Origin: Terriglobia bacterium | GTDB lineage: Bacteria; Acidobacteriota; Terriglobia; Terriglobales; Acidobacteriaceae | Assembly: GCA_020073165.1 (NCBI GenBank) | Contig: JAIQFP010000019.1 | Coordinates: 1 to 64,000, forward strand | Reading direction: 5' to 3' | DNA: 64,000 nucleotides | Part shown: in pieces, positions 1-64,000 of the stretch | How the letters are laid out: each line of letters begins with the position of its first letter | Position numbering within the stretch: position 1 is the stretch's first letter | Notes under the pieces: generated by a model | What the model saw: the letters and a program-made list of their open reading frames with translations, nothing else | What the model was told of the DNA's origin: nothing | Databases searched by the model: none | Program-made: the position numbers and the translations under genes

Positions 1-138
1 AAGCGTATCTTCAAAATGGCGCCGCTGCACCACCACTTCGAATTGCTGGGCTGGTCGGAGTCGAAGATCATCGTGCGTTTCTGGATTGCGAGCCTGGTGT
101 TCGCCCTGTTCGCGCTGACCACCCTGAAACTGAGATAA
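1..138 (+). CDS. mraY: MraY, phospho-N-acetylmuramoyl-pentapeptide transferase, C-terminal end only
   Basis: Partial gene whose 5' part lies before the window. The 45 visible residues contain the conserved MraY end [12 protein letters not shown], followed by the last membrane helix and the usual ending TLKLR with a TAA stop at 136-138. MraY transfers phospho-MurNAc-pentapeptide to undecaprenyl phosphate in the inner membrane, making lipid I. In bacterial division/cell-wall clusters murD normally follows. Here the next base pairs belong to an unrelated, lower-GC gene that lacks its start, so the natural neighbour is missing. Identity is firm; the downstream context is suspect. Confidence 0.95.
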
Positions 139-139
139 G

Positions 140-664
140 AAGATCAAGATCCTTGAAATTGAGCAAGAGGCCGTAGAGGAAAGGCTCGTCTCCCTTGGCG
201 CAAAAAAAGTCTTTGACGGTGAAATTCATGCGCTCTACTATGATTTCACCAATACCGCACTGAAGGACAGCGGACGGGCCCTCAGGCTCAGACTGGAAGG
301 CACAAAATCCGTCCTCTCTTTAAAAAAGTTCGTTGAAAGTAAAGAGGCAAAGATAAGGGAAGAACATGAGATTGAGGTTTCAGACTTCAACACAACGAAA
401 TATCTTCTGGAGAGCATCGGCCTGAATGCCTGGCTGGAGATGAAAAAGCACAGGACAAGCTACGAACTCAGGGGCGTGCATTTCGAGATTGACCAATATC
501 ATGACGCATACAATTACATACCCCAATTCCTGGAAATAGAAGGCCATGATATCGAAACAATCTACGTCTGCGCAGAACTCCTGGGCTTCAGCAAAAAGGA
601 CTGCAAGCCCTGGGACATACTGCAGGTGGCGGCATATTATTCGGGTCAGTTGCAGGGCCAATGA
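140..664 (+). CDS. CYTH domain protein (adenylate cyclase class IV / triphosphate tunnel family), 5' truncated
   Basis: About 175 codons are open from the joint at about 139 to the stop. The first visible residues ([20 protein letters not shown]) match the start of CYTH proteins just after the usual ExExK strand, which is lost with the start codon. Further markers are the GRALRLRLEG strand, SLKKF, EEHEIEV, the FEIDQY strand and the FLEIEG strand, all typical of the triphosphate tunnel fold. The family binds inorganic triphosphate or nucleoside triphosphates, and the substrate here cannot be told. The partial gene sits in the low-GC block, so it probably does not belong to the host genome. Confidence 0.8.
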   Translation, partial: KIKILEIEQEAVEERLVSLGAKKVFDGEIHALYYDFTNTALKDSGRALRLRLEGTKSVLSLKKFVESKEAKIREEHEIEVSDFNTTKYLLESIGLNAWLEMKKHRTSYELRGVHFEIDQYHDAYNYIPQFLEIEGHDIETIYVCAELLGFSKKDCKPWDILQVAAYYSGQLQGQ

Positions 665-827
665 CAATGCATCATGCAACAGCCCGTTTCTTTTAGACAT
701 GGATATTGAAGAAACCCCCTCCGGAAAAACCGCAGGGGCTGTCGCCCGCTATGCATTTAACTTTACTTGGATATTGTTCTTCTGATAGCTTAAAGCTAAG
801 AATTATTTTGTAAGGAGGTTGCAGAAA

Positions 828-1334
828 TTGAATTGTTTGAGGATCTTCTCTATTATGTCCCTGTTATTTGTAATTGCCTGCGCAACCACAAAACATTCCG
901 GAGATAAAATACAGACAGCAGAGGCCCATTATAAAATCGGAGTGTCTTATCTCAATGACGCCAAGGCCCAGCAGGCTTTTGTGGAATTCCAGAGGGCCTA
1001 TGAACTCAATCCCAACAACAGGGAGGTCCTCAACGCCATAGGATTTATATACCTGGTACATTTTGATGATACCGCAAAGGCCATCGATTTCTTTGAAAAG
1101 GCCACAAAAGCCGACCCGAACTATTCCGATGCATATAATAACCTGGGGGTTGCCTATGAAAAGCTCGGGCAGTTTGACAAGGCAATACCTTTTTATAAAA
1201 AAGCCGTATCCAATCTCCTATACTCCACCCCTGAACAGGCCTATAGAAACATGGGCAATTCCTATTACCGGCTCGGCAGATACGAAAACGCGCTTAATTC
1301 CTACAAGGAAGCTCTTAGAAGGGCGCCTGAGATG
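828..1334 (+). CDS. TPR-repeat lipoprotein (PilF-like), 3' truncated at the chimeric joint
   Basis: TTG start at 828, chosen because AAGGAGG at 812-818 sits nine bases upstream. A TTG at 819 would be too close. The N-terminus is a lipoprotein signal ending in a VIAC lipobox, followed by TPR units with the expected ALNPNN/ADPNY turns (Y..G..Y....Q..A...F..A..LNP, then AYNNLGVAYEKLGQ and AYRNMGNSYYRLG). The order resembles PilF/PilW-type outer-membrane lipoproteins that help assemble type IV pilus secretins, but the role is inferred. Meaningful coding stops near EALRRAPEM at about 1330. The frame stays open further only because it then reads antisense atpF. Confidence 0.8.
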
Positions 1335-1748
1335 CTCGCTGGCAAGCTTTCCGGCTTCCGCCTGCAGGCTGGCCTGGGCCAACAGTTTGTCCTTTTCGAT
1401 CGCAGATCGGGCTTGCTCGACTTGCGTCTGGGCCACCGCACGCGCCTCTGCCAAGGCTGCCGCACGCGCCTGCAGCGCCTGCTGGCGGCGCACTTCCAGG
1501 TTCTTGAACACTGCCAGGCGGGCTTCCCGCAGACGCTGCTCGTACTCCGCGGTCCGCGCCTCGGCCGCGGCAATGTCAGCCCGCGCCCTTTCGATGGCGC
1601 CCTCAGTCTTACTGCGCCGCTCCGCCAGAACCTGGACCAAGGGCCGATGCACGAGCACCGTGTAGGTGCCATACAGCAGGACCATAAAGACGATGGTCGG
1701 GATGGCTCCGAGCAGTAATCCGCCTAGTTGTGCCAGCAACTGATCCAT
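1332..1748 (-). CDS. atpF: ATP synthase F0 subunit b, 3' truncated
   Basis: ATG at 1748 gives MDQLLAQLGG, one membrane helix (about residues 8-28), then the charged helix of subunit b: HRPLVQVLAERRSKTEGAI, AEARTAEYEQRL, and long Ala/Glu/Arg heptads ending in AEAGKLASE. In the F1F0 ATP synthase subunit b is the peripheral stator linking F0 to F1. A full subunit b is usually about 155-180 residues. Here recognisable sequence ends after about 137, at the joint with the foreign TPR gene, and the downstream atp genes are absent. An in-frame extension upstream to 1802 lacks any ribosome site and is not used. Confidence 0.85.
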
Positions 1749-1792
1749 AGGGGTTGATAAGAACCCGAGCTTAAGAGGGCTTAAAACCCTCA

Positions 1793-1821
1793 AAACTAAC
1801 ATCCTACGAGACGAGTGTCAA
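1793..1821 (-). promoter_or_regulatory. Possible promoter for atpF
   Basis: On the minus strand TTGACA (1821-1816) is followed after 17 bases by TAGTTT (1798-1793), about 45 bases before the atpF ATG. The -35 box is perfect and the -10 box matches only three of six positions. A small GAGGG/CCCTC stem-loop lies in the leader. Confidence 0.4.
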
Positions 1822-1915
1822 CGCGGGTGGAAGCCTCCGCGGGGCAATCAGACCGAAGTGGGAAGGAGCCAGTCGCGCCTTGTCAAGTCCCGTGCAAAAA
1901 ATCCGGAAAGAATGC

Positions 1916-1943
1916 TTGACTTCTGGGTAGAGGGGTCTAGGAT
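1916..1943 (+). promoter_or_regulatory. Plus-strand promoter without an obvious protein gene downstream
   Basis: TTGACT (1916-1921), a 16-base spacer and TAGGAT (1938-1943) form a good sigma-70-type promoter pointing right. The next protein gene on the plus strand is 4 kb away. Everything just ahead is the hairpin region at 1958-2031 and then a convergent glycosyltransferase gene. It may therefore drive a small RNA. Confidence 0.45.
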
Positions 1944-1957
1944 GTAAATATCACCTC

Positions 1958-2031
1958 CGATCCAATTCAGGATCGAATGGGCCGATAGCCAAGGAATGTC
2001 ACCGCTTCTTGGTTGCCGGCCCATTTAATTT
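1958..2031 (+). ncRNA. Candidate structured small RNA or bidirectional terminator (two hairpins)
   Basis: Two consecutive stem-loops start about 15 bases after the promoter at 1916-1943. The first is CGATCC/GGATCG (1958-1963 with 1970-1975). The second is a roughly 20-pair stem (1976-1995 with 2006-2025) with one mismatch and a few G-U pairs, an apical loop near 1996-2005, and TTAATTT behind it. No open frame uses this stretch sensibly. The alternative is a terminator for the convergent transcripts of the region. The rest of 1802-2170 shows nothing recognisable. Confidence 0.35.
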
Positions 2032-2170
2032 CTGGCCGTTGACCACCAGCCGACCGGCATTGCAACCCCATCCAGCCACTCTGTTAACCGCGCCAGACTC
2101 TAAGGGCTACTGGCGGGAAAGCGGGAGGGGTTGGCGGAACGCAAGGGCAGCGGGTGCACGGCTGAGGCGC

Positions 2171-3862
2171 TCAGGGTATGTAATAAAGCCAAATGGTCTT
2201 GCCGATTTTCTCTACGGGCTGATATTGGCTGAGCCAGGCGTAGGCGTCGGGCGGATAGGCGGTGTGCAGAACATGTCCGAGGCGCAGCGACCTCATGCTG
2301 ATAGCAAACCAGCCGTGCACGGGAGTGTAGGGGAGTGGAACAGCAAAGTCAGGCAAGGCCATCCGGGACATGTCAGCGCCGCTCCAAACCGCAAGGTTGA
2401 GCTGCGAAATATGCCGGGCTCGCAGCGCGTCGGATAAGCGAAAGAGGTCTTGTCCGCAGTCCAGATCGCACCCCATGAGGAGAATCCGGCTGGGATCCCG
2501 TCCGGCGAGTTCGTTGAAATAGGCGATGTAGTCCTGCCGGGCGCGGAAGGTTGAGACTCCCTGCCAGACCAACAACCCCAACAGAACGACTTTTGGCGCA
2601 GCTGCCCATTTCACTCGCAGTTGCCAAAGATATGAGCAACCATAACCCGCCAGGATCGCCAGCAAGGGGAAGATCACTAGGACATGGCGGACTCCAACAT
2701 CAACCTTCACCGGCGTGGACACCAGCAGAATGGCAAGGGCCGAAGCCGCCGGCGCCACCGCGGTCCACTGGCGGTTGCGGGCCAACGGCCACAAGGCGAA
2801 CACTCCAACCAAGGCCAGGATCAGGAAAGGGAGTGGAGATTTGACGGCGATCCCAACCAGGAAGAAGTACCACCATCCGCCATGCTTGATCCTGCCGAGG
2901 AGATAAGATTCCGGGGCGCTATGGTTCAACCCCCAGGCGACGGCCAGTCCTCGGACGAGCGCGGGAGCAGGGATGACGGGATCAGAAAGCACCAGCTTGC
3001 GCGCGACGCCGCGGAGCGGAGCCGGAAAATTCTGGAACGATGGCATCGAGGCGACGGAGAGTTGCATGCTTTCGCGAATGTGACCGATGTCAAACCGGTA
3101 ACTGCCCCATAGCATGGTGGAGGCGAGCAGCCCCACGATGGCAATCTGTCTGACAAGTTGTGCCGGACGAGGTTCCTGAGCGACGCCGGCTTTGCGGGTG
3201 ACAAGCCATTTGGTGACCGAGATGGCGGCCGCGCCCGCCGGCAGGAAGATCAGCGTGGTGAATTTCGCTGATAACGCCAGCCCAACCGCAATTCCGAGCA
3301 GGGCGCTGGAACGCGCAGTTCTTTTCTCCAGCCACATTGCGAAAGCACACAAGCCAGCGGCTTGAGTGGAGGCGGCGGTCATGTCGGTGTAAGCGATACT
3401 GGAGAAAGCCAGCACAACGGGCAGGGTGGTGAACAGTGCGACCGCGATGACAGCCGCAAAATCGCCGAATTCACGGCGCGTCCAGAGGAAGACGATGGCA
3501 ACCGCATATAGGAAGAAAGGGAGCATCCCCAGACGGGCCAGGGTCAGATTGCGCCGGTAGTGACCCGAGTCGTAGAGAATGCTGTTTCCCACCGCGTTGC
3601 AGTTATTGCTGGTCGCGGCTTCTCCGGTCCTGGGATAACGCTCTCCGGCAAGATAGGCGGGAAGACCGATGGCCAAGCGGGCCAGTGGCGGATGCACGGG
3701 ATCGATCGTGTACGTTCCCTGGTCCAATAACGCGATTCCCACCGCGACGTGGCAGGGTTCGTCGAAGCCCTGGGAAGTGACGGTATAAGTCAGCAGAATG
3801 CGTCCCACCGCGATCAGCGTAAGGACAATGCACAGTGCGATGACGAATCGGTTTCGGTTCAC
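2171..3862 (-). CDS. Glycosyltransferase family 39 (PMT-type) membrane protein
   Basis: About 563 residues with roughly a dozen hydrophobic segments. The GTG at 3862 (VNRNRF then a membrane helix) is preferred. The frame stays open to a TTG at 3916, but that start would overlap hflX and put 18 hydrophilic residues before the first helix. The first extracytoplasmic loop carries FDEPCHVAVG and, further on, DPVHPPLARL, the acidic and HPP motifs of the ArnT/PMT fold, which moves sugars from polyprenyl-phosphate carriers onto protein or lipid. Acceptor and sugar are unknown. It follows hflX on the same strand, probably by read-through. Confidence 0.75.
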   Translation of the reverse strand: MNRNRFVIALCIVLTLIAVGRILLTYTVTSQGFDEPCHVAVGIALLDQGTYTIDPVHPPLARLAIGLPAYLAGERYPRTGEAATSNNCNAVGNSILYDSGHYRRNLTLARLGMLPFFLYAVAIVFLWTRREFGDFAAVIAVALFTTLPVVLAFSSIAYTDMTAASTQAAGLCAFAMWLEKRTARSSALLGIAVGLALSAKFTTLIFLPAGAAAISVTKWLVTRKAGVAQEPRPAQLVRQIAIVGLLASTMLWGSYRFDIGHIRESMQLSVASMPSFQNFPAPLRGVARKLVLSDPVIPAPALVRGLAVAWGLNHSAPESYLLGRIKHGGWWYFFLVGIAVKSPLPFLILALVGVFALWPLARNRQWTAVAPAASALAILLVSTPVKVDVGVRHVLVIFPLLAILAGYGCSYLWQLRVKWAAAPKVVLLGLLVWQGVSTFRARQDYIAYFNELAGRDPSRILLMGCDLDCGQDLFRLSDALRARHISQLNLAVWSGADMSRMALPDFAVPLPYTPVHGWFAISMRSLRLGHVLHTAYPPDAYAWLSQYQPVEKIGKTIWLYYIP

Positions 3863-3902
3863 GGGACAGTCTCGGGTGGAACGCCGAGTTGAATGTTGAA
3901 CG

Positions 3903-5336
3903 TTATTCCACCACAAATTCCTTTACCCGCCTTACCACGGATTGCGGCGCCTCCGCCTCCAGCTCCACCAGCCCGTCTTTGTAGGCCCGCGAGTAGATCC
4001 GCGAGCGGGCCTCAAGCAGCGCCAGCATCTTCCCCTCCTTTTGCGGGACCAGCAAATGCACCCGGAAGGGACGGTCTTCGTCCAGCGCCTGGTCAATCCG
4101 ATCGAGAAGTGTGCTTAGGCCGATGCCCTTGACCGCCGAGATGTGCACGGTGCTGGCATCGTCACGCAACGACTCGCGCTGCAACGGCGCCAGCAGGTCA
4201 ATCTTGTTCTTCACCCGCAGGCGTGGCTTGCCTTCCACTTCCAACTCCTTCAGCACCCGTTCCACCTGGGCGTCCTGCTCCGCTGACAAGGGACTGCTGG
4301 CATCGGAGATGTGGAGGATGAGGGCTGCACGTTGCACCTCTTCCAAAGTCGCGCGGAATGCGGAGACTAGGGTGTGTGGAAGGTTGCGAATAAATCCAAC
4401 CGTGTCTGACAGCAACACTTTGCGCCGCGAGGGCAGCGCAACTGCGCGAATGGTGGGATCAAGGGTGGCGAACATTTTCGAGGAAGCCACCACATCGGCC
4501 CTGGTCAGCGCATTAAATAATGTAGATTTCCCCGCGTTGGTGTAGCCGACGAGGGCTACCGTCGCCACCGGGACAGACTCGCGCCTCTGGCGCTGCTGGG
4601 CGCGAATACGCCGCACACCCTCGATCTGCTCTTTCACGGCGCGAATGCGCCGGTAGATTTTTCGCCTGTCGGTTTCGAGCTGGGTTTCACCCGGACCACG
4701 GGTGCCGATGCCACCACCTAACTGCGACATCTCCACGCCACGCCCGCTTAGCCGGGGCAGCAGGTATTCGAGCTGCGCCAGTTCCACCTGCAACTGGCCT
4801 TCCCGGGTTCGAGCATGGCGGGCAAAAATATCGAGGATAAGCTGGGTGCGGTCGATCACCCGGGTGTGGACAGCCCTTTCGATATTGCGCTGCTGGGAGG
4901 CAGTGAGGTCGTGATCGAACAGCAGGAGATCGGCGGAGACCGACGCAGCGGCGCCGGCAATCTCTTCCAGCTTGCCCCGTCCGATCAAGGTCGCCGGATC
5001 AGGGCGGTCGCGATGCTGCAGAAACTCGCCGGCAATCTCTGCGCCCGCGCTGTCGGCCAGGGAACGCAGTTCGGCCAACGATTCTTCGGCGCTGAATTCC
5101 GGGATGGCCGGCGCCTTAGACGCGCCCGGCACAGGGTTGGCGCTGTCTCGTGCGGCCTGCGCGCCGCTGGTCAGAGAACCCTTGGCGCTTCCGGACGCGG
5201 ACGACCGCGCACGCTTCCGATACTCCAGTCCGACCAGGAAAGCCCGCTCGGCTGGCGCCGCGTTAGCTTGCGCCGGGCTGGTTGTGCGCCGCCCGCGACC
5301 CTCTTTCCCGGAGACTTTGAAATCTGAACCACGCAA
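3903..5336 (-). CDS. hflX: HflX, ribosome-associated GTPase
   Basis: 477 residues. The N-terminal domain has the [10 protein letters not shown] and [14 protein letters not shown] motifs, followed by [19 protein letters not shown], the G1 loop [16 protein letters not shown]2/G3 ([17 protein letters not shown]) and G4-like NKIDLL. HflX binds the 50S subunit, splits stalled ribosomes and hydrolyses GTP. The start is TTG at 5336: AAAGG lies nine bases upstream, directly after the hfq stop 12 bases away. The first 80 residues are a basic, low-complexity extension, longer than in E. coli HflX. The hfq-hflX order is conserved in many bacteria, so an operon is likely. Confidence 0.95.
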
Positions 5337-5348
5337 TCGGGGGTGCCT

Positions 5349-5672
5349 TTATCCTTCCGTTCCTGACGCGCTCGCGGCCTGGTTCGCGTCCGCGGCCGCC
5401 GCCGTCGTGCTGGGGGTACTGGTGACCGGAACCGCAGTTGGTCTCTCCCCGTGGCCATGGGAAATTCTCCCCATCGCAACCGTGGAGATGGCATGCTTGA
5501 AGATCAACTGCTCCTGGTTGTTGGTCTCCAGCACCACCGAGTACTTGTCAAAGGAGCGGATACGGCCTGTCAGCTTAACCCCACTCAATAAGTAAATGGT
5601 GATGTTGGTCTTTTCTTTGCGGGCGGTGTTGAGAAACGAATCCTGTATGTTTTGCGCCGGCTTGTTTTCCAT
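5349..5672 (-). CDS. hfq: Hfq, RNA chaperone, with Ala/Thr-rich C-terminal tail
   Basis: 107 residues. The Sm fold is complete: [39 protein letters not shown] (Sm1) and IFKHAISTV (Sm2, with the YKH-like position as FKH). Hfq forms hexamers that pair small RNAs with mRNAs and influence mRNA decay. AAGGAG is seven bases before the ATG. The tail after about residue 73 is rich in Pro, Thr and Ala and probably disordered, as in many Hfq proteins. It precedes hflX in a two-gene unit. Presence of Hfq makes trans-acting small RNAs plausible in this organism. Confidence 0.95.
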
Positions 5673-5833
5673 CGCCGATCTCCTTGGTGTCTGACAGCTG
5701 CCCTTTCTAATCTGCTGCTCTTAAGCCGCGCCCAAAGGCCCGGCAGCGAGGAACAGGGGGGAAAGCCCGGCAGGGCGCAACCAGTCACAGCCGACGTCCA
5801 GCGCCGGCGCCTGCGACCTACTCGGGTAGTATT

Positions 5834-5905
5834 TGTACAATACGGCCTGGGCGGCTACTTTTCAACCACAGTAATCAGGAGCAAGGCAGTTGATGTACAA
5901 TCCGG
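5834..5905 (+). repeat. Direct repeat TGTACAATnCGG, two copies 60 bp apart
   Basis: TGTACAATACGG at 5834-5845 and TGTACAATCCGG at 5894-5905 lie in the 290-bp spacer between the divergent hfq and the PuuD-like gene. The start-to-start distance is exactly 60 bp. TTGTACAA at 5833-5840 is itself palindromic. They may be operator sites for either gene. The rest of the spacer shows nothing I recognise. Confidence 0.4.
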
Positions 5906-5962
5906 ACGAATTCCCAAGGGTTTGGCCGGCAATGTAAATCCTGTCGTAGCGGAGGAATCCCT

Positions 5963-6694
5963 ATGCACCTTGCCACCACTTTGTCCGCCTTCCTGGCGAG
6001 CCCCACCCACACCTGGAATGAAAACCTTCAGTTCTACTTGCGCTGGTTTCACTTCCTCGCAGGCATCACCTGGATCGGGCTGCTCTACTTTTTCAACCTG
6101 ATTAACGTCCCCTTCATGAAGCAGGTGGACGCTGCCATGAAGCCCAAGGTGTTCCAGTACATGACCCTGCCGGCTTTGCAGTGGTTCCGCTGGAGCGCCC
6201 TGCTCACCGTAATCTTCGGCTTCTGGTATTGGGCTCAGATCTACGTCGCAGGCGACGCTGAGCGCATGGGTGTGAGCCCCTGGAGCACCGTCGGATACTT
6301 CCTGCTGGTCTGGATTGTGACCTGGGCGATTCTTGCCGTGGTGATCACAAAAATGGCCCCGAGTGGCTACGTACTGTTCGCCATCACCACGGTTCTGGTC
6401 ATCCTCGCAGGCTGGCTGTTCGTCAATTACACGCCCGTAGGGCAGGACGACAACCACGTCCTCGCCATCGGCGTGGGCGGTGGATTCGGCCTGGTCATGC
6501 TGCTGAATGTCTGGGGAATTATCTGGCGCAACAACAAGGCAGTGATTCAGGGAACTCTGGCCGGCAGTCCGCCGGCCAATGCGGCTGTGCTGGGGCGGCA
6601 GGCGTTCCTGGCGTCGCGCACCAACTTCTATCTGTCGATCCCGATGCTGTTTTTCATGGCCTCCAGTTACCACTACGGGATCTTCGGCAAATAG
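5963..6694 (+). CDS. PuuD-like membrane protein (urate oxidase N-terminal domain family)
   Basis: 243 residues with about six to seven membrane helices. The opening NLQFYLRWFHFLAGITWIGLLYFFNLINVPFM, quoted only by position (residues about 20-51), is the hallmark of the PF06181 family. Later motifs are MLLNVWGIIWRNNKAVIQ and SIPMLFFMASSYHYGIFG. Characterised PuuD joins this domain to a C-terminal cytochrome c domain and oxidises urate at the membrane. Here the protein ends with the membrane domain and no CxxCH is present, so urate oxidation is not shown. GGAGG stands seven bases before the ATG. A strong terminator follows. Confidence 0.75.
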   Translation: MHLATTLSAFLASPTHTWNENLQFYLRWFHFLAGITWIGLLYFFNLINVPFMKQVDAAMKPKVFQYMTLPALQWFRWSALLTVIFGFWYWAQIYVAGDAERMGVSPWSTVGYFLLVWIVTWAILAVVITKMAPSGYVLFAITTVLVILAGWLFVNYTPVGQDDNHVLAIGVGGGFGLVMLLNVWGIIWRNNKAVIQGTLAGSPPANAAVLGRQAFLASRTNFYLSIPMLFFMASSYHYGIFGK

Positions 6695-6713
6695 GCATCG
6701 GCGGTCTTTCCTG

Positions 6714-6744
6714 GCCTCGCGCTGCGGCGCGAGGCTTTTCTTTT
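6714..6744 (+). terminator. Intrinsic terminator after the PuuD-like gene
   Basis: A nine-pair GC-rich stem (GCCTCGCGC at 6714-6722 with GCGCGAGGC at 6727-6735) with a TGCG loop is followed by TTTTCTTTT. The next gene is convergent, so this closes the single-gene transcript. Confidence 0.85.
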
Positions 6745-6774
6745 CCCCAATCTCCTCCCAGGATGCAGTCGCTC

Positions 6775-7374
6775 CTAAGACGTTCCAGCACGGCGATTGT
6801 CGAATGTGGACTCCAAAGACCGCTCCGGGAGCACGCAAACCGCCCCCTCGGAGAACCCCTGCGACTCGATCCCCAAGGCGTGATCGAAGCGTGCGCGGTA
6901 GTTCTCCCAAGCAATGGAGGCCGTGAGTTCCACAAGCTGCGCATCGTTGAAGTGCTGGCGCAGAGCGGTAACGAGGGGGTCGGGTACCTCCACCGGCGTC
7001 CGAGTCATCTCAACCGCGTACTCGATCACCAGCTTCTCCAGCGGCGAAAACACCTCGCTCTCCTGGTAGTGGGGCAGTGCGAGAATCTGAGCCTGAGTCA
7101 CACCGAGTCCTCTGCCAACGGCAGAGCCGATGTCCATTCAAAAAGGGCACCCAACCATGGCGGCGGCCTTCATGCTGGCAAGCGCCTTCAGGCGGGCATC
7201 GACAAGCCTGGACCGGTCCAGCATGAACTCGAAGGTTGCAACTCCGCGGAAAACGGACCGGTGGTGTGAGGTGATCAGGAGAGGCTCAAGTTCCTTGCCT
7301 AGCCGGCGCTTGGTCATCCAACTGGTGATGCGCGCGACGAACCCTAACCTCTGCGGGGGAGCGATTCGGGCCAT
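6775..7374 (-). CDS. Carboxymuconolactone decarboxylase / AhpD-like protein, probable selenoprotein (CxxU)
   Basis: Read through one in-frame TGA (7140-7138), the gene encodes 199 residues from ATG 7374 (GGGAGG just upstream). The first half (RLVDARLKALASMKAA) ends in GCPF, then UGA, and the second half continues MDIGSAVGRGLGV, SPLEKLVIEYAVEMTRTP and ASIAWENYRARFDHALG. Homologous CMD/AhpD proteins have C-x-x-C at this point, so UGA replaces the second Cys: Cys76-Pro-Phe-Sec79. A perfect seven-pair hairpin begins 11 bases after the UGA, placing its apical loop 18 bases downstream, as required for bacterial SECIS. AhpD-like selenoproteins are known. A thiol/selenol peroxidase or reductase role is inferred. 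It overlaps the upstream membrane gene by 31 bases. Conventional calling would split it into two ORFs. Confidence 0.8.
7110..7126 (-). promoter_or_regulatory. Putative bacterial SECIS hairpin
   Basis: On the mRNA, CUCUGCC (7126-7120), loop GUU (7119-7117) and GGCAGAG (7116-7110) form a perfect seven-pair stem. The loop starts 18 nucleotides after the UGA at 7140-7138, within the 16-37 window of the bSECIS model, and its first base is the expected G. SelB would bind it to insert selenocysteine. Confidence 0.7.
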
Positions 7375-7760
7375 TGTGCCTCCCGGGGCCACCAGCGTGG
7401 TGCGCACAGCACCAGCAGAATTGCGGTGGGGGCGAAAACTCCCGGCAGATCCAGCAGCCAGTGGTGAGTCCCCAGGCGCCCGGTGACCAAATCATATAGA
7501 TGCACCAGCGTGTGGAGGAGATTGAAGGCGGCCGCTGCCATGACCACGCCGCGGTGTCGCGATGCCCGCGCGGCAGTAAAGCAAAATACGACGCCCAGCG
7601 TGAGATACGCGGCCCCGATGTCACGAACGAAATGCGTATTCAGTGGCCCGGTATCGGGCACGCCCGCAGGAAGGCCGTAGTACCAGCTGCTGGGTGCCGC
7701 CATCATCCACAGGCCGTTGCCCAAGCTGAGGAGGCCAAAAATCCAGAAGATCGCTCGCAT
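7344..7760 (-). CDS. Small four-helix membrane protein upstream of the selenoprotein
   Basis: 138 residues with four hydrophobic segments (about 4-22, 44-62, 70-92 and 102-120). The loop after helix 1 carries PLNTHFVRDIGAAYLTLG, and helix 3 contains NLLHTLVHLYDL with several His residues, suggestive of a metal or cofactor site but unproven. No catalytic family is recognised; a DoxX-like four-helix fold is possible. It starts 15 bases after the stop of the phosphodiesterase gene and ends inside the start of the CMD/Sec gene, so translation of the two is probably coupled and a shared redox job is plausible. Confidence 0.7.
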   Translation of the reverse strand: MRAIFWIFGLLSLGNGLWMMAAPSSWYYGLPAGVPDTGPLNTHFVRDIGAAYLTLGVVFCFTAARASRHRGVVMAAAAFNLLHTLVHLYDLVTGRLGTHHWLLDLPGVFAPTAILLVLCAPRWWPREAQWPESLPRRG

Positions 7761-7775
7761 GGGTTTCGGCCCCCG

Positions 7776-9953
7776 TCAGGCGCCTGAGGATGCGACGGTC
7801 CAGGGCTTACCGTCAAAGTGGGCGGGCAAACCGAGCCCAAAGAGCTTGAGGATGGTGGGCGCTACATCCACGATAGCGGGTTTCTCTTCGGCAATTTTGC
7901 GATTGCAGAAAAGGACGCCCGGGACCAGGCGAGGATCAATGCAGTGATCGCCGCTCCAGGCCTTGAGGTTGTCCTCGAAGATTTTCTCCGTGACCTTCCC
8001 CATGACCGAATCCCACGAAGCGCGGAATCCGTCGCCGTAGCCGACAATCAGATCGGGGGCGTTGTCCACGTAAGGCCCGGCGTAGACAGCGTCGCAGTCG
8101 AAGACTCCAGTGATGCCAATCCGCCCGGAAGCCGGGTCTGCCAGTCCATTCAGTTTGGTGCGCAGTTCGTCTTTCAGCGTCTCGGCGGCAGACGGCTCCA
8201 CAATGCCCTGGCGCTCACGGCCTTTCACATTCAGGTAGAGACCGTTCAGGCCCATGGTATAGGCGCGGGTGCGCGACCAATCCACATCTTCGAACCAGTC
8301 TCCGCTTTCCGTCTTACCGTCCTTCAGCGCCAGGTATCCGTTCTGGTGCAGCCAGGCATTCAGGTTTACACAGCGGGCAAACGATTTGAAACCGTGATCG
8401 GAGACGACCATCAGCAGAGTGTCATCGTCAATCTGCTGCATGACGCGGCCAATGAGCCCGTCCATGCGCTGGTACAACTCCTGGATGATGTTGGGACGTT
8501 GGTCGCGAGGCACGTTGCGGGCCGCCGGGTGATCGTCATCCAGGTAACGCCAGAACATGTGCTGGACACGATCGGTCGTATCGAAGACACAGGCGCAGAG
8601 ACCCTTTTGGGTTTTTTCCAGCGCATCAAAGAGCATGCGCTCGCGGTCTTCGTGGTTGCCGTAGGCCTGGGCCAGGAACGCATCGTCGTCCAGGACTTCT
8701 TCGTTCAGCGCCCAGGTGTCTTCCGCCAGGCCCAGCGTGGCGTAGGGACCAAACAGTTTCGCGAGATAGATCGAGTAGGTCACGGGATGGGAGATGGGAA
8801 GATCGGGGCGCCCCGGATCGATGTTTACCGGCGTGACGTAGACCTCCACCTCAGGTGCAATCTGCTTCAGGTAAAAGCGGCAAATGCCGTGGGCGCCCAT
8901 GCCGAGCGCAGCTTTGAACTTCACCGGAATCCACTCGGAGTACTCTCCGACCTTCAGAGTGAACTTCTGCGAGTCCACTTCCATGCGCGCCTGGTTGCGG
9001 TCAGGGTCAGGCCGCAACTCAAAATCAACCCGCAATTCGTGCCCGGAACCTTCCGCCAGTGGATCTTCCGGCCCGGGAATGTACGACCGACACACGCTCC
9101 CATCTCGCTCCATGGCAATGCGCACACCACCCTCGCGGAACTTGTCTCCCGAGGAGCGAGTGGTGCAAAAGCAGAAGGTTCCCTGGCTTCCCTTCAGATC
9201 GGGCACGCACATGCCGGACAGCAGTACGCCGGGGAATTTTTCCGGCGGGAAAGTGACCGGCACGCGAATCACCGAGCAGAAGATGCCCGACTTCCCCAGC
9301 CAGTGCCAGAACGGAGTGCCCTTGCGCATGCCCTTGATATTGGTCTTGCCCACCGGAATGGAATACTTGCCAATCTTCCAATGCCGCTTCGGTCCTTTGA
9401 TCTCCGCCGAGGAAAGAAACGGAAGATAAGTGCTCAAATCTCGAGCGAGGAAGTCGTAGATATTGTGTTTACCGGGATTCACTCCCGTCATGAACGTGGA
9501 CCAGGCCACGGGAGAGATCGCCGGAAATGTGGTGCGCAACTTGCGGAATGTGCCTTGTTCGCGGAGTTTGGCCAGGTTCGGCAGCTTGCCCTCGCCCATG
9601 AAACGCTCAGCCAGTTCCGGATCCATCCCGTCAAATCCAAGAATGACGGCGCGCTTGAACTGCGCCTTGCCGTAGGCCTTGCGGCGCTTCATGGTGCGCA
9701 GCAGGTGACGGAAAGGCCAGGTCAGCAAGGCGTACAGCGAGTAGAGAAACGCAACAAACAAAGTCCAAAACGACGAGAGGACGGCGAATCCTGCTCCTGG
9801 ACCAGCATAGGCGTGCCCAGGCAAGGGAAACAGGACAACCACGAGCAGCAACAGCACCAGCACCGGTGTGGCGCAGGCACTCCTGCCCGCGACTCGCGAC
9901 CGCAACTGGCGGACAAAAGCGGCCGCCCCACACCAACCGACGCTACGTTTCAT
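7776..9953 (-). CDS. Membrane-anchored alkaline phosphatase family protein (type I phosphodiesterase / nucleotide pyrophosphatase)
   Basis: 725 residues from ATG 9953, chosen because it overlaps the upstream stop as ATGA. The N-terminal about 110 residues hold two hydrophobic stretches and a basic segment. The catalytic domain starts with VILGFDGMDPELAERF (metal Asp), the nucleophile region is SPVAWSTFMTGVNPG (Ser or Thr), and later come FDTTDRVQHMFWRY, VVSDHGFKSF and GDHC. These are the two-zinc ligands of the NPP/alkaline phosphatase superfamily. Substrate unknown; phosphodiesters or phospho-glycans are candidates. It is a paralogue of the gene at 11042-13033 in the same operon. Confidence 0.8.
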   Translation of the reverse strand: MKRSVGWCGAAAFVRQLRSRVAGRSACATPVLVLLLLVVVLFPLPGHAYAGPGAGFAVLSSFWTLFVAFLYSLYALLTWPFRHLLRTMKRRKAYGKAQFKRAVILGFDGMDPELAERFMGEGKLPNLAKLREQGTFRKLRTTFPAISPVAWSTFMTGVNPGKHNIYDFLARDLSTYLPFLSSAEIKGPKRHWKIGKYSIPVGKTNIKGMRKGTPFWHWLGKSGIFCSVIRVPVTFPPEKFPGVLLSGMCVPDLKGSQGTFCFCTTRSSGDKFREGGVRIAMERDGSVCRSYIPGPEDPLAEGSGHELRVDFELRPDPDRNQARMEVDSQKFTLKVGEYSEWIPVKFKAALGMGAHGICRFYLKQIAPEVEVYVTPVNIDPGRPDLPISHPVTYSIYLAKLFGPYATLGLAEDTWALNEEVLDDDAFLAQAYGNHEDRERMLFDALEKTQKGLCACVFDTTDRVQHMFWRYLDDDHPAARNVPRDQRPNIIQELYQRMDGLIGRVMQQIDDDTLLMVVSDHGFKSFARCVNLNAWLHQNGYLALKDGKTESGDWFEDVDWSRTRAYTMGLNGLYLNVKGRERQGIVEPSAAETLKDELRTKLNGLADPASGRIGITGVFDCDAVYAGPYVDNAPDLIVGYGDGFRASWDSVMGKVTEKIFEDNLKAWSGDHCIDPRLVPGVLFCNRKIAEEKPAIVDVAPTILKLFGLGLPAHFDGKPWTVASSGA

Positions 9954-10759
9954 ATCTCGATCCCCAAGACTTCCTTGAAAATAAACCCCGCCACCATGGA
10001 GAGCACAAAGAACAGGACGATCCAGTTCCACTCCAGCCAGGCGAAGTTGATATTGCGCGGCAGGTAGGTCACCGCAATCGACTCAATCGGGCTGCTGTCG
10101 GGCAACGCCGGCTCCCCCGAGACAAAGATCCGCTCCCAGAAACGGTCGCGCATCCGTTCCGGAGAAAGACGGCTGACATCGCCGGCCACCACAACTGTCT
10201 TGGAGTACGTTTGCCCGCCGGACAAAACATTAATGTCGTACTCGCCATCCTTCTGCGCCACCACCCGCCACACCACTTCATTATCCGCCGGAACATGCAC
10301 CGCGGGAGCGGAAATCGACATCTCAGCCGGCAACTGCAGAGACACACCATTCAGTGTGTCCGGTGCCGTTTGCACTGTCACTAGGAAGGGTTGCGCGGTC
10401 TGCATGGGCACCGAACCCAGGTAGCGGTCCACTTGGACAATCAACAGAGTGATGGGAATGATGACGTACAACAAGGGCATGAATGCCAGCCGGATGTAGC
10501 GCCCGGTGCCGAGAATGATCCGCCCATAGGTTCGCAGCACTACAGGCAACTGGTCCTGGTACAAGCGGACAGCCAACAGGTGCGCCTTGAGCTGATCCTT
10601 GGCGACTTTGATGGCTTTCTGGTTCGAGGTGTAGCCAAAAAGCAGCACCATGAGCAGCCCGACCACCAGCGAGAGCACGATTACGATCGCCAGGGGACTG
10701 TTCGGGAGAAAAACACCGAGAGCTGCGGCCGGTGGTGGTTGAGTGAGGACGAATGGCAT
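9950..10759 (-). CDS. Membrane protein with an Oxa1/EMC3 (DUF106)-like arrangement
   Basis: 269 residues. Helix 1 (about 21-43) is followed by a basic amphipathic hairpin (NQKAIKVAKDQLKAHLLAVR, then about 15 residues more), two closely spaced helices (about 88-112), a beta-rich extracytoplasmic domain with PAEMSISAP, VVWRVVAQKDGEYDINV and SGGQTYSKTVVV, and a last helix (about 243-262). A cytosolic basic coiled coil after TM1 is the pattern of DUF106/EMC3/TMCO1 insertases, so an insertase-like fold is possible, though there is no proof. It ends in an ATGA overlap with the phosphodiesterase gene, so the two are translated together. Confidence 0.6.
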   Translation of the reverse strand: MPFVLTQPPPAAALGVFLPNSPLAIVIVLSLVVGLLMVLLFGYTSNQKAIKVAKDQLKAHLLAVRLYQDQLPVVLRTYGRIILGTGRYIRLAFMPLLYVIIPITLLIVQVDRYLGSVPMQTAQPFLVTVQTAPDTLNGVSLQLPAEMSISAPAVHVPADNEVVWRVVAQKDGEYDINVLSGGQTYSKTVVVAGDVSRLSPERMRDRFWERIFVSGEPALPDSSPIESIAVTYLPRNINFAWLEWNWIVLFFVLSMVAGFIFKEVLGIEI

Positions 10760-10780
10760 GGATGACGCGACGCTGATCTC

Positions 10781-10990
10781 CTACTCGATGTACCCCAGTC
10801 CCTGCAGCCTCTTCTTCACGACCTCTTTGGAAACAGAGTCGCCCTCTTCGGGAGGGAGGATCTTCTTGATCTCTTTCTCCAGCATGTGGGTAACGAACTC
10901 GTCGACTGACTCGTAACCTGCCGCTTCGGCGCACTTTTTGGCCTTTTCCAGCAGTTCACCCTCAATCTTCACCTTGTGAGAACTGAACAT
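10781..10990 (-). CDS. Ribbon-helix-helix-like small protein
   Basis: 69 residues, highly charged. The pattern is a short strand (HKVKIEGELLEKAK), a helix (CAEAAGYESVDEFVTHML) and KEIKKILPP, which fits an RHH/CopG-type DNA-binding dimer extended by a C-terminal helix (SVSKEVVKKRLQGLGYIE). GGAGG lies six bases before the ATG. It sits between the two phosphodiesterase-type genes, 21 bases from the membrane gene. It could regulate the operon or be a structural partner. The sequence alone does not decide. Confidence 0.65.
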   Translation of the reverse strand: MFSSHKVKIEGELLEKAKKCAEAAGYESVDEFVTHMLEKEIKKILPPEEGDSVSKEVVKKRLQGLGYIE

Positions 10991-11041
10991 CTCACGCCTC
11001 CAGCATTATGTGTGGAACTTGAGATTGGCATCAGGCGCGGC

Positions 11042-13033
11042 CTAGCGGGCGGCTCGCACGGGCTGAAATACCGACTCCCCTATCATACCCTTTGCCTTGG
11101 GGATTCCAAACTCCGCCAGGATGGTGGGCGCCATATCGGTGAGCGCGGGCGCTTCCATCGGGATCTTGCGATTGCTCAACAACACACCCGGAACCAGGGT
11201 GTAGTCCATGCAGTGGTCGCCGCTCCAGGGATTGGTGTTGTCTTCCAGAACCTCGGTCGGGAAGTCCCCAAGAATGGTTTTCCAACCCGCGCGATAACCC
11301 CGGTTGTAGCCCACCAAGGCATCCGGGCCTTCCCTGGCGTAGGGCCCCTGATAGACCTCGCTGGCCAAATCCACGCGGGTAATCACAGGGAGTCCATTCT
11401 GTGGATCACGAAGCGCGAGCAACTTTTCCCTGATCTCCCTTAACAGGGCCGCAGCTTCGGCCCCGGCCTGAACGGTACCCTCCTTCTCGCGGCCACGCTG
11501 GTTCACATACAGGCCGTTCAGGCCGAGCCCGTAGGCGCGGGTATGGCTCCAGTCCACGTTGGCGAAGGGCTGGTTATTATCGGCGCTGGGCGCGGCTTTC
11601 AGCGTGATATAGCCATTGTTCAGCAGCCAGGTGTTGAGGTTGAAAGAACGGTAATAGGGAGCGAAGCCATGGTCGGAGAGCACCAGCAGCGTGGTGCGCT
11701 CATCCACCTTGGGCAAGACCCTTCCCAGCACCTGGTCAATCTGTTGATAAAAATCTTCCAGCGCCGTGCCGTACTGGGCTGCGGCCGAAGCGTCAAATTC
11801 CGGATGCTTCGGGTCGGTCAGCCGCCACAACATGTGCGAGTTCAGATCGAGGCTGGAGAAATAGAAGAAGAAGACGCCTTTTTGGAACTTGGGAAACTCT
11901 GCATCAAAGATCGCGCGGTGCTCGGCCAGCACGGTGCGTGACTGCTCCAAGAACTCCTTATCGTCGAGCACGCCGTCAGAAAGGGCCTTGGTATCTTCGG
12001 AAATCCCCTGGGTGTAGAACTCGCCGATCTCCTCTGCGAGATCGCGTGAGTAGCTGGATGGAGTCGAAATCGGAAGCGCCGGGTTGGCAGGATCAATGTT
12101 TATGGGCGAGACATAGAGCTGAAAGCGAGGATGCGCCTGCTTCAGATAAAAGCGGCACATGCCCTTGACATTGCCAAAGAACGGAATCAACTGAAACTCG
12201 ACGGGGATCCAGCCGCTCCATTCGCCCTCCCGCAGAACGAATTCCTGGTCCTGCACGGCAATTCGCGCCACCGCCTCCATGGGATCAACCGACACCGTGA
12301 ACGGCTCGGTAGCTGGCGGAGACCCCTTGCGGAAGGTGTTGTCGGGGCCAATCAACTGGGCAGTGACCTGGGAGTTCTCCACCTGCACGGGAATGATCTG
12401 GCCGCCTTCCACCGCGCCCGCGGCTGCCGTAGGGTCGTCGGTGTAAAACGAGAAGGTCCCGTAGGTGCCACGCAGGTCAGGCGTTCCCATTCCCGATAAG
12501 GTGTTTCCCTTGGCCGCAACCGGAGGAAAGTTCGACGGAATACGGAATACTGAGTTGGGGATATGGTGCTGGTCAAGAATCTGCCAGAATGCTTGTCCCT
12601 GGCGCAATTGGTCGGCACTGCCGCCGCCCAGCGGAATCACCCAGCTGCCGAGATGAATCGCATGCTTGGGCGGCTCCACGCGCGACGCCGAGAAATAGAG
12701 ATCGAGCGTCTTGGGATCGCGATGAATGAAGTCGAAAATGCCGTGTCCACCGGCGTTCATGCCGGTAATCATGTTCGACCAGGCCACCGGGCTTTGTGGC
12801 GGAATGCTGGTGGTCAGCTGGCGGAACGATCCTTGCTGCGCCAGCCGGGCAAAGTTCGGCATCTTGCCTTCCTGCATGAAGCGCGTCAGGAGTTGGGGGT
12901 CCATGCCATCGATGCCGAGGATGATCAGCTTCCGGTCTCCGTGCCACTCTCCGCTTGCGCGTTGGCAGGAAGATAGCATTAACCCGCCAGCACTTAGCAG
13001 CAACGCGGTCAAGATGCAGACGACCTTCTTCAA
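11042..13033 (-). CDS. Alkaline phosphatase family lipoprotein (type I phosphodiesterase / nucleotide pyrophosphatase)
   Basis: 663 residues. The start is TTG at 13033 with GGGAG seven bases upstream. The signal peptide ends in a lipobox LSSC (Cys23). Catalytic landmarks are LIILGIDGMDPQLLTRF, SPVAWSNMITGMNAGGHGIFDF, SLDLNSHMLWR, VLSDHGFAPYYRS and GDHCMDY, which supply the metal Asp/His ligands and a Ser/Thr nucleophile of the NPP superfamily. It is the first gene of a minus-strand run down to 6775 and a paralogue of 7776-9953, lipid-anchored rather than membrane-spanning. Substrate unknown. Confidence 0.8.
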   Translation of the reverse strand: MKKVVCILTALLLSAGGLMLSSCQRASGEWHGDRKLIILGIDGMDPQLLTRFMQEGKMPNFARLAQQGSFRQLTTSIPPQSPVAWSNMITGMNAGGHGIFDFIHRDPKTLDLYFSASRVEPPKHAIHLGSWVIPLGGGSADQLRQGQAFWQILDQHHIPNSVFRIPSNFPPVAAKGNTLSGMGTPDLRGTYGTFSFYTDDPTAAAGAVEGGQIIPVQVENSQVTAQLIGPDNTFRKGSPPATEPFTVSVDPMEAVARIAVQDQEFVLREGEWSGWIPVEFQLIPFFGNVKGMCRFYLKQAHPRFQLYVSPINIDPANPALPISTPSSYSRDLAEEIGEFYTQGISEDTKALSDGVLDDKEFLEQSRTVLAEHRAIFDAEFPKFQKGVFFFYFSSLDLNSHMLWRLTDPKHPEFDASAAAQYGTALEDFYQQIDQVLGRVLPKVDERTTLLVLSDHGFAPYYRSFNLNTWLLNNGYITLKAAPSADNNQPFANVDWSHTRAYGLGLNGLYVNQRGREKEGTVQAGAEAAALLREIREKLLALRDPQNGLPVITRVDLASEVYQGPYAREGPDALVGYNRGYRAGWKTILGDFPTEVLEDNTNPWSGDHCMDYTLVPGVLLSNRKIPMEAPALTDMAPTILAEFGIPKAKGMIGESVFQPVRAAR

Positions 13034-13212
13034 ACAGATGCTCCCTTCCCGTTTAGTTCAGATGCCCCAGGTGCCAGGCAGGCGAACTCAATTCTCAAAC
13101 TGGAGTGAAATACTCAAGGTTGAAGGTAGGAGTTGATTCTGGCTCTGCCAGCAGGGGGATGTCAAGCCACGCCAGCTTTCAGAAATCTGCCCTAACCCGT
13201 TAGACTAACCGT

Positions 13213-14910
13213 ATGTTTCGTCGCGCTCTCATCGTGTTGGCGGCCCTCCTGCCGGGCATTGCCTGGGCCGCCACCAATCCCAACATTGTCCTCATCACAT
13301 TGGATTCCACCCGCGCCGACCGCATGGGCTTCCTGGGCGCGAAACGCCCGACCCCCAGCCTGGACGCGCTCGCCAAGCAGAGCATTGTTTTCGAGCGGGC
13401 CTACGCACAGGCTCCGCTCACAGTCGTCTCACACGCGACCATTCTCTCGGGCACCTATCCCCAGACCGCCAAGGTCACGGAGTTTGGTGCGGCGCTCGCG
13501 CCTACGGTGCCCTACCTCCCAGACTTGCTGCATGCCCGCGGCTATCATACCGGAGCCTTTGTAGGCTCGATCGCGCTCGATCCCGGGAACGGGCTGGCTC
13601 CCGGCTTTGATCACGGCTTTGACGTTTACGACGCCGGGCTCCATCCGCCTCAGGAAGGCGAAAGCCGCTACCACTCGGTTGCACGCCGTGGCGCGGAGGT
13701 GGTCGCCCGTGCCAACGCTTGGCTGGCCCGCCAGCAGGCTCCCTTCTTCCTGTGGGTGCATCTGGCCGATCCGCACGCGCCTTACGGTGGTTCCTACGAT
13801 CAAGGGATAGCCGCGGCAGATGCGGCGGTGGGCAAGCTCGTCGCGGGATTGCGCGCGCGCAAGCTGTACGACGACGCGGTGATTATTGTGACCGCCGACC
13901 ACGGCGAGAGCCTGGGTGCGCACGGCGAAGACACCCACGGTATCTTCCTCTATGACGAAACCATTCGCGTACCCCTGCTGGTCAAGCTGCCGCAGAACCA
14001 GATGTCAGCCAAGAGAGTAGCCGGGCGAGTGCGCCTGGTGGACGTTGCGCCCACCGCGCTGGAGCTGGCAGGGGTAGCGGTTCCACCGGCCATGCAGGGA
14101 CAGTCCTTGTTGCGCATCGCCAAGACCAACGCCGATCAGCCCGTGTATTCCCGCAGCGACTTCCCCCAGCGCGGGTTTGGCTGGAGCGGCCTGGAATCCT
14201 GGCGAGCCGGAAGATACCTGTACATCCGGGCACCCAAGCCGGAGCTCTATGATTTGACCGCCGATCCCGGCGCAACCAAGAACCTCGCCCAGACTTCTAA
14301 GGCTACCCTGGATACCATTGCGGCGCAGCTCGACGCCTTCGACCAGCGCTTCAGCGGAGGCAAGTCTGGCGGGCCGGAGCTCACCTCCAGCGAGATGCAG
14401 AAGCTGGCCTCTTTGGGATATGTGGGCCTGCAGAAGTCGGGCGGCGCGGGCACCGCAGCCACGGGAACCGATCCCAAAGATGTGATCGCAACCGCCAACA
14501 AGGTTCAGGCCGCACTGCTGGCGATTGACGGAGGAGAGCCCGACAAGGCGGTCTCTGCGCTGCAACCGCTAGTTGCCGTGCAGCCTGGCATGTATCTTGC
14601 CCAATATGCGCTGGGTGTGGGATACGCCAGCCAGCAGCAGTATGGGAAGGCCGTCGAGCACCTGCACAAGGCCGTCGAGTTGCAGCCGGACTCGGCTTGG
14701 GCCAACTATGAAATGGGCGCAGCTCTGCTGAAAACCGGCGACTTCAAGACCGCCGCGGTGCACCTGGAGATCGCGACCAGCCGGCTCCCCGAGTGCAGCG
14801 AGGCCCACGCCTTGCTAGCACAGGCCTACGAGCATATGGGCAGAAGCCAGGATGCCAAGCGCGAGCGAGACAAGGCGGGGCCATCCAAGTCGGGATCGTC
14901 CAAGAGGTGA
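13213..14910 (+). CDS. Secreted sulfatase-like protein (Thr-nucleophile type) with TPR tail
   Basis: 565 residues with a signal peptide (cut near AWA-ATN). The alkaline phosphatase/sulfatase core has NIVLITLDSTRADRMG (metal Asp31), APLTVVSHATILSG (Thr70 where sulfatases have Cys or Ser) and VTADHGESLGAHGEDTHG. The missing C/S-x-P-S-R means no formylglycine can form, so a phospho-transferase or phosphodiesterase of the LtaS kind is more likely than a sulfatase. From about residue 430 three TPR units follow. No ribosome site is seen, and TAGACT ends seven bases before the ATG, so the mRNA may be leaderless. Two longer relatives lie next door. Confidence 0.75.
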   Translation: MFRRALIVLAALLPGIAWAATNPNIVLITLDSTRADRMGFLGAKRPTPSLDALAKQSIVFERAYAQAPLTVVSHATILSGTYPQTAKVTEFGAALAPTVPYLPDLLHARGYHTGAFVGSIALDPGNGLAPGFDHGFDVYDAGLHPPQEGESRYHSVARRGAEVVARANAWLARQQAPFFLWVHLADPHAPYGGSYDQGIAAADAAVGKLVAGLRARKLYDDAVIIVTADHGESLGAHGEDTHGIFLYDETIRVPLLVKLPQNQMSAKRVAGRVRLVDVAPTALELAGVAVPPAMQGQSLLRIAKTNADQPVYSRSDFPQRGFGWSGLESWRAGRYLYIRAPKPELYDLTADPGATKNLAQTSKATLDTIAAQLDAFDQRFSGGKSGGPELTSSEMQKLASLGYVGLQKSGGAGTAATGTDPKDVIATANKVQAALLAIDGGEPDKAVSALQPLVAVQPGMYLAQYALGVGYASQQQYGKAVEHLHKAVELQPDSAWANYEMGAALLKTGDFKTAAVHLEIATSRLPECSEAHALLAQAYEHMGRSQDAKRERDKAGPSKSGSSKR

Positions 14911-14947
14911 ACACAGGGCCTGTGCCGGAAGCAGAGTCAAGAAACCA

Positions 14948-17038
14948 TTACTGCTTCGATCCGGGCACCAAGTCGCAGAACCGGTCCTCCAGCTTGCACG
15001 CCGCCTCGAATTCTTGCTTGGCCAACTCGGTCCGGTTCATCCCCTGGTAGGCATAGGCGAGATTGACATGGGCCTCGGCCAGTCTGGGGTTTAGTTCCAG
15101 CGCCTTCTTGTAGCTCTCCACCGCTTTGGGGAGCTGCTGGGTACGGCTGTACGACATCCCAAGTGAATAGAAAACGATGGCGTCGCTTACCCCCAGATCG
15201 ACCGCCTTGCTCAGGTGTTTGGCTGCTTCGGTGTAGTCGTGTTGCTCGAACTGGAGAAGGCCCAGGTCCCGGTGGAGAGGAGCGAAGTTGCCCTGCAGCG
15301 AGATCGCTTTCTCGTAAGCCGCAATGGAAGCTTTCTTGTCCCCGTGGGATTCGATTACGGCCAAGGCGTACCACGCCTGCGAACTGCGTGGGTTGATCTT
15401 CAGCACCCTTTCCACCCATACTCTCGCTTCGTCCAATTCTCCCCGGTAGATCAGAGCTCGCGACAGTCCGGTCATCGCCTGCTCGAAATTCGGGTTCAAC
15501 TCCAAGCACTTCTTGAACTGGGTGGAGGCCTCATCCCAGTTTCGCTGGGACAACGCAGACTCTCCCAGATAGAAAGGCACGATGTACATCTTCGGATCTT
15601 TTTCCCGCACTTGGGCCAGCAGAGCCTGGCCTGTAGCCACGTCTCCGGCGTGGAGTGCATCCTCCGCTGCCAGGATTGTCTGGAATTCCCACAGCTTGTC
15701 CTTGGGATCGGGAAGGCTCCCGGCCAACACTCCCGCAGGGACCGATGAATGGTAAGCGACGTAACCCAGCGCCTGCAGTTTCTCCAGTGCATCGGGAGCC
15801 AGCGGCGGACCCTCACCCTGGCTGGGGGTGAACGGCCTTGTCCTCAGCAGCGCTTGTAGCTTGTCCTTGAGCACTGCCACCGTGGCCGGCTGTTGTGCTG
15901 CCAGGTTGTTTTTTTCCTCCGGATCAGCCTTCACATCGTAGAGTTCAGGTTCGGGCGCATCGATGTACTGGTAACGGCCGGTCTCTACTGAATGGAGCGG
16001 GCTCCAGCCGAAAGAATTGAAGGGATAGAAAGTTTCACTGTACGCCACGCTGTCATTTTCGGTCGCGGACACCAGAAGGTCGGGTGAGTGAAACTGGGCC
16101 TGAACCGGATCCTTCAAGCCGGCCAAATGCACCAGGGTGGGAGCGACCGCAGCGGTTTCAACCGGTCGGGCCACGTGCGCCGGCCGAAAGCCGCTTCCCG
16201 CAGGCGGTTTCACGATCAGCGGAATCCGCACGGTGGCGTTGTAAACAAAGAACCCGTGCTCCTTCTCACCGTGTTCGCCCAGCGACTCGCCATGATCGCT
16301 AAGAACAACGACCAGGCTGCGCTCGTAGAGTCGGTTCCGCTTGAGCCATGTGATCAGACGTCCTAACTCATGGTCGGCGTATGCGATTTCACCGTCATAG
16401 GGACGGCTGCTGTATTGCGTGCGGTAGGGCTCAGGCGGATCGTAGGGACTGTGGGGATCGTACAAGTGAAGCCAGAAGAAGAACGGCCGGCGAGATGTTT
16501 TCTTCAGCCAGTTCAAGGCGTGATCGACGCTCACACCCGCCGGGCGCTCCACCATGCCTAAATTCTTGTTCCTCTGCGAGTAGTCTTCCGGCGAGAATGC
16601 GTCGTCGTAGAAATCGAAGCCCCGGGCCAGTCCCCAGCTTTGGTCGAGCACAAAGGCGCTGACCACCGCGCCCGTGGCATAGCCCCGCTGCTTGAAGGCT
16701 TGTGCCACCGTGCGCAGGCGCTTATCCAGCGGTTGCCCGGTGAAGTCCTGCACCCCATTCTGGAAGGGATACATGCCCGTCAGGATCACAGCATGCGATG
16801 GCCACGTAAGCGGGACCTGGGCGATGGCGTTATCGAAAACTATGCCATCGCGCGCCAGCGAGTCCAAGGCCGGCGTCTGGACGTTGCCGGCGCCGTAGCA
16901 GCCGACATGATCAGCCCGGACCGTGTCGATCGTGACAAGAACAACATTGATCAGAGGTTTGCGGGCCGGGGGAGTCCCGGCCAAAACCTGGCCCGACAAA
17001 ATCAGCACGCCGGCGCATAGGCGAGAAATAGGATTCAT
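14948..17038 (-). CDS. Secreted sulfatase-like protein (Thr-nucleophile type) with long TPR domain
   Basis: 696 residues with a signal peptide. The core has NVVLVTIDTVRADHVGCYG (metal Asp38), VPLTWPSHAVILTG (Thr78 as nucleophile), LHLYDPHSPYDPP and LSDHGESLGEHGEKEHG. The LEKLQALGYVAYHSS linker near 450 is typical of these TPR fusions. At least six TPR units follow (AFYLGESALSQRNWDEA, AWYALAVIESHGDKKA, VNLAYAYQGMN). The neighbour at 17072-19078 is a close relative 33 bases upstream on the same strand, so they form an operon. The substrate is unknown, and the TPR tail suggests docking to a partner or polymer. Confidence 0.8.
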   Translation of the reverse strand: MNPISRLCAGVLILSGQVLAGTPPARKPLINVVLVTIDTVRADHVGCYGAGNVQTPALDSLARDGIVFDNAIAQVPLTWPSHAVILTGMYPFQNGVQDFTGQPLDKRLRTVAQAFKQRGYATGAVVSAFVLDQSWGLARGFDFYDDAFSPEDYSQRNKNLGMVERPAGVSVDHALNWLKKTSRRPFFFWLHLYDPHSPYDPPEPYRTQYSSRPYDGEIAYADHELGRLITWLKRNRLYERSLVVVLSDHGESLGEHGEKEHGFFVYNATVRIPLIVKPPAGSGFRPAHVARPVETAAVAPTLVHLAGLKDPVQAQFHSPDLLVSATENDSVAYSETFYPFNSFGWSPLHSVETGRYQYIDAPEPELYDVKADPEEKNNLAAQQPATVAVLKDKLQALLRTRPFTPSQGEGPPLAPDALEKLQALGYVAYHSSVPAGVLAGSLPDPKDKLWEFQTILAAEDALHAGDVATGQALLAQVREKDPKMYIVPFYLGESALSQRNWDEASTQFKKCLELNPNFEQAMTGLSRALIYRGELDEARVWVERVLKINPRSSQAWYALAVIESHGDKKASIAAYEKAISLQGNFAPLHRDLGLLQFEQHDYTEAAKHLSKAVDLGVSDAIVFYSLGMSYSRTQQLPKAVESYKKALELNPRLAEAHVNLAYAYQGMNRTELAKQEFEAACKLEDRFCDLVPGSKQ

Positions 17039-17071
17039 CGGCAGCGTGTGCTTTCTTCGGATGCGGCAACC

Positions 17072-19078
17072 TCAGGGATTTTCAGACGCTTTCTGACGCT
17101 CGACCAGATTACGCTCCCGCGTGGCATTGGCGGTTTGCCCCAACTCAGCGTAGACGTTGGCCAGGAACATGTGTACCTGCAAGGACTTCGGATCGAGCTT
17201 TGCGGCCTGGAGCAGATAGGGAAGGGCCGCAGCGCCATTTCCCTGCATTCCATAGAGACGCCCCAGCAGCAGGTTTGCTCTGAAATGATCCGGCTTGAGT
17301 TTGATCGTCGCCTCAAACTCCTTCATGGCGTCGGAAGTCCTCTGCAACCGCTCGTACACCAGTGCGAGGTTGAAGTGCAGATCGGGAGAGCTTGGATTGT
17401 GAGCCAGCATGGCCTCAAATTGGGGCGCTGCATCTGTCCAGTTGCCGGTTTCCCCCAGGGCCCTCCCGTATTCGAAGTGCGCCAGACTGTCTTGCGGCAG
17501 CATTTCCACCGCCGTACGCAGTGGCGGCAACGCCTTTTGGTAGTCCTTCATATTCACATAAGCGCGACCCAGCTCAAGGTAAGCCAGGGCAGTGTTGGGT
17601 TCCACCTTCAACACTTCCTGGAGCTTTGGCACCGCCGTCGCAAAGTCCTGGTCCAGCATGGAGTTCAAGGCTTGATCGAGCAGGTCGGCAATATCGGTCT
17701 TGCCTTTAGGGTCAGGGCCCCGCTCTTCACCTTCCACGGTGGCACTGGAATCGGTACCAACATAACCCAATGCCCGCAGACTCTCCGACTGTTCCGGGCT
17801 CAAACTTGCCCGCTCGGTCTTGGCACTGCTGGTCTTGTGGAGGAAAGCCTCCGATTGCGCCTGCATAGTGTCGGCAACGGCCTTGGAACCGGATGCCAGG
17901 TTATGCAATGCTCCCGGATCAGCAGGTTGATCGTAAAGTTCCCGCTCCGGCGCATCGACGTAGAGGTACTTCCCTGTCCGCCAGGAGCGCAACCAGCTCC
18001 AGCCAAACGCGCGATGGGCGTAGTCGCTTGTCGAAAAAGCGGGGCGGTCGGGGTCCACTCCCGGCGGAGGAGTCTCCCCGGGCTTGAGTTTCATCACCCC
18101 TAAGAGCGATTCGCCCTGCATCACCGCCGGAACGGGAATCCCCACCTCCTGCAAGATCGTCGGCGCCACGTCGGCCAACCGCACCCGGCCGTCCAGGCGC
18201 TTCCCGGCGAAGCGCTGTCCTGGCAGCTTGAACAGCAGGGGCACGTGGATGGTCTCATCGTAGAGAAAGATGCCATGGTGATGCTCCCCGTGCTCGCCCA
18301 GCGCTTCTCCATGGTCGGCCATCACCGCGATCAGGGCGCCGTCGTAGAGCCCTCTCGCCTTCAGTCCGGCGAACAGCTTCCCCATCACAGAGTCGGTGTA
18401 GGCAATCTCTCCATTGTACGGTTCCGAGGCGTACCGCGCTTTATAGGGCGGGGGCGGATCGTAGGGCGCATGCGGGTCGTAACAATGCACCCACAGGAGA
18501 AAGGGGCCCTGGGGATGTGCGTTTAGCCAAGCCAGGGCATGGGCCACGACGACATCTGCCCGGCGCTCCACACTCTGGTAGCGGTCCTCCCCCTTGGTGC
18601 GATTGTGAAAGTGGGCATCGTAGGTGTCCCAGCCCCTTCCGAAACCACTCGCTACCACATTGTTTGGGTCAATAACGAATGACCCGACGAACGCCGCCGT
18701 GCGGTATCCCCGTTGTTTCAAAATCGCCGGCAGATAAGGCAGGTCTTTCCCCAGCGGTTCACCCATGTAATCCAGGTGATTGTACTGGGGATAGGTGCCG
18801 GTAAAGATGGTGGCGTGCGATGGCGTGGTCAACGGCACCTGGGAATAGGCGCGGGTGAATACCACGCTCTGCTTGGCCAAGGCATCCAGGTTGGGGGTGA
18901 GACCGCGGGTCGAACCCAAGAACCCCATGCGGTCGGCGCGGGTCGTATCCAGGGTAATGACGATGATGTTGGGGCGCACGGAACCAGCGGATCGGCTGCC
19001 AGTGGACTTTGGCGGGGTGGTGGCGCCGGCACAGTGCGCCAGAATCAAAAGAAACAGGACCTGCCGGAAAACCTGCAT
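17072..19078 (-). CDS. Secreted sulfatase-like protein (Thr-nucleophile type) with TPR domain
   Basis: 668 residues from ATG 19078; a TTG three codons earlier is possible, and neither has a clear ribosome site. Signal peptide, then NIIVITLDTTRADRMGFLG (metal Asp44), VPLTTPSHATIFTGTYP (Thr84), VHCYDPHAPYDPPPPY and MADHGEALGEHGEHHHG. Motifs are nearly the same as in the divergent 13213-14910 gene, including the RVRLADVAPTIL segment, so the two arose by duplication. The C-terminal 220 residues are TPR units (ALAYLELGRAYVNMKDYQKA, LHFNLALVYERLQR). First gene of a two-gene operon. It lies next to a TonB-dependent receptor, which may hint at uptake of a processed substrate. Confidence 0.8.
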   Translation of the reverse strand: MQVFRQVLFLLILAHCAGATTPPKSTGSRSAGSVRPNIIVITLDTTRADRMGFLGSTRGLTPNLDALAKQSVVFTRAYSQVPLTTPSHATIFTGTYPQYNHLDYMGEPLGKDLPYLPAILKQRGYRTAAFVGSFVIDPNNVVASGFGRGWDTYDAHFHNRTKGEDRYQSVERRADVVVAHALAWLNAHPQGPFLLWVHCYDPHAPYDPPPPYKARYASEPYNGEIAYTDSVMGKLFAGLKARGLYDGALIAVMADHGEALGEHGEHHHGIFLYDETIHVPLLFKLPGQRFAGKRLDGRVRLADVAPTILQEVGIPVPAVMQGESLLGVMKLKPGETPPPGVDPDRPAFSTSDYAHRAFGWSWLRSWRTGKYLYVDAPERELYDQPADPGALHNLASGSKAVADTMQAQSEAFLHKTSSAKTERASLSPEQSESLRALGYVGTDSSATVEGEERGPDPKGKTDIADLLDQALNSMLDQDFATAVPKLQEVLKVEPNTALAYLELGRAYVNMKDYQKALPPLRTAVEMLPQDSLAHFEYGRALGETGNWTDAAPQFEAMLAHNPSSPDLHFNLALVYERLQRTSDAMKEFEATIKLKPDHFRANLLLGRLYGMQGNGAAALPYLLQAAKLDPKSLQVHMFLANVYAELGQTANATRERNLVERQKASENP

Positions 19079-19168
19079 AGGAACCAAAAAAGTCTAACAC
19101 AGAGCGACTGCTTCCCTTCAGCAGCGTTCTGGCCCAGCGATCGGGCAGCCATATGGCGACCTGCGGCC

Positions 19169-19197
19169 AAAAAAAAGGCCGGCCTTTCGGCCGGCCT
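19169..19197 (-). terminator. Intrinsic terminator of the TonB-dependent receptor gene
   Basis: Nine-pair stem AGGCCGGCC/GGCCGGCCT (19176-19184 with 19189-19197) with a four-base loop. On the minus strand it is followed by eight T (A-run at 19169-19176). It lies 20 bases after the receptor stop. Confidence 0.9.
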
Positions 19198-19217
19198 GTA
19201 AAACAACTCCGTTTCGG

Positions 19218-22200
19218 TTAGAAATCAAACCGCAACGCGAGCTGGATAACGCGGTGGCCACCCGTATCGCCGGTGGTCGCGGTAAGCTGCCCGAAATTGT
19301 TGTTCCGAATGTCGGCAGTGGTACCGGGCGACTGCGGCGGCAGGAAGTTCGGGTGATTGAACAAGTCGAAGAAGTTGGCCTGGAAGGTCAACCCCGCCGA
19401 TTCCGTCACCTTGAACCTCTTGGTGATGTTGAAGTCCACGTTGGAATAGTGGGGGCCAAAGACGCTGTTCCGTCCGATTGGCGCATTGCACCAGAGGCCA
19501 CCGTTCTCGCTTTCTGGGCAAACGAACTGGCTCCAGTTGTCCGTATTGAGGTAGCACTTGCCATTGTTTCCGCCGTTTATATGCGCAGCGGCCGTGCAGG
19601 CATCAGCCGCACTTCCACTGAGGAGCTGGCTTCCGGTGACTACCAGCCGGTCGGTTCTCTGGCCATTCTTGTTCAGGTCGTACCCGCTGCTGCTGCTGTA
19701 CGGCGAGAACGGATGGCCGGTCTGCCAGCTGATGATCGTGTTCACTCCCCAACCACCGAGCCAGCGGTTTTCCTTCATGAACGGCAGGTCATACCCGACC
19801 GTAGCCACGATCCGATGCCGCAGGTCAAAGTCGGCCGGACCGTAGTTGTAGCGGATATTCGTGTCGTCGATTGGGCTGGTCGCGCCCTTGCCGTTGAAGG
19901 TGTCGCTGAGAACATCCAGCGCCTTCGCCCAGGTGTAGTTTGCAGACACAGTCAACCCAGACGAATAAGTCTTGCGCAGACTCAGCTGTAAAGCGTTGTA
20001 ATTGGAGTAGTAGGAGTTACTGCGGTAGTTGTCGGCACCAATGTTGGGGTTGATGCGCGTACTCCCCTGTCCATCGGTACGGCCATTAAACGTGTTGATG
20101 TCGCTGATTCCACTCAGCTTCTTCCCCCACGTGGCCACGTATTCCGGCTCGAACACCCACCCCTTGGCGAATTCCCACTGCACGCCAAAGTGCGCCTGTT
20201 CGTAGTACGGAGTTACGATGTTCTGGTCCATGTGCCGCGGGTTGGGCTTCGGGGCAAACGCCGGGTCGGCAAATACCGACCTGGTTGTGAACGGAAAAGA
20301 CAGCGCTTCGATCGGTGCACCGACACCATTAATGAAGAGACCGATCTGGTTATCCGAGAAGTAGGGTGGATTGAAGCGGATGTTCTCGAAGGTGTTGTTG
20401 TAGATGCGGTCGTACATGACGCCGGCCCCGGCGCGAACCACGAACTTCTGGTTGCCCATCACATCCCAGGCAAAGCCCACCCGTGGCCCAAAGTTGTTAG
20501 TGTCCTTGTTCCAGATCTCGTGGTTGCGGATCTGGAAGCTGCCGTTGGAGACACTGGCATAGAATGGGTTGTTTGTCGGGAAGAACGGATTCTCGCTGGT
20601 GGTGTTGATCGGCGTCACCGGCTGCCCGAAGTAGAAGTTCGAGTCAATGTTCGCCTGGAAGTTGTGCGGCGGGCCGAAGTACTCCCAACGCAGGCCGAGG
20701 TTCACAGTTAAACGATTGGTGACGCGCCAGTCATCCTGGACAAACGCCGCGTACTCGTTGGCGCGGTAGCCCCGATAAAAGTCAGGGACATTTCCGGTCG
20801 TGGTATCTACCGCGGCCGTCGCCAGGTACGCCGCCCCAAAGTAGTTGCCACCGAAGTACAACTGTTCTTCGATACTCGTCATTTGCAAGTCGGTCAGGAC
20901 GCCTTCCACGCTCCAGGGAAAGATCGAGCTGAAAGCATCGTTAAAGAACGAAGAACCGTTGCGCGTGCGGCGGTACTCGCCACCGAACTTGAAACTGTGC
21001 TTGCCCTTCTGCACCGCCATGGTGTCCATGTACTGGAACTGGTTCTCGGTGAAGAATTGGGGCAGACCAGAGTACTGTCCGAAGTCGGCGCTCATTCCGT
21101 CAATGGTGTAGTACGCCGGAACCCCGAGCGCGCCCGCCGGCGCCGGGAAGTTCAGTTTGTGCCGCAAGTACGCCACCCTGGCGGTATTCAGGACGGTCGG
21201 GCTGAAGGTGTGGTTCCAGGTGAGGGCGAAATTCTCCCCGCGCCCATCCTGAATGTACCCGGGACCAACTGTGTTGAAACCACCGGCAAAGCTTTCGGTG
21301 TAGGTGCCGTCCTGGAACAGGTACACCCCATGGATCTGGTCCTTGTCGCTGAAGTTGTGGTCCAGCTTCACGGTCCAGCGGGCTTCGTTGAACGCCTGCG
21401 GGTCGTTGAGCGTGGTCGAGGTGTAGACGGGAACCGGATATTTCACAAGGGGGAAACCAACCCCGAGCGCATCACCCGATAGGGAGTCTCTGCTGTGGCA
21501 CGGACCGCCCGGCAAAACATCAGTGGTGCAGTCGAAGCTGCTGGACGGGGCTGGGTAGTGCTGCGCCGGACTAGCCAACAAAGTGCTGGCAATCGGTCCC
21601 AGGGTGCTGATGTTGCCGGTGATCCCCTCGACCCCACCCGTGAATGCACCTGGGCAGGATTCCTCGAAGTTGAGGTTGCAGAACCCGCCGGGATCGCTTT
21701 CCTGAAACGCCGCCAAACCGCCGCTCTGCACGAAATCGAGGAATTGCGAGGTGGTTGTTGTCACCGGGCCGTACGGATTGGATTGACGAACCCGGTGTAG
21801 TTCCGCGGTGCCGTAGAAGAATGTCTTGTCCTTGAAGATCGGCCCACCGATGCTGCCGCCGAACTGGTTGCGCACCAGGCTATCCTGGATTCCTGGATTG
21901 GCATGGTTGGAGAACCAGTCGTTGGCGGTCAGCGCCTGGATGCGGTTGTACTCAAATGCAGAACCGTGCCAGTTGTTGGTGCCGCCCTTCAGAACGGTAT
22001 CCGTGATGAAGCCGCCGCCCTTGCCGTACTCGGCGGAGTAGCTGTTGGTAATGACGCGGTACTCCTGGATGGCGTCGGGCGAGATGGAGGTCGAGGCGCC
22101 GCCTTCGTCATAAGGCGAAATCTGGCCGCGGCCGGCCTGGCCCTGCTCGTTGTTGTCGGAGCCTTCCACCAGGTAGCTGCCTGCGCCGCTGCGCGTACCA

Positions 22201-22748
22201 TTGACTTCTGCGCCGCGGTTGGTGCCGCTTCCAGACTGCGGAACCGCACCCGCCACCAGGTTGATGAAGGAGTTCTGGTTGCGCACCTGCAGCGGCATGT
22301 CCGTCCAGGATCTGTGATCCACCAGTTGGGAAAGATCTGACTCGGTGGTCTGAACCGTCTCGGCGCCGGCTTCCACCGTCACCTGTTCGCTGGTCGAACC
22401 AAGCTCCAGCTTCACGTCGCGCGTCGAAGTCGCACCCACGCTGACGACGATGCCGGCGACCTTTGTGCTCTTGAAGCCCTTGGGTGACGTCTCCAAGGTG
22501 TAAGTGCCCACCACCGGCAGCGCCACAAAATGGTAAATACCGGCTGGGGTCGTGACCGTGGTGCGTTTTTCGCCAGTCGCGGTATTGGTCAAGGTGACCG
22601 AGACATTCGCGACCACAGCGCCGGAAGGATCTGTAACCAGACCCGTCAGTTCCGCTGTTCCTTGTGCCCAGACGACGCCGGTCAGTAAGGCCAGCACCCC
22701 AAGCACCAGCATGAAGCGAGTCAAGGTGTTACGAAATGCATATTCCAT
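19218..22748 (-). CDS. Oar-like TonB-dependent receptor with N-terminal carboxypeptidase-regulatory-like domain
   Basis: 1176 residues. Signal peptide cut near VVWA-QGT. Residues about 30-115 form a CarboxypepD_reg-like beta sandwich (GLVTDPSGAVVANVSVTLTN, then GIYHFVALPVGTY-like strands). A plug follows with GAEVNGTRSGAGSYLVEGSDN, SPDAIQEYRVITNSYSAEYG and GGGFITDTVLKGGTNNWHG, then a long beta barrel ending in the aromatic RVIQLALRFDF. This is the Oar-like architecture expanded in Acidobacteria, which moves large substrates across the outer membrane with TonB energy or serves as an adhesin. Substrate unknown. AGGAG is eight bases before the ATG. A terminator closes it. Confidence 0.9.
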   Translation of the reverse strand: MEYAFRNTLTRFMLVLGVLALLTGVVWAQGTAELTGLVTDPSGAVVANVSVTLTNTATGEKRTTVTTPAGIYHFVALPVVGTYTLETSPKGFKSTKVAGIVVSVGATSTRDVKLELGSTSEQVTVEAGAETVQTTESDLSQLVDHRSWTDMPLQVRNQNSFINLVAGAVPQSGSGTNRGAEVNGTRSGAGSYLVEGSDNNEQGQAGRGQISPYDEGGASTSISPDAIQEYRVITNSYSAEYGKGGGFITDTVLKGGTNNWHGSAFEYNRIQALTANDWFSNHANPGIQDSLVRNQFGGSIGGPIFKDKTFFYGTAELHRVRQSNPYGPVTTTTSQFLDFVQSGGLAAFQESDPGGFCNLNFEESCPGAFTGGVEGITGNISTLGPIASTLLASPAQHYPAPSSSFDCTTDVLPGGPCHSRDSLSGDALGVGFPLVKYPVPVYTSTTLNDPQAFNEARWTVKLDHNFSDKDQIHGVYLFQDGTYTESFAGGFNTVGPGYIQDGRGENFALTWNHTFSPTVLNTARVAYLRHKLNFPAPAGALGVPAYYTIDGMSADFGQYSGLPQFFTENQFQYMDTMAVQKGKHSFKFGGEYRRTRNGSSFFNDAFSSIFPWSVEGVLTDLQMTSIEEQLYFGGNYFGAAYLATAAVDTTTGNVPDFYRGYRANEYAAFVQDDWRVTNRLTVNLGLRWEYFGPPHNFQANIDSNFYFGQPVTPINTTSENPFFPTNNPFYASVSNGSFQIRNHEIWNKDTNNFGPRVGFAWDVMGNQKFVVRAGAGVMYDRIYNNTFENIRFNPPYFSDNQIGLFINGVGAPIEALSFPFTTRSVFADPAFAPKPNPRHMDQNIVTPYYEQAHFGVQWEFAKGWVFEPEYVATWGKKLSGISDINTFNGRTDGQGSTRINPNIGADNYRSNSYYSNYNALQLSLRKTYSSGLTVSANYTWAKALDVLSDTFNGKGATSPIDDTNIRYNYGPADFDLRHRIVATVGYDLPFMKENRWLGGWGVNTIISWQTGHPFSPYSSSSGYDLNKNGQRTDRLVVTGSQLLSGSAADACTAAAHINGGNNGKCYLNTDNWSQFVCPESENGGLWCNAPIGRNSVFGPHYSNVDFNITKRFKVTESAGLTFQANFFDLFNHPNFLPPQSPGTTADIRNNNFGQLTATTGDTGGHRVIQLALRFDF

Positions 22749-22810
22749 TGACTTGTCTCCTAAGTAGTTGAAGATCCGTGGAAGTTGTACCAGTAAAACC
22801 GCTAGCGAAA

Positions 22811-22926
22811 CATTACAGTCTTTGAATCCCGAGCATTACAGGCTTGACTGTAAGACAGGACAGGAGCAACTGACATTCCAAAAAGACACCAAATAACAGT
22901 TTTACTTTCAATGTGTTACAGTTGAC
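22811..22926 (-). promoter_or_regulatory. Cluster of TTACAG-type repeats upstream of the TonB-dependent receptor
   Basis: CATTACAG occurs at 22811-22818 and 22834-22841 (starts 23 bp apart). TTACAG recurs at 22917-22922, and related TAACAG lies near 22894. All are in the 454-bp gap between the receptor and the divergent DUF309 gene and look like a multi-copy operator. No clear -35/-10 pair was found. The rest of the gap (22927-23202) shows nothing recognisable. Confidence 0.35.
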
Positions 22927-23202
22927 CTCCCCGTAAGTTATTGAAATGTGGAGGAACCCGCCCGGATAGGCTATGGAATCCTGTAGAAGTCAGCCTCAAC
23001 TCCCCCACCTGGGAACACCGGGACTGACGGGCAAGGAGGTTGAATTTGGCCGGAAGAGCCGCGGGCGGAAAACGCAACGCGAACTGGGCGACGCGGGCGC
23101 CACCCTGCTTGGGGGAAGGGGCGCGAACGGCTTTCCGCGGGCACGCTGATCTGGTTGTTATCTGGAGGACGAGATTGGCACGGTTGAAGAGATAATTGAG
23201 CC

Positions 23203-23547
23203 ATGGATGTGGTGGGTTTTCGGAGAGGAGTCGATCTCTTTAACAGCGCCGAATTTTTCGACGCGCACGAAGTGCTGGAGGACGTCTGGCGCGCAGCGCC
23301 CCCCGCGGAAAGAAAATTCCTGCAGGGACTGATCCAGGTCGCAGTTGCACTTCACCATCACACCCGCGGAAATCTGGTGGGAGCCCGCTCGCTGTTGCAA
23401 CGGGCGGCAAAGAATCTGGCCGGTTATCCGGAAAACTTCGCCGGGATCCAACTTAGAGACTTACTCGGCTCCCTTGCCGATTGGGAACGGGCTCTGGCGG
23501 AGGGCAAACCAGCGCCACCGCTGCCGAGGTTCGTCGTTAGTCGATAG
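23203..23547 (+). CDS. DUF309 family protein
   Basis: 114 residues, all helical, with the family signature FRRGVDLFNSAEFFDAHEVLEDVWR (given here by residues about 6-30), the HExxE-like AHEVLED, the RKFLQGLIQVAVALHHH helix and a GARSLLQRAAKNLAGYP repeat-like end. No enzymatic function is established for DUF309. The conserved His and Glu suggest a metal or acid-base site. The gene stands alone before a spacer of low-complexity repeats. The start has no strong ribosome site. Confidence 0.8.
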   Translation: MDVVGFRRGVDLFNSAEFFDAHEVLEDVWRAAPPAERKFLQGLIQVAVALHHHTRGNLVGARSLLQRAAKNLAGYPENFAGIQLRDLLGSLADWERALAEGKPAPPLPRFVVSR

Positions 23548-23655
23548 TCGTTGGTCGTCGGTCAACGCTGGAGGGCGCGCGAGTGCGCAGGATCCAGGGT
23601 TGGATAACCACGTGCTTTGGCTGACAACCGGCGACGGACGACTGACAACTGATGT
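23531..23655. repeat. Low-complexity paired repeat (GTCGTTGGTCGTCGGT words and their complement)
   Basis: The 3' end of the DUF309 gene runs into GTCGTTAGTCGATAGTCGTT-like words. About 60 bp later come complementary words (ACCGGCGACGG, ACGACTGACAACTGA) that end at the start of the next gene. Single arms of similar sequence stand at 28219-28250, 29637-29665 and 38650-38682. This is a recurrent intergenic filler of unknown origin. Confidence 0.5.
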
Positions 23656-24857
23656 TAGAATCGCGTCCCGTGGCTCAGCCTTCCCCCAAACCCCGCACAC
23701 TTCGCGCCCGGAAATTCGACGCCGTGCCCTTGCTGGACTTGCAGCGCCAGTACCGGCAAATTCGCGACGAGGTGTTGGCGGCCATCGAGCGCGTCTGTTC
23801 CTCCCAGCAATTCATCCTGGGAGCTGAGGTGGAAGCGCTCGAGCGCGAAATTGCGGCCTTCACCGGGACAACCGAAGCCATCGCCTGCGCCTCGGGGAGC
23901 GACGCGCTTTGGCTGGCTTTGAGTGCAGCCGGAGTGCACGCCGGTGACGCGGTGCTCACCACCGCGTTCAGCTTCGTCGCTTCCGCCAGCGCCATTGTCC
24001 GCACTGGCGCTCGCCCCGTGCTGGTGGACGTTGATCCTCGCACGCTGAACCTTGATCCCACCCAGGCGGCCGTCAGACTTCGCGAAGGCGGATCGTACAA
24101 GGTACAGGCCCTCCTGCCGGTCCATCTCTACGGCCAGTGCGCCGACATGGATGGCTTGCAGCGCCTCGCCGAGGAGTTCCACATTCCCCTGATTGAGGAC
24201 GCTGCCCAAGCCATTGGGGCGGCATGGCGCAAACGCCCCGCGGGATCGCTCGGGCTCACCGCCGCCTTCAGCTTTTATCCCACCAAGAACCTGAGCGCGT
24301 ATGGGGATGCGGGCCTGGTCACCACCAGCAACGCGGAATTTGCCGAGCGCATGCGCTCTCTGCGCAACCATGGCAGCCTGCGCCGTTACTACCATGAGGA
24401 GATCGGGGCGAATAGCCGCATGGACGCCCTCCAGGCCGCGATCCTGCGGGTGAAGCTGCCGCATGTCGAGAAGTGGAACCAGCAACGCCGCGAACACGCC
24501 GACCACTACAATCGGCTGCTGGCAGAAGCCGGGCTGTTGTCGCGGCAAGGCGCGGCCCCGGTGCGATTGCTTGAGACCTCCTCCCACGCTCGCCACGTTT
24601 TCCACCAGTACGTAATTCGCGCTGAACGGCGCGATGAACTGCGCAAGTTCCTCACCGGCCGCAAAATCGGCACCGAGATCTACTATCCCCTGCCGCTCCA
24701 TCTGCAACCCTGCTTCGCCTATCTGGGACACCGCGAGGGAGATCTTCCCGAGTCGGAGCGGGCCGCGCGCGAAGTCATCGCCCTTCCGATGTTTCCGGAG
24801 TTGACCAGGGACGAGCAACAGTGGGTGGTGGAGTCGATCGCGGAATTCTATTCCTGA
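23652..24857 (+). CDS. DegT/DnrJ/EryC1/StrS family PLP-dependent aminotransferase
   Basis: 401 residues of the sugar aminotransferase (aspartate aminotransferase fold) family. Motifs: VPLLDLQRQYRQIRDEV, FILGAEVEALEREIA, ACASGSDALWLAL, PVHLYGQCADMD, IEDAAQAIGA (PLP-ring Asp) and FSFYPTKNLSAYGDAG with the Schiff-base Lys, then RNHGSLRRYYHEEIGANSRM and the YYPLPLHLQPCF end. These enzymes transaminate nucleotide-linked keto sugars for surface polysaccharide or secondary metabolites. No sugar-nucleotide genes lie nearby, so the exact substrate is open. A GTG 18 bases later is an alternative start. Confidence 0.85.
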   Translation: MLESRPVAQPSPKPRTLRARKFDAVPLLDLQRQYRQIRDEVLAAIERVCSSQQFILGAEVEALEREIAAFTGTTEAIACASGSDALWLALSAAGVHAGDAVLTTAFSFVASASAIVRTGARPVLVDVDPRTLNLDPTQAAVRLREGGSYKVQALLPVHLYGQCADMDGLQRLAEEFHIPLIEDAAQAIGAAWRKRPAGSLGLTAAFSFYPTKNLSAYGDAGLVTTSNAEFAERMRSLRNHGSLRRYYHEEIGANSRMDALQAAILRVKLPHVEKWNQQRREHADHYNRLLAEAGLLSRQGAAPVRLLETSSHARHVFHQYVIRAERRDELRKFLTGRKIGTEIYYPLPLHLQPCFAYLGHREGDLPESERAAREVIALPMFPELTRDEQQWVVESIAEFYS

Positions 24858-24933
24858 GGTTTCAAGTTTCCAGGTTTCAACGCTTCAAGGTCATTCGCAA
24901 CTTTGAAAGCTCGTAACTCTGGAACCTCGCCCG

Positions 24934-25965
24934 CTATCTGTGCCGGGCGCGGGACCTCGCTTTGGCGGGCGCTTCCTTCCGCTCTCCCGGCGCCAGCACT
25001 CTGCGCACAATCGGCGTATTCAGCTTGTACTTGCGCTCCTGTACGTTGCCGTTGTCATCCTTCACGCGCAGCACGAACACCGGCAGCATGCCCTCTTTGT
25101 CGAAGTTCTCCTGGGCCACCGTCACCGGCAGCATCCCGTTCAGGTTGTGTTCGCGGTAGGCGGTTTCGTAACGATGCCGCTTCACGTTCCAAGTGAAGAT
25201 CCGAATCTGGTTGTAGTCAAAGGGCATGCCATCTTTGGGCTCGGTCAGCATCACCAGATACTGTGGAACCTTCTTGCCTCCGTCGTTCACCTCGTCCAGC
25301 ACAAAGAAGGCAACGATGCGCTGTCCTTCGGCATATTGCGCGATCTCCAGCGGCACGTCGAGATCCACCATGCGCGCCAGCATCCAGCCGACATGTCCCG
25401 AGGAATCGCGAATCAGCCACCAGTCTTCCAGGATGGGCTTGGGTGCTTCTTTGTTCTTGTCATCCGCGTTGGCTGCGGGACGGACTGGGGCGCCGGGGAG
25501 GGTCTTCTCGCTCGCGGCGCGCTTCAGCAGCGCAACCTTCGAGCCCTGGTTCAGTTGGTAGAGATGCTCCGCGTCCCGCGCCGGATCAAGATGGATGTTG
25601 GTGTCAGTACGCGTCGTTCCGGAGGCCTGCAGCGGGGAGTTTTGCTCGGCCTGCGCCAGCTTCTGAAAGGCGTCAAACACCTGCTGGGTGATGAGGTAGC
25701 GCTGCTCCATCCAGCCGTCGGCGCCGCTTTCGGTGCGCACATGCACGAACCGCCGGTCGCGTTCCAGCACCTGCACCCGCTCGCCGTTTTTCACCACCCC
25801 GACCTTGGTGTAAACGGTGGCTACCCGGTCGCGCAGAATCGCTTGCGGCGCGGCAACGTACGCCGCCTCCTGCTTGCCGCGACTCCGCCCGCAGGCAACA
25901 GACATCAAGACCGCCGCAAGAAGTAGCGGCCAGCCACACGCCCAGGATCGCCTGCCAGCTTTCAT
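24934..25965 (-). CDS. Lipoprotein with bacterial SH3-like domains
   Basis: 343 residues from ATG 25965; the open frame reaches 26040, but that would overlap pfkA. A signal peptide ends in lipobox SVAC (Cys25). Two SH3b-like modules are visible: RDRVATVYTKVGVVKNGERV...HVRTESGADGWMEQRYL (about 40-95), and later TNIHLDPARDAEHLYQL...WWLIRDSSGHVGWMLARMV. The C-terminal half is a beta-rich domain (QIRIFTWNVKRHRYETAYRE) unlike anything I can name. Probably an envelope protein binding peptidoglycan or partners. It follows pfkA by 35 bases. Confidence 0.75.
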   Translation of the reverse strand: MKAGRRSWACGWPLLLAAVLMSVACGRSRGKQEAAYVAAPQAILRDRVATVYTKVGVVKNGERVQVLERDRRFVHVRTESGADGWMEQRYLITQQVFDAFQKLAQAEQNSPLQASGTTRTDTNIHLDPARDAEHLYQLNQGSKVALLKRAASEKTLPGAPVRPAANADDKNKEAPKPILEDWWLIRDSSGHVGWMLARMVDLDVPLEIAQYAEGQRIVAFFVLDEVNDGGKKVPQYLVMLTEPKDGMPFDYNQIRIFTWNVKRHRYETAYREHNLNGMLPVTVAQENFDKEGMLPVFVLRVKDDNGNVQERKYKLNTPIVRRVLAPGERKEAPAKARSRARHR

Positions 25966-26000
25966 GGGGACCACAGAACAATATAGCGCAGGAGCAGTCG

Positions 26001-27065
26001 TCAGTCGCCGAAGCATATGCCCAGAGAGCGCGCGGTGCACACCAGGTCGGCATGGGGATCCACAATCTTCAGTTGCCCGATGGCGTCGGCAATGTCGACG
26101 GCCTCAATGCGGGCGTTGCGCAGGCACACCATTTTGCCGAAACCGCCTTGGGCAATCAGGTCCACCGCCGCCACGCCAAAGCGAGTGGCCAGAATGCGAT
26201 CAAAGGGGGAGGGCGAGCCACCGCGCTGGATGTGCCCCAGCACACTGACCCGCACTTCCTTGTGCGCCGCCAGGGCAATGGCGTCACCCACCAGGTTGCC
26301 CACGGAGCCGCCGCGGGAGAGCTGCTTCAGTTCCCGCGGCAGTTGGATGCCTTCCGCCACCACCGCAATCGTGAAGCGCTTGCCGTAGGCTTCGCGCTCG
26401 ACGATGTGTCGGCAGATGCGGTCCACGCTGAAAGGAATCTCTGGAATCAAAATGAGGTGGGCTCCGCCGGCCACCCCGGCGTGCAGCGCGATCCATCCCG
26501 CATCGCGCCCCATGACCTCCACCACCATCACGCGATGGTGCGATTCGGCCGTGGTGTGGATTTTGTCAATGGCGTCAGTAGCAGTGTGCACCGCAGTGTC
26601 GAAGCCGAACGTGGTTTCGGTGGCGGAAAGGTCGTTGTCGATGGTCTTGGGAACACCGACCAGTTTCATTCCCTTCTCGAGCAATTCCAGCGCAATCTTC
26701 TGCGAGCCGTCGCCGCCGATCACAATCACGGCATCAATGCCGAGCTTCGTCGCATTGGCGATCACATCGGCAGAAATATCGCGGATGACTTCCTTGCCGT
26801 TGTCTACAGTCCGGTACTTGAAGGGATTGCCGCGATTGGTGGTACCCAGAATCGTTCCACCGCGGGGCAGGATGCCGCTGACATTCTTGAGTGTGAGTTC
26901 GCGCGACTTCTCCGGCCAGATCAGGCCATCAAAGCCGTCGGGAATGCCGATCACCTTCCACTTGTATTTCAGGAAAGCGCACTTGACCGCGGCGCGGATG
27001 ACGGCGTTCAGCCCGGGAGCATCTCCACCCCCGGTGCAGATGCCGATGCAGCGAATGTCCGCCAT
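26001..27065 (-). CDS. pfkA: 6-phosphofructokinase, ATP-type
   Basis: 354 residues. It phosphorylates fructose 6-phosphate to the 1,6-bisphosphate in glycolysis. GICTGGGDAPGLNAVIR and ILPRGGTILGTTNRGNP form the nucleotide site. GGDGS has Gly at the position where pyrophosphate-dependent enzymes have Asp, so ATP is the likely donor. PKTIDNDL carries the catalytic Asp and a Lys at the second diagnostic position, as in group-III PFKs. VEVMGRDAGWIALH and GHIQRGGSPSPFDR are the sugar-phosphate sites. Only AGG is seen as ribosome site upstream. Confidence 0.95.
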   Translation of the reverse strand: MADIRCIGICTGGGDAPGLNAVIRAAVKCAFLKYKWKVIGIPDGFDGLIWPEKSRELTLKNVSGILPRGGTILGTTNRGNPFKYRTVDNGKEVIRDISADVIANATKLGIDAVIVIGGDGSQKIALELLEKGMKLVGVPKTIDNDLSATETTFGFDTAVHTATDAIDKIHTTAESHHRVMVVEVMGRDAGWIALHAGVAGGAHLILIPEIPFSVDRICRHIVEREAYGKRFTIAVVAEGIQLPRELKQLSRGGSVGNLVGDAIALAAHKEVRVSVLGHIQRGGSPSPFDRILATRFGVAAVDLIAQGGFGKMVCLRNARIEAVDIADAIGQLKIVDPHADLVCTARSLGICFGD

Positions 27066-27219
27066 GATGAATTAGCCTGCCACCCTTCTGCCGTTCACGG
27101 TGGCAACTATCCACAATATCGCGAGACAAACCGCGATGAAACGTGACGAGTGGTCGTACTGGAAAAGTGAATGGAGACACGCGGGCAGTGTCCCCGCCCA
27201 AAAAGGCTATGTGGATCGG

Positions 27220-27885
27220 CTAATCAAGAATCAACTGCGCGGTAGCCGTGAATGTGATAGTGTCCGGCGTCCAGGTTGCGGTGACCGTGTAGGTGCCAGG
27301 GACCGCTGAGCCCGTCGTGGTCACGGTCATCGGAATAGTCCCTTGGGAGGCGGTAATCTCAGCAGCGATGGCTCCGGTGCTATCGGTAACCTTCCAGGTG
27401 ACAACTCCGGACACGTTCAGGTCGGGCATGCCCGTAATCGACGCGAAGCAATCGTAAGTGGTTGATCCGCCCGGGGCAGTAATGGTCTGGCTGCTGGGAT
27501 CCACTCTGATGCCCGTCACATTGCCCGGATTGACCGTTACAGTCGCAGTACCACTAATGGCGTTCGCAGTTGCCGTGATTGTCACCGGACTAGAGGTAAT
27601 GCCCGCTCCCGTCACCAGGCCGCCCGTGCTGATGGGCACGTTGGTGGTGTCGGCACTTGACCAGAAAACACCGCCGGTCAGGGTCTTGCGACTGCCGTCG
27701 TCGTAGGTTCCAGTGGCAGTCATCTGCAGTTGGGTGCCTAGCTGGATTTGAGCGCTGGGCGGGCCCACGGTGACGGTAGTCAACTGGGGGTTCACAAAAA
27801 AACCGGTACAACCCGCGGCCACGGCCAGCAACCCCAGAGCCGTAAGCGCAGCCAGCAGTTCGAGTTTTCGCTTGGTCCTCGGCAT
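27220..27885 (-). CDS. BIG2-type (bacterial Ig-like) lipoprotein
   Basis: 221 residues from ATG 27885. Longer starts up to 27990 would place 35 non-signal residues first. The signal peptide ends in AAGC (Cys26). Two Ig-like units follow: TTVTVGPPSAQIQLGTQLQM...TYDDGSRKTLTGGVFWSSADT (BIG2 signature), and VTGIRVDPSSQTITAPGGST with a third strand-rich part TVTATWTPDTITFTATAQLI. A surface-exposed structural or adhesive protein is likely. It stands alone between pfkA and DUF2203. Confidence 0.75.
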   Translation of the reverse strand: MPRTKRKLELLAALTALGLLAVAAGCTGFFVNPQLTTVTVGPPSAQIQLGTQLQMTATGTYDDGSRKTLTGGVFWSSADTTNVPISTGGLVTGAGITSSPVTITATANAISGTATVTVNPGNVTGIRVDPSSQTITAPGGSTTYDCFASITGMPDLNVSGVVTWKVTDSTGAIAAEITASQGTIPMTVTTTGSAVPGTYTVTATWTPDTITFTATAQLILD

Positions 27886-28243
27886 GGTTCGAAACCCCGG
27901 CAGACGCACGTTCAGCAGTACTCGCAAGCGGCGCGCTTCAATTGTAGCAGAGCACAAAAAGGATCGACGTACCCCTGTGTGTACCTGCACGGATCGCGCT
28001 GCTGCCTGTCAGGAACGCGCCGGTCCATAACCCTTGCAAGAAATTTCGTCGGCTCCCGTCTCCGAGCATGCAGGCATCTGAGTGATCCGCAGGGCCCGAA
28101 GGATGGAGTAGGCACCCCACTGTGCTACTGCGCGCACGGTCCTTCGCCCGGCTAACGCCGGTCTCAGGATGACGCCGGGGGGATTGGCACCACTCGGCTA
28201 TCTCAGCGATTGAGGGGTTCTACTGACCACTGACGACCGACGA
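27886..28243. other. Non-coding spacer with repeat-like segments
   Basis: No supported gene. Around 28135-28175 lies GTCCTTCGCCCGGCTAACG then CTCAGGATGACGCC, a variant of the dispersed CCTTCGCTC...CAGGATGAC element also seen at 35593-35620. Near 28219-28250 is a single arm of the CTGACGACCGACGACT filler. Nothing else was recognised. Confidence 0.4.
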
Positions 28244-28693
28244 CTAATTCGTCTTTTTCGCCCGCGCGATGCGCTCGTCGATCGGCTTGCGGCCGGCGAA
28301 GCCTTCGGTCTCGCCGTGCCAGTGCGTGATTTCCTTTTCACCCAGCTTCCAGCAGAGCAGGACCGTGCGCCCATCCACCATGCAAGGGAAATCGAGCAGG
28401 CCTATGTCGAGGTCTTTGACCTGAACCCCGATGGCGTCGATTTCCGCCATGGCATCCTTCACCCGCTGGATGGTTTTCTCGCGCTCCGCCTTGCGCCGCG
28501 CCACCTGCACGATGTTGACCAGTAGGCCGCCAGCCAGGAAGACCCGGTGAGCGAGTTCCTGGAACTCGGCATCCACGGCTTCGATCAGCTTCTTGCCATC
28601 AATAGCGGTGCGGAGCAGGGACTCAAGAACGGGCAAGAGACTCTGGGCTTCTTGCAACGTGAAAGTGCGATCGGGCATATGGAGTAATTTCAT
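28244..28693 (-). CDS. DUF2203 family protein
   Basis: 149 residues from ATG 28693; ATG five codons later is also possible. The longer open frame starts in repeat sequence. Family features are RTFTLQEAQSLLPVLESLL, a helical hairpin rich in Lys/Arg/Glu, IDAIGVQVKDLDIGLLDFP, and GRTVLLCWKLGEKEITHWHGETEGFAGRKPI (given by residues about 108-139) with conserved His and Glu. The function of DUF2203 is unknown. Its 5' flank carries a dispersed repeat. Confidence 0.8.
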   Translation of the reverse strand: MKLLHMPDRTFTLQEAQSLLPVLESLLRTAIDGKKLIEAVDAEFQELAHRVFLAGGLLVNIVQVARRKAEREKTIQRVKDAMAEIDAIGVQVKDLDIGLLDFPCMVDGRTVLLCWKLGEKEITHWHGETEGFAGRKPIDERIARAKKTN

Positions 28694-28808
28694 TCTACCG
28701 CATCTGTTTCTGGAGAACTGGATCAACACAGAACCCTGGTGTTGGTGCGGTTTACCTACCCTCCTGACGGCGTCATCCCGACACCCGGCGCCGTTCAGCC
28801 GGGTGAGG

Positions 28809-28837
28809 GCCTGCCCTGAGCGAAGCCGAAGGGGATC
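28809..28837. repeat. Dispersed CCTGAGCGAAGCCGAAGGGG element
   Basis: GCCTGCCCTGAGCGAAGC followed by CGAAGGGGATC is a short element that I know from intergenic regions of many soil bacteria; read as protein it gives RSGQALT. It lies in the 329-bp gap between DUF2203 and the PilZ gene. The same gap holds GTAACCGTTAC at 28950-28960. No gene is seen there. Confidence 0.45.
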
Positions 28838-29022
28838 TCGCGCGTGGCGGCAAGGCTGTGAGCGCTGGCAGAGAGAAAGCACCGGCCAGATCTTGCGCCA
28901 ACTGCAGCTTCGCCACCATTTCTAAGACCGTTCTAATGAAAACGGAAAAGTAACCGTTACTGCGCAGTACGTTCGGGCCATTTCAGGGGCGCAAGACCAG
29001 CCATACAATTCGGTGTAAGCAG

Positions 29023-29586
29023 ATGCCAGAAGCCGCACAACCCGAGCCGCCAATGAGCACCGGAGAACGCCGCCGCAGTCCACGCTACGGTTGCAGTGGT
29101 CCGGCGCAAATCACGAGCCTTCCCTGGGAGGGGGCGCTGCTTTGGGGCAGGTTGTGCAACCTGGGCTTCGGCGGATGTTACATCGAAACCATTTTCCCGC
29201 TGGAGTGTGGAGCCCAGACCGAGATCGTGCTGCGCGTGAACGGGTTGTCGATGCGTGCCATCGGACAAGTACGCGCGGCTCGTGACCGCTCCGGAATCGG
29301 CATGGAGTTCGTTCGCATGAGTGCGGGCGCCTACAGCACTCTGACTGAACTGATGGAGGAGTTGGACAGGTTCAGAGCCGTGGTGCGCGCTCCCAGACCG
29401 GCAGGTCGGGACGAGATCTTGCAGAGGGCTCTGAAGAGCGTGTGCCTGCCCGCGCCGAGCCGAAGCATTCCGGTTGTCGGTGTAGTTGTGCCGGCGTTGC
29501 CCGGGGAAGCCACTGCGGCATTGCAGCGCCGATTGCGATCCTGGGACCTGTTCCGGGCGAATCCGCCGCTCGATATTTTTGTCTGA
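29023..29586 (+). CDS. PilZ domain protein
   Basis: 187 residues. The PilZ domain covers about 14-110: ERRRSPRYGC (the RxxxR c-di-GMP loop), a beta strand WGRLCNLGFGGCYIE that matches the D/NxSxxG motif as N-L-G-F-G-G, then IVLRVNGLSMRAIGQVRAARDRSGIGMEF. The second motif deviates from D-x-S-x-x-G (Asn and Gly in place of Asp and Ser), so c-di-GMP binding may be weakened. The C-terminal 80 residues are Arg/Ala/Pro-rich and unassigned. ATG 29053 (MSTGERRR) is an equally good start. Confidence 0.8.
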   Translation: MPEAAQPEPPMSTGERRRSPRYGCSGPAQITSLPWEGALLWGRLCNLGFGGCYIETIFPLECGAQTEIVLRVNGLSMRAIGQVRAARDRSGIGMEFVRMSAGAYSTLTELMEELDRFRAVVRAPRPAGRDEILQRALKSVCLPAPSRSIPVVGVVVPALPGEATAALQRRLRSWDLFRANPPLDIFV

Positions 29587-29662
29587 GCAGGTGTCAAAGC
29601 CCCGGGCAGGTGAGACACCTGCCCCTACGTGACTCTGCCAGCGACCAGCGACCAACGACTGC

Positions 29663-30775
29663 CTACTGAATCTCCAGCATCCGATCCAGCGCCACCCGCG
29701 CCCAGTGCTTGACGTCGTCTTTCACTTTGATCCGGTTCACCACGTTGCCGTCCACCAGGTTTTCCAGCGCCCAGCACAGATGCTGGGGCGAGATGCGGAA
29801 CATGGTGGTGCACAAGCAGCCGGAGTCGTCGAGCGTGATGACCCTCTTTGCTTCCGTGGCAAACTCCTTGCCCATGCGGTTGACCAGGTGAATCTCCGTG
29901 CCCACGGCGAACATGGTGCCGGCGGGGGCGGTGCGAATCATCTTTAGCAGGCCTTCGGTGGAGCCGATACCGTCGGCCCTCTGACAAACTTCCCAGCGGC
30001 ATTCGGGATGCACAATCACGCGAATGTCCGGATACTTGGAGCGCACGTTGTCCACGTGTTCAGGCAAAAAGCGCTGGTGCACCGAGCAGTGCCCTTTCCA
30101 CAGAATGATACGGGCAGTTTTCAGACGCTCGGGCGTGAGGCCGCCGTTGATCAGGTAAGGGTCCCAGACCACCATCTCATTCAGCGGGATGCCCATGGCG
30201 TAGCCGGAATTGCGGCCCAGGTGTTGGTCGGGTAGGAAGAGAACCTTGGAATTCTTGGCGAAGCCCCACTTGAACGCCGCACCCGCATTCGAAGAGGTGC
30301 AAACCACGCCGCCCCGCTCCCCGCAAAAAGCTTTGATCGCAGCAGTCGAGTTCATGTAGGTGATGGGCGTAATGCCTTCGCCGGCGTCATTGGTCAGCCC
30401 GGCGGCCACCAGATGCTCCCAGCAATCTTCGACCTGCGTGATCTCCGCCATGTCGGCCATGGAGCAGCCGGCGTTGAGATCAGGAAGAATGGTCGACTGG
30501 CCCGCGTGGCTGAGAATGTCGGCGCTCTCCGCCATGAAGTGCACGCCGCAGAAGACGATGTACTTGCCCGCGGCCGCGGCTGCCAGTTGCGCAAGCTTGT
30601 AAGAGTCGCCGCGGAAATCGGCGAAGCGGATCACTTCATCGCGCTGGTAGTGATGTCCCAGGACCACGCAATCCCGGCCCAGGGCTTCCCGGGCGGAGGC
30701 GATGCGATCGTCCATGGTGTGATCAGGCAGGACGAGATAATTTTCCAGACTGCAAACTTCTGTAGCCGTTCCCAA
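29663..30775 (-). CDS. nadA: Quinolinate synthase
   Basis: 370 residues. NadA condenses iminoaspartate with dihydroxyacetone phosphate to quinolinate in de novo NAD synthesis and holds a [4Fe-4S] cluster. Motifs: VVLGHHYQRDEVIRFADFRGDS, VFCGVHFMAESADIL, PDLNAGCSMADM (cluster Cys), VVCTSSNAG, FLPDQHLGRN, WKGHCSVHQRF, VHPECRWEVC (Cys) and DDSGCLCTTM (Cys). The open frame begins with TTG at 30775; there is no strong ribosome site, so the precise start is uncertain. nadB and nadC are not in the window. Confidence 0.95.
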   Translation of the reverse strand: MGTATEVCSLENYLVLPDHTMDDRIASAREALGRDCVVLGHHYQRDEVIRFADFRGDSYKLAQLAAAAAGKYIVFCGVHFMAESADILSHAGQSTILPDLNAGCSMADMAEITQVEDCWEHLVAAGLTNDAGEGITPITYMNSTAAIKAFCGERGGVVCTSSNAGAAFKWGFAKNSKVLFLPDQHLGRNSGYAMGIPLNEMVVWDPYLINGGLTPERLKTARIILWKGHCSVHQRFLPEHVDNVRSKYPDIRVIVHPECRWEVCQRADGIGSTEGLLKMIRTAPAGTMFAVGTEIHLVNRMGKEFATEAKRVITLDDSGCLCTTMFRISPQHLCWALENLVDGNVVNRIKVKDDVKHWARVALDRMLEIQ

Positions 30776-31094
30776 TGTCGTAACTCGCTTTCAGTTCCGG
30801 ATACGCGAAAGCCGGCAGCAATAAACACTGCCCAATGCCAATCGCTCATACCGGAACGGGGATGTTGAAAGCCTCCCAGCGGCTCAGCCGGTTCACTGCA
30901 CCTCGCGGTGCCCAACCGGCGGGGATGTTGTAGCCACTGTTACTTCCTTACCACTATTTGGATGCTCAGAGGCGGTGAGAAGCGTCGCTTTTTTCGACCA
31001 AAGTCACAGCCGGTGGTGACCTGAGTACCCAGCCCTATTGTGCACTGCCGGAAGTGCGGAGCGCAAGGTGGTTGTCCAGGGGCGCCCGCTAGCC
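30776..31094. other. Non-coding spacer
   Basis: No supported gene. It contains ACTGTTACTT near 30937-30946 (related to the GTAACnGTTAC motif found elsewhere), a CACCTCGCGGTG palindrome near 30899-30910, and CACAGCCGGTGGTGAC near 31006-31020. No promoter or terminator was convincing. Confidence 0.35.
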
Positions 31095-32942
31095 TCATAA
31101 GTCCAACAATTGGATTGAGCTGTATTTCCTTTTCAGAACATCTATCAAAGCTCGGAATTCGGCATGGGATCCCAAGCCTGCCAGAGCCGGATCACGCTCG
31201 AAGAACGGCCAGCAGGCAAAACCGGTATTCACGCTCCGTTCGAGCCACGCCAAGGCTTCTCCGGTTTCGCCCAGAAGCGCATGGATGCCCGCGATCTGGT
31301 AGTAGGTGTGGTGGGAATGTCCAAAAGATCGCGGCGCTCCGCAAGCCCGCCGTACGCAGTCTAGGGCGGGTTCGACCTCTCCGCGAAACGCATGCAGCAA
31401 CCCTTGCAGGCTGATGACCAGGGGTTCGTCAGAAAGGCGTTGACCAGCCTCAGCCACCCCTTTGGCCGCGGATTCCAGGTCGCCGCTGAGCAAGGCGCAT
31501 AGGGGCCGATAGTAGAGCGGGTAGATGTGTCCGGGACTTTCGCGCAACCACAGATCGATCTCGCGAAGGGCCTCCGGGTATTGGCCGCTGAAAATGTAAG
31601 CGTACGCGATCGCGTGACCTGCCTGATGATGCGGCTGCAAACGCCGCCCTCGCTCATAGAAGATCTCCGCTTCCTCCAAGCGTCCGATGTGGCAGCAGAT
31701 TGTTCCCAGCCGGTTGTGCGCGTGCTGCACGTTCGGGTGCAGCGCCAGCGCACGTTGCAATTCGGCGATGGCCTCAAGGTGGGCAAAGTTCCGCGCCGGG
31801 CTCCAGAGAATGTAGGCTCGCGCCAGATGTCCTTCCGCGAGGTCTGGATCGAGTTCCAGGGCCCGCTGGCAATGGTGCTCGGCCTTTTCCAGCCACACCG
31901 GGCTCGAATCAGACTCGAAATGCTTGACGGCGCACACATAAGAAAGCACCGCATGGGCAAGAGCCAGGTCAGGGTCGCGGGCAAGGGCTGCCGTGAGCTG
32001 CTCGATGGCTTGATCTCTGGTCGTAGGATCGTCCGACGAGCTGTGACGCAGGCCTTGCATTAGCTCGCTGTAGGCAGACGGGTCGGCGCTGTAACGATCA
32101 CGGCTCCGTGGAGCGGCAGAACGGAACCGGAGCTTCAGCACTTCCGCCACGCGCGCCCCCATCTGGTCCTGAACCTCGAAGATATTCTCCAGGCGGAAAT
32201 CGTATTTCTCGCTGAAGGCAATCTTCTTAACCTCGGCGTCAAAGACCTGGATGGACACGCGCCACTGCGGACCGAGCTGTTGGATATTGCCTTGCAGGAC
32301 GTAATGAACGCCGAGCTCGCGGCCAGTCTGCGCGGGGTCGCTGCTCCCTGCGTACCTCAAGATCGTAGCCGTGGGCAAGACGATCAGGTTCTCCAGGTTG
32401 GCCAGCGTGGTGATGAGGGCATCGGCGAAGCCCAGCGAAAGCGGGCCTCCTTCTTCCCCGCTGTTCAGGAAGTGAAAGGGCAGCACCGCAATCGAGGACT
32501 GCCGTGAAGAGACAGCAGACGGCTGCTGGACCCGCGAAGCGGGGACATCTTCTCTGAGTGGAACGATCAAACGGTAGCCCCGGCGGGGCAGTGTCTCAAT
32601 GAAGCGCGGCGACTCGGCAGAGTCACCCAAGGCTTCGCGCAACCGGACCACGGCTTTGTTGAGGCCGCGGTCGAAATCCACGTATGTGTTCCTGGGCCAA
32701 AGCTCTTGCCGCAGTTCCTCGCGCGTGATGATCTCTCCCGGACGTTCCACCAGGAGTTTCAGCACCTGCAAGGGCTGCTGCTGCAGCTTGATCCTCAGGC
32801 CAGACTTTCGCAGTTCGCCGGAGCGAAGGTCCAGTTCGAACGTCCCGAAGCGTACTGGGGTTTGAGTTGAGATGGAAGCCACCAAGCTTACCCGCCCTTG
32901 AGGCGCCAGTCTAGCATCTCTGACTGGGGAATGCGTGGCCAC
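31095..32942 (-). CDS. CadC/ToxR-like winged-helix regulator with TolB-like and TPR domains
   Basis: Up to 615 residues. The DNA-binding domain (about 28-125) is OmpR-type: RFGTFELDLRSGELRKSG, QPLQVLKLLVERPGEIITREELRQELWP, YVDFDRGLNKAVVRLREALGD and FIETLPRRGYRLI. A TolB-like part follows (IAVLPFHFLNSGEEGGPLSLGFADALITTLANL, residues about 150-182), then TPR repeats to the end (AHAVLSYVCAVKHF, AHNRLGTICCHIGRLEEA, AGIHALLGETGEALAWLERSV). No membrane helix is obvious. This cytoplasmic type is abundant in Acidobacteria. GTG 32942 opens the frame; a GTG at 32882 (VASISTQTP) is an alternative. Target genes unknown. Confidence 0.85.
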   Translation of the reverse strand: MATHSPVRDARLAPQGRVSLVASISTQTPVRFGTFELDLRSGELRKSGLRIKLQQQPLQVLKLLVERPGEIITREELRQELWPRNTYVDFDRGLNKAVVRLREALGDSAESPRFIETLPRRGYRLIVPLREDVPASRVQQPSAVSSRQSSIAVLPFHFLNSGEEGGPLSLGFADALITTLANLENLIVLPTATILRYAGSSDPAQTGRELGVHYVLQGNIQQLGPQWRVSIQVFDAEVKKIAFSEKYDFRLENIFEVQDQMGARVAEVLKLRFRSAAPRSRDRYSADPSAYSELMQGLRHSSSDDPTTRDQAIEQLTAALARDPDLALAHAVLSYVCAVKHFESDSSPVWLEKAEHHCQRALELDPDLAEGHLARAYILWSPARNFAHLEAIAELQRALALHPNVQHAHNRLGTICCHIGRLEEAEIFYERGRRLQPHHQAGHAIAYAYIFSGQYPEALREIDLWLRESPGHIYPLYYRPLCALLSGDLESAAKGVAEAGQRLSDEPLVISLQGLLHAFRGEVEPALDCVRRACGAPRSFGHSHHTYYQIAGIHALLGETGEALAWLERSVNTGFACWPFFERDPALAGLGSHAEFRALIDVLKRKYSSIQLLDL

Positions 32943-33066
32943 GGGGGCCGTGTTATCAGTGGCTTATCCGGGAACAATCATGTCCCATACGGGTGTATTG
33001 CGCGCAACGCTGGTCTGCGTCAGAGTGGGCGTGCGTTATGATCGTCAACTCATCAGGAGACAACTT

Positions 33067-33528
33067 ATGAAGGCTACGCTGGGCGTGATTTTGTTTTGTG
33101 CAACCCTGCTCGCGGTTCTACCGGCCGCGGCGCAACATGCATTTACACCCGACGCCATTCCGTACGGTCCGGTGCCGGCGTTTGTGCCTCCCGGCGCACA
33201 GCTGGCGGTGATCGAGGGAGACCCGACGGCTTCGAGCGGCGACTTCACCATCCGTCTGAAGATGCCGGACGGTTACCGCATCCCGCCCCACTGGCATCCC
33301 AAGCGCGAGAATGTCACGGTAATCTCTGGCAATTTCAAGGTCGGCATGGGAGACACCTTCGAGGAAAGCAAGATGGCGATCTTCGGCGCCGGCAGTTTCG
33401 CGTATCTCGACCCAGACATGCATCACTACGCGATGGCCAGCGGAGAGGTCGTGGTTCAGGTCCACGGCATGTCGCCGTTGCAGTTCAACTACGTTAATCC
33501 GAACGAGGACCCGAGCCGGAAGAAGTAA
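33067..33528 (+). CDS. Secreted cupin-domain protein
   Basis: 153 residues from ATG 33067 (AGGAG seven bases upstream; the longer frame from 32935 is rejected). Signal peptide cut near AAA-QHAF. Single cupin barrel: FTIRLKMPDGYRIPPHWHPKRENVTVISGNF contains the H-x-H...E metal motif as HWHPKRENVTV (residues about 78-88), and MHHYAMASGEVVVQVHG gives the second-motif His. Probably a periplasmic metal-binding cupin; substrate unknown. Stands alone opposite the winged-helix regulator gene. Confidence 0.8.
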   Translation: MKATLGVILFCATLLAVLPAAAQHAFTPDAIPYGPVPAFVPPGAQLAVIEGDPTASSGDFTIRLKMPDGYRIPPHWHPKRENVTVISGNFKVGMGDTFEESKMAIFGAGSFAYLDPDMHHYAMASGEVVVQVHGMSPLQFNYVNPNEDPSRKK

Positions 33529-33610
33529 ACCCGAGAGCCGCAAAGGGCACAAGGGAGCGCGAGGAAAATCGTAGGGTTTCCTTTGTGAAACTTAGTGTCC
33601 TTTGTGGTGA

Positions 33611-34603
33611 TCAACCGCCGATGTGCACCATCGTCCGGGATGCCGGCACAAAATCCGGCTCGCCGATGTGGTGGCGCTCTTCCTTTCGCTGCACCACACC
33701 GCGGATGAATTCTGCTAATTCGTCGTCGGAAGCCCCACGCCGCATCAAGCCGTGCAGGTCGTGGTCCCAGACCGAAAACAGGCAGGTGCGAATTTTGCCG
33801 TCGGAGGTGATGCGGATGCGGCTGCAGTGTCCGCAAAAGGGATGCGAGACCGGGGCGATAATCCCGATCTCGCCGACGCCATCGTCGAAGTGATACCGCC
33901 GGGCGGTCTCGCTGCGCTCGTGGGGAATTTCCACGAGCGGACGGTATTCCGACATGCGGTGCAGAATCTCATCCAGCGTAACTACGGTTTTGGGTGACCA
34001 CACCCGGTCTTCCTCCAACGGCATGAATTCGATGAAGCGCACGATGACGCCTTCTTCGCGCGCGAACATGCCGAAGGGGATGATCTGGTCTTCGTTGAAG
34101 CCACGCATGAGCACGCAGTTGACTTTCAGCGGCCACAGGCCCACCCGCCGGGCCGCGCGGATTCCCGCAAGAACGTTGTCGTATCCACCAGGCACACGGG
34201 TAATGCGGGCAAAGCGGTCGGGATCGACGGCGTCCATGGACACGGTGACGCGTTGCAGGCCGGCATCCTTGAGCGGCTCCGCCATCTCCGCCAGCAGGTG
34301 GCCGTTGGTGGTGATCGCGATGTCGAGCGGCTCGCCATCGCCGCTGCGCAGCTTGGCCACGTTGCGGACGAATTCGACCACGCCCTTGCGCAGCAGGGGC
34401 TCACCGCCGGTGATGCGCACCTTCTTGATTCCCATCCCGACCAAGACCCGAGTCATGCGCAGGTAATCGGCAAACGGCAGGTCCGCGTAGAGCGCCCCGT
34501 CGTTGCCCGTGCGGCAATACACACACTTGTAGTTGCAGTGATCGGTGATCGAGATCCGCAGATCGGTGATCGGACGGCCGAATTTGTCGGTGAGGGCAAG
34601 CAT
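33611..34603 (-). CDS. moaA: GTP 3',8-cyclase MoaA
   Basis: 330 residues. Radical-SAM enzyme of molybdenum cofactor synthesis that turns GTP into 3',8-cyclo-dihydro-GTP. The radical-SAM cluster motif is DHCNYKCVYC, with VRITGGEPLLR as the GGEP strand. The C-terminal cluster uses FCGHCSRIRITSDGKIRTCL and there is a normal ending. No other moa genes are adjacent. The ATG at 34603 is embedded in the CATTCAACACTCAACACTCAG repeat arm that forms its 5' flank, and no ribosome site precedes it, so expression may depend on the repeat context. Confidence 0.95.
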   Translation of the reverse strand: MLALTDKFGRPITDLRISITDHCNYKCVYCRTGNDGALYADLPFADYLRMTRVLVGMGIKKVRITGGEPLLRKGVVEFVRNVAKLRSGDGEPLDIAITTNGHLLAEMAEPLKDAGLQRVTVSMDAVDPDRFARITRVPGGYDNVLAGIRAARRVGLWPLKVNCVLMRGFNEDQIIPFGMFAREEGVIVRFIEFMPLEEDRVWSPKTVVTLDEILHRMSEYRPLVEIPHERSETARRYHFDDGVGEIGIIAPVSHPFCGHCSRIRITSDGKIRTCLFSVWDHDLHGLMRRGASDDELAEFIRGVVQRKEERHHIGEPDFVPASRTMVHIGG

Positions 34604-34706
34604 TCAACACTCAACACTCAGCATTCAGCACTCAGCCGCCTTAGTTTGTCCCGCTCCCAGCAAGAGCCTTGCCTGGCTGAATGCTGAGTGCTGACTGCTG
34701 AGTGCT
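34600..34706. repeat. Paired inverted arms of the CAGCATTCAGCACTCAG repeat
   Basis: One arm at about 34600-34637 (CATTCAACACTCAACACTCA, then GCATTCAGCACTCAG) faces a complementary arm at about 34675-34706 (GGCTGAATGCTGAGTGCTGA, then CTGCTGAGTGC). About 40 bp separates them, so RNA or single-stranded DNA could fold into a long hairpin. A second, similar pair flanks 39489-39616. The rest of the 34604-35010 gap holds the 26-bp repeat below and no gene. Confidence 0.6.
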
Positions 34707-34831
34707 TCTACACCGAAGCCACTTCTCTTTGATTCACGATGCTTTGGATAGGAGACAAAAGGGCGGGAACACGCCACCGTTTCCTTTCCAAGCACGGGAG
34801 GCGCCGGCGTTTCCACCAGGCACCCTCGGGC

Positions 34832-34857
34832 TGTAGCGCCGGCGTCCCGCCGGCCAC
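34832..34857. repeat. 26-bp palindromic repeat, copy 1
   Basis: TGTAGCGCCGGCGTCCCGCC plus GGCCAC, identical to the copy at 41248-41273. The core GCCGGCG/CGCCGGC forms a seven-pair stem around TCC. REP-like intergenic element. Confidence 0.7.
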
Positions 34858-35010
34858 TAAAGCCCTCGCCACCGCAGCCAGGGTATGCCCGCAGGCCGCG
34901 GCGGTCGGAAACTCCTGACTATTATACGATGACCGGGAACGCAGGGGGTTTCAAGGTTTCAACTTCATGCGTGGCATTCGACGCCAGGTGGTGTGAGATT
35001 GGCAAGCGAG

Positions 35011-35505
35011 CTATTTCGTTGGCACGTGCTGGCGGAGGAGTTCGCGGAATTGATCGGTTTCACCACTTGACAAAGCTCGTTTGGGCACCATGTACATCAT
35101 TCTAGGGGGTGCAAATAGGACGAACAGCTTCTCGGTTTCGACGAACCGCGTGAGACGACTCCATCGCAATTCCCCTCCTCCATGGATTGTGTGGGTAGTG
35201 AATCCTTGTTCGGAGAACTCCATGCTTCGATCGAAGTCTGGGTATTGAGCGTACTCTTTTTTCATTCTTAACGGCCATAGGAGGGTGCGGCTCACTATCA
35301 TCCACAAACCCCAGACCAACAACACCAGGGCAAGTGCGAGATTCAGTTGAGTCAGGAGGAGTGCGATACCGTCAGCAATCAATAGAAGGCCAACAGGGAC
35401 AGCGTAGCGGTAGTTGAAGCGCGACATCCGTGAAGTTAGTGTGCGACAGAAAACACGCTGCCCCTCCATGAACTCACTCGCCGTAAGTTGGTAGTTGATT
35501 CTCAT
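35011..35505 (-). CDS. YcxB-like membrane protein
   Basis: 164 residues. The layout is INYQLTASEFMEGQRVF, an amphipathic stretch, two membrane helices as a hairpin (about 35-72), then a beta-rich C-terminal part with MEFSEQGFTTHTIHGGGELRWSRLTRFVETEKLFVLF (residues about 93-129) typical of YcxB/PH-like proteins. Function unknown in the family. AAGG directly precedes the ATG. It stands alone between two repeat-rich spacers. Confidence 0.75.
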   Translation of the reverse strand: MRINYQLTASEFMEGQRVFCRTLTSRMSRFNYRYAVPVGLLLIADGIALLLTQLNLALALVLLVWGLWMIVSRTLLWPLRMKKEYAQYPDFDRSMEFSEQGFTTHTIHGGGELRWSRLTRFVETEKLFVLFAPPRMMYMVPKRALSSGETDQFRELLRQHVPTK

Positions 35506-35592
35506 CCTTGGCTCACATCGTAAGTGGCTAGCTTACACAAGAGAGTCATTAGGCAACAGGAAATGGAAGGTTGGCAAGAGGCTACTGCACGC

Positions 35593-35620
35593 AAGATCCT
35601 TCGCTCCGCTCAGGATGACC
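35593..35620. repeat. Dispersed AGATCCTTCGCTCCGCTCAGG element
   Basis: AAGATCCTTCGCTCCGCTCA, then GGATGAC: a short intergenic element common in acidobacterial and other soil genomes. A variant lies near 28135-28175. It sits in the gap between the YcxB-like gene and the ETF operon end. Confidence 0.4.
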
Positions 35621-35659
35621 GCGCGCGGCTCCCGCTTCGCTCACGCCGCGCAAACGCGG

Positions 35660-37378
35660 TCACATCCCGTCATAATTCGGCCCGCCGCCACCCTCTGGCG
35701 GCACCCAGGTGATGATCTGGTACGGGTCCATGATGTCGCAGGTCTTGCAGTGTACGCAGTTCGATGGGTTCAGGCTGATGCGCTTGCCGTTGGGCTGCTC
35801 GACGTCGTCCACCATCTCGTAAACATTGGCCGGACAGAAATTCTGGCAGGGGCCGCCGTATTCCTTCACGCAACGCGTATTGCAGATGTTCGTATCCTGA
35901 ATGACCAGGTGCGCGGGCTGGTCTTCTTCGTGTTTGGTGCCGGAGTGATACAGGTCGGTGAGCTTGTCGAAGGTGAGCTTGCCATCGCCTTTGGCCGGGC
36001 CTAGCAGGTGCGCTTCGGCGCCGCCGTTGGCGGGCAACTCGGCGAGTTTCTTCATGTGCTGGTACCCGGGTGTGCCGGGATAACGGTTGCGCAGGCCGCG
36101 TCCGCCAGTGAACATCTGTAGGCCGGTGTGGAACATTCCGGCGTAGAAGCCGTGCTCGAAGCCCTGGTGCATGTTGCGCACTTTCCAGAGTTCCTGCTTG
36201 ATCCAGCTGGATTCGACCTTGCTCTGGAATGCGCCCAGCGTCGCGGCGGACGAGTCATCTTTTTTCAGCGCTTCAAACGCCGTCTCCGCCGCCAGCATGC
36301 CGCTCTTGATGGCAAGGTGAATGCCCTTGAGTCGCGCTGAGTTCAGGAATCCCGCGGAGTCGCCCACGATCATCCAGCCGTTGCCCGCCAGCGGTGGAAT
36401 CGCCCACCAGCCGCCATAAGGCAACGACTTCGCCCCGTAGCGAATCATCTTGCCGCCCTCCAGCAGTTTCGTGACGAAGGGATGCTGCTTGAAGTCCTGT
36501 AGCACGCGCTGCGGATCGAGACGCGGGTCGGGATAATCGAGGCCAGTGACAAATCCGAGCGAGACCACATTATCCTTGCCGCCGTAAATCCAGGCCCCGC
36601 CGTACTCTCTCGTAGTGAGCGGCCAGCCCATGGTGTAGATGACTTCGCCCGGCGCGATGCGTCCGGCGGGCACCTCCCACAGCTCTTTCACGCCCTGGCC
36701 GTAGGTCTGCGGATTGCGATCTTTCGCCAGATCGAACTTGGCGATGAGCTGCTTGGTGAGCGAGCCGCGCGTGCCTTCGGCGAGAATCACAACCTTGGCT
36801 TTGAGATCGTAGCCAGGTTCGAAGTTGGACTTCTGCTGGTTCTCTTTGTCCACACCCTTGTCGTCGGTGCGGACGCCGGTGATGCGATCGCCGTCGTAGA
36901 GCAGTTCCGATCCAGCAAAGCCGGTGAAGACCGTAATCCCGGTCTCTTCTACTTTGCTGCCCAGCCACTTCACAAAACGATTGATGGAGATGACGTAGTT
37001 GCCATGGTCGCGCAGAGGCGGAGGGGTAATAGGGAATTTCAGTTTGCCCTTTTCCGTCAGGAAGTAAACCGCTTCTTTGCTGACGGTAGCGTCAAGCGGA
37101 GCTTCCTTCTCAAACCCAGGCAGCAACTCGCGCATGGAGCGCGGATCGAGAAGCGCCCCCGAAAGGCAGTGCTGTCCAACCTCGCGGGCTTTTTCGAGAA
37201 CGTAGATGTTCTCTTTGCTGAGCTGCGATTCCGGGTTCTTGGCGTTGTGCTCGTCGATCAACTGCGAGAGACGCAGGGCACAAGCCATACCGGCAGGCCC
37301 GCCGCCGACGATGACAACATCGGCGGGCATTTCGGGACGTTCAACGTCCGGGAGAGGTTTGCGGAAGATGAGGGTCAT
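35660..37378 (-). CDS. Electron transfer flavoprotein-ubiquinone oxidoreductase
   Basis: 572 residues. It passes electrons from reduced ETF through FAD and a [4Fe-4S] cluster to the quinone pool at the inner membrane. The N-terminal FAD site is VVIVGGGPAGMACALRL. The middle carries GSLTKQLIAKFDL and GDSAGFLNSARLKGIHLAIKSGM. The C-terminal ferredoxin-like part is CVKEYGGPCQNFCPANVYE, then NPSNCVHCKTCDIMDPYQII, giving the cluster Cys residues, and ends WVPPEGGGGPNY. Length matches the family (about 550-600). Last gene of the ETF operon, nine bases after etfA. Confidence 0.95.
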   Translation of the reverse strand: MTLIFRKPLPDVERPEMPADVVIVGGGPAGMACALRLSQLIDEHNAKNPESQLSKENIYVLEKAREVGQHCLSGALLDPRSMRELLPGFEKEAPLDATVSKEAVYFLTEKGKLKFPITPPPLRDHGNYVISINRFVKWLGSKVEETGITVFTGFAGSELLYDGDRITGVRTDDKGVDKENQQKSNFEPGYDLKAKVVILAEGTRGSLTKQLIAKFDLAKDRNPQTYGQGVKELWEVPAGRIAPGEVIYTMGWPLTTREYGGAWIYGGKDNVVSLGFVTGLDYPDPRLDPQRVLQDFKQHPFVTKLLEGGKMIRYGAKSLPYGGWWAIPPLAGNGWMIVGDSAGFLNSARLKGIHLAIKSGMLAAETAFEALKKDDSSAATLGAFQSKVESSWIKQELWKVRNMHQGFEHGFYAGMFHTGLQMFTGGRGLRNRYPGTPGYQHMKKLAELPANGGAEAHLLGPAKGDGKLTFDKLTDLYHSGTKHEEDQPAHLVIQDTNICNTRCVKEYGGPCQNFCPANVYEMVDDVEQPNGKRISLNPSNCVHCKTCDIMDPYQIITWVPPEGGGGPNYDGM

Positions 37379-37387
37379 GGATTGAAG

Positions 37388-38383
37388 CTACGCCCCTGCT
37401 TTGGCTTTCTTCACTTCCTCAATCAGGGGCGGAACGATATCGAACAGATTCCCCACCACCGCATAATCCGCAATCTCGAAGATGGGCGCTTCGGAATCTT
37501 TGTTCACGGCGATGATCGTCCGCGCACCTTTCATGCCTACTATGTGCTGAATGGCACCGCTGATGCCCAGAGCCAGGTACAGCTTGGGCGCCACCGTCTG
37601 CCCCGACGATCCGATCTGGCGATCCATGGGCAGCCAGCCGGAATCGCAGATAGGACGCGAGGCGGCAAGCTCTCCGCCTAGAGCTTCTGCCAACTGCTTA
37701 GCGATTTCGATGTTCTTCTGTTCTTTGATCCCGCGGCCGACTGCCACGATGATTTCTGCCTGGGTGAGATCCACCGCCTGCTTGGCTTCTTTGAAGACTT
37801 CATGCGGCTTGTTGCGAATTACGCCGTCGGCGATAACGACGCTCACCGTCTCAACCGGCGCAGCGCTTGCTCCAGCTTCGACTTTGTCCCCGCGATAGGC
37901 GCCGTTCTGAAACGTCACGAACCACGGCGCATCCGAAGTAAAGCTGACATCCGCCGCTAGTTTGCCCTGAAACATCTGGCGGGTGAAGAGCAGTTTCTCG
38001 CCTTCCCTCTTGTAGCCGATGCAATCGCTGATGGCGGCGCGCCCCATGGCGGTGGCCAGCTTGGGGACGAAGTCCCGCACCTGGTAGGTATGCGGCATGA
38101 GCACCAGCTTTGTGGGATGCGAAGCCAGGAACTGCTTCAGCGCGGCAACGAAGGCGTCGGGGGTGTACGGTTCAAGCTTCGCCGACTCGATGGCATAGAC
38201 CTTGGCCAACTTCTTTAATGCGATTTCATTGGCGAAACCAGCAACACCGCTCCCCACCACCGCCGCTTCCAGCGTCCAACCCGTTTCGGCGGCAAGGGCT
38301 TGCCCCGCGGTGAGCGTCTCCCAGGAGACGCGGTTGAGTTTGCCTTCGCGTTGCTCGACTACCACCAAAATTGTTTCAGGCAT
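37388..38383 (-). CDS. etfA: Electron transfer flavoprotein, alpha subunit
   Basis: 331 residues. N-terminal adenine-nucleotide-like fold (ILVVVEQREGKLNRVSWETL), then the FAD-binding C-terminal domain: AVGRGIKEQKNIEIAKQLAEALGGELAASRPICDSGWLP (residues about 210-248), GSSGQTVAPKLYLALGISGAIQH and IIAVNKDSEAPIFEIADY. It pairs with EtfB to carry electrons from acyl-CoA and related dehydrogenases to ETF-QO. AAGGG precedes the start. It is separated from etfB by a small membrane protein gene, which is unusual. Confidence 0.95.
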   Translation of the reverse strand: MPETILVVVEQREGKLNRVSWETLTAGQALAAETGWTLEAAVVGSGVAGFANEIALKKLAKVYAIESAKLEPYTPDAFVAALKQFLASHPTKLVLMPHTYQVRDFVPKLATAMGRAAISDCIGYKREGEKLLFTRQMFQGKLAADVSFTSDAPWFVTFQNGAYRGDKVEAGASAAPVETVSVVIADGVIRNKPHEVFKEAKQAVDLTQAEIIVAVGRGIKEQKNIEIAKQLAEALGGELAASRPICDSGWLPMDRQIGSSGQTVAPKLYLALGISGAIQHIVGMKGARTIIAVNKDSEAPIFEIADYAVVGNLFDIVPPLIEEVKKAKAGA

Positions 38384-38400
38384 GAGTCCCTTCGTAATTA

Positions 38401-38616
38401 TTATTCTTCCGCTTTGCCGCGCTTCAGGTATCCGCTGATTATCAGGATCAGACCCAACACGGCCAAAGTAGCGATGATGGAAATGAACATGGTTTCACGC
38501 CCCAGTTTCATCCCCGAGGGCAGGAAAAATACCACCAGCAGGTCCGCCACCCAGACCGCCAGCCCGATGAACATCAAACTGGTACCGGTTTCCCGTTTTT
38601 GTTCAGCGTCTGCCAT
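38401..38616 (-). CDS. Two-helix small membrane protein inside the ETF operon
   Basis: 71 residues: a short charged N-terminus, helix 1 (about 13-32, SLMFIGLAVWVADLLVVFFL), a loop PSGMKLGRETM, helix 2 (about 44-64, ISIIATLAVLGLILIISGYL) and a basic end KRGKAEE. GGAGG is five bases before the ATG. It lies between etfB (66 bases) and etfA (17 bases) on the same strand, so it is cotranscribed. No family is recognised. A membrane anchor or adaptor between ETF and its quinone reductase is an inference from position only. Confidence 0.75.
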   Translation of the reverse strand: MADAEQKRETGTSLMFIGLAVWVADLLVVFFLPSGMKLGRETMFISIIATLAVLGLILIISGYLKRGKAEE

Positions 38617-38682
38617 AGCAGCCTCCGCGGGCTCGGGCCGGACGTTCTGCTGACTACCGACTCCTGACTCCCGACTCCTGCT

Positions 38683-39453
38683 TTACAACACGCGCACTTC
38701 GTTGCGCAACTTCTCCGCCAGCTTCTTGGCGACTTCACCGGCTGGACCTTCCAGAAATTCCGTATTTTTCGTCTTTTGCGGAACGTATAGCCGCTCGATT
38801 TTCTGCAGGTTCGCGCCCAATGCCGATTGCACCTCCGCTAGTGAGACCTTGCGCAGCGGCTTGTTTTTGGCCTGCTTGATCCCGATCAGCGTGGCATAGC
38901 GCAGCTTGTTAATGCCGGATTGAATGGTCAGCACGGCGGGCAAAGGCATGTCGACAAATTGAAAATATCCCGCCTCAAGCTCGCGCTTCACCCGGATGCC
39001 ACTCTCGTTCTTTTCGATCTGCATGATGATGGTGGCGTGCGGCCAGCCCAGCAGTTCGGCGAGGACGACGCCAGTCTGCGCGTAGCCATAGTCGTCGGAC
39101 TGCAACCCGGTGAAAATCAGGTCGAACTGATCGTCCTTAATTGCAGCAGCGAAAGCCCGGGCGGTATTGAAGGCGTCGAGACCAACGAAGGCATTGTCCT
39201 CAAGGTGAATTGCGCGATCCGCGCCCTTGGCCAGGGCTTCCCGCAGTACTTGCTGGGCCCGCGCCGGGCCGGAGGTAATCACCACCACTTCGCCCCCGTG
39301 CTTCTCTTTCTGGCGCAGGGCTTCTTCGAGCGCGTACGCATCGGGTTCGTTCACTTCGTACGACACATCTTCGCGAATCCAGGTGCCGGTCTCGTTGAGT
39401 TTGAGCGGTGCATCTTTTTGCGGCACCTGTTTCATGCAGACCAGGATTTTCAA
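38683..39453 (-). CDS. etfB: Electron transfer flavoprotein, beta subunit
   Basis: 256 residues from a TTG at 39453 with AGGAG six bases upstream. The open frame reaches 39555, but this start aligns with EtfB (LKILVCMKQVPQ). Motifs: YEVNEPDAYALEEALR, VVVITSGPARAQQVLREALAKGADRAIHL, FDLIFTGLQSDDYGYAQTGVVLAELLGWP and ELEAGYFQFVDMPLPAVLTIQSGINKLRYATL (residues about 165-196), the AMP-binding and EtfA contact regions. Residue D104 stands in FTGLQSDDYG. First gene of the ETF operon. Its promoter region carries the CTCAGCATTCGG repeat arm. Confidence 0.95.
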   Translation of the reverse strand: MKILVCMKQVPQKDAPLKLNETGTWIREDVSYEVNEPDAYALEEALRQKEKHGGEVVVITSGPARAQQVLREALAKGADRAIHLEDNAFVGLDAFNTARAFAAAIKDDQFDLIFTGLQSDDYGYAQTGVVLAELLGWPHATIIMQIEKNESGIRVKRELEAGYFQFVDMPLPAVLTIQSGINKLRYATLIGIKQAKNKPLRKVSLAEVQSALGANLQKIERLYVPQKTKNTEFLEGPAGEVAKKLAEKLRNEVRVL

Positions 39454-39488
39454 AGTAAACTCCTGAAGGGAAACACAAAAGTATAAAT

Positions 39489-39616
39489 CAGCACTCAGCA
39501 TTCGGCACTCAGCATTCGGCCGGCGAAGTTTCAAAACGGGAGTGAAAAGAAACATCGGCGGGCGGAACTTTCGCCGCGCTACCAGGCTTCAGGAGACTGA
39601 ATGCTGAGTCTGAATG
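39489..39616. repeat. Second pair of CTCAGCATTCGG / CTGAATGCTGAG arms
   Basis: Arm one (39489-39522) is CAGCACTCAGCATTCGGCAC plus TCAGCATTCGGCC. Arm two (about 39595-39616) is GACTGAATGCTGAGTCTGAA plus TGCT. About 75 bp lies between. It separates etfB from the zinc-ribbon gene and overlaps the last bases before that gene's stop codon. Same element type as 34600-34706. Confidence 0.55.
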
Positions 39617-39892
39617 CTACTCGGTAAATACAACCGACTGTACCCCGGAAATTTCGAAGCGTTTGCGGCAGCGCATGTTCTTGCACATCAGCATGTCATC
39701 GGTGCGGAGCATGTAAGAGCGTGCCTTGGCAAACTTGGCGCGATCGCGCTCGTCGGCGCGTCCCGGGAGTTGTTTCTTCTTGGTGCGCGTGAGCCAACTG
39801 ACCTCGTATTCCGCCGATTGCTGGCAATGCGGGCAGTTGAGGGTGGCGGTCTTCTTTTCTGGCCGCTCGTCGAAAAAGTCGCGCTCGTCCAT
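39617..39892 (-). CDS. Small zinc-ribbon-like protein
   Basis: 91 residues from ATG 39892 (MDERDFFDERPEKK). Two Cys pairs, CPHCQQSAEYEV and CKNMRCRKRFEI, bracket a basic segment rich in Lys and Arg (TRTKKKQLPGRADERDRAKF), the layout of a zinc ribbon. Nucleic-acid or ribosome binding is a guess. It ends at the repeat in front of etfB and is divergent from the small basic protein gene at 39986. Confidence 0.65.
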   Translation of the reverse strand: MDERDFFDERPEKKTATLNCPHCQQSAEYEVSWLTRTKKKQLPGRADERDRAKFAKARSYMLRTDDMLMCKNMRCRKRFEISGVQSVVFTE

Positions 39893-39985
39893 AGTAGGTC
39901 GCCCGGGGCTCAAGCACTCGGCCCGCAGCGACCATTGTACATTCGCGGCCCTTTCCGGAGGAAACTGCCTTACACTCAGTCAGCC

Positions 39986-40153
39986 ATGGCGAAGGGGAAG
40001 AAGATCAAACGATTTCGCGCCGTGAAGGCGGTCAAGGAAATGGCCCGCGAACAGATTGGTGCGCCTCCGGCTTCGCGGGTGGTTCCCGACCGCAAGAAAA
40101 AGAAAACCGAGAAGCACAAGCCGACGCTGGGCAGGATGCTCGAACAGGACTAG
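39986..40153 (+). CDS. Small basic protein (55 residues)
   Basis: MAKGKKIKRFRAVKAVKEMA, then REQIGAPPASRVVPDRKKKK and TEKHKPTLGRMLEQD. Charge is strongly positive, with no Cys and no membrane segment, suggesting RNA or ribosome association. ATG 39986 is preferred. The frame is open from 39614, but the upstream part runs antisense through the zinc-ribbon gene. No ribosome site is close (GGAGG lies about 25 bases upstream). Family not recognised; the coherent composition argues for a real gene. Confidence 0.55.
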   Translation: MAKGKKIKRFRAVKAVKEMAREQIGAPPASRVVPDRKKKKTEKHKPTLGRMLEQD

Positions 40154-40186
40154 AACTCGCGGGTGTTTCCTTCGTGTCCTTTGTGG

Positions 40187-41221
40187 TTAGCTCTTCACGG
40201 TCTCGGCCACGAATTTCGCGAACTGCCTGACGTCTTCTTCCGTGGTATCGAACGAGCACATCCAGCGGACCACCGATTGCTCCTCGTTCCACACGTAAAA
40301 GAAGTATCGCTTCTGCAGCTTGGCGATGGCGTGGTGCGGAATCTGCGCGAAGACACCGTTGGCTTCCACCTTGTAGACGATCTTCACCTGCGGGATTTTC
40401 CTCACTTCTTTTTCCAGCAGTCTGGCCATTCGATTGGCTTGCTGTGCGCTCTTCAGCCACAGATCGTTCGACAACAGGGCTTCCAATTGCGCTGAAATGA
40501 ACCGCATCTTGGAAGCCAGTTGCATTCCCTGTTTGCGCAAATAAAGAAAGTCTTGAGCTAGTCTCTTGTCGAAGAAGACGACTGCCTCTGCACCCATCAC
40601 CCCATTCTTGGTGCCGCCGAAGGAGAGCACATCCACACCGCAGTCGCGGGTGATTTGCCGGAGGCCCACGCCCAGACTGGCTGCCGCGTTGGCGATGCGC
40701 GCGCCGTCCACGTGCAGAAACATGTTCCGCTGGTGGGCAAACTTGGCCAGTGCTTTAATTTCCTCCTGCGTGTAGACGGTGCCCATCTCGGTGGCCTGGG
40801 TAATCGATATAACGCGTGGCTGCACGTGATGCTGGTCGCCAATGCCGTGGTACGCGTGGCTGGCGGCCTCGACAGTAAGCTTGCCGTCGGTGGTCGGGAT
40901 CGGGATGAGCTTGCAGCCGGTGAATTTTTCTGGCGCGCCGCATTCGTCGGTGTAGATGTGCGCCGCTTCGGTACAGATCACTGCGTGATAGGAGTCGGTG
41001 AGCGCCTTGAGGCTCAGGCAATTAGCCGCGGTGCCATTGAAAACGATGAAAACTTCGATGTCATTGCCCAAGTGTTCCTTGAACTTGCGGACGGCGGACT
41101 CGGTGTAAGGATCATCGCCATATCCCACCACATGGCCCTGATTGACGGCGGCGATGGCTTCGAGAACCTGGGGATGAATTCCGGCGTTATTGTCGCTGGC
41201 AAAACTGCGGGAAGGCTTCAT
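40187..41221 (-). CDS. ltaE: Low-specificity L-threonine aldolase
   Basis: 344 residues from ATG 41221 (MKPSRSFASDNNAGIHP); the frame is open to 41284 only through the palindromic repeat. PLP enzyme of fold type I that cleaves threonine to glycine and acetaldehyde. Motifs: GYGDDPYTESAVRKFKE, FNGTAANCLSLKAL, CTEAAHIYTDECGAPE, HVDGARIANAAASLG and SFGGTKNGVMGAEAVVFF with the Schiff-base Lys in GGTKNG. Length and order agree with LtaE-like aldolases. It is monocistronic by appearance. Confidence 0.9.
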   Translation of the reverse strand: MKPSRSFASDNNAGIHPQVLEAIAAVNQGHVVGYGDDPYTESAVRKFKEHLGNDIEVFIVFNGTAANCLSLKALTDSYHAVICTEAAHIYTDECGAPEKFTGCKLIPIPTTDGKLTVEAASHAYHGIGDQHHVQPRVISITQATEMGTVYTQEEIKALAKFAHQRNMFLHVDGARIANAAASLGVGLRQITRDCGVDVLSFGGTKNGVMGAEAVVFFDKRLAQDFLYLRKQGMQLASKMRFISAQLEALLSNDLWLKSAQQANRMARLLEKEVRKIPQVKIVYKVEANGVFAQIPHHAIAKLQKRYFFYVWNEEQSVVRWMCSFDTTEEDVRQFAKFVAETVKS

Positions 41222-41247
41222 ATCCGGAACAATGTAGCAGAAGTCGT

Positions 41248-41273
41248 TGTAGCGCCGGCGTCCCGCCGGCCAC
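41248..41273. repeat. 26-bp palindromic repeat, copy 2
   Basis: Identical to 34832-34857. It lies 27 bases upstream of the threonine aldolase ATG, so it may affect that transcript's leader. Confidence 0.7.
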
Positions 41274-41307
41274 GACGATCTCAATTACAAAATTACCCGA
41301 TTACCAA

Positions 41308-41961
41308 TTACACAATTCCCTTCACCCAGTTCTCAATGGTCTCGCGCAACTCGCGCAGCCGCCCTTCGAAGAAGTGATCGGCTCCCTCGATGAGTACCAG
41401 CTTCCGCGGTTCTGGAAGCGAATCCACCAGCGGCTGCAGTTGTGCCCGCGGCCCAAACTGGTCACGCGCGCCGCTGACCAGCAGCCTGGGCTTGGCACAG
41501 GCCTGGAGAAAGGAAAAGTCATAGGCGCGTTCATCGATTGGGGCGATTGGGATTCCGAGGCCAATGACGGCTTGGACGCGCACATCCGCACATGCCACCG
41601 GCAGACCCACAGCGGCGCCGAAGGAAAATCCAGCAAAGAGCAGAGGCAGGTGAAACTCGCGATCCAGCCAGTCGAGCGTGGTGCGAACGTCATCCATCTC
41701 GCCGCGGCCGTGATCGTGCTCACCCTGGCTCAGACCGGTGCCGCGAAAGTTGAAGCGCAGCACAGGAAATCCAAAACTGTTCAGGGCTTTCATGGTGTGG
41801 AAGACGACCTTGTTATGCAGGGTTCCGCCGAACAGCGGATGCGGATGGCATACAAGCGCGGCGTGCGTGGCACTCTCGGCGCCGGCGTTGAGCAGGGCTT
41901 CCAGGCGTCCGGCAGGACCGTCGAGAAACAGAGACTTGATGGTGGAGTTCTGGCCTGACAC
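41308..41961 (-). CDS. Alpha/beta hydrolase (dienelactone-hydrolase-like)
   Basis: 217 residues from GTG 41961. The upstream part of the open frame is antisense to the M20 peptidase gene. Motifs: ALVCHPHPLFGGTLHNKVV, VLRFNFRGTGLSQGEHDHG, LLFAGFSFGAAVGLPVA with the nucleophile Ser in G-F-S-F-G, LLVSGARDQFGP (acid Asp) and LVLIEGADHFFEGRL (His). Catalytic triad complete. Substrate unknown. It shares a 24-bp divergent intergenic region with the M20 peptidase. Confidence 0.8.
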   Translation of the reverse strand: MSGQNSTIKSLFLDGPAGRLEALLNAGAESATHAALVCHPHPLFGGTLHNKVVFHTMKALNSFGFPVLRFNFRGTGLSQGEHDHGRGEMDDVRTTLDWLDREFHLPLLFAGFSFGAAVGLPVACADVRVQAVIGLGIPIAPIDERAYDFSFLQACAKPRLLVSGARDQFGPRAQLQPLVDSLPEPRKLVLIEGADHFFEGRLRELRETIENWVKGIV

Positions 41962-41985
41962 GCGATTTAGTTTATCCTCTCCCCC

Positions 41986-42981
41986 ATGGATGTGGTCGCT
42001 TTCACCCGCCAGCTGGTGGACATTGAATCCGTCACCGGGAACGAAGGGCCGGTCGGCGAGTTCCTGCATCGCGAGCTCTGCCGCTTGGGTTATCAGGCGA
42101 ACAAAGTTCCGGTCGAGGGCACGCGCTGCAACGTATTCGCCACGTCCCCCGAGCAGCCCCGGCCAGCGGTCGTCTTCTCCACCCACATGGACACGGTGCC
42201 GCCGTTCATTGCTTCGTCAGAAGACGACACGCGGGTGTATGGCCGCGGCGCCTGCGATGCCAAGGGCATCATCGCCACCCAGATCGCCGCGGCAGAGCGA
42301 CTGCGTGACGAAGGCATTTATGTCGGACTGCTTTTTCTGGTGGGCGAGGAGCGTGACAGCCTAGGGGCCAAGGTCGCGAATCAGCAGGCTTCCGAGTGTA
42401 AGTTTCTGGTCAACGGCGAACCCACTGAGAACAAAATTGCCATCGCCTCCAAGGGCGCGCTCCGGGTGGAAGTGACCGCGCACGGACGCATGGCGCACTC
42501 GGCGTATCCGGAACTGGGAGAGTCGGCCATCGACAAACTGATCGAAGCGTTGAGCCGCCTGCGGGCGATGAAGCTTCCCACCGAAGCAGGGGTAGGACCG
42601 TGCACGTTGAACATCGGGATGATTGAAGGCGGCCGCGCTCCCAATGTCATTCCCGACCAGGCCCGGGCGCAATTGCTGTACCGGCTGGTCGGACCTGCAC
42701 AGCAGCTCCGGCAAGAAATTACGCAGGCGGTGGGTGATCTGGCAGAAATCGAGTTCACCCTGGAGATCCCCTTCGTCCGCCTGCGCACGCTCGATGGCCT
42801 GCCCACCATGGTCGCCGCCTTCACCACCGACATCCCCGCACTCAGCAACTGGGGAGAGCCGCTGCTGGTCGGGCCGGGATCGATTCACGTGGCGCACACC
42901 GAGGGGGAGTACGTAGACAAGAAACAGCTGAGCGATGCGGTGGATTTGTACTGTTCGATTGCGCGAAGGTTGCTCACGTAA
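41986..42981 (+). CDS. M20 family metallopeptidase (ArgE/DapE/CPG2-like)
   Basis: 331 residues. Metal ligands are visible: FSTHMDTVPPF (His and Asp), GRGACDAKG (bridging Asp), GEERDSLG (Glu-Glu, catalytic and metal), NGEPTENK and HVAHTEGEYVD (His). The middle has the dimerisation lid (KGALRVEVTAHGRMAHSAYPELGESAIDKLIEAL, residues about 158-191). Likely a deacylase of acylated amino acids. Which of ArgE, DapE or LysK-like is not decided by the sequence, and no arginine or lysine genes adjoin. No clear ribosome site. Confidence 0.85.
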   Translation: MDVVAFTRQLVDIESVTGNEGPVGEFLHRELCRLGYQANKVPVEGTRCNVFATSPEQPRPAVVFSTHMDTVPPFIASSEDDTRVYGRGACDAKGIIATQIAAAERLRDEGIYVGLLFLVGEERDSLGAKVANQQASECKFLVNGEPTENKIAIASKGALRVEVTAHGRMAHSAYPELGESAIDKLIEALSRLRAMKLPTEAGVGPCTLNIGMIEGGRAPNVIPDQARAQLLYRLVGPAQQLRQEITQAVGDLAEIEFTLEIPFVRLRTLDGLPTMVAAFTTDIPALSNWGEPLLVGPGSIHVAHTEGEYVDKKQLSDAVDLYCSIARRLLT

Positions 42982-43007
42982 GCTCTGATAGCAGTACGAT
43001 TTCCGCA

Positions 43008-43889
43008 ATGAATCCTGTCGCTTTGTACTTCGCCTCCGGTGACTCCCTTTACCCGGGTGCAGCTATGCTCCTGTTGGCGATAGGCATGTCGCCATACGCG
43101 AAGCGCGGCTCAGTGGTGCGAGTTCGAAATCTCGCGGCATGGCTGGCATTAGCGCTGATCGTGATGGCTTCTCCCCCATTCCCGTGGGTGCTTGATGCGA
43201 TCTTCTTTTCGGCGTTTGTGATGTGGTTTGTTGCGGCCAACCGGGCTGCGCCGGGACAGGCATTGGTTCGATTGCGACTTGCGGCGGCAGCGGTTCTGCT
43301 TGTATTGCTGCTGGTTTCTCCGACCATGGAGTTCTTTCGTCGCACGATGCCGGCGATTGTAGGCGCGTCGGACAACCATCTAGTAGTTATTGGCGATTCA
43401 ATTTCCTCAGGTATCGACGCGCGCGTACCGGCCTGGCCGGTTTTCATGGAACAAACCACTGGCGTGTCAGTCAAGAACCTTGCCTACCCCGGCGCACAGG
43501 CGATAGAAGGCCAAGCTCTGACGAAGGGAGTAGCACCGGAAGACCGCGTGGTGCTGATCGAAATTGGTGGGAACGATTTGCTTGCCGGCGTTCCATTCGA
43601 GGAGTTCGGGCGAGGTCTCGAGGCAATTCTGGCAAAGCTCGCCGTGCCTGGGCGCACAGTGGTGATGTTCGAGTTGCCGCTGCTGCCGCACAAGGTCGCG
43701 TACGGGCAGATTCAACGGCGGCTTGCAGCAAAATATGGTGTTTGGTTGATTCCGAAACGCTATTTCACCGATGTGATCGGAGGCGCGAATGCGACCTCAG
43801 ATGGGCTGCATCTTTCCGAAATGGGCTCACAGCGCATGGCGGCGCTTGTGGCGCAAGCTCTCTCACCCGTGCTGAAATCGCGTACCTGA
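43008..43889 (+). CDS. SGNH/GDSL hydrolase with N-terminal membrane segments
   Basis: 293 residues. Residues 1-105 hold three to four hydrophobic helices. The SGNH domain follows: VVIGDSISSGIDARVPAWP (block I, GDS), IEIGGNDLLAGVP (block III GxND) and SDGLHLSEMGSQRMA (block V, D-x-x-H). These esterases act on acyl or acetyl groups of lipids or glycans. The membrane part suggests activity at the membrane face. It starts 26 bases after the M20 gene stop on the same strand, so the two may be cotranscribed. Confidence 0.8.
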   Translation: MNPVALYFASGDSLYPGAAMLLLAIGMSPYAKRGSVVRVRNLAAWLALALIVMASPPFPWVLDAIFFSAFVMWFVAANRAAPGQALVRLRLAAAAVLLVLLLVSPTMEFFRRTMPAIVGASDNHLVVIGDSISSGIDARVPAWPVFMEQTTGVSVKNLAYPGAQAIEGQALTKGVAPEDRVVLIEIGGNDLLAGVPFEEFGRGLEAILAKLAVPGRTVVMFELPLLPHKVAYGQIQRRLAAKYGVWLIPKRYFTDVIGGANATSDGLHLSEMGSQRMAALVAQALSPVLKSRT

Positions 43890-43900
43890 CATCCTACCTC

Positions 43901-43941
43901 TTGACAATTCTTTCTTTGTTAGCTAAGCTATGTTAGCTAAT
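43901..43941 (+). promoter_or_regulatory. vapBC promoter with duplicated TTAGCTAA operator
   Basis: TTGACA (43901-43906), a 17-base spacer and TAAGCT (43924-43929) form the promoter. The eight-base palindrome TTAGCTAA occurs at 43919-43926, over the -10 box, and at 43933-43940, just before the ATG at 43942. VapB-VapC complexes usually repress their own promoter by binding such sites. Confidence 0.6.
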
Positions 43942-44172
43942 ATGGCGATGATCACGATCCACAAGGCCAAGACCAACCTCTCCCGCCTGATCGAGCAGGC
44001 TTGCCGCGGTGAGGAGGTCATCATCGCCCGCGGCTCGGAGCCCGTGGTACGACTGGTTCCCGTGACCCGCAAGCATGGAAAGCGTCAGCCGGGCGCATTG
44101 CGCGGCAAACTGGAAATCCTTCCCTCCTTCTTTGAGCCGCTCCCGGATGATGAACTCGAGCATTGGGAGTAG
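43942..44172 (+). CDS. VapB-like antitoxin, Phd/YefM family
   Basis: 76 residues from ATG 43942 (MAMITIHKAKTNLSRLIEQA); a start at 43930 would lie inside the operator. N-terminal Phd/YefM DNA-binding part with GEEVIIARGSEPVVRLVPV, then a tail (LEILPSFFEPLPDDELEHW) that wraps the toxin. It neutralises the PIN toxin encoded next and represses the operon. The stop at 44170-44172 is followed five bases later by the toxin TTG. Confidence 0.85.
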   Translation: MAMITIHKAKTNLSRLIEQACRGEEVIIARGSEPVVRLVPVTRKHGKRQPGALRGKLEILPSFFEPLPDDELEHWE

Positions 44173-44177
44173 CGCCA

Positions 44178-44564
44178 TTGCGAGTGCTACTTGATACCCA
44201 TGCGCTGCTTTGGTGGTGGGGGGAAGAAAACCGTTTGTCTCCGCGGGCCAGAAAACTCATCGCCGACGAGGGCAATGAGATTCTGGTAAGCGCGGCGTCT
44301 GCGTGGGAAATCTCTACCAAGGTACGCCTGGGCAAACTGCTGGTTGCCATCGACCTGGTGCGAGATTTTTCCGATTACCTTTCCCGCGATGGTTTTTTTG
44401 CCCTACCCATCACAGCAGAACATGGCCTGCGGGCGGGACTCCTACCTGGACCGCACAAGGATCCGTTCGACCGCATGCTGGTGGCGCAGTCACAGATGGA
44501 GGCCATTCCGATCGTCAGCAATGAAGAGGTGTTCGACTCCTACGGCGCGCGCCGGATTTGGTGA
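44178..44564 (+). CDS. VapC-like toxin, PIN-domain ribonuclease
   Basis: 128 residues from TTG 44178 (RVLLDTHALLWWW), with GGGAG eight bases upstream inside the antitoxin's end. PIN-domain acidic residues: Asp in LLDTHALLW, Glu in SAASAWEISTKVRLGKL, Asp in HKDPFDRMLVAQ and the later SNEEVFDSYG. PIN toxins cleave RNA (tRNA or rRNA) with Mg/Mn. The pair with the preceding antitoxin forms a complete TA module, so the locus is chromosomal and self-contained. No mobile element adjoins. Confidence 0.85.
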   Translation: MRVLLDTHALLWWWGEENRLSPRARKLIADEGNEILVSAASAWEISTKVRLGKLLVAIDLVRDFSDYLSRDGFFALPITAEHGLRAGLLPGPHKDPFDRMLVAQSQMEAIPIVSNEEVFDSYGARRIW

Positions 44565-44650
44565 GGGTGTTTCACGGATAGGTGGCCTCCGCCCTGTTCC
44601 TTCAGTTTCTGTCTTCCGCCGGAGCATTCGCAAACGTTTACACTAGGTTG

Positions 44651-46792
44651 ATGACGACCGCCTCGCTCAACGCCCTCGCCAAGGCCTCCTCCGCCTACTT
44701 GCGCTCGGCCATGCATCAGCCCATTCGCTGGCACGAGTGGGGCGAAGAGGCCTTTGCCACGGCGCAGCGGGAGAACAAGCCCATCCTGCTCGACATTGGC
44801 GCGGTGTGGTGCCACTGGTGTCACGTGATGGACCGGGAGTCCTACGACAGTTCCGAGATCGCGCAGATTGTGAATGAGCGCTTCATCGCCGTGAAGGTGG
44901 ACCGCGATGAGCGTCCCGACATTGACAGCCGCTACCAGGTGGCGGTGAGCTCGATCAGCGGACAGGGTGGCTGGCCGCTCACAGCTTTCCTTACGCCCGA
45001 CGGCAAACCGTTTTACGGGGGCACCTACTTCCCTCCTGAAGACGGCTACGGACGCCCCAGCTTCAAGCGGGTATTGCTGGCCATCTCGGACGCGTATCGC
45101 GAGAAGCATGGCGAAGTGGTCGAGCAGGCGAAGCTGGTGGAGAGCGCGATTTCCAACGCCGAGTCGTTCGCCGGGCGCGGCGCGCAGTTTTCGCCCAAAG
45201 TGATTGATTCCCTCGTGGAGTCCGCGCTGGGCATGTTCGATGCGGTGAATGGCGGTTTCGGCAGCGCCCCGAAGTTTCCGCACCCGTCCATTCTCGATCT
45301 GCTGATCGACCAGTACGGGCGCTCAGGGGACGAGCGGCTTCTGCATGTATTCGTGACTACGCTGGAGAAGATGGCTCGCGGCGGGGTGTACGACCAGCTG
45401 GCCGGCGGATTTCATCGCTACTCGGTGGACGAGCGCTGGGTGGTGCCGCATTTCGAGAAGATGTGCTACGACAACTCGGAGCTGCTGAAGAATTATGTGC
45501 ACGCCTACCAGGCAACGGGCACAGATTTTTTCGCGGCGGTGGCGCGTGACATCATTCGCTGGATGGATGAGTGGCTCAGCAACCGCGAGCACGGCGGCTT
45601 CTATGCCTCCCAGGACGCCGACTACTCGATGGATGACGATGGCGACTACTTCACCTGGACTCTTGAGGAAACGCGTGCGGCCTTGAGCGAGGAAGAAGCC
45701 ACCGTGGCCGGCCTGCATTACGACATCAACGAAGTCGGCGAGATGCATCACAACTCCGCGAAGAATGTGCTGTACGTGCGAGCGTCGGTGGACGAAATCG
45801 GGAAGCGGCTGAGCCTGCCGCCAGAGCGAGTTCGCGAGTTGCTGGAATCAGCAAAGAAGAAAATGTACGCGGCACGGCTGAAACGTCCCACGCCGTACGT
45901 GGACAAAACCATGTACGTGGGCTGGAACGCGATGTGCGTGTCAGCATATCTGGAAGCCGCGAAGGTGCTGCGTCTAGAGGGAGCGCGGCATTTCGGGCTA
46001 CGGTCGCTCGACCGCATTCTGGCGGAGGGCTGGCGGCCTGAACGTGGGTTGCTGCACGTGATTGCCTATTCCGACCCGCAGGCCGAGCGCCGCGACATCG
46101 CCGGTCTGCTCGATGATTACGCCTTCACCGCTGTGGCTTGCCTGGACGCCTACGAGGCCACGGGCGATCTCAGCTATTTCAATTTCGCGCGCCGCATTGC
46201 GGACGCGATGATCGAGCGGTTTTTCGATTCGACATCCGGTGGATTCTTCGACACGGAAAAGCCGGCCGCACCGGATCAGAAAACGCTGGGAGTGCTGGGC
46301 ACCCGCCGCAAGCCGTTTCAGGATTCTCCGACCCCGGCTGGAAATCCCGTCGCCGCGATCGCCCTGCTGCGGCTTCGCGCTTACACCAACAATCAGGGAT
46401 ATCGCGATAAGGCCGAGCAGACCATCGAAGTTCTAGCAGGACTGGCGGAGAAGTACGGGATCTTCGCCGCGACCTATGGCATTGCCGCGGTGCACTTATC
46501 ACAGCCGCACACCCAGGTGGTGATCATGGGCAACGACGCGCGAGCGAACGACCTTCACGCGGCGGCGGTTGCCCCATTCGCGTTCGCGAAAGCGGTGCTT
46601 AAGCTGGCCGCGAACGAAGCTGTTCCGCAAAATCTTCCGCCGGCCCTGGCGGAAACCATTCCCCACCTGCCGGTGGTTAAAGAAGAAAAGACCGCCGCGG
46701 TGATCTGCACGGGCTTCACGTGCCAGCCGCCACTGTTTGATGCCGAGGAATTGGCCCGCAACCTGCGCGCAGGGCTGCGCCGCGACCGCTGA
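44651..46792 (+). CDS. YyaL/SPATA20-like thioredoxin-domain protein (DUF255)
   Basis: 713 residues from ATG 44651 (MTTASLNALAKASSAYL). The N-terminal thioredoxin-like domain has IRWHEWGEEAF, then DIGAVWCHWCHVMDRESYDS with the Cys-x-x-Cys site, VKVDRDERPDID and GQGGWPLTAFLTPDGKPFYGGTYFPP. The C-terminal 500 residues form an (alpha/alpha)6 barrel with HFEKMCYDNSELLKNY, FYASQDADY and MYVGWNAMCVSAYLEAA, as in glycoside-epimerase-like folds. Function not established; a redox or isomerase role has been proposed for relatives. It follows the TA module but is independent of it. Confidence 0.9.
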   Translation: MTTASLNALAKASSAYLRSAMHQPIRWHEWGEEAFATAQRENKPILLDIGAVWCHWCHVMDRESYDSSEIAQIVNERFIAVKVDRDERPDIDSRYQVAVSSISGQGGWPLTAFLTPDGKPFYGGTYFPPEDGYGRPSFKRVLLAISDAYREKHGEVVEQAKLVESAISNAESFAGRGAQFSPKVIDSLVESALGMFDAVNGGFGSAPKFPHPSILDLLIDQYGRSGDERLLHVFVTTLEKMARGGVYDQLAGGFHRYSVDERWVVPHFEKMCYDNSELLKNYVHAYQATGTDFFAAVARDIIRWMDEWLSNREHGGFYASQDADYSMDDDGDYFTWTLEETRAALSEEEATVAGLHYDINEVGEMHHNSAKNVLYVRASVDEIGKRLSLPPERVRELLESAKKKMYAARLKRPTPYVDKTMYVGWNAMCVSAYLEAAKVLRLEGARHFGLRSLDRILAEGWRPERGLLHVIAYSDPQAERRDIAGLLDDYAFTAVACLDAYEATGDLSYFNFARRIADAMIERFFDSTSGGFFDTEKPAAPDQKTLGVLGTRRKPFQDSPTPAGNPVAAIALLRLRAYTNNQGYRDKAEQTIEVLAGLAEKYGIFAATYGIAAVHLSQPHTQVVIMGNDARANDLHAAAVAPFAFAKAVLKLAANEAVPQNLPPALAETIPHLPVVKEEKTAAVICTGFTCQPPLFDAEELARNLRAGLRRDR

Positions 46793-46810
46793 AACCGCGA
46801 CAAGCGTTCG

Positions 46811-46853
46811 CAAAAAAAGAGGGCTGGGATTGCATTGCGCAATCTACCAGCCC
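46811..46853 (-). terminator. Intrinsic terminator of the small secreted peptide gene
   Basis: On the minus strand GGGCTGG (46853-46847), two unpaired bases, GATTGC (46844-46839), loop, GCAATC and CCAGCCC (46827-46821) form a strong hairpin, followed by TCTTTTTTTG. It lies about 60 bases after the stop of the 46-residue gene. Confidence 0.85.
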
Positions 46854-46913
46854 TACGAACCCAAGCCGCATAAGCGGCAAATTTAGAACACCCCACATAG
46901 TGGGCTGCCCGCA

Positions 46914-47054
46914 CTACTTCGGGCAGTTCGGGTTCTTCGGATTGCAGAACGGAAACGGTCCGCCCTCCGGCGCTGGCAGCATCGGAGCAGCAACCGCCAC
47001 GTACGTGCAAGCCAAACCTACCATCAGGAGTAACATCCTGATCGCACGTTTCAT
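46914..47054 (-). CDS. 46-residue secreted peptide with Cys-Pro-rich tail
   Basis: AAGGAG is seven bases before ATG 47054 (47056 region). The product is a cleavable signal (MKRAIRMLLLMVGLACTYVA, then VAA) followed by PMLPAPEGGPFPFCNPKN plus PNCPK. Two Cys residues and four Asn/Pro-type repeats form the mature 24 or so residues; a disulfide is possible. The gene is bracketed by an excellent ribosome site and a strong intrinsic terminator and is monocistronic. Too short for ordinary ORF calling. No family is known to me. A secreted signal, bacteriocin-like or envelope peptide are all open. Confidence 0.7.
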   Translation of the reverse strand: MKRAIRMLLLMVGLACTYVAVAAPMLPAPEGGPFPFCNPKNPNCPK

Positions 47055-47404
47055 GGACTTTCTCCTTGCGTGCGGGTCCCCTGGGAGCGGAAACCCTCAC
47101 GGCCCCGCATTATAAGGGCAGTTTCATATTTTCCAAGTAGAGTTTTTTGTAACCAGCCCGAACCGTCGCTTGGGCACAATGCACGTGGAGCATTGTGAAA
47201 CGTCTGTTTCTCCAGATTTTTCAGTTACTTGGGAGCATTTCAGTGAAACGATTCATGGAGGTTCCGGACCGGGAATCACCTGCCACAAAAAGAAAACGAG
47301 CGGAGCCTCTTTTCTTAGCGGCAGATCATTCTGAGTCTGTGGCGGCGTGTGATCTGGGTTGAGTCGCCGTTGTCGAATTCACGCTGGTCGGAATTGCCAG
47401 CCCG
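47055..47404. other. Non-coding spacer with one inverted repeat
   Basis: CACAATGC (47175-47182) and GCATTGTG (47190-47197) form an eight-pair inverted repeat with a seven-base centre, possibly an operator. TATTTTCC and GTAGAGTTTTTTGTAACC lie nearby (47128-47153). A GTG frame from 47195 (about 55 codons) has no ribosome site. Nothing else was seen. Confidence 0.4.
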
Positions 47405-48334
47405 CTAAGAGCCGGGACGACGCGGAGAGGGCGTAGGAGACTTGCTGGCCGGGGACGGTGAGCCGGCGGACTCGGCACCGGCCGCGACCGCGGCCGCAAT
47501 CTCGGTTTCGGCGTCGGACTCCGAATGCGCTTGGCCTCCGTTGGTACGGGAGAACGCCCGATCCACCATGCCTTCAAACATCGGGATCAGAGAGTCGGCC
47601 GGCAAGGGATGTTGCAGATCGGTGAGGCTCTGGTCCCAGCGTTGCGACATCAGCAGGTTGGCGGAAGCGTTGCGGGATTTGGAGTTCAGCAGGGCGTATC
47701 CGAACCACACCAAGATCGCGCAATTGTAGGCTACGGCGTTGATCAGGTTCACGCCCGCAGGTGTCTCTCGCCCCGCGGCGTTCAGCGCAATCAGTGCCAA
47801 TTCCACGATGGCAAAGCCGCCGAAACCCAAAGCGATCCCGAAACTATGCTGACGCCAGGAAACCCCCAGATACCCGGAGAACACCAGCAGGAACAGGATG
47901 AGGCCGCACTGCATGACCCGGACACAGCGCTGCACGGTGAAGACCGCCTGCACTAGCGGCCCCTGGTCGGTCGCCGGACTCGCAGCTGCCACCACGCAGG
48001 CCACCAGTATCATCACCAGGGCGGCCCACTTGAACAGCACCGAGCCCAGGTCCTTCAACGTGTGGTAGGGACGGAACACGTCGAGGAAAATTTCGTGAAT
48101 GATCTTGAACCCCAAAGCCAGGCTGATGGCGTCAGCAATCCAGAAACAGTAGAAGTACTCCGCGTACGTTCCCCACCGATGAATCGGAAACAGAGCGCAG
48201 AAAACCAGAATCTGCCAGATCAGATAGGCGAAGAACACCGGGAAGGTGCGGTGCAGACGCCGCGAAAACACCGCCGTCGCGGCCGCCAGTTGCAGCACCG
48301 GATGAGCAATCCACAGAGCGCTATCGATCTGCAT
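47405..48334 (-). CDS. Integral membrane protein (seven predicted helices)
   Basis: 309 residues from ATG 48334 (MQIDSALWIAHPVLQ). Seven hydrophobic segments between residues about 8 and 235 are followed by a soluble tail with LMSQRWDQSLTDLQHPLPADSLIPMFEGMVDRAF (residues about 237-270) and a Pro/Ser/Ala-rich end. Conserved-looking features are LIWQILVFCALFPIHRWGTYAEYF and IHEIFLDVFRPYHTLKDLG. A family I recognise from acidobacterial genomes as hypothetical only; no function. The 5' flank carries the GTAAC repeats at 48454-48474. Confidence 0.7.
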   Translation of the reverse strand: MQIDSALWIAHPVLQLAAATAVFSRRLHRTFPVFFAYLIWQILVFCALFPIHRWGTYAEYFYCFWIADAISLALGFKIIHEIFLDVFRPYHTLKDLGSVLFKWAALVMILVACVVAAASPATDQGPLVQAVFTVQRCVRVMQCGLILFLLVFSGYLGVSWRQHSFGIALGFGGFAIVELALIALNAAGRETPAGVNLINAVAYNCAILVWFGYALLNSKSRNASANLLMSQRWDQSLTDLQHPLPADSLIPMFEGMVDRAFSRTNGGQAHSESDAETEIAAAVAAGAESAGSPSPASKSPTPSPRRPGS

Positions 48335-48453
48335 GGGGGTTACAGGCCGCTCCTTTCCAGCCGCGGACCTCGCGGTTGGCAGAGTACACCGATCCGGTCT
48401 CCTCCTTCTTATTGAAACCTTAACAGCTCCTACCCAATGGTCAATGAACCAAA

Positions 48454-48474
48454 GTAACCTCCGGTAACAGTTAC
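48454..48474 (-). promoter_or_regulatory. GTAAC repeats and GTAACAGTTAC palindrome upstream of the membrane protein
   Basis: GTAAC at 48454-48458 and 48464-48468 (10 bp apart, same helix face), the latter part of GTAACAGTTAC (48464-48474). The same palindrome type occurs at 28950-28960 (GTAACCGTTAC). Candidate binding site for a dimeric regulator. Confidence 0.4.
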
Positions 48475-48628
48475 TTCTGGAACGATGCAAACAGTTGTGT
48501 TCTAGGGGCTTGGTTCGGCCGGCGGGCGGGATGGGGCTGGAGACGCTTGTCCCTGCAGGTTACCCGCGCTGGTTTCTCCGGAGATTCTTCGGAGGGGAAT
48601 TTCGGACGACGTCCCGGGCCGGGTCGCC

Positions 48629-49060
48629 CTAGAGTTCTGGCGTCGCCTGGATATAGGCCCGCATCATTCGCACTTCATCGTCTTTCTCGCTGAGGTGGTG
48701 CAACATCAGGTCGCGCAGTGAAACCACCCCTTTGAGCTGCTGGCCTTCGCACACCAGCAGATGGCGAAAGCCGTGGCGCCGCATCAACAACAAACCGTTC
48801 TCTAGTTCCTCGTCCGAACTCACAGTGAGCGGATCCGCGGTCATTACTTGCTCGATGGTGGTGGTGCGTGGATCGCGCCCTTCTACCACCACGCGCTTCA
48901 TCATGTCACGCTCGGAAAAGATCCCCACCAGGATGCCGTTCCGCAACACCGGTACCGCTCCGATGTTGCGCTCCACCATGGCCTGGGCCACATCAAGCAC
49001 GGACTGGTTTACGTCTGCTCGATAGGTTTCCTGACCTTTTATTAAATCGTAGATGTGCAT
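48629..49060 (-). CDS. CBS-domain pair protein
   Basis: 143 residues from ATG 49060 (MHIYDLIKG), with AAGGGG six bases upstream. Two CBS motifs: SVLDVAQAMVERNIGAVPVLRNGILVGIFSERDMMKRVV (residues about 20-58) and MTADPLTVSSDEELENGLLLMRRHGFRHLLVCEGQQLKGVVSLRDLMLHH (residues about 71-120). A tandem CBS (Bateman) module binds adenine nucleotides and usually senses energy state. A stand-alone form like this may act as a regulator by binding partners. The frame is open further upstream, but that part is not conserved-looking. Confidence 0.9.
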   Translation of the reverse strand: MHIYDLIKGQETYRADVNQSVLDVAQAMVERNIGAVPVLRNGILVGIFSERDMMKRVVVEGRDPRTTTIEQVMTADPLTVSSDEELENGLLLMRRHGFRHLLVCEGQQLKGVVSLRDLMLHHLSEKDDEVRMMRAYIQATPEL

Positions 49061-49201
49061 TTGCCACCCCTTGGGCCAAAATTCCAGGCCCCTACCCCAG
49101 CAAAGGCGCGCTTCGGCGGGAGTATATGACGAAACGGAACGCCGGGAAAGGTGAATGTCGGGGCAAGAAGCCAAGATCCTGCCCCTTGGAGCCAGTCTGA
49201 G

Positions 49202-50212
49202 CTAGTCCGCCTCGTCCAGATAGAACAGGTCGAGAATGTAGTTTTTGCTGTTAATGAGCAGGACTCGTCCGCTATAAACCACCCGATCCAGGTCCGTTGG
49301 CAACACTGGTAGCTGTTGCACGCAGACCAGCGGCAAGGACTTGACCTGCTTGGCGATCTCGGCTGGCAAGGTCTGTCCTCTCAGCAGTTGACGCTCCGAG
49401 CCGGAGGGCAGCTCCGGCCGCTCGGTCGTGCCCGCGGGAAAGTCCGAGGCGTGATTGCTGGCGCAGTCTCGAATTACCCTGCGGTCCCGCAAGGTGAACA
49501 GGGCATTAGAGTCGTTCGACCCCGCCGTGGCCCCGGCTTGACTGGGTGGATTCGCAACACTCTGCGGGTTAGGAGCATTCTCGACAGGCGCGGCGTTCTC
49601 GGCGGGCCGGTGGATGGCAGCCGTCTCGCTGGACGAAGTCGTGGTGAAGGTGAGCACCGCCTCGGGTTCCACCGTGGCTGGCTTCTTCCCGGTGGCGGCA
49701 GCCGCACCCGTGCCAGCTGCCCCGCCCACTCCGGCGCCGATCGCCGCACCCTTTCCGCCACCCGCGATTGCACCGATGATGGCGCCCAAAGCAGCGCCAC
49801 CCCCGATCTTGGTGGCGTTACTCTTGGTGTGCGACTCGCCCTTGATCACCAGCGGCTCCACCGCCAGCGACGAACTGAGATCGCCCGAGGTCACCGTGGT
49901 GAGAACCAGATCGAGTTCCCCCGGTTCGCTGAGCCGCCCCGAGGCTTGCACGTCGCTCACCCGTCCGCTGACGTCGGCCCCCTTCGGGTAAAGCTCCTTA
50001 CCGTCGACGGTGATCGGTTCTTCCAGCGTGCCGTGAAAATTGTCTCCTACCTTGCTCTCTTCACTGCTGAGCTTCTCGATGATGCGAACCTGAATCGTGG
50101 TTCCGGGAGGAATCTCCGGAGCCCGCTTCGCCCACGCGGGCAGGAGCCCCAGCGGAACCATAACCGCCAATGCGAGACTTGCGTTCAGAAGCCAACGATG
50201 TTTGTGATTCAT
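49202..50212 (-). CDS. Exported protein with glycine-zipper segment
   Basis: 336 residues. Signal peptide (cut near AWA-KRA). The N-terminal beta-domain is PPGTTIQVRIIEKLSSEESKVGDNFHGTLEEPI (residues about 36-68) with SGRVSDVQASGRLSEPG. A glycine zipper (GGGAALGAIIGAIAGGGKGAAIGAGVGGAAGTGAAAATG, residues about 138-176) follows, then a low-complexity Pro/Ala/Asn segment and a C-terminal part with VIRDCASNHASDFPAG. Envelope protein of acidobacterial type; function unknown. It sits between the CBS and DUF58 genes on the same strand. Confidence 0.7.
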   Translation of the reverse strand: MNHKHRWLLNASLALAVMVPLGLLPAWAKRAPEIPPGTTIQVRIIEKLSSEESKVGDNFHGTLEEPITVDGKELYPKGADVSGRVSDVQASGRLSEPGELDLVLTTVTSGDLSSSLAVEPLVIKGESHTKSNATKIGGGAALGAIIGAIAGGGKGAAIGAGVGGAAGTGAAAATGKKPATVEPEAVLTFTTTSSSETAAIHRPAENAAPVENAPNPQSVANPPSQAGATAGSNDSNALFTLRDRRVIRDCASNHASDFPAGTTERPELPSGSERQLLRGQTLPAEIAKQVKSLPLVCVQQLPVLPTDLDRVVYSGRVLLINSKNYILDLFYLDEAD

Positions 50213-50325
50213 AAGACCTCACTGGTTTGGGGGATTGGCCTGATTGAGACGGAGTAGCGGCTATACGGTTGTGATGCAGAAAACAGCCATTTCGCTGCAC
50301 AACTTTACATGAGCAACTGGATACC

Positions 50326-51765
50326 TCATTGCCGACCGCCGATAAAAACGAAGTAAGAGCACGCCCACAGGGCTGTCGGAATCGTGCCGTGCGGTCGGGC
50401 CGTGAGAATGACATTGTAGTCGTCAGAGATCTGCAAGCTTTCCAGCACCGGGGGCGCGGCCTGCGGTCCGACGGTAGCCAGGTACGCGAGAAATTGGTAG
50501 ATATCCTGCGCCCCGGCGTACCCCTGGGCCACAAAAGAAACTTCAGTATTCTCTTCCGCGAAGTGCCAACCCAGCGATGCCGCCAGCGCCACCGCGTTCT
50601 CGTAAGCCTTCTCGGAAACCGTTCCCGGCCCAGGGTTGTCGAAGACAATGCGCAGTTTGCGTTCGTCCTCGCGGCTGAACTCGCGCACTTTGAGCGATCC
50701 CGACTTGGCGGTGGCTTTCCAGTCCACGTGGCGCGCCGAATCCTCCGGCAGGTATTCCCGGATGCGATACAAGTCGTAGCCGCGGCCGCGCGCGAAAGTT
50801 TCAAATTCCCCGGTGATCATGGGCAGGATCTCGAAAAATTCGTCGGGTGGCTCCACCGGCGGATAGACCAGGATTTCCCGGGCCAGCGGTACCCGCCGCG
50901 TCTTGGTCAGGAAGGCAAATGGAAAACGCGTCGCCAGGCCAAAGCTTTCCTGTTGGTAGCGTCCACGGCGCGCAAAGCGCAGCTCGAGTTCTGCGATCAG
51001 TTCCTCGCCGGCAGCGATGTAAGGGAAGTAGGCGGATCCCTGGAAGATGCCGGGGGGCGCCGGCTGGTCGGCGACCCGGCGAAGCTGGCGATCGGGCAAC
51101 TGGATCCACTGCCTCTCCGGCGGCCGCCCCGGCGGGAACGTAAACGTCGACGGCATCCACCGCCAACGCTTGCTTTCCGTCTTCTTCTTCAACGGGATCA
51201 CGCTGATGGAGAACGAAGGCAGCCAGCGCCGCGGGTTGCGCACCGCGATCCTTCCGATCGTGGCTCGCCCGGCGAACAGGTGCTCGGGCAACCGCACATC
51301 CAGTTCGAGTTGGCGCAACACCATGGCCGAGGCCAAGCCGGAGACCAGAATAGCCGCCAGCATGGCCGCCACTACGATGTAGAGCAGGTTGTTGCCGGTG
51401 TTGAGGGCCGCGATCCCGATCACCAGAATGACCACGACGTAGACGATCCCTCCGCGCGTTACGTCGTAATCGAAAGCATCGCGAATGCGGGCCACAGCCA
51501 CCCGCCGCGCCAGGTAGGGCACAGTAGTCAAGCCCACCATAGTCGCCAGAAACAGCGCCGTGGAAGCCAGGATCAGCGTGGCCCAGAGATTGCCTGACTC
51601 CCGCGAAACCGTTGAAAACAGCGCTGCGCCGAAAGCCAGTACCAGCCCCACAATCGCCAGCAGGAAGCGTACCCACACCTCGGGGATCTCCAGGTGCAGC
51701 AGACGACCCAGGCGATGCTCGTCAGGCACAGGCATCGACTCGGCGACTCTTAGTGGAGTGGGCAT
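50326..51765 (-). CDS. DUF58 domain protein
   Basis: 479 residues. Two or three membrane helices in the first 160 residues, then a beta-rich ARYQQESFGLATRFPFAFLTKTRRV part. The DUF58 core is FETFARGRGYDLYRIREYLPEDSARHVDWKATAKSGSLKVREFSREDER (residues about 325-373), followed by a von Willebrand A-like C-terminal fold (LRIVFDNPGPGTVS). DUF58 proteins usually partner with MoxR-type AAA ATPases. None is in the window, so the partner is elsewhere or absent. MPTPLRVAES is the start. Confidence 0.85.
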   Translation of the reverse strand: MPTPLRVAESMPVPDEHRLGRLLHLEIPEVWVRFLLAIVGLVLAFGAALFSTVSRESGNLWATLILASTALFLATMVGLTTVPYLARRVAVARIRDAFDYDVTRGGIVYVVVILVIGIAALNTGNNLLYIVVAAMLAAILVSGLASAMVLRQLELDVRLPEHLFAGRATIGRIAVRNPRRWLPSFSISVIPLKKKTESKRWRWMPSTFTFPPGRPPERQWIQLPDRQLRRVADQPAPPGIFQGSAYFPYIAAGEELIAELELRFARRGRYQQESFGLATRFPFAFLTKTRRVPLAREILVYPPVEPPDEFFEILPMITGEFETFARGRGYDLYRIREYLPEDSARHVDWKATAKSGSLKVREFSREDERKLRIVFDNPGPGTVSEKAYENAVALAASLGWHFAEENTEVSFVAQGYAGAQDIYQFLAYLATVGPQAAPPVLESLQISDDYNVILTARPHGTIPTALWACSYFVFIGGRQ

Positions 51766-51820
51766 GGGTTTGGTTTGTTGATTTCGAGGGTAGCACCCCG
51801 CCCGGGCCGCATCAATCAGG

Positions 51821-52099
51821 TTAGCGTGGGCGAGAGAGGCGCCGCAACCAGTTCCCGGCTTTCGCCGCCGCCTCGTCGGCGATGTGGCTGATTCTCGGAA
51901 AGTGCTTTCGCAGCCTGGCCAGTAGGTGATGCGCCCACACGTATTCCGACGAGAGAATAATGAGTCCGATTACGAGGAACAGAACACCCTGTAGGACGGG
52001 CAGGAACAGACCCGCAATTCCCAGAAGGATGAACCCCCAGCCGACAATCAGGACCAGCATGCGTTTGGCGTAGATGTTCACCTGTAACTCGGGTTGCAA
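51821..52099 (-). CDS. PGPGW-type small transmembrane protein
   Basis: 92 residues. Two closely spaced hydrophobic helices (about 13-45) carry GWGFILLGIAGLFLPVLQGV and LFLVIGLIILSSEYVWAHHL, as in the YbaN/PGPGW family, followed by a basic tail LLARLRKHFPRISHIADEAA. TTG 52099 opens the frame. A GTG at 52078 (VNIYAKRM) is a plausible alternative. Function unknown. It lies between DUF58 and DedA on the same strand. Confidence 0.75.
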   Translation of the reverse strand: MQPELQVNIYAKRMLVLIVGWGFILLGIAGLFLPVLQGVLFLVIGLIILSSEYVWAHHLLARLRKHFPRISHIADEAAAKAGNWLRRLSRPR

Positions 52100-52147
52100 C
52101 CGGGGCTAAGGCTATCAGGAAGCTCGGCTAGCCAATGCTGATAGACG

Positions 52148-52768
52148 TCAGTTCATATCCGATTCCTGCCTGGTTTTTCGCCACCGCCGCCACAACCAGA
52201 GCGCCACGGCAGCGGCGACCGCGAGCAGCACGAGGTTGAGACCGTGCATGACCTGCATCAGATCGTCCCAATACTTGCCGAAGAAATATCCGACCGCTGA
52301 AATCACGCTGACCCAAAGCGCCGCGCCGAGAAAGTTGTACAGGGCAAACTTGCGCCAGTCCATGCGCAGCACACCGGCCAGCGGTCCGGCAATGATCCGC
52401 ATCCCGGCGATAAAGCGGGCCACAAAAATAGTGGCTGCGCCATAGCGCTGGAACAGGTGCTCACCCCGCGCCAGGGTGCGCTGCGGAATGTGAAAGATGT
52501 GCTGGTAGCGCTCCAGCAGGGGACGTCCGCCGTGGTATCCGATGGCAAAGCCAAGATTATCTCCGATGGTGGCGGCGCAGATTCCCACCAGGATGATGTA
52601 CCCCAGGTGGAGATGATGTTCCGAGTAGGCCAGGAAACTGGCCAAAAGTAGAATGGTTTCTCCCGGGACGGGTACGCCGGCATTTTCCAGCAGCAGAGCG
52701 GCCGCGACTGTCCAGTAGCCATAGTGGGCCAGGTATCCGCGCAGCAGTTCGAGGATGTGCTGGGCCAT
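52148..52768 (-). CDS. DedA family membrane protein
   Basis: 206 residues with about five membrane helices. Motifs of the VTT/DedA fold: YWTVAAALLLENAGVPVPGETILLLASFLAY, GDNLGFAIGYHGGRPLLERY, GAATIFVARFIAGMRIIAGPLAGVLRMDWRKFALYNFLGAALW (residues about 103-145) with the Arg and Gly of the re-entrant loop. DedA proteins act in lipid (including polyprenyl-phosphate and phosphatidylethanolamine) translocation and membrane stress. ATG 52768, 48 bases from the next gene. Confidence 0.9.
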   Translation of the reverse strand: MAQHILELLRGYLAHYGYWTVAAALLLENAGVPVPGETILLLASFLAYSEHHLHLGYIILVGICAATIGDNLGFAIGYHGGRPLLERYQHIFHIPQRTLARGEHLFQRYGAATIFVARFIAGMRIIAGPLAGVLRMDWRKFALYNFLGAALWVSVISAVGYFFGKYWDDLMQVMHGLNLVLLAVAAAVALWLWRRWRKTRQESDMN

Positions 52769-52825
52769 AATTTGCCACGGCAGGCGGACTCATGAACGTC
52801 GCCCGCAACGAGATTATCACCGCCT

Positions 52826-53704
52826 TCAGCCCAGTGGCGGAGAGAGAAACTCGCGGAGCACGTGGTTGAACTCTTCCGGCGCTTCTTCGTACGGCATGTG
52901 GCCAATGCCATCCATCGTCACTAAGCGGCAGTTTCTGAAATGTTCGCGCAGCAGGTTGGCCGAAGCGGGACTTACCGCGCGATCCCGGCTGCCCCAGATG
53001 AGCAGGGTGGGAATGTGCGCGATGCGCGGCAGCATGGATTCGAGCAACTGCAGGTCCTGGCTCCAGGTGCGCAGGATTCCCAGCCCGTGCTCCAGGGTGC
53101 CCGGGATGGCAAATGGGGCGGAATAACCTGCCAGCGTGCCGGGGGAAATGCGCCGCGGATCGCCATACAGGCGCCGCAGGACGAGACCGTGCGCGCCCCG
53201 CATCAGGGGCGCTAACCGCAAGAACAACGCCGACACCACACGGTTGCTCAGAAAGGCTGTGAGACGCCGGCCATGCGCCGACCACGGGTTCACCGGGTCC
53301 GCCAGGATCAAGCGCCGCACCCGCCGAGGCGCCAGCGCGGCCGCCATCATCGTCACAGCGCCGCCGTGCGAAGTGCCGAGCAAATCACAGGAGTCGATTC
53401 CAACTTCATCCAGGAAACGCAGCAAACGTCCGGCGCTGGCGCGCAGGGAGCAGTCGAGCCCCACAGGACGATCGGAGTAGCCAACGCCCAGCATGTCCAC
53501 CGCGTACACCGTCGCCTGCTGCGACAAAGCCGGAATCGTAAAGCGCCAGGAGAATGAATACCCGAGCAAACCGTGCACCAGAACTAGCGCCGGACCGGAA
53601 CCGCTATAGAGATAGCGCAGGCGCGCGCCGTCCATTGTGATCCGGCGCTCTTCATAGGCGTCGGAGACGTGCAGGGTGCCGTGCGGGGCTGATGGGTTTG
53701 CCAC
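52826..53704 (-). CDS. Alpha/beta hydrolase
   Basis: 292 residues from GTG 53704. Motifs: LRYLYSGSGPALVLVHGLLGYSFSWR (oxyanion HG), VYAVDMLGVGYSDRPVGLD, SCDLLGTSHGGAVTMMAAAL with the nucleophile Ser in G-T-S-H-G, IPTLLIWGSRDRAVSPASA (acid Asp) and CRLVTMDGIGHMPYEEAP (His). Catalytic triad complete, so an esterase or lipase-like enzyme; substrate unknown. GGAAAGAAAC lies before the start. The 3' neighbour on the same strand is the DedA gene. Confidence 0.85.
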   Translation of the reverse strand: MANPSAPHGTLHVSDAYEERRITMDGARLRYLYSGSGPALVLVHGLLGYSFSWRFTIPALSQQATVYAVDMLGVGYSDRPVGLDCSLRASAGRLLRFLDEVGIDSCDLLGTSHGGAVTMMAAALAPRRVRRLILADPVNPWSAHGRRLTAFLSNRVVSALFLRLAPLMRGAHGLVLRRLYGDPRRISPGTLAGYSAPFAIPGTLEHGLGILRTWSQDLQLLESMLPRIAHIPTLLIWGSRDRAVSPASANLLREHFRNCRLVTMDGIGHMPYEEAPEEFNHVLREFLSPPLG

Positions 53705-53785
53705 AATTGTTTCTTTCCAGGTCAGACAACTTTTCGCTGGCCGCAGGAGTCTATCTAAGTGATATCGCCTCTGTCGCTTCTGTGT

Positions 53786-53811
53786 AGGGGAGCTTCGGCT
53801 CCCCTTTTTTT
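53786..53811 (+). terminator. Strong plus-strand terminator in a minus-strand gene run
   Basis: Eight-pair stem closing a TTCG tetraloop (AGGGGAGC at 53786-53793, loop 53794-53797, GCTCCCCT at 53798-53805), then a run of seven T. It reads as a textbook terminator only on the plus strand, yet the neighbouring genes on both sides are on the minus strand. A small plus-strand transcript may end here. Confidence 0.75.
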
Positions 53812-53823
53812 CGTCCTGACTTT

Positions 53824-53839
53824 GCCGGCGTTCGCCGGC
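53824..53839. repeat. GCCGGCG/CGCCGGC palindrome at the argD stop
   Basis: GCCGGCG TT CGCCGGC, a seven-pair stem next to the aminotransferase stop at 53841. It shares the core of the 26-bp repeat at 34832 and 41248. There is no T-run on the minus strand. Confidence 0.45.
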
Positions 53840-53840
53840 A

Positions 53841-55046
53841 CTAGGAGCCGCGCCGCTTCTTTCCCAGCAACTTCTTCAGCACTCTCAAGCCTTTGTCCAC
53901 ATGCTTTTCCTGCAGCATGAAAGGCGGCAAAAAGCGCAAGACGGTGTCCTGGGTGCTATTGAAAAGCACGCCCTGGGACAGCGCCTGATCCACAATCGGC
54001 CGCGCGGGAATGTCCAGTTGCAGCCCTTGAATCAAGCCGCGTCCGCGGGCTTCCTGCACGGCGGCATAGCGTTGCGCCAGTTCTTTGAGTTGCTGCTGCA
54101 GGTAAGCGCCCACACGGACCACATTCTCCAGCAGCTTCTCTTCTTCGACGATTGCCAGGTATTCCAGCGCCACCCGGCAGGCCAGCGGGCCACCGCCGAA
54201 CGTAGTTCCGTGTTGCCCCGCGGATATCGCCGACGCGAACTCCTCTTTCGCAATAAAAGCGCCCAGCGGCAATCCCGCCGCGATCGGTTTGGCGATCGCC
54301 ACCATGTCCGGGGTCACTCCGAATGTCTGAAACGCAAAGATCGTCCCCGTGCGGCCCAGCCCGCACTGGATCTCGTCGAAGATCAGCGCAGCACGATGAC
54401 TGTCAGCCAGCACCCGGCATTCGCGCAGAAACTCCACCGAGCATTCGCGGATGCCGCCTTCGCCAAAGATCGGTTCCAACACGATGGCGCAGGTATTGTC
54501 ATTCACGGCCGCACGGAGCCCCTCGACATCATTCTGGGCAACAAAAGTCACGTCCTCCAGCAACGGCTCGAACCCTTTGCGATATTTGTCCTGCCCGGTC
54601 AGTGACATGGAACCGAAGGTACGGCCGTGGTAGGAACCCTGCAATGCGACCAACTGGCTCTTGGCTTCCCCCCCGGCGCGGTGCCCGGCCAGCCGCGCCA
54701 GCTTGATCGAGCCCTCAATGGCCTCGGTGCCGCTGTTGGAGAAAAACACCCGCTGCAGTCCGGAGAGTTGGCACAACTTCTCAGCCAACTGTCCCTGGTA
54801 TTCGTTGTAGTAGAGATTCGAGAGGTGGATGACCTTGGCAGCCTGCTCGCGGATCGTCTTCACAATGCGCGGGTGCGCGTGACCCAGGGCGTTCACCCCC
54901 AGTCCGGCCACGAAGTCGAGATACCTCTTGCCGTCGAGATCGTATAAATACACGCCCTTGCCACGCCCGATTACCACGGGATAGCGGTTGTAAGTCTGCA
55001 ACAGAAAAGAACGCTCGCGCTGGATGACTTCGTCGGCACCGCTCAT
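53841..55046 (-). CDS. Class III aminotransferase, ArgD-like (acetylornithine/ornithine)
   Basis: 401 residues from ATG 55046 (MSGADEVIQRERSFLL); the longer frame to 55136 is rejected. PLP fold type I: GVYLYDLDGKRYLDFVAGLGVNALGHAHPRI, FFSNSGTEAIEGSIKLAR, ALQGSYHGRTFGSMSLTG, EPIFGEGGI, ALIFDEIQCGLGRTG and AKPIAAGLPLGAF with the Schiff-base Lys. The profile is acetylornithine/succinyl-diaminopimelate or GABA-type aminotransferase. Arginine synthesis is likely, but no other arg genes are nearby, so the symbol is not assigned. The minus-strand flank is a GCCGGCG hairpin. Confidence 0.85.
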   Translation of the reverse strand: MSGADEVIQRERSFLLQTYNRYPVVIGRGKGVYLYDLDGKRYLDFVAGLGVNALGHAHPRIVKTIREQAAKVIHLSNLYYNEYQGQLAEKLCQLSGLQRVFFSNSGTEAIEGSIKLARLAGHRAGGEAKSQLVALQGSYHGRTFGSMSLTGQDKYRKGFEPLLEDVTFVAQNDVEGLRAAVNDNTCAIVLEPIFGEGGIRECSVEFLRECRVLADSHRAALIFDEIQCGLGRTGTIFAFQTFGVTPDMVAIAKPIAAGLPLGAFIAKEEFASAISAGQHGTTFGGGPLACRVALEYLAIVEEEKLLENVVRVGAYLQQQLKELAQRYAAVQEARGRGLIQGLQLDIPARPIVDQALSQGVLFNSTQDTVLRFLPPFMLQEKHVDKGLRVLKKLLGKKRRGS

Positions 55047-55390
55047 AGGGAAATATGATTCTACCGAATGAGAGTCACACCCGGACAGCGGACGTGAGGG
55101 GCAGTGTAAGGGAATCAACGCCGTTTTTCCGGGCAACGACGGGGCGGAGCAAAGACGGAATCGCTAGCGGATGATCCAGCCAGACCGCCCCTTGCCTGCA
55201 GGTCGCGGATGCGGCGGCTGCTCGCACGGCAAGCTCTGCGGGCGACAAGATCGGGAACTTCGGCCCGGTGGGCACTCCCTCCTTTTCGAATTTGAAAGCA
55301 AGAAGCGGATAGAGTCTGGCCACACCTTCATTTCACAATGGATGTCGTCGAGAGCATCTGCTGCCCTGAATCTAAGAAGAGGACAGAATC
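55047..55390. other. Spacer between the aminotransferase and DUF1203 genes
   Basis: 344 bp. Short open frames here are compositionally unconvincing. No repeat, promoter or terminator was clear, apart from GAGGA at about 55379-55383 serving the next gene as ribosome site. Confidence 0.4.
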
Positions 55391-55873
55391 ATGCAACAAA
55401 TTCGTGTTGCCGCAATCCCAACGAAGGTGGTGGAATCAGTCCGTGCGACCATGCTGGCTCCCCTATATGGACACCCGGCCTATCGCGAGTTGGGAACCGA
55501 CTCCGCCCCTTGCCGGCACTGTCTGCGCTTAATCACTCCGGGCGTAGATCATAGAATTCTATTTACATACGATCGCTTCGCAGGGGTCGAGTCGCTTCCC
55601 TTGCCCGGCCCTGTGTTTGTTCACGTCGAGGCGTGCGAGCGCTACCTGGAGAATGCCGGCTTCCCCGATGAGCTCCGTGCCAGTCCGCGTACCCTTGAAG
55701 GCTACGCCCGGGGCAGGCATCTTGTTGTGCGGGAATATGTCACCGACGGAAAGATGGAATCTGCCATCGAACGAATGTTCGCTCGTCTCGATGTGGACTA
55801 CATCCACGTGAATTCTACGACCGCGGGTTGTTACACCTTCCGCGTCGAACGAAAAGACCGCCCGCTCACCTGA
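55391..55873 (+). CDS. DUF1203 family protein
   Basis: 160 residues. Family signature CRHCLRLITPGVDHRILFTYDRFAGVESLPLPGPVFVH (residues about 41-78) with the paired Cys, then HVEACERYLENAGFPDELR and the His-Val-Asn ending. GAGGA is seven bases before the ATG. Function unknown; the Cys pair and His residues may bind a metal. It stands alone and converges with the amidohydrolase. Confidence 0.85.
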   Translation: MQQIRVAAIPTKVVESVRATMLAPLYGHPAYRELGTDSAPCRHCLRLITPGVDHRILFTYDRFAGVESLPLPGPVFVHVEACERYLENAGFPDELRASPRTLEGYARGRHLVVREYVTDGKMESAIERMFARLDVDYIHVNSTTAGCYTFRVERKDRPLT

Positions 55874-55980
55874 TACTCCAGAGCGCCGGGACCCAGATGC
55901 GGAAGCCGCACCACGACCAGGCGGAAATCGGGTCCTACATGGTCACGTTCGCGTTCGCAATCTTCCGCGTCATGAACGAC

Positions 55981-57246
55981 TCACTTGTCTGCCCGATAGA
56001 TGATCTTCCCGTCGCGCAGCGTGTACTGCACCTCGGTGAGTGCGCGGATGTTCTTGGCGGGGTCGTCCTTCAGCACGACGAGATCTGCCGCAAGACCGGC
56101 GGCGACTCGCCCCAGCTGTCTTGATTCTCCAAAACGCTCAGCCGGCGCAGTCGTTAGTGACGCGAGAATCTGGCGAAAGCTCATGCCTGATTCTGCCATC
56201 AAGGTGTACTCCTCAGTGGGGTCATAGTCGACAGCGCCGAGATCGTTTCCGAAAAGAACCGTCCCTCCAGCAGCAACCCAGGCTCGCAACTGGCCGATCG
56301 CAGTACTGGCAATCTGCTCCTGCGCCGATACGCGATCATGGCGCGCGTAGTACTTCCAGATGGTAAGCGTGGGTGTGAGGGCCACCCGCCGTTCCTTCAT
56401 CGCAGCCAGGATGGTTTCGTCCCACGGGCCGGAGTGGGGAGTGGTGTGAGCGACGACATCCACTCCCGCCCGCACCGCAGTGAGCACGTCTGTGCCGCTA
56501 TTAGTGTGAACAAAGACAGGTTGCCCCGAGCGATGGGCTTCGTGGACGGCGGCTTGCATGGCACTCTCCGCAAGCGGGGCGCCGCGCGGCGAAGATGCGA
56601 ACAGCTTGATTCCGTCCACGCCTTCGTCCAGGAGCTTCCTGGACGCCGCGGTTGCTTGCGCCGCGTCCGCAATTTCTGGAGCCGGGAACTTCATCACTCC
56701 CATCATGTTGAGTACCGTGTCCGACGGCAAAGCGCCCGGGGGAAGCAGCGCCTCTCCTGTCGTGCGGATCCTGGGGCCTGGCACTTCCCCGGACTCGATT
56801 CGGCCGCGGAGCTGCCGCGTGTTCTCCCACATGGAGCCCAGGTCGAACACGCTGGTGAAGCCATACCGTGTAAGCATGTCCTGAAGCTGCCGGCTGAGCT
56901 CAGCCGCGGGGATGGCCGCCGCGTTGGCCCACTTCCGCTCAAAGAAGTGCACGTGGCTGTTCCAAAACCCCGCGGTGACTATCAGTCCGGAACAATCGAC
57001 GGTCCGGGTTTCCTTCGGTAGATGAGTGGACGCCTTGCTGCCCACCGCAACGATCTTCCCGCCCTGGATGAGCACCACCCCGTCGCGGATGGGCTCTTCT
57101 GTAGGACTGACATAGACCGTACCTCCCACCAAAGCCAGATATCCGCCGACCGAGTTGGCGTCTTGGCCGAAAACCGCGGTGCCCAGGAGAATCGGCAGAA
57201 TGGCTGAGCCAAGAAGCATGGTGACGACAGCCGGGGTATTCCACAT
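55981..57246 (-). CDS. Secreted amidohydrolase family protein
   Basis: 421 residues. Signal peptide (cut near VFG-QDA). Metal ligands of the amidohydrolase barrel: GFWNSHVHFFERKWAN (HxH), KLFASSPRG (Lys), PVFVHTNSGTD (His), VAHTTPHSG (His) and FGNDLGAVDYDP (Asp). The ending ADLVVLKDDPAKNIRALTEVQYTLRDGKII (residues about 388-417) is the usual composite beta domain of imidazolonepropionase/prolidase-like relatives. Substrate unknown. It is divergent from the 57347 gene with a 100-bp spacer. Confidence 0.85.
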   Translation of the reverse strand: MWNTPAVVTMLLGSAILPILLGTAVFGQDANSVGGYLALVGGTVYVSPTEEPIRDGVVLIQGGKIVAVGSKASTHLPKETRTVDCSGLIVTAGFWNSHVHFFERKWANAAAIPAAELSRQLQDMLTRYGFTSVFDLGSMWENTRQLRGRIESGEVPGPRIRTTGEALLPPGALPSDTVLNMMGVMKFPAPEIADAAQATAASRKLLDEGVDGIKLFASSPRGAPLAESAMQAAVHEAHRSGQPVFVHTNSGTDVLTAVRAGVDVVAHTTPHSGPWDETILAAMKERRVALTPTLTIWKYYARHDRVSAQEQIASTAIGQLRAWVAAGGTVLFGNDLGAVDYDPTEEYTLMAESGMSFRQILASLTTAPAERFGESRQLGRVAAGLAADLVVLKDDPAKNIRALTEVQYTLRDGKIIYRADK

Positions 57247-57346
57247 ATGCGAGACTCCCGCGAGACCTGTTCCAGAAGCTTTACATCAGTTGGGCCGAAG
57301 TGCACAACCGCCCTCGGGCGTATTCGTCTATCATGACACCTTCGCC

Positions 57347-59047
57347 ATGGCCGCGAATACGCTCGATCAACTGCTGACCCGCCTGGAGACCGCCAAGCCG
57401 CAGGTTGGCGAGATGAATCCCACCAAGCTTCGCCGCCTGCTGTTGCGCGTCGGGCGGCAACGCTTTCCAGAGGTGGGCTCGCTGGCCCGTTTTCACGATG
57501 CGCTGGTCTTCCTGCTTGCGTTCCCTCCGAATCGCACCGTTCTGCGGCTTGCCGAGTCACTTCTTGAGTCGTTTTCGCAGCGCATGTCTGCTCTCGCCGC
57601 CCGCGGCGCGGACTTCTCTGTGCTCGACAACGAAGAACTCTCCGGCATCGTCGGCACCCACCTCACTGCGTTCTGGAATTACGACGAAGTCTCCTGGCTG
57701 CTCAATCGTTTTCCCGGAAGCGTTTCCATTGTTTGGGACGAATACGAGAACACCGACCGTCTGGCCGCAACCCTTCCCCGCTTCGTGCCCTTGCTCGAGG
57801 AAGACGCCCGGGTCGAGGCCGACGTCGATTACCGGAAATGGTGGCGCACCGCCGCCGGCGGCAACGAGTTGGCGTGGCTCATCCGCCAGATTGCGCGATT
57901 GCCGATCTCTCCCGACGAGAGAGTCGAGCTGTTCGGCTCGCTGCAATTGCCTATTCGCTGGCAACTGGGATACTCTCGCGCCACTCGCACCTTGAGCAAG
58001 CGCCCGGTGCGACAAGTTTTCTACCATCGCACGCCGCTGATCCAACGCCGCGACGTGTCCCTGCCCCGCGAACTGGCGGCGCCTCCGCTGCGGCTGAAGA
58101 AGCTCTCCCGCCGCGAGGGCGGAAAGATCATCCACTTGTGCCGTGAGGCGACCACCGTTCGGTATCGTGAGCTTTACGGCACCAGTCTCGGCGACCCCGC
58201 GACGGTTCTGCAGGCCAGCGTTGGCCGCGGAGTCGAGATCTTTCTCTGGGGCCTGCTTCCTGAACGCCGTCTGCCCCTGCGCGCCTATCAAGCCGGATTC
58301 ACCCTGAAGAATGGCGTGCCCATCAATTACATTGAGGGTATTTCCCTGTTCGAGTGGATGGAGATCGGCTTCAACACCTTCTACGCTTACCGCGACGGCG
58401 AAACCGCCTGGATCTATGCTCAAGCCCTGCGCATGCTGCATCAAGTGCTGGGCGTGACCTGCATCTCGGTCTACCCGTATCAACTCGGGAGGAACAACGA
58501 AGAAGCCATCCAGTCCGGGGCGTTCTGGTTCTACCGCAAGCTGGGTTTTCGCCCCATGCAGCCGAACCTGGCCCGACTGGTTGCCCGCGAGGAGGCGAAG
58601 ATTGCGGCCAACCCAGCCTATCGGACTCCAGCATCCACCCTGCGGCGCTTGGCCCAGGGCCACGTGGTCTTCGAGTTGCCTGGAGCTTCCCGGGGCGATT
58701 GGGATCGGTTCGCCATGCGCAATCTGGGATTCGCCGTGCAGCAGCGCATGGCAGAACAATTCGATGGAGATGCCGCCAGGATGCGTGCCACATCGAGGGT
58801 CCACGTCGCGCGTGCCCTGGGAGTGCACCCGGAGAAATGGCTAGCTCCCTTGCGGACCGCGTTTGAGAACTACGCCCTGCTGCTGGCCCTCATTCCAGAC
58901 ATTGCCCGCTGGCCCGCAAAAGAGAAACAGCAATTGGTGGAGATCGTCGGTGCCAAGGCCAATTCCAGCGACTCCCGCTATGCCAGACTTCTGCAAACTC
59001 ATGCTGAGCTGCGGAGGTTTATCCTGGATCTGGGCTCGAAGGTATAG
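57347..59047 (+). CDS. Large unknown protein with GNAT-like segment
   Basis: 566 residues from ATG 57347 (MAANTLDQLLTRLETAKP). N-terminal 200 residues helical (MNPTKLRRLLLRVGRQRFPEVGSLARFHDALVFLLAFPPNRTVLRLAES, residues about 25-72). The middle has KWWRTAAGGNELAWLIRQIARLPISPDERVELF, then VRQVFYHRTPLIQRRDVSLP and NYIEGISLFEWMEIGFNTFYAYRDGETAWIYAQALRMLHQ. GAFWFYRKLGFRPMQPNLARL (residues about 390-410) resembles the last strands of GNAT acetyltransferases. The order suggests acetyl transfer, but the family is not identified. C-terminus helical. Confidence 0.65.
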   Translation: MAANTLDQLLTRLETAKPQVGEMNPTKLRRLLLRVGRQRFPEVGSLARFHDALVFLLAFPPNRTVLRLAESLLESFSQRMSALAARGADFSVLDNEELSGIVGTHLTAFWNYDEVSWLLNRFPGSVSIVWDEYENTDRLAATLPRFVPLLEEDARVEADVDYRKWWRTAAGGNELAWLIRQIARLPISPDERVELFGSLQLPIRWQLGYSRATRTLSKRPVRQVFYHRTPLIQRRDVSLPRELAAPPLRLKKLSRREGGKIIHLCREATTVRYRELYGTSLGDPATVLQASVGRGVEIFLWGLLPERRLPLRAYQAGFTLKNGVPINYIEGISLFEWMEIGFNTFYAYRDGETAWIYAQALRMLHQVLGVTCISVYPYQLGRNNEEAIQSGAFWFYRKLGFRPMQPNLARLVAREEAKIAANPAYRTPASTLRRLAQGHVVFELPGASRGDWDRFAMRNLGFAVQQRMAEQFDGDAARMRATSRVHVARALGVHPEKWLAPLRTAFENYALLLALIPDIARWPAKEKQQLVEIVGAKANSSDSRYARLLQTHAELRRFILDLGSKV

Positions 59048-59281
59048 ACCGGCCTCCAAGAGTGTCCTTGGACCTATAAGCTAAGCCGTAACAAACACTT
59101 ACCAAATATCACAGAATCATTCCAAAAACCGTAGCTTCACCTTCCAATTCCTCCTATAATCCAAGAAGTCGTGTCTTTGTGGTTAGATACGACGCATCCC
59201 GTGCCGGCCGCCATGGCATCTAACGTGCACAGCTCACTCGGGGTTGTTTCGGTTACCCAGCCCTTGGTGTCGTTGCGGCCC

Positions 59282-62098
59282 ATGAACCGGGACTTTCAAA
59301 TTCGCTTTACCGCCGGACTGCTTTTTCTCCTGACCGCGGCCGCTGCTGTTCTCGCCTGGATCAACTTCCAGAAGGAACGCGAATTCCAGATTCCTTATGA
59401 CGGTGTCTGGTGGGTCGAGCACAACGGCAACCTCATTGCCGACCGGGTGGAGGCCAACGGCCCCGGTGCCAAAGCGGGTATCAAGCAGGGAGACCGTTTA
59501 GCCGCGATTGGCCAGCGTGAGGTCAACGACGTCGCGATGCTCAATCGCCAACTGTACCGGGTGGGCGCTTGGTCCAAGGCAACCTACTCAATGGTGCGAC
59601 ACTCGATCGCCGTGGACACGACCGTAATCCTGGTCCCGGCTGAGAGATCGCTCAACCAGTGGCTGCGGCTGATCGCGTTGATCTATCTGGGCATCGGACT
59701 CTACGTCCTGCTGCGGCGCTGGACCGCCCCGGGGTCTACGCATTTCTACATTTTTTGCCTGGTCTCGTTCATTCTCTACGCCTTCCACTACACCGGAAAG
59801 CTGAACCTGTTTGACTGGACGATTTTGTGGAGCAACGTGGTGGCCTGTCTGCTCCAGCCCGCATTGTTCCTGCATTTTGTCCTGACGTTTCCGGAAAAAC
59901 GGGGCTTCGTCCGCAAGCACCGCTGGGCGGTTCCCGCGGTGTACCTGCCGGGATTACTGCTGCTGGGGACTCATGTCCTGGCGCTGCGCTTCCTCAAGCC
60001 GACTGAAAGCCTGCGTTGGGAACTGGACCGCATGGAGATGGGTTATCTGGCCGTGTTCTTCGTGGCCGCGGCAGCTGTTCTGGTGCACAGCTACCGACGT
60101 GCCAGTACGCCGATTCTGCGGCAACAACTGAAGTGGGTGATGCGCGGCACCATTCTGGCGATCGCGCCGTTCACGTTGCTCTACGTGATTCCTTACCTGA
60201 TAGGCAAAGCGGGAATCAGTGTCTCCGTCCTGTCGCTCGGCCTCCTCCCCTTGACCTTCGGGTACGCCATCTTCCGTTACCGCCTGATGGACGTGGACCT
60301 GATCTTCAAGCGCGGCATGGTGTACACGCTGGCGGCTCTTGCCGTTGTGGGCACGTACTTCGCGGTGGTGGCGGCCGTGGCCGAACTCGTCCACACCCAG
60401 GTGCCCAGTTCCGGGCCCGCGGGTCTGGTATTGGCGATGGTGGTCACCGCGTTGCTGTTCGATCCGGTTCGCAGGTGGATTCAGGAGCGCATCGACCAGT
60501 TCTTCTACCGCACGCGCTACGACTACCGCAAAACCCTGATCGAGTTCGGGCGTGAACTCAGCGCGGAAACCGACCTCGACAAGATGCTGGGCTCGGTGGT
60601 GGACCGCTTGTCGCGCACCCTGCTGGTCGATCGTATGGCGATCTTCCTCTCGGCCGGCGAGCCACCCCAGCGGTTCCTGCTGGCCAAGTCGTTTGGCATG
60701 ACCCAGACTAGCGGCCTCGATCTGAACTTCCTCAGCGCCCCGCGCCCGGAGATGGCAGAGGGCCACCTGTTCTTCGACAACACCCGCCAGGTTCCGCGTG
60801 AAGACCAGAGCGCGCAAGACACCATCGGCAGGCTGGATCTGAACTATTACATCCCCTGCCGCGCGCAGCAGCGCACCATCGCTTTTCTCGGCTTGGGCAA
60901 GACAGTGGAAGGCGATTTCCTCTCCAGCGAAGACATTGAGTTGCTGGAAACCCTGGCCGGCTATATCGGGATCGCCATTCAGAACGCGCGCCTCTATGCC
61001 TCGCTCGAGCAGAAGGTCGCCCAGTACGAGCGCCTGAAGGACTTTAACGAAAACATCGTCGAGTCCATCAACGTGGGCGTGCTGGCGGTGGATCTCGCCG
61101 ACCGCATCGAGTCCTGGAACTCGCAGATGGAGGTCATGTACGCTCTGCCGCGCTGGCAGGCGCTGACTCGTCCGCTGAGCGAAGTGTTTCCGCCGGCTTT
61201 CGTGGAGGAGTTCTACCGGGTACGGCAGAATCCCGGCATCCACAACCTGTACAAGTTCCGCCTGGGCACGCCTACGGGCGAGAACCGCACCGTGAACGTC
61301 GCCATCGCGCCTCTGGTCACCCGGAAGTTCAACGTGATCGGGCGGCTGATCATCATGGATGACATCACCGAGCGCGTGGAGCTGGAATCGCAACTCTCCC
61401 AGGCCGACAAGCTCTCGTCCATCGGTCTGCTCGCCGCCGGAGTCGCGCACGAGGTGAACACGCCGCTGGCCGTGATCTCCTCTTACGCCCAGATGCTCTC
61501 CAAACAACTGCAGGGAGACCCGCAGAGGGGCGCGCTGCTGGAAAAGATCACGCGGCAAACCTTCCGGGCCTCGGAGATCGTCAACAACCTGCTCAATTTC
61601 TCGCGCACCAGCGGCACCGAGTTCACCGACGTGGATGTGAACAAGATCATCACTGACACCATGGCGCTGCTGGAACACCAGTTCAAGATTTCGAAGATCA
61701 AGGTGCAGGATGAGTTGGCCGGGCACCTGCCGCTGATCAACGGCAACCCCGGCCGCCTGCAGCAGGTCTTTCTGAACCTGTTCCTGAACGCCCGGGACGC
61801 GATGCCAAACGGGGGAACACTGCGCGTCGCTACATCGAATGGCGAGGGCGTCAGCGTGGTGGTTTCTGACACCGGCACGGGCATCGCCCAGGAACACATC
61901 CACCGCATCTACGACCCGTTCTTCACCACCAAGACGGCGCCGCAAGGCCAGCAAGGCCGGGGCACGGGTTTGGGCCTGTCGGTCAGCTACGGCATCATTC
62001 AGGAGCACGCCGGAAAAATTCGCGTGGAGAGCCGCCCTGGCGAAGGCACCACGTTTTACCTTGATTTCCCTCTGCTGAGGAAGGCGGTCAATGTCTGA
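59282..62098 (+). CDS. PDZ-, GAF- and PAS-containing membrane sensor histidine kinase
   Basis: 938 residues from ATG 59282 (MNRDFQIRF, then a helix). GTG 59171 and ATG 59213 are alternatives, and no clear ribosome site decides. TATAAT at 59155-59160 may be the -10 box. Domains: TM1, a PDZ-like periplasmic part (NGNLIADRVEANGPGAKAGIKQGDRLAAIG, residues about 52-81), seven further helices (about 135-330), a GAF domain (about 400-575), PAS (ESINVGVLAVDLADRIESWNSQMEV), HisKA with GVAHEVNTPLAVISSYAQML (phospho-His), and HATPase_c (NGNPGRLQQVFLNLFLNARDA, DTGTGIAQEH, GTGLGLSVS). Overlaps the response regulator by eight bases; signal unknown. Confidence 0.85.
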   Translation: MNRDFQIRFTAGLLFLLTAAAAVLAWINFQKEREFQIPYDGVWWVEHNGNLIADRVEANGPGAKAGIKQGDRLAAIGQREVNDVAMLNRQLYRVGAWSKATYSMVRHSIAVDTTVILVPAERSLNQWLRLIALIYLGIGLYVLLRRWTAPGSTHFYIFCLVSFILYAFHYTGKLNLFDWTILWSNVVACLLQPALFLHFVLTFPEKRGFVRKHRWAVPAVYLPGLLLLGTHVLALRFLKPTESLRWELDRMEMGYLAVFFVAAAAVLVHSYRRASTPILRQQLKWVMRGTILAIAPFTLLYVIPYLIGKAGISVSVLSLGLLPLTFGYAIFRYRLMDVDLIFKRGMVYTLAALAVVGTYFAVVAAVAELVHTQVPSSGPAGLVLAMVVTALLFDPVRRWIQERIDQFFYRTRYDYRKTLIEFGRELSAETDLDKMLGSVVDRLSRTLLVDRMAIFLSAGEPPQRFLLAKSFGMTQTSGLDLNFLSAPRPEMAEGHLFFDNTRQVPREDQSAQDTIGRLDLNYYIPCRAQQRTIAFLGLGKTVEGDFLSSEDIELLETLAGYIGIAIQNARLYASLEQKVAQYERLKDFNENIVESINVGVLAVDLADRIESWNSQMEVMYALPRWQALTRPLSEVFPPAFVEEFYRVRQNPGIHNLYKFRLGTPTGENRTVNVAIAPLVTRKFNVIGRLIIMDDITERVELESQLSQADKLSSIGLLAAGVAHEVNTPLAVISSYAQMLSKQLQGDPQRGALLEKITRQTFRASEIVNNLLNFSRTSGTEFTDVDVNKIITDTMALLEHQFKISKIKVQDELAGHLPLINGNPGRLQQVFLNLFLNARDAMPNGGTLRVATSNGEGVSVVVSDTGTGIAQEHIHRIYDPFFTTKTAPQGQQGRGTGLGLSVSYGIIQEHAGKIRVESRPGEGTTFYLDFPLLRKAVNV

Positions 62099-63530
62099 GG
62101 CAGCCGTTTTCGCGCGCCGTCCCCTGAACGAAGATTCCTCTTCGCCCGCGGGTTCGGTGCTGATCATCGACGACGAAGCGGCCATTCGCGAGTCACTCGA
62201 GACCTTGCTGGCGCTGGAAGGCTACACCGTGGAGTGCGCCGCCAGCGGCGAAGAAGGCTTCGCACGCCTGGGTGAACGGTCTTTCGACCTCGTGCTGCTG
62301 GACCTGGCGCTTCCCGATCGCAATGGTTTGGATATCCTCAGTGAACTCCGCTCCCAAGACCCGCAGCTTTCGGTCATCATGATCACCGCCTACGGCACCG
62401 TGGAGAACGCGGTCCGGGCCATGCAGGTGGGGGCGGCCAACTTCATCCAGAAACCCTGGGACAACGAAAAACTGCTGGCCGATGTACGCGCTGCCGTGGC
62501 GCGGCACCGGGCGGAAGAAGAGAACATCCAGCTCAAGCGGGCGCTCAAGCAGCGCTACAACTTCGAAAACATCGTGGGCAAGAGTGAGCCCATGCTGAAG
62601 ATTTTCGACCTGGTGGCACAAGTGGCGCCCAGCCGTTCCACAGTCCTGCTGCAAGGCGAAAGCGGAACCGGCAAGGAACTGATCGCCAAAGCCATCCACC
62701 TGAATTCGCCGCGCCGCGACCGTCCTTTCGTCCCCGTCAACACCGGCTCCATGCCGCCGGACCTGCTGGAGTCCACGCTCTTTGGCCACGTGAAAGGCGC
62801 GTTTACCAGCGCCATCGCCTCCAAGAAGGGACTGTTTGAAATCGCCGACCGGGGGACGCTCTTCCTTGACGAAATCGGTACCATGGGCATGGACATCCAG
62901 AGCAAGATCCTGCGTGTGCTCCAGGACCGGAAGTTCATGCACCTGGGCGGTGTACACGAGTTGCAGGTGGATGTTCGCATCATCGCCGCCACCAACGTGG
63001 ACCTGAAGCAGCAGGTGCACGACGGCAAGTTCCGTGAAGACCTGTTCTATCGCCTGAACGTCATCACCGTCGACCTGCCGCCCCTGCGCCAGCGCAAGGA
63101 GGATATTCCCCTGCTGGTGCAGTTCTTCCTCAACAAGTATTCGGCCGAGAACGAACGTCCGCTGCGGCGGATCACTCCTGAAGCGCTGCGCCTGCTGCTG
63201 ACCTACGCCTGGCCGGGCAATGTGCGCGAACTGGAGAACGTGGTGGAGCGCGCCGTGGTACTCTCCTCCGGCACTGAGATTGGCCCCGAACTGCTGCCTG
63301 ACCATATCTCTGGACGCAGCACCGCATTCCCGGTACCCGAACCGCGCAGCGCCGATTCTTCGCTTTTCGACATCATGGAAGACTGCGAGCGCCACGTGAT
63401 CGTGGACATGTTAGAGAAATGCAACTGGAACCAGACCGATGCCGCCGAGCGCTTCCACGTCCCGCTCTCCACCCTGAACCAGAAAATCAAACGCCTGAAT
63501 ATTGAGATCAAGAAGAAAAACCGAGAGTAG
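62091..63530 (+). CDS. NtrC-type sigma-54-dependent response regulator with GAFTSA variant
   Basis: 479 residues. REC domain (about 21-140) with VLIIDDEAAIRES, LVLLDLALPDRNG (phospho-Asp), ITAYGTVENAVRAM and FIQKPWD. AAA+ domain has GESGTGKELIAKAIH (Walker A), GTLFLDEIGTM (Walker B) and ATNVDLKQQVHDGKFREDLFYRLNV. The sigma-54 contact loop reads GAFTSA instead of GAFTGA. HTH_8 at the end (NWNQTDAAERFHVPLSTLNQKIKRLNI). It is the partner of the histidine kinase, overlapping it by eight bases. The loop variant may alter sigma-54 contact. Confidence 0.9.
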   Translation: MSEAAVFARRPLNEDSSSPAGSVLIIDDEAAIRESLETLLALEGYTVECAASGEEGFARLGERSFDLVLLDLALPDRNGLDILSELRSQDPQLSVIMITAYGTVENAVRAMQVGAANFIQKPWDNEKLLADVRAAVARHRAEEENIQLKRALKQRYNFENIVGKSEPMLKIFDLVAQVAPSRSTVLLQGESGTGKELIAKAIHLNSPRRDRPFVPVNTGSMPPDLLESTLFGHVKGAFTSAIASKKGLFEIADRGTLFLDEIGTMGMDIQSKILRVLQDRKFMHLGGVHELQVDVRIIAATNVDLKQQVHDGKFREDLFYRLNVITVDLPPLRQRKEDIPLLVQFFLNKYSAENERPLRRITPEALRLLLTYAWPGNVRELENVVERAVVLSSGTEIGPELLPDHISGRSTAFPVPEPRSADSSLFDIMEDCERHVIVDMLEKCNWNQTDAAERFHVPLSTLNQKIKRLNIEIKKKNRE

Positions 63531-63612
63531 CTGCCATTGTGGGGTCTGTGTTTCCGAATCTTTGGTCGTTGGATTTGATTCTCTCCTTTGCAGTAACCGG
63601 CACTGAGGGCTG

Positions 63613-63639
63613 ATAGCAGACGGCTTTCTCTGCTATAGT
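63613..63639 (+). promoter_or_regulatory. Inverted repeat overlapping a -10 box upstream of the MlaE-type gene
   Basis: ATAGCAGA (63613-63620) and TCTGCTAT (63629-63636) form a perfect eight-base inverted repeat around CGGCTTTC. TATAGT (63634-63639), a likely -10 box, overlaps its right arm, so a repressor bound here could block transcription of the gene at 63693. No good -35 was found. Confidence 0.45.
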
Positions 63640-63692
63640 TCCGTGAGACACGACGGCCCGCAGGACTGGCCGCCGAAGGTCTCTCCCTTCGC

Positions 63693-64000
63693 ATGGAACT
63701 GATCTCGCCCACGGAGTTCGCCCGCGATACTGTACAGGCCTTGCAGGAATACTCCGTGCTGGCCGGGCAATCCGTTGCCAACCTCTTCCGCTATCCCCGC
63801 TACATGGCGGACATGATGCAGCAAGCGGACCTGATCGGGGTGGGATCGCTGCCCATCGTAGTGCTCACGGGTTTTTTTACCGGGGCGGTGCTGGCCTTGA
63901 ACAGCGCCAGCATGCTGCAGAGATTCGGGTCACTCACGCTCATCGGCCAGCTGGTTTCGGTGGGCATGGTGCGCGAATTGGGGCCGGTGCTGACCGGACT
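63693..64000 (+). CDS. MlaE-type ABC transporter permease, 3' part beyond the window
   Basis: Partial: 102 codons from ATG 63693 (MELISPTEFARDTVQALQEY) to the window end. GVGSLPIVVLTGFFTGAVLALNSA and SVGMVRELGPVLTGL are the hallmark helix and VREL...P.L motif of the MlaE/YrbE permease family, which moves phospholipids or related substrates across the inner membrane with an MlaF ATPase and MlaD SSB-like partners. Those genes would follow outside the window. The promoter region carries an inverted repeat at the -10. Confidence 0.85.
   Translation, partial: MELISPTEFARDTVQALQEYSVLAGQSVANLFRYPRYMADMMQQADLIGVGSLPIVVLTGFFTGAVLALNSASMLQRFGSLTLIGQLVSVGMVRELGPVLTG

Follow-up and report, generated by a model that had tools for sequence, protein, structure and literature searches.

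The catalytic motif of AhpD is C-x-x-C-x-x-x-H, and its attacking cysteine is the second Cys of the C-x-x-C part. AhpD-like (COG2128) and carboxymuconolactone-decarboxylase (CMD) domain (PF02627) selenoproteins with a CxxU motif, U being selenocysteine (Sec), were reported in 2005 from the Sargasso Sea (PMC1088965), were counted in 2006 (PMC1794560) and in 2008 in the GOS data (PMC2398784), and are listed in the reviews of 2022 (PMC9312934) and 2026 (PMC13188914), the latter giving TIGR01926 as the identifier of the AhpD-like selenoprotein; all this is according to the portions of these papers available to us. Another described system is that of CMD proteins under the control of ECF41 sigma factors (COE), and in the available portions of the ECF41 paper all linked CMDs are stated to have CxxC (PMC3426412).

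The window, i.e. the whole stretch of 64,000 nucleotides from contig JAIQFP010000019.1 of a Terriglobia bacterium, carries a gene related to these systems on its minus strand, at the coordinates 6775-7374 which the initial annotation had correctly given. The features of the locus are as follows.

6775..7374, minus strand: selenoprotein CDS, 199 aa with U79; PF02627 at 28.4 bits against a gathering score of 23; AlphaFold2 pLDDT 93.6
7138..7140, minus strand: in-frame TGA (UGA), read as Sec; the 93 aligned sequences have Sec (52), Cys (40) or Ser (1) here
7110..7126, minus strand: bacterial SECIS-type hairpin, 7 pairs (7126-7120 with 7116-7110), loop GUU (7119-7117)
7379..7384, minus strand: ribosome-binding site GGGAGG, 4 nt before the ATG at 7374
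7344..7760, minus strand: DUF4345 membrane protein, 138 aa; PF14248 at 27.3 bits against a cut-off of 26.5
7776..10031, minus strand: type I phosphodiesterase/nucleotide pyrophosphatase-like protein (PF01663), upstream in the same run

The CDS runs from the ATG at 7374-7372 to the TAG at 6777-6775, and with TGA translated as U it reads MARIAPPQRL...MVGCPF-U-MDIGSAVGRG...RRAGTS with a single TGA, at residue 79. As had been proposed from the letters, this in-frame TGA (7140-7138) falls on the second Cys place of the C-x-x-C motif (GCPF-U-MDIGSA), the frame is intact on either side of it and open for 199 aa from the ATG, and standard ORF calling indeed halves the gene, into 7407..7138 (89 aa) and 7137..6775 (120 aa). 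The start of the selenoprotein gene and the end of the upstream ORF share 31 nt. The plus-strand frame from 6775 is interrupted by stops and gives no coding frame, no sigma-70-like promoter was seen in 6600-7900, and Rfam scans returned nothing relevant within the selenoprotein gene.

The PF02627 score lies above the gathering score and places the protein in the CMD superfamily, and the AlphaFold2 model, built from 50 aligned sequences, is all-helical with a mean pLDDT of 93.6, so that the CMD/AhpD-like assignment is borne out by profile and by predicted fold. The best solved matches are AhpD/peroxidase-related proteins, with Foldseek E-values down to 2e-6, namely 6k40 (Z 22.4), 2oyo (Z 22.0), 2prr (Z 20.8) and the debrominase Bmp8 (6ohi, Z 20.5), followed by 2gmy and 2o4d near Z 19. 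With the AhpD-like selenoprotein family (COG2128/TIGR01926) the window protein shares the CMD/AhpD family, the Sec at the second place of C-x-x-U, the SECIS element and the existence of Cys homologues, but it scores 25.8 bits where the TIGR01926 cut-off is 81.8, and its motif is C-x-F-U-x-D-I-G-S without a downstream His. The loose AhpD core-domain model TIGR00778 is passed by a few relatives, not by the window protein. The nearest named model is NF053654, the "YciW-related (seleno)protein" (GroundWater_YciW), which matches over profile positions 23-175 with E 1.3e-37 and gives 129.3 bits, below the cut-off of 310. Two relatives (L022 and L023) pass this cut-off with 320-324 bits and have both CxFU and the SECIS register of the window, but QDINAA and ENxSSKF stand in them at the places of MDIGSA and ENYRARF in the window protein. 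The QDINAA motif recurs in six Sec sequences of our alignment (L022, L023, L024, L028, L029 and L032, the first two being those tested), and the window protein together with 14 tested relatives lacking it reaches 75-137 bits against the same cut-off. The CMD-domain (PF02627) CxxU selenoprotein, finally, has in common with the window protein the PF02627 score and the CxxU, and this catalogue entry may include the window's subgroup, which is not described in the open-licence literature searched. Since CxxU CMD proteins are already catalogued and the cut-off of NF053654 is missed, we count the subgroup as a known kind without a model of its own: CxxU AhpD/CMD selenoproteins are known, and new is a subgroup that has no own model in the family library checked. 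The label "new-type" chosen in the initial annotation, which itself remarked that AhpD-like selenoproteins are known, is not borne out in view of the catalogues of 2005 to 2026, in the portions available.

Relatives were collected from two sources. In the phylum, a search of 396 genomes at E 1e-15 gave 22 matches in 19 genomes, and the 13 matches sharing C-x-F-[UC]-x-D were kept (12 Sec, the window included, and 1 Cys, L027); nine more distant ones (L030, L031, L033-L037, L039 and L040) are excluded from the counts below, and three of them (L033, L035 and L040) have UGA at the CxxU place too, but with a different motif. From GTDB genomes, relatives were fetched with a query pattern taken from the stretch well downstream of the UGA, where the contig scan with a single protein as query found no relative and the alignment query found 324; the best 80 of these 324 comprise 40 Sec, 39 Cys and 1 Ser form, and the nearest among them (L044-L050) are 59-64% identical to the window protein. 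In the resulting 93 aligned sequences, the window included, the in-frame UGA aligns with Cys in homologues, the counts at residue 79 being 52 Sec, 40 Cys and 1 Ser, so that the alignment proposed in the initial annotation shows UGA or Cys there in all rows except one. The gene is sporadic, since among the 396 phylum genomes the UGA form of the window's type occurs in 11 and the Cys form in 1. To judge from record titles or taxonomic labels, Sec forms are found in Acidobacteriota, Rubrobacteraceae, Rokubacteria, Myxococcota, Binatota, Planctomycetota, Chloroflexota and Pseudomonadota, and Actinomycetota hold about 30 of the 40 Cys forms. On a quick tree 8 Sec/Cys switches are required, of which starred branches force at least 4; shuffled labels require about 30. 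As a separate observation, a Rokubacterial sequence (L059:6001-6561) carries a Ser codon (TCG) at the place of the UGA of its sisters L055 and L062; it nevertheless retains 6 of the 7 pairs of the hairpin, tRNA-Sec is present in its genome, and it possibly represents a recent loss of Sec.

These counts bear directly on the supposition that the gene is decayed, the TGA being a plain nonsense mutation or a sequencing error and the downstream half a remnant. The two short ORFs of standard calling would suit such decay; however, the TGA stands at the same codon in 51 other sequences from several phyla with Cys in 40 more, and both halves are conserved, with Glu149 and Asn158 invariant downstream of the UGA. 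With Sec 52, Cys 40 and Ser 1 among the 93, neither a nonsense mutation, which had been judged improbable from the letters, nor a read error, which had been named as a possible refutation, explains the TGA.

The hairpin provides a second line of evidence. Directly behind the UGA it has 7 pairs and a small loop of 3 nt whose first base is G, at 18 nt from the UGA, all as the initial annotation had described for a bSECIS-type element, and conservation and covariation now back it. Its folding energy is ordinary (z -0.94, with 34 of 200 shuffles folding as well or better), which taken on its own would not contradict decay. When the gene is redrawn with synonymous codons sampled from its own usage, however, 7 pairs are kept in the window gene against 3.7 expected (P 0.012); likewise 41 Sec genes keep 6.44 pairs against 3.57 expected, the top of 500 simulated means being 4.20, and 40 non-Sec genes keep 2.83 against 2.51. 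Across the 52 Sec rows 7 pairs are kept in 30, 6 in 17, 5 in 4, and 3 in a single row (L081, in the register used), and the mean is 6.4 of 7 in Sec genes against 2.8 in the 41 other rows. Moreover, the region behind the UGA is free of gaps in the alignment of all 52 Sec rows, and columns 15-21 with 25-31 are paired in 92% of cells, a figure which falls to 37-53% when the partner is shifted by 1 to 3 columns. In the same rows there are 34 double-change cells against 7.0 in shuffles, and the covariation score is 0.337 against 0.112, neither value being reached in any of 500 shuffles; two-sided changes in 5 of the 7 pairs (2.6 in shuffles, 9 of 500 reaching 5) are a weaker measure. The innermost pair is broken in 13 of the 52 rows, and the first loop base is G in 49. 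Codon choice follows the hairpin as well: its Ser place has TCT in 37 of 43 cases in Sec rows against 83 of 604 Ser codons over 41 whole frames, and its Arg place has AGA or AGG in 36 of 39 against 139 of 1165 Arg codons over the same number of frames. The covariation, too, speaks against a decayed gene, and we find this explanation scarcely credible.

The initial annotation had called for a search of the genome for selA, selB, selC and selD, and all were found. The window's genome (4.6 Mb in 35 contigs, rated 100% complete) has one tRNA-Sec above the Rfam cut-off (70.3 bits), with anticodon TCA according to ARAGORN, together with selA (535 bits combined), selB (371 bits) and selD (341 bits combined). 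The selD gene carries its own in-frame TGA at AAG-U-ASK, which we take to be the usual Sec/Cys place of SelD, and for this reason its sequence makes it very likely that the genome produces at least one other selenoprotein, SelD. Among the relatives, tRNA-Sec at E 1e-9 is detected in 29 of the 40 genomes carrying a Sec form against 10 of the 39 carrying a Cys form (Fisher P 4e-5); this comparison leaves out the Ser row, whose genome does have tRNA-Sec. The 11 of 40 Sec-form genomes that gave no tRNA-Sec at this threshold are presumed to be incomplete bins. In the phylum sample all 11 genomes that hold a CxxU relative of the window's type have tRNA-Sec, against 5 of 20 genomes of the same family among those listed without the CMD gene; no tRNA-Sec was found at E 1e-9 in G110, whose CxxU protein belongs to another subgroup.

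Any stop codon can be read through, and thus the UGA might be read as Trp or by general readthrough rather than as Sec. Against this, the 41 rows without UGA have Cys in 40, Ser in 1 and Trp in none, the sel machinery is complete, and the hairpin is retained in the UGA rows and not in the others, so that a reading other than Sec deserves very little belief. The analysis demonstrates the open frame, the recoding signal and its machinery, the exchange of Sec and Cys, and the predicted fold, and we regard the product as very probably a true selenoprotein of the CMD/AhpD fold. SelB with Sec-tRNA(Sec) would recognise the hairpin behind the UGA, and we infer that in the living cell Sec is inserted as residue 79, which would be the second position of C76-P-F-U79.

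As to the chemistry of this protein, Cys76, Asp81, Glu149 and Asn158 are invariant throughout the 93 rows, while Glu157 is conserved in 92 of them. With M. tuberculosis AhpD the window protein has in common the helical core (Z about 11) and the CxxC place, but Sec replaces the second Cys and the His of C-x-x-C-x-x-x-H is missing, its place being taken by Gly83. This place is Gly or Asn in 48 of the 52 Sec rows and His in 2, and since the AhpD His is thus replaced, classical AhpD chemistry cannot be assumed for the selenoprotein. A C-terminal Cys180, in a part where the model is less certain, occurs in 34 of the 52 Sec rows and 35 of the 41 others and is a possible extra resolving Cys. We propose that the selenolate of Sec79 would attack a peroxide, a disulfide or a similar electrophilic substrate, that Cys76 would resolve the selenenyl intermediate as an Se-S bond, and that a cell thiol or a partner would then restore the enzyme, the best candidate for a partner being the DUF4345 membrane protein encoded directly upstream. 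For thiol/peroxide chemistry of this kind we consider the chances evenly balanced.

The protein could also be a reductive dehalogenase-like enzyme resembling Bmp8 (6ohi, 6ohj), which has itself been likened to the Sec enzyme thyroid deiodinase, rather than a peroxide or disulfide reductase. Bmp8 is among the closest solved relatives (profile E 2.9e-21; rmsd 2.6 over 180 residues at the Z of 20.5), it shares the fold and both Cys positions with the window protein, and Sec would presumably suit such chemistry. But Bmp8 has Cys and not Sec, and its substrate complex is, by the title of the entry, a C82A mutant, a number that we read as the first Cys, aligned with Cys76; Sec aligns with the second Cys of Bmp8, by this reading the one not mutated. 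Moreover, uncharacterised "peroxidase-related" proteins score equally well or better, and no halogenase-type Pfam match appears among the neighbour proteins scanned. Dehalogenation is therefore unlikely to be the activity of this protein, and the best reading is that of a redox enzyme that depends on Sec and belongs to a known kind, within a subfamily without a catalogue model of its own.

On the minus strand the phosphodiesterase-like gene (10031..7776) and the DUF4345 gene (7760..7344) are followed by the selenoprotein gene as the last of the run, and in this respect the remark that the gene ends an unusual operon stands; recurrence in relatives, however, applies to a single neighbour. When six neighbours (two phosphodiesterases, a 269-aa membrane protein, Urate_ox_N, Hfq and DUF4345) were compared by tblastn with the loci of the relatives, DUF4345 alone was matched, and a crude clustering of neighbour ORFs of at least 80 aa gave no group in more than 6 of 80 loci and missed the DUF4345 group too. 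A DUF4345 homologue directly precedes the CMD gene in L048, L067, L077 and L078 (tblastn E 5e-43 to 2e-27), as does a weaker match in L054, L073, L101 and L105 (profile E 2e-7 to 9e-14); because E-values of our home-made profiles mean nothing for the loci they were built from, tblastn or clustering is cited for those. In a Thermoleophilaceae sequence (L076:2138-3344) the DUF4345 and CMD domains stand in one open frame, apparently a natural fusion linking the two proteins. Apart from the window, 92 loci were searched, 80 of GTDB genomes and 12 of the phylum, with at least 600 bases upstream in 77 of the 80. DUF4345 is the upstream neighbour in 8 of them and fused in a ninth, 9 of 92 in total, and no DUF4345 neighbour was found in the other 83, all 12 phylum loci among them.

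DUF4345 of this kind is rare, being found at E 1e-6 in 2 of 297 phylum genomes, the window's own and G152, and in G152 the DUF4345 gene and the CMD gene are on different contigs. Ten aligned DUF4345 sequences have invariant Pro39, His43, Asp47, Phe79, His83 and His87. The DUF4345 model gave no significant fold match (best Foldseek E 0.12), and VKOR entries score Z 7 to 8, within the background of which the tool warns, so that a VKOR-like quinone site in DUF4345 is put forward as an idea only. From these data one may suppose that the selenoprotein is an electron carrier, i.e. a thioredoxin-like disulfide/selenenyl-sulfide reductase serving DUF4345, for instance in quinone or haem coupling, and no peroxidase at all. 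The upstream position in the window and in the eight loci, the in-frame fusion, the rarity of DUF4345 elsewhere and its invariant His43, Asp47, His83 and His87 agree with such a role; the 83 loci without this neighbour, the separate contigs in G152 and the lack of a significant fold match argue against it. On this balance the carrier role is conceivable but doubtful, and we keep to the Sec-dependent redox enzyme.

Some other features of the window may be recorded here. Convergent to the selenoprotein gene is a gene for a Urate_ox_N-domain membrane protein (5963-6694, plus strand, 60.5 bits), after which comes a GC-rich terminator-like hairpin (6713-6736). Around 1320-1340 a plus-strand TPR/PilF-like lipoprotein ORF (from 819) meets the antisense of an ATP-synthase-b-like ORF (1802..1218, minus strand), both names being read from the translations; the two seem cut at one place, which suggests a chimeric junction by assembly or recombination. 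The minus strand also carries a tandem pair of nadA-type riboswitch motifs (30787-30935) and a molybdenum cofactor riboswitch (34765-34922, 63.8 bits).

Turning to the ECF41 system, both Sec and Cys relatives adjoin SigJ/ECF41-type factors. An ECF41/SigJ-like factor is encoded no more than 1.5 kb from the CMD gene in 4 of the 40 Sec loci (L065, L072, L074 and L094) and in 7 of 40 other loci (L054, L068, L080, L082, L106, L107 and L109), where the label rests on the NCBIfam SigJ cut-off (passed by the factors of L065 and L094), the CMD neighbour, the promoter motif and the WLPEP motif, taken as a mark of ECF41. Matches in L120 (4.4 kb off and on the other strand), L076 (antisense) and L026 (weak, E 1.7e-11) were not counted. 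Of 80 upstream stretches, 5 contain the strict motif TGTCACA-N15-17-CGTC (1 Sec, L094, and 4 others), in every case some 50-100 bases ahead of the gene; about 0.1 strict sites would be expected by chance, as estimated with equal base frequencies. With two bases of the first box left free the motif occurs in 9 of 80 (3 Sec and 6 others), two of the Sec sites being far upstream. Thus TGTCACA-n16-CGTC with an adjacent factor, the arrangement of ECF41-linked CMDs, is found in some relatives and not at the window gene: the window has no ECF41 promoter motif anywhere, the looser form included, and its genome gives only weak ECF matches (best E 5e-8). In L094 (6009-7397) a CMD gene with UGA is preceded at about 50 bases by the strict motif and followed directly by an ECF41/SigJ-like gene, which makes it a candidate selenoprotein target of an ECF41 factor. 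In L074 (4671-5563) the matches to the ECF41/SigJ-like gene that adjoins the Sec gene fall in two frames, which resembles a frameshift. The open-licence literature searched holds no account of Sec in an ECF41-linked CMD, and "selen" occurs 0 times in the available text of PMC3426412.

Taken more broadly, the window protein could belong to a widespread, unnamed family of His-less CMD selenoproteins (C-x-F-U-x-D-I-G-S) which forms a membrane-linked redox module with the His-bearing DUF4345 protein and in some lineages is controlled by ECF41, a proposal that we make tentatively and hold at slightly less than even credence. Standard ORF calling splits genes of this sort, which can be overlooked or annotated as pseudogenes. 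With its many natural pairs of Sec and Cys forms that share a fold, and with no fewer than four forced exchanges on the tree, the family is a good set for studying the contribution of selenium. It also gives two testable leads, namely the unstudied membrane partner DUF4345 and the selenoprotein targets of ECF41 sigma factors; if the proposal is true, some ECF41 targets stated to have CxxC would in fact carry selenocysteine.
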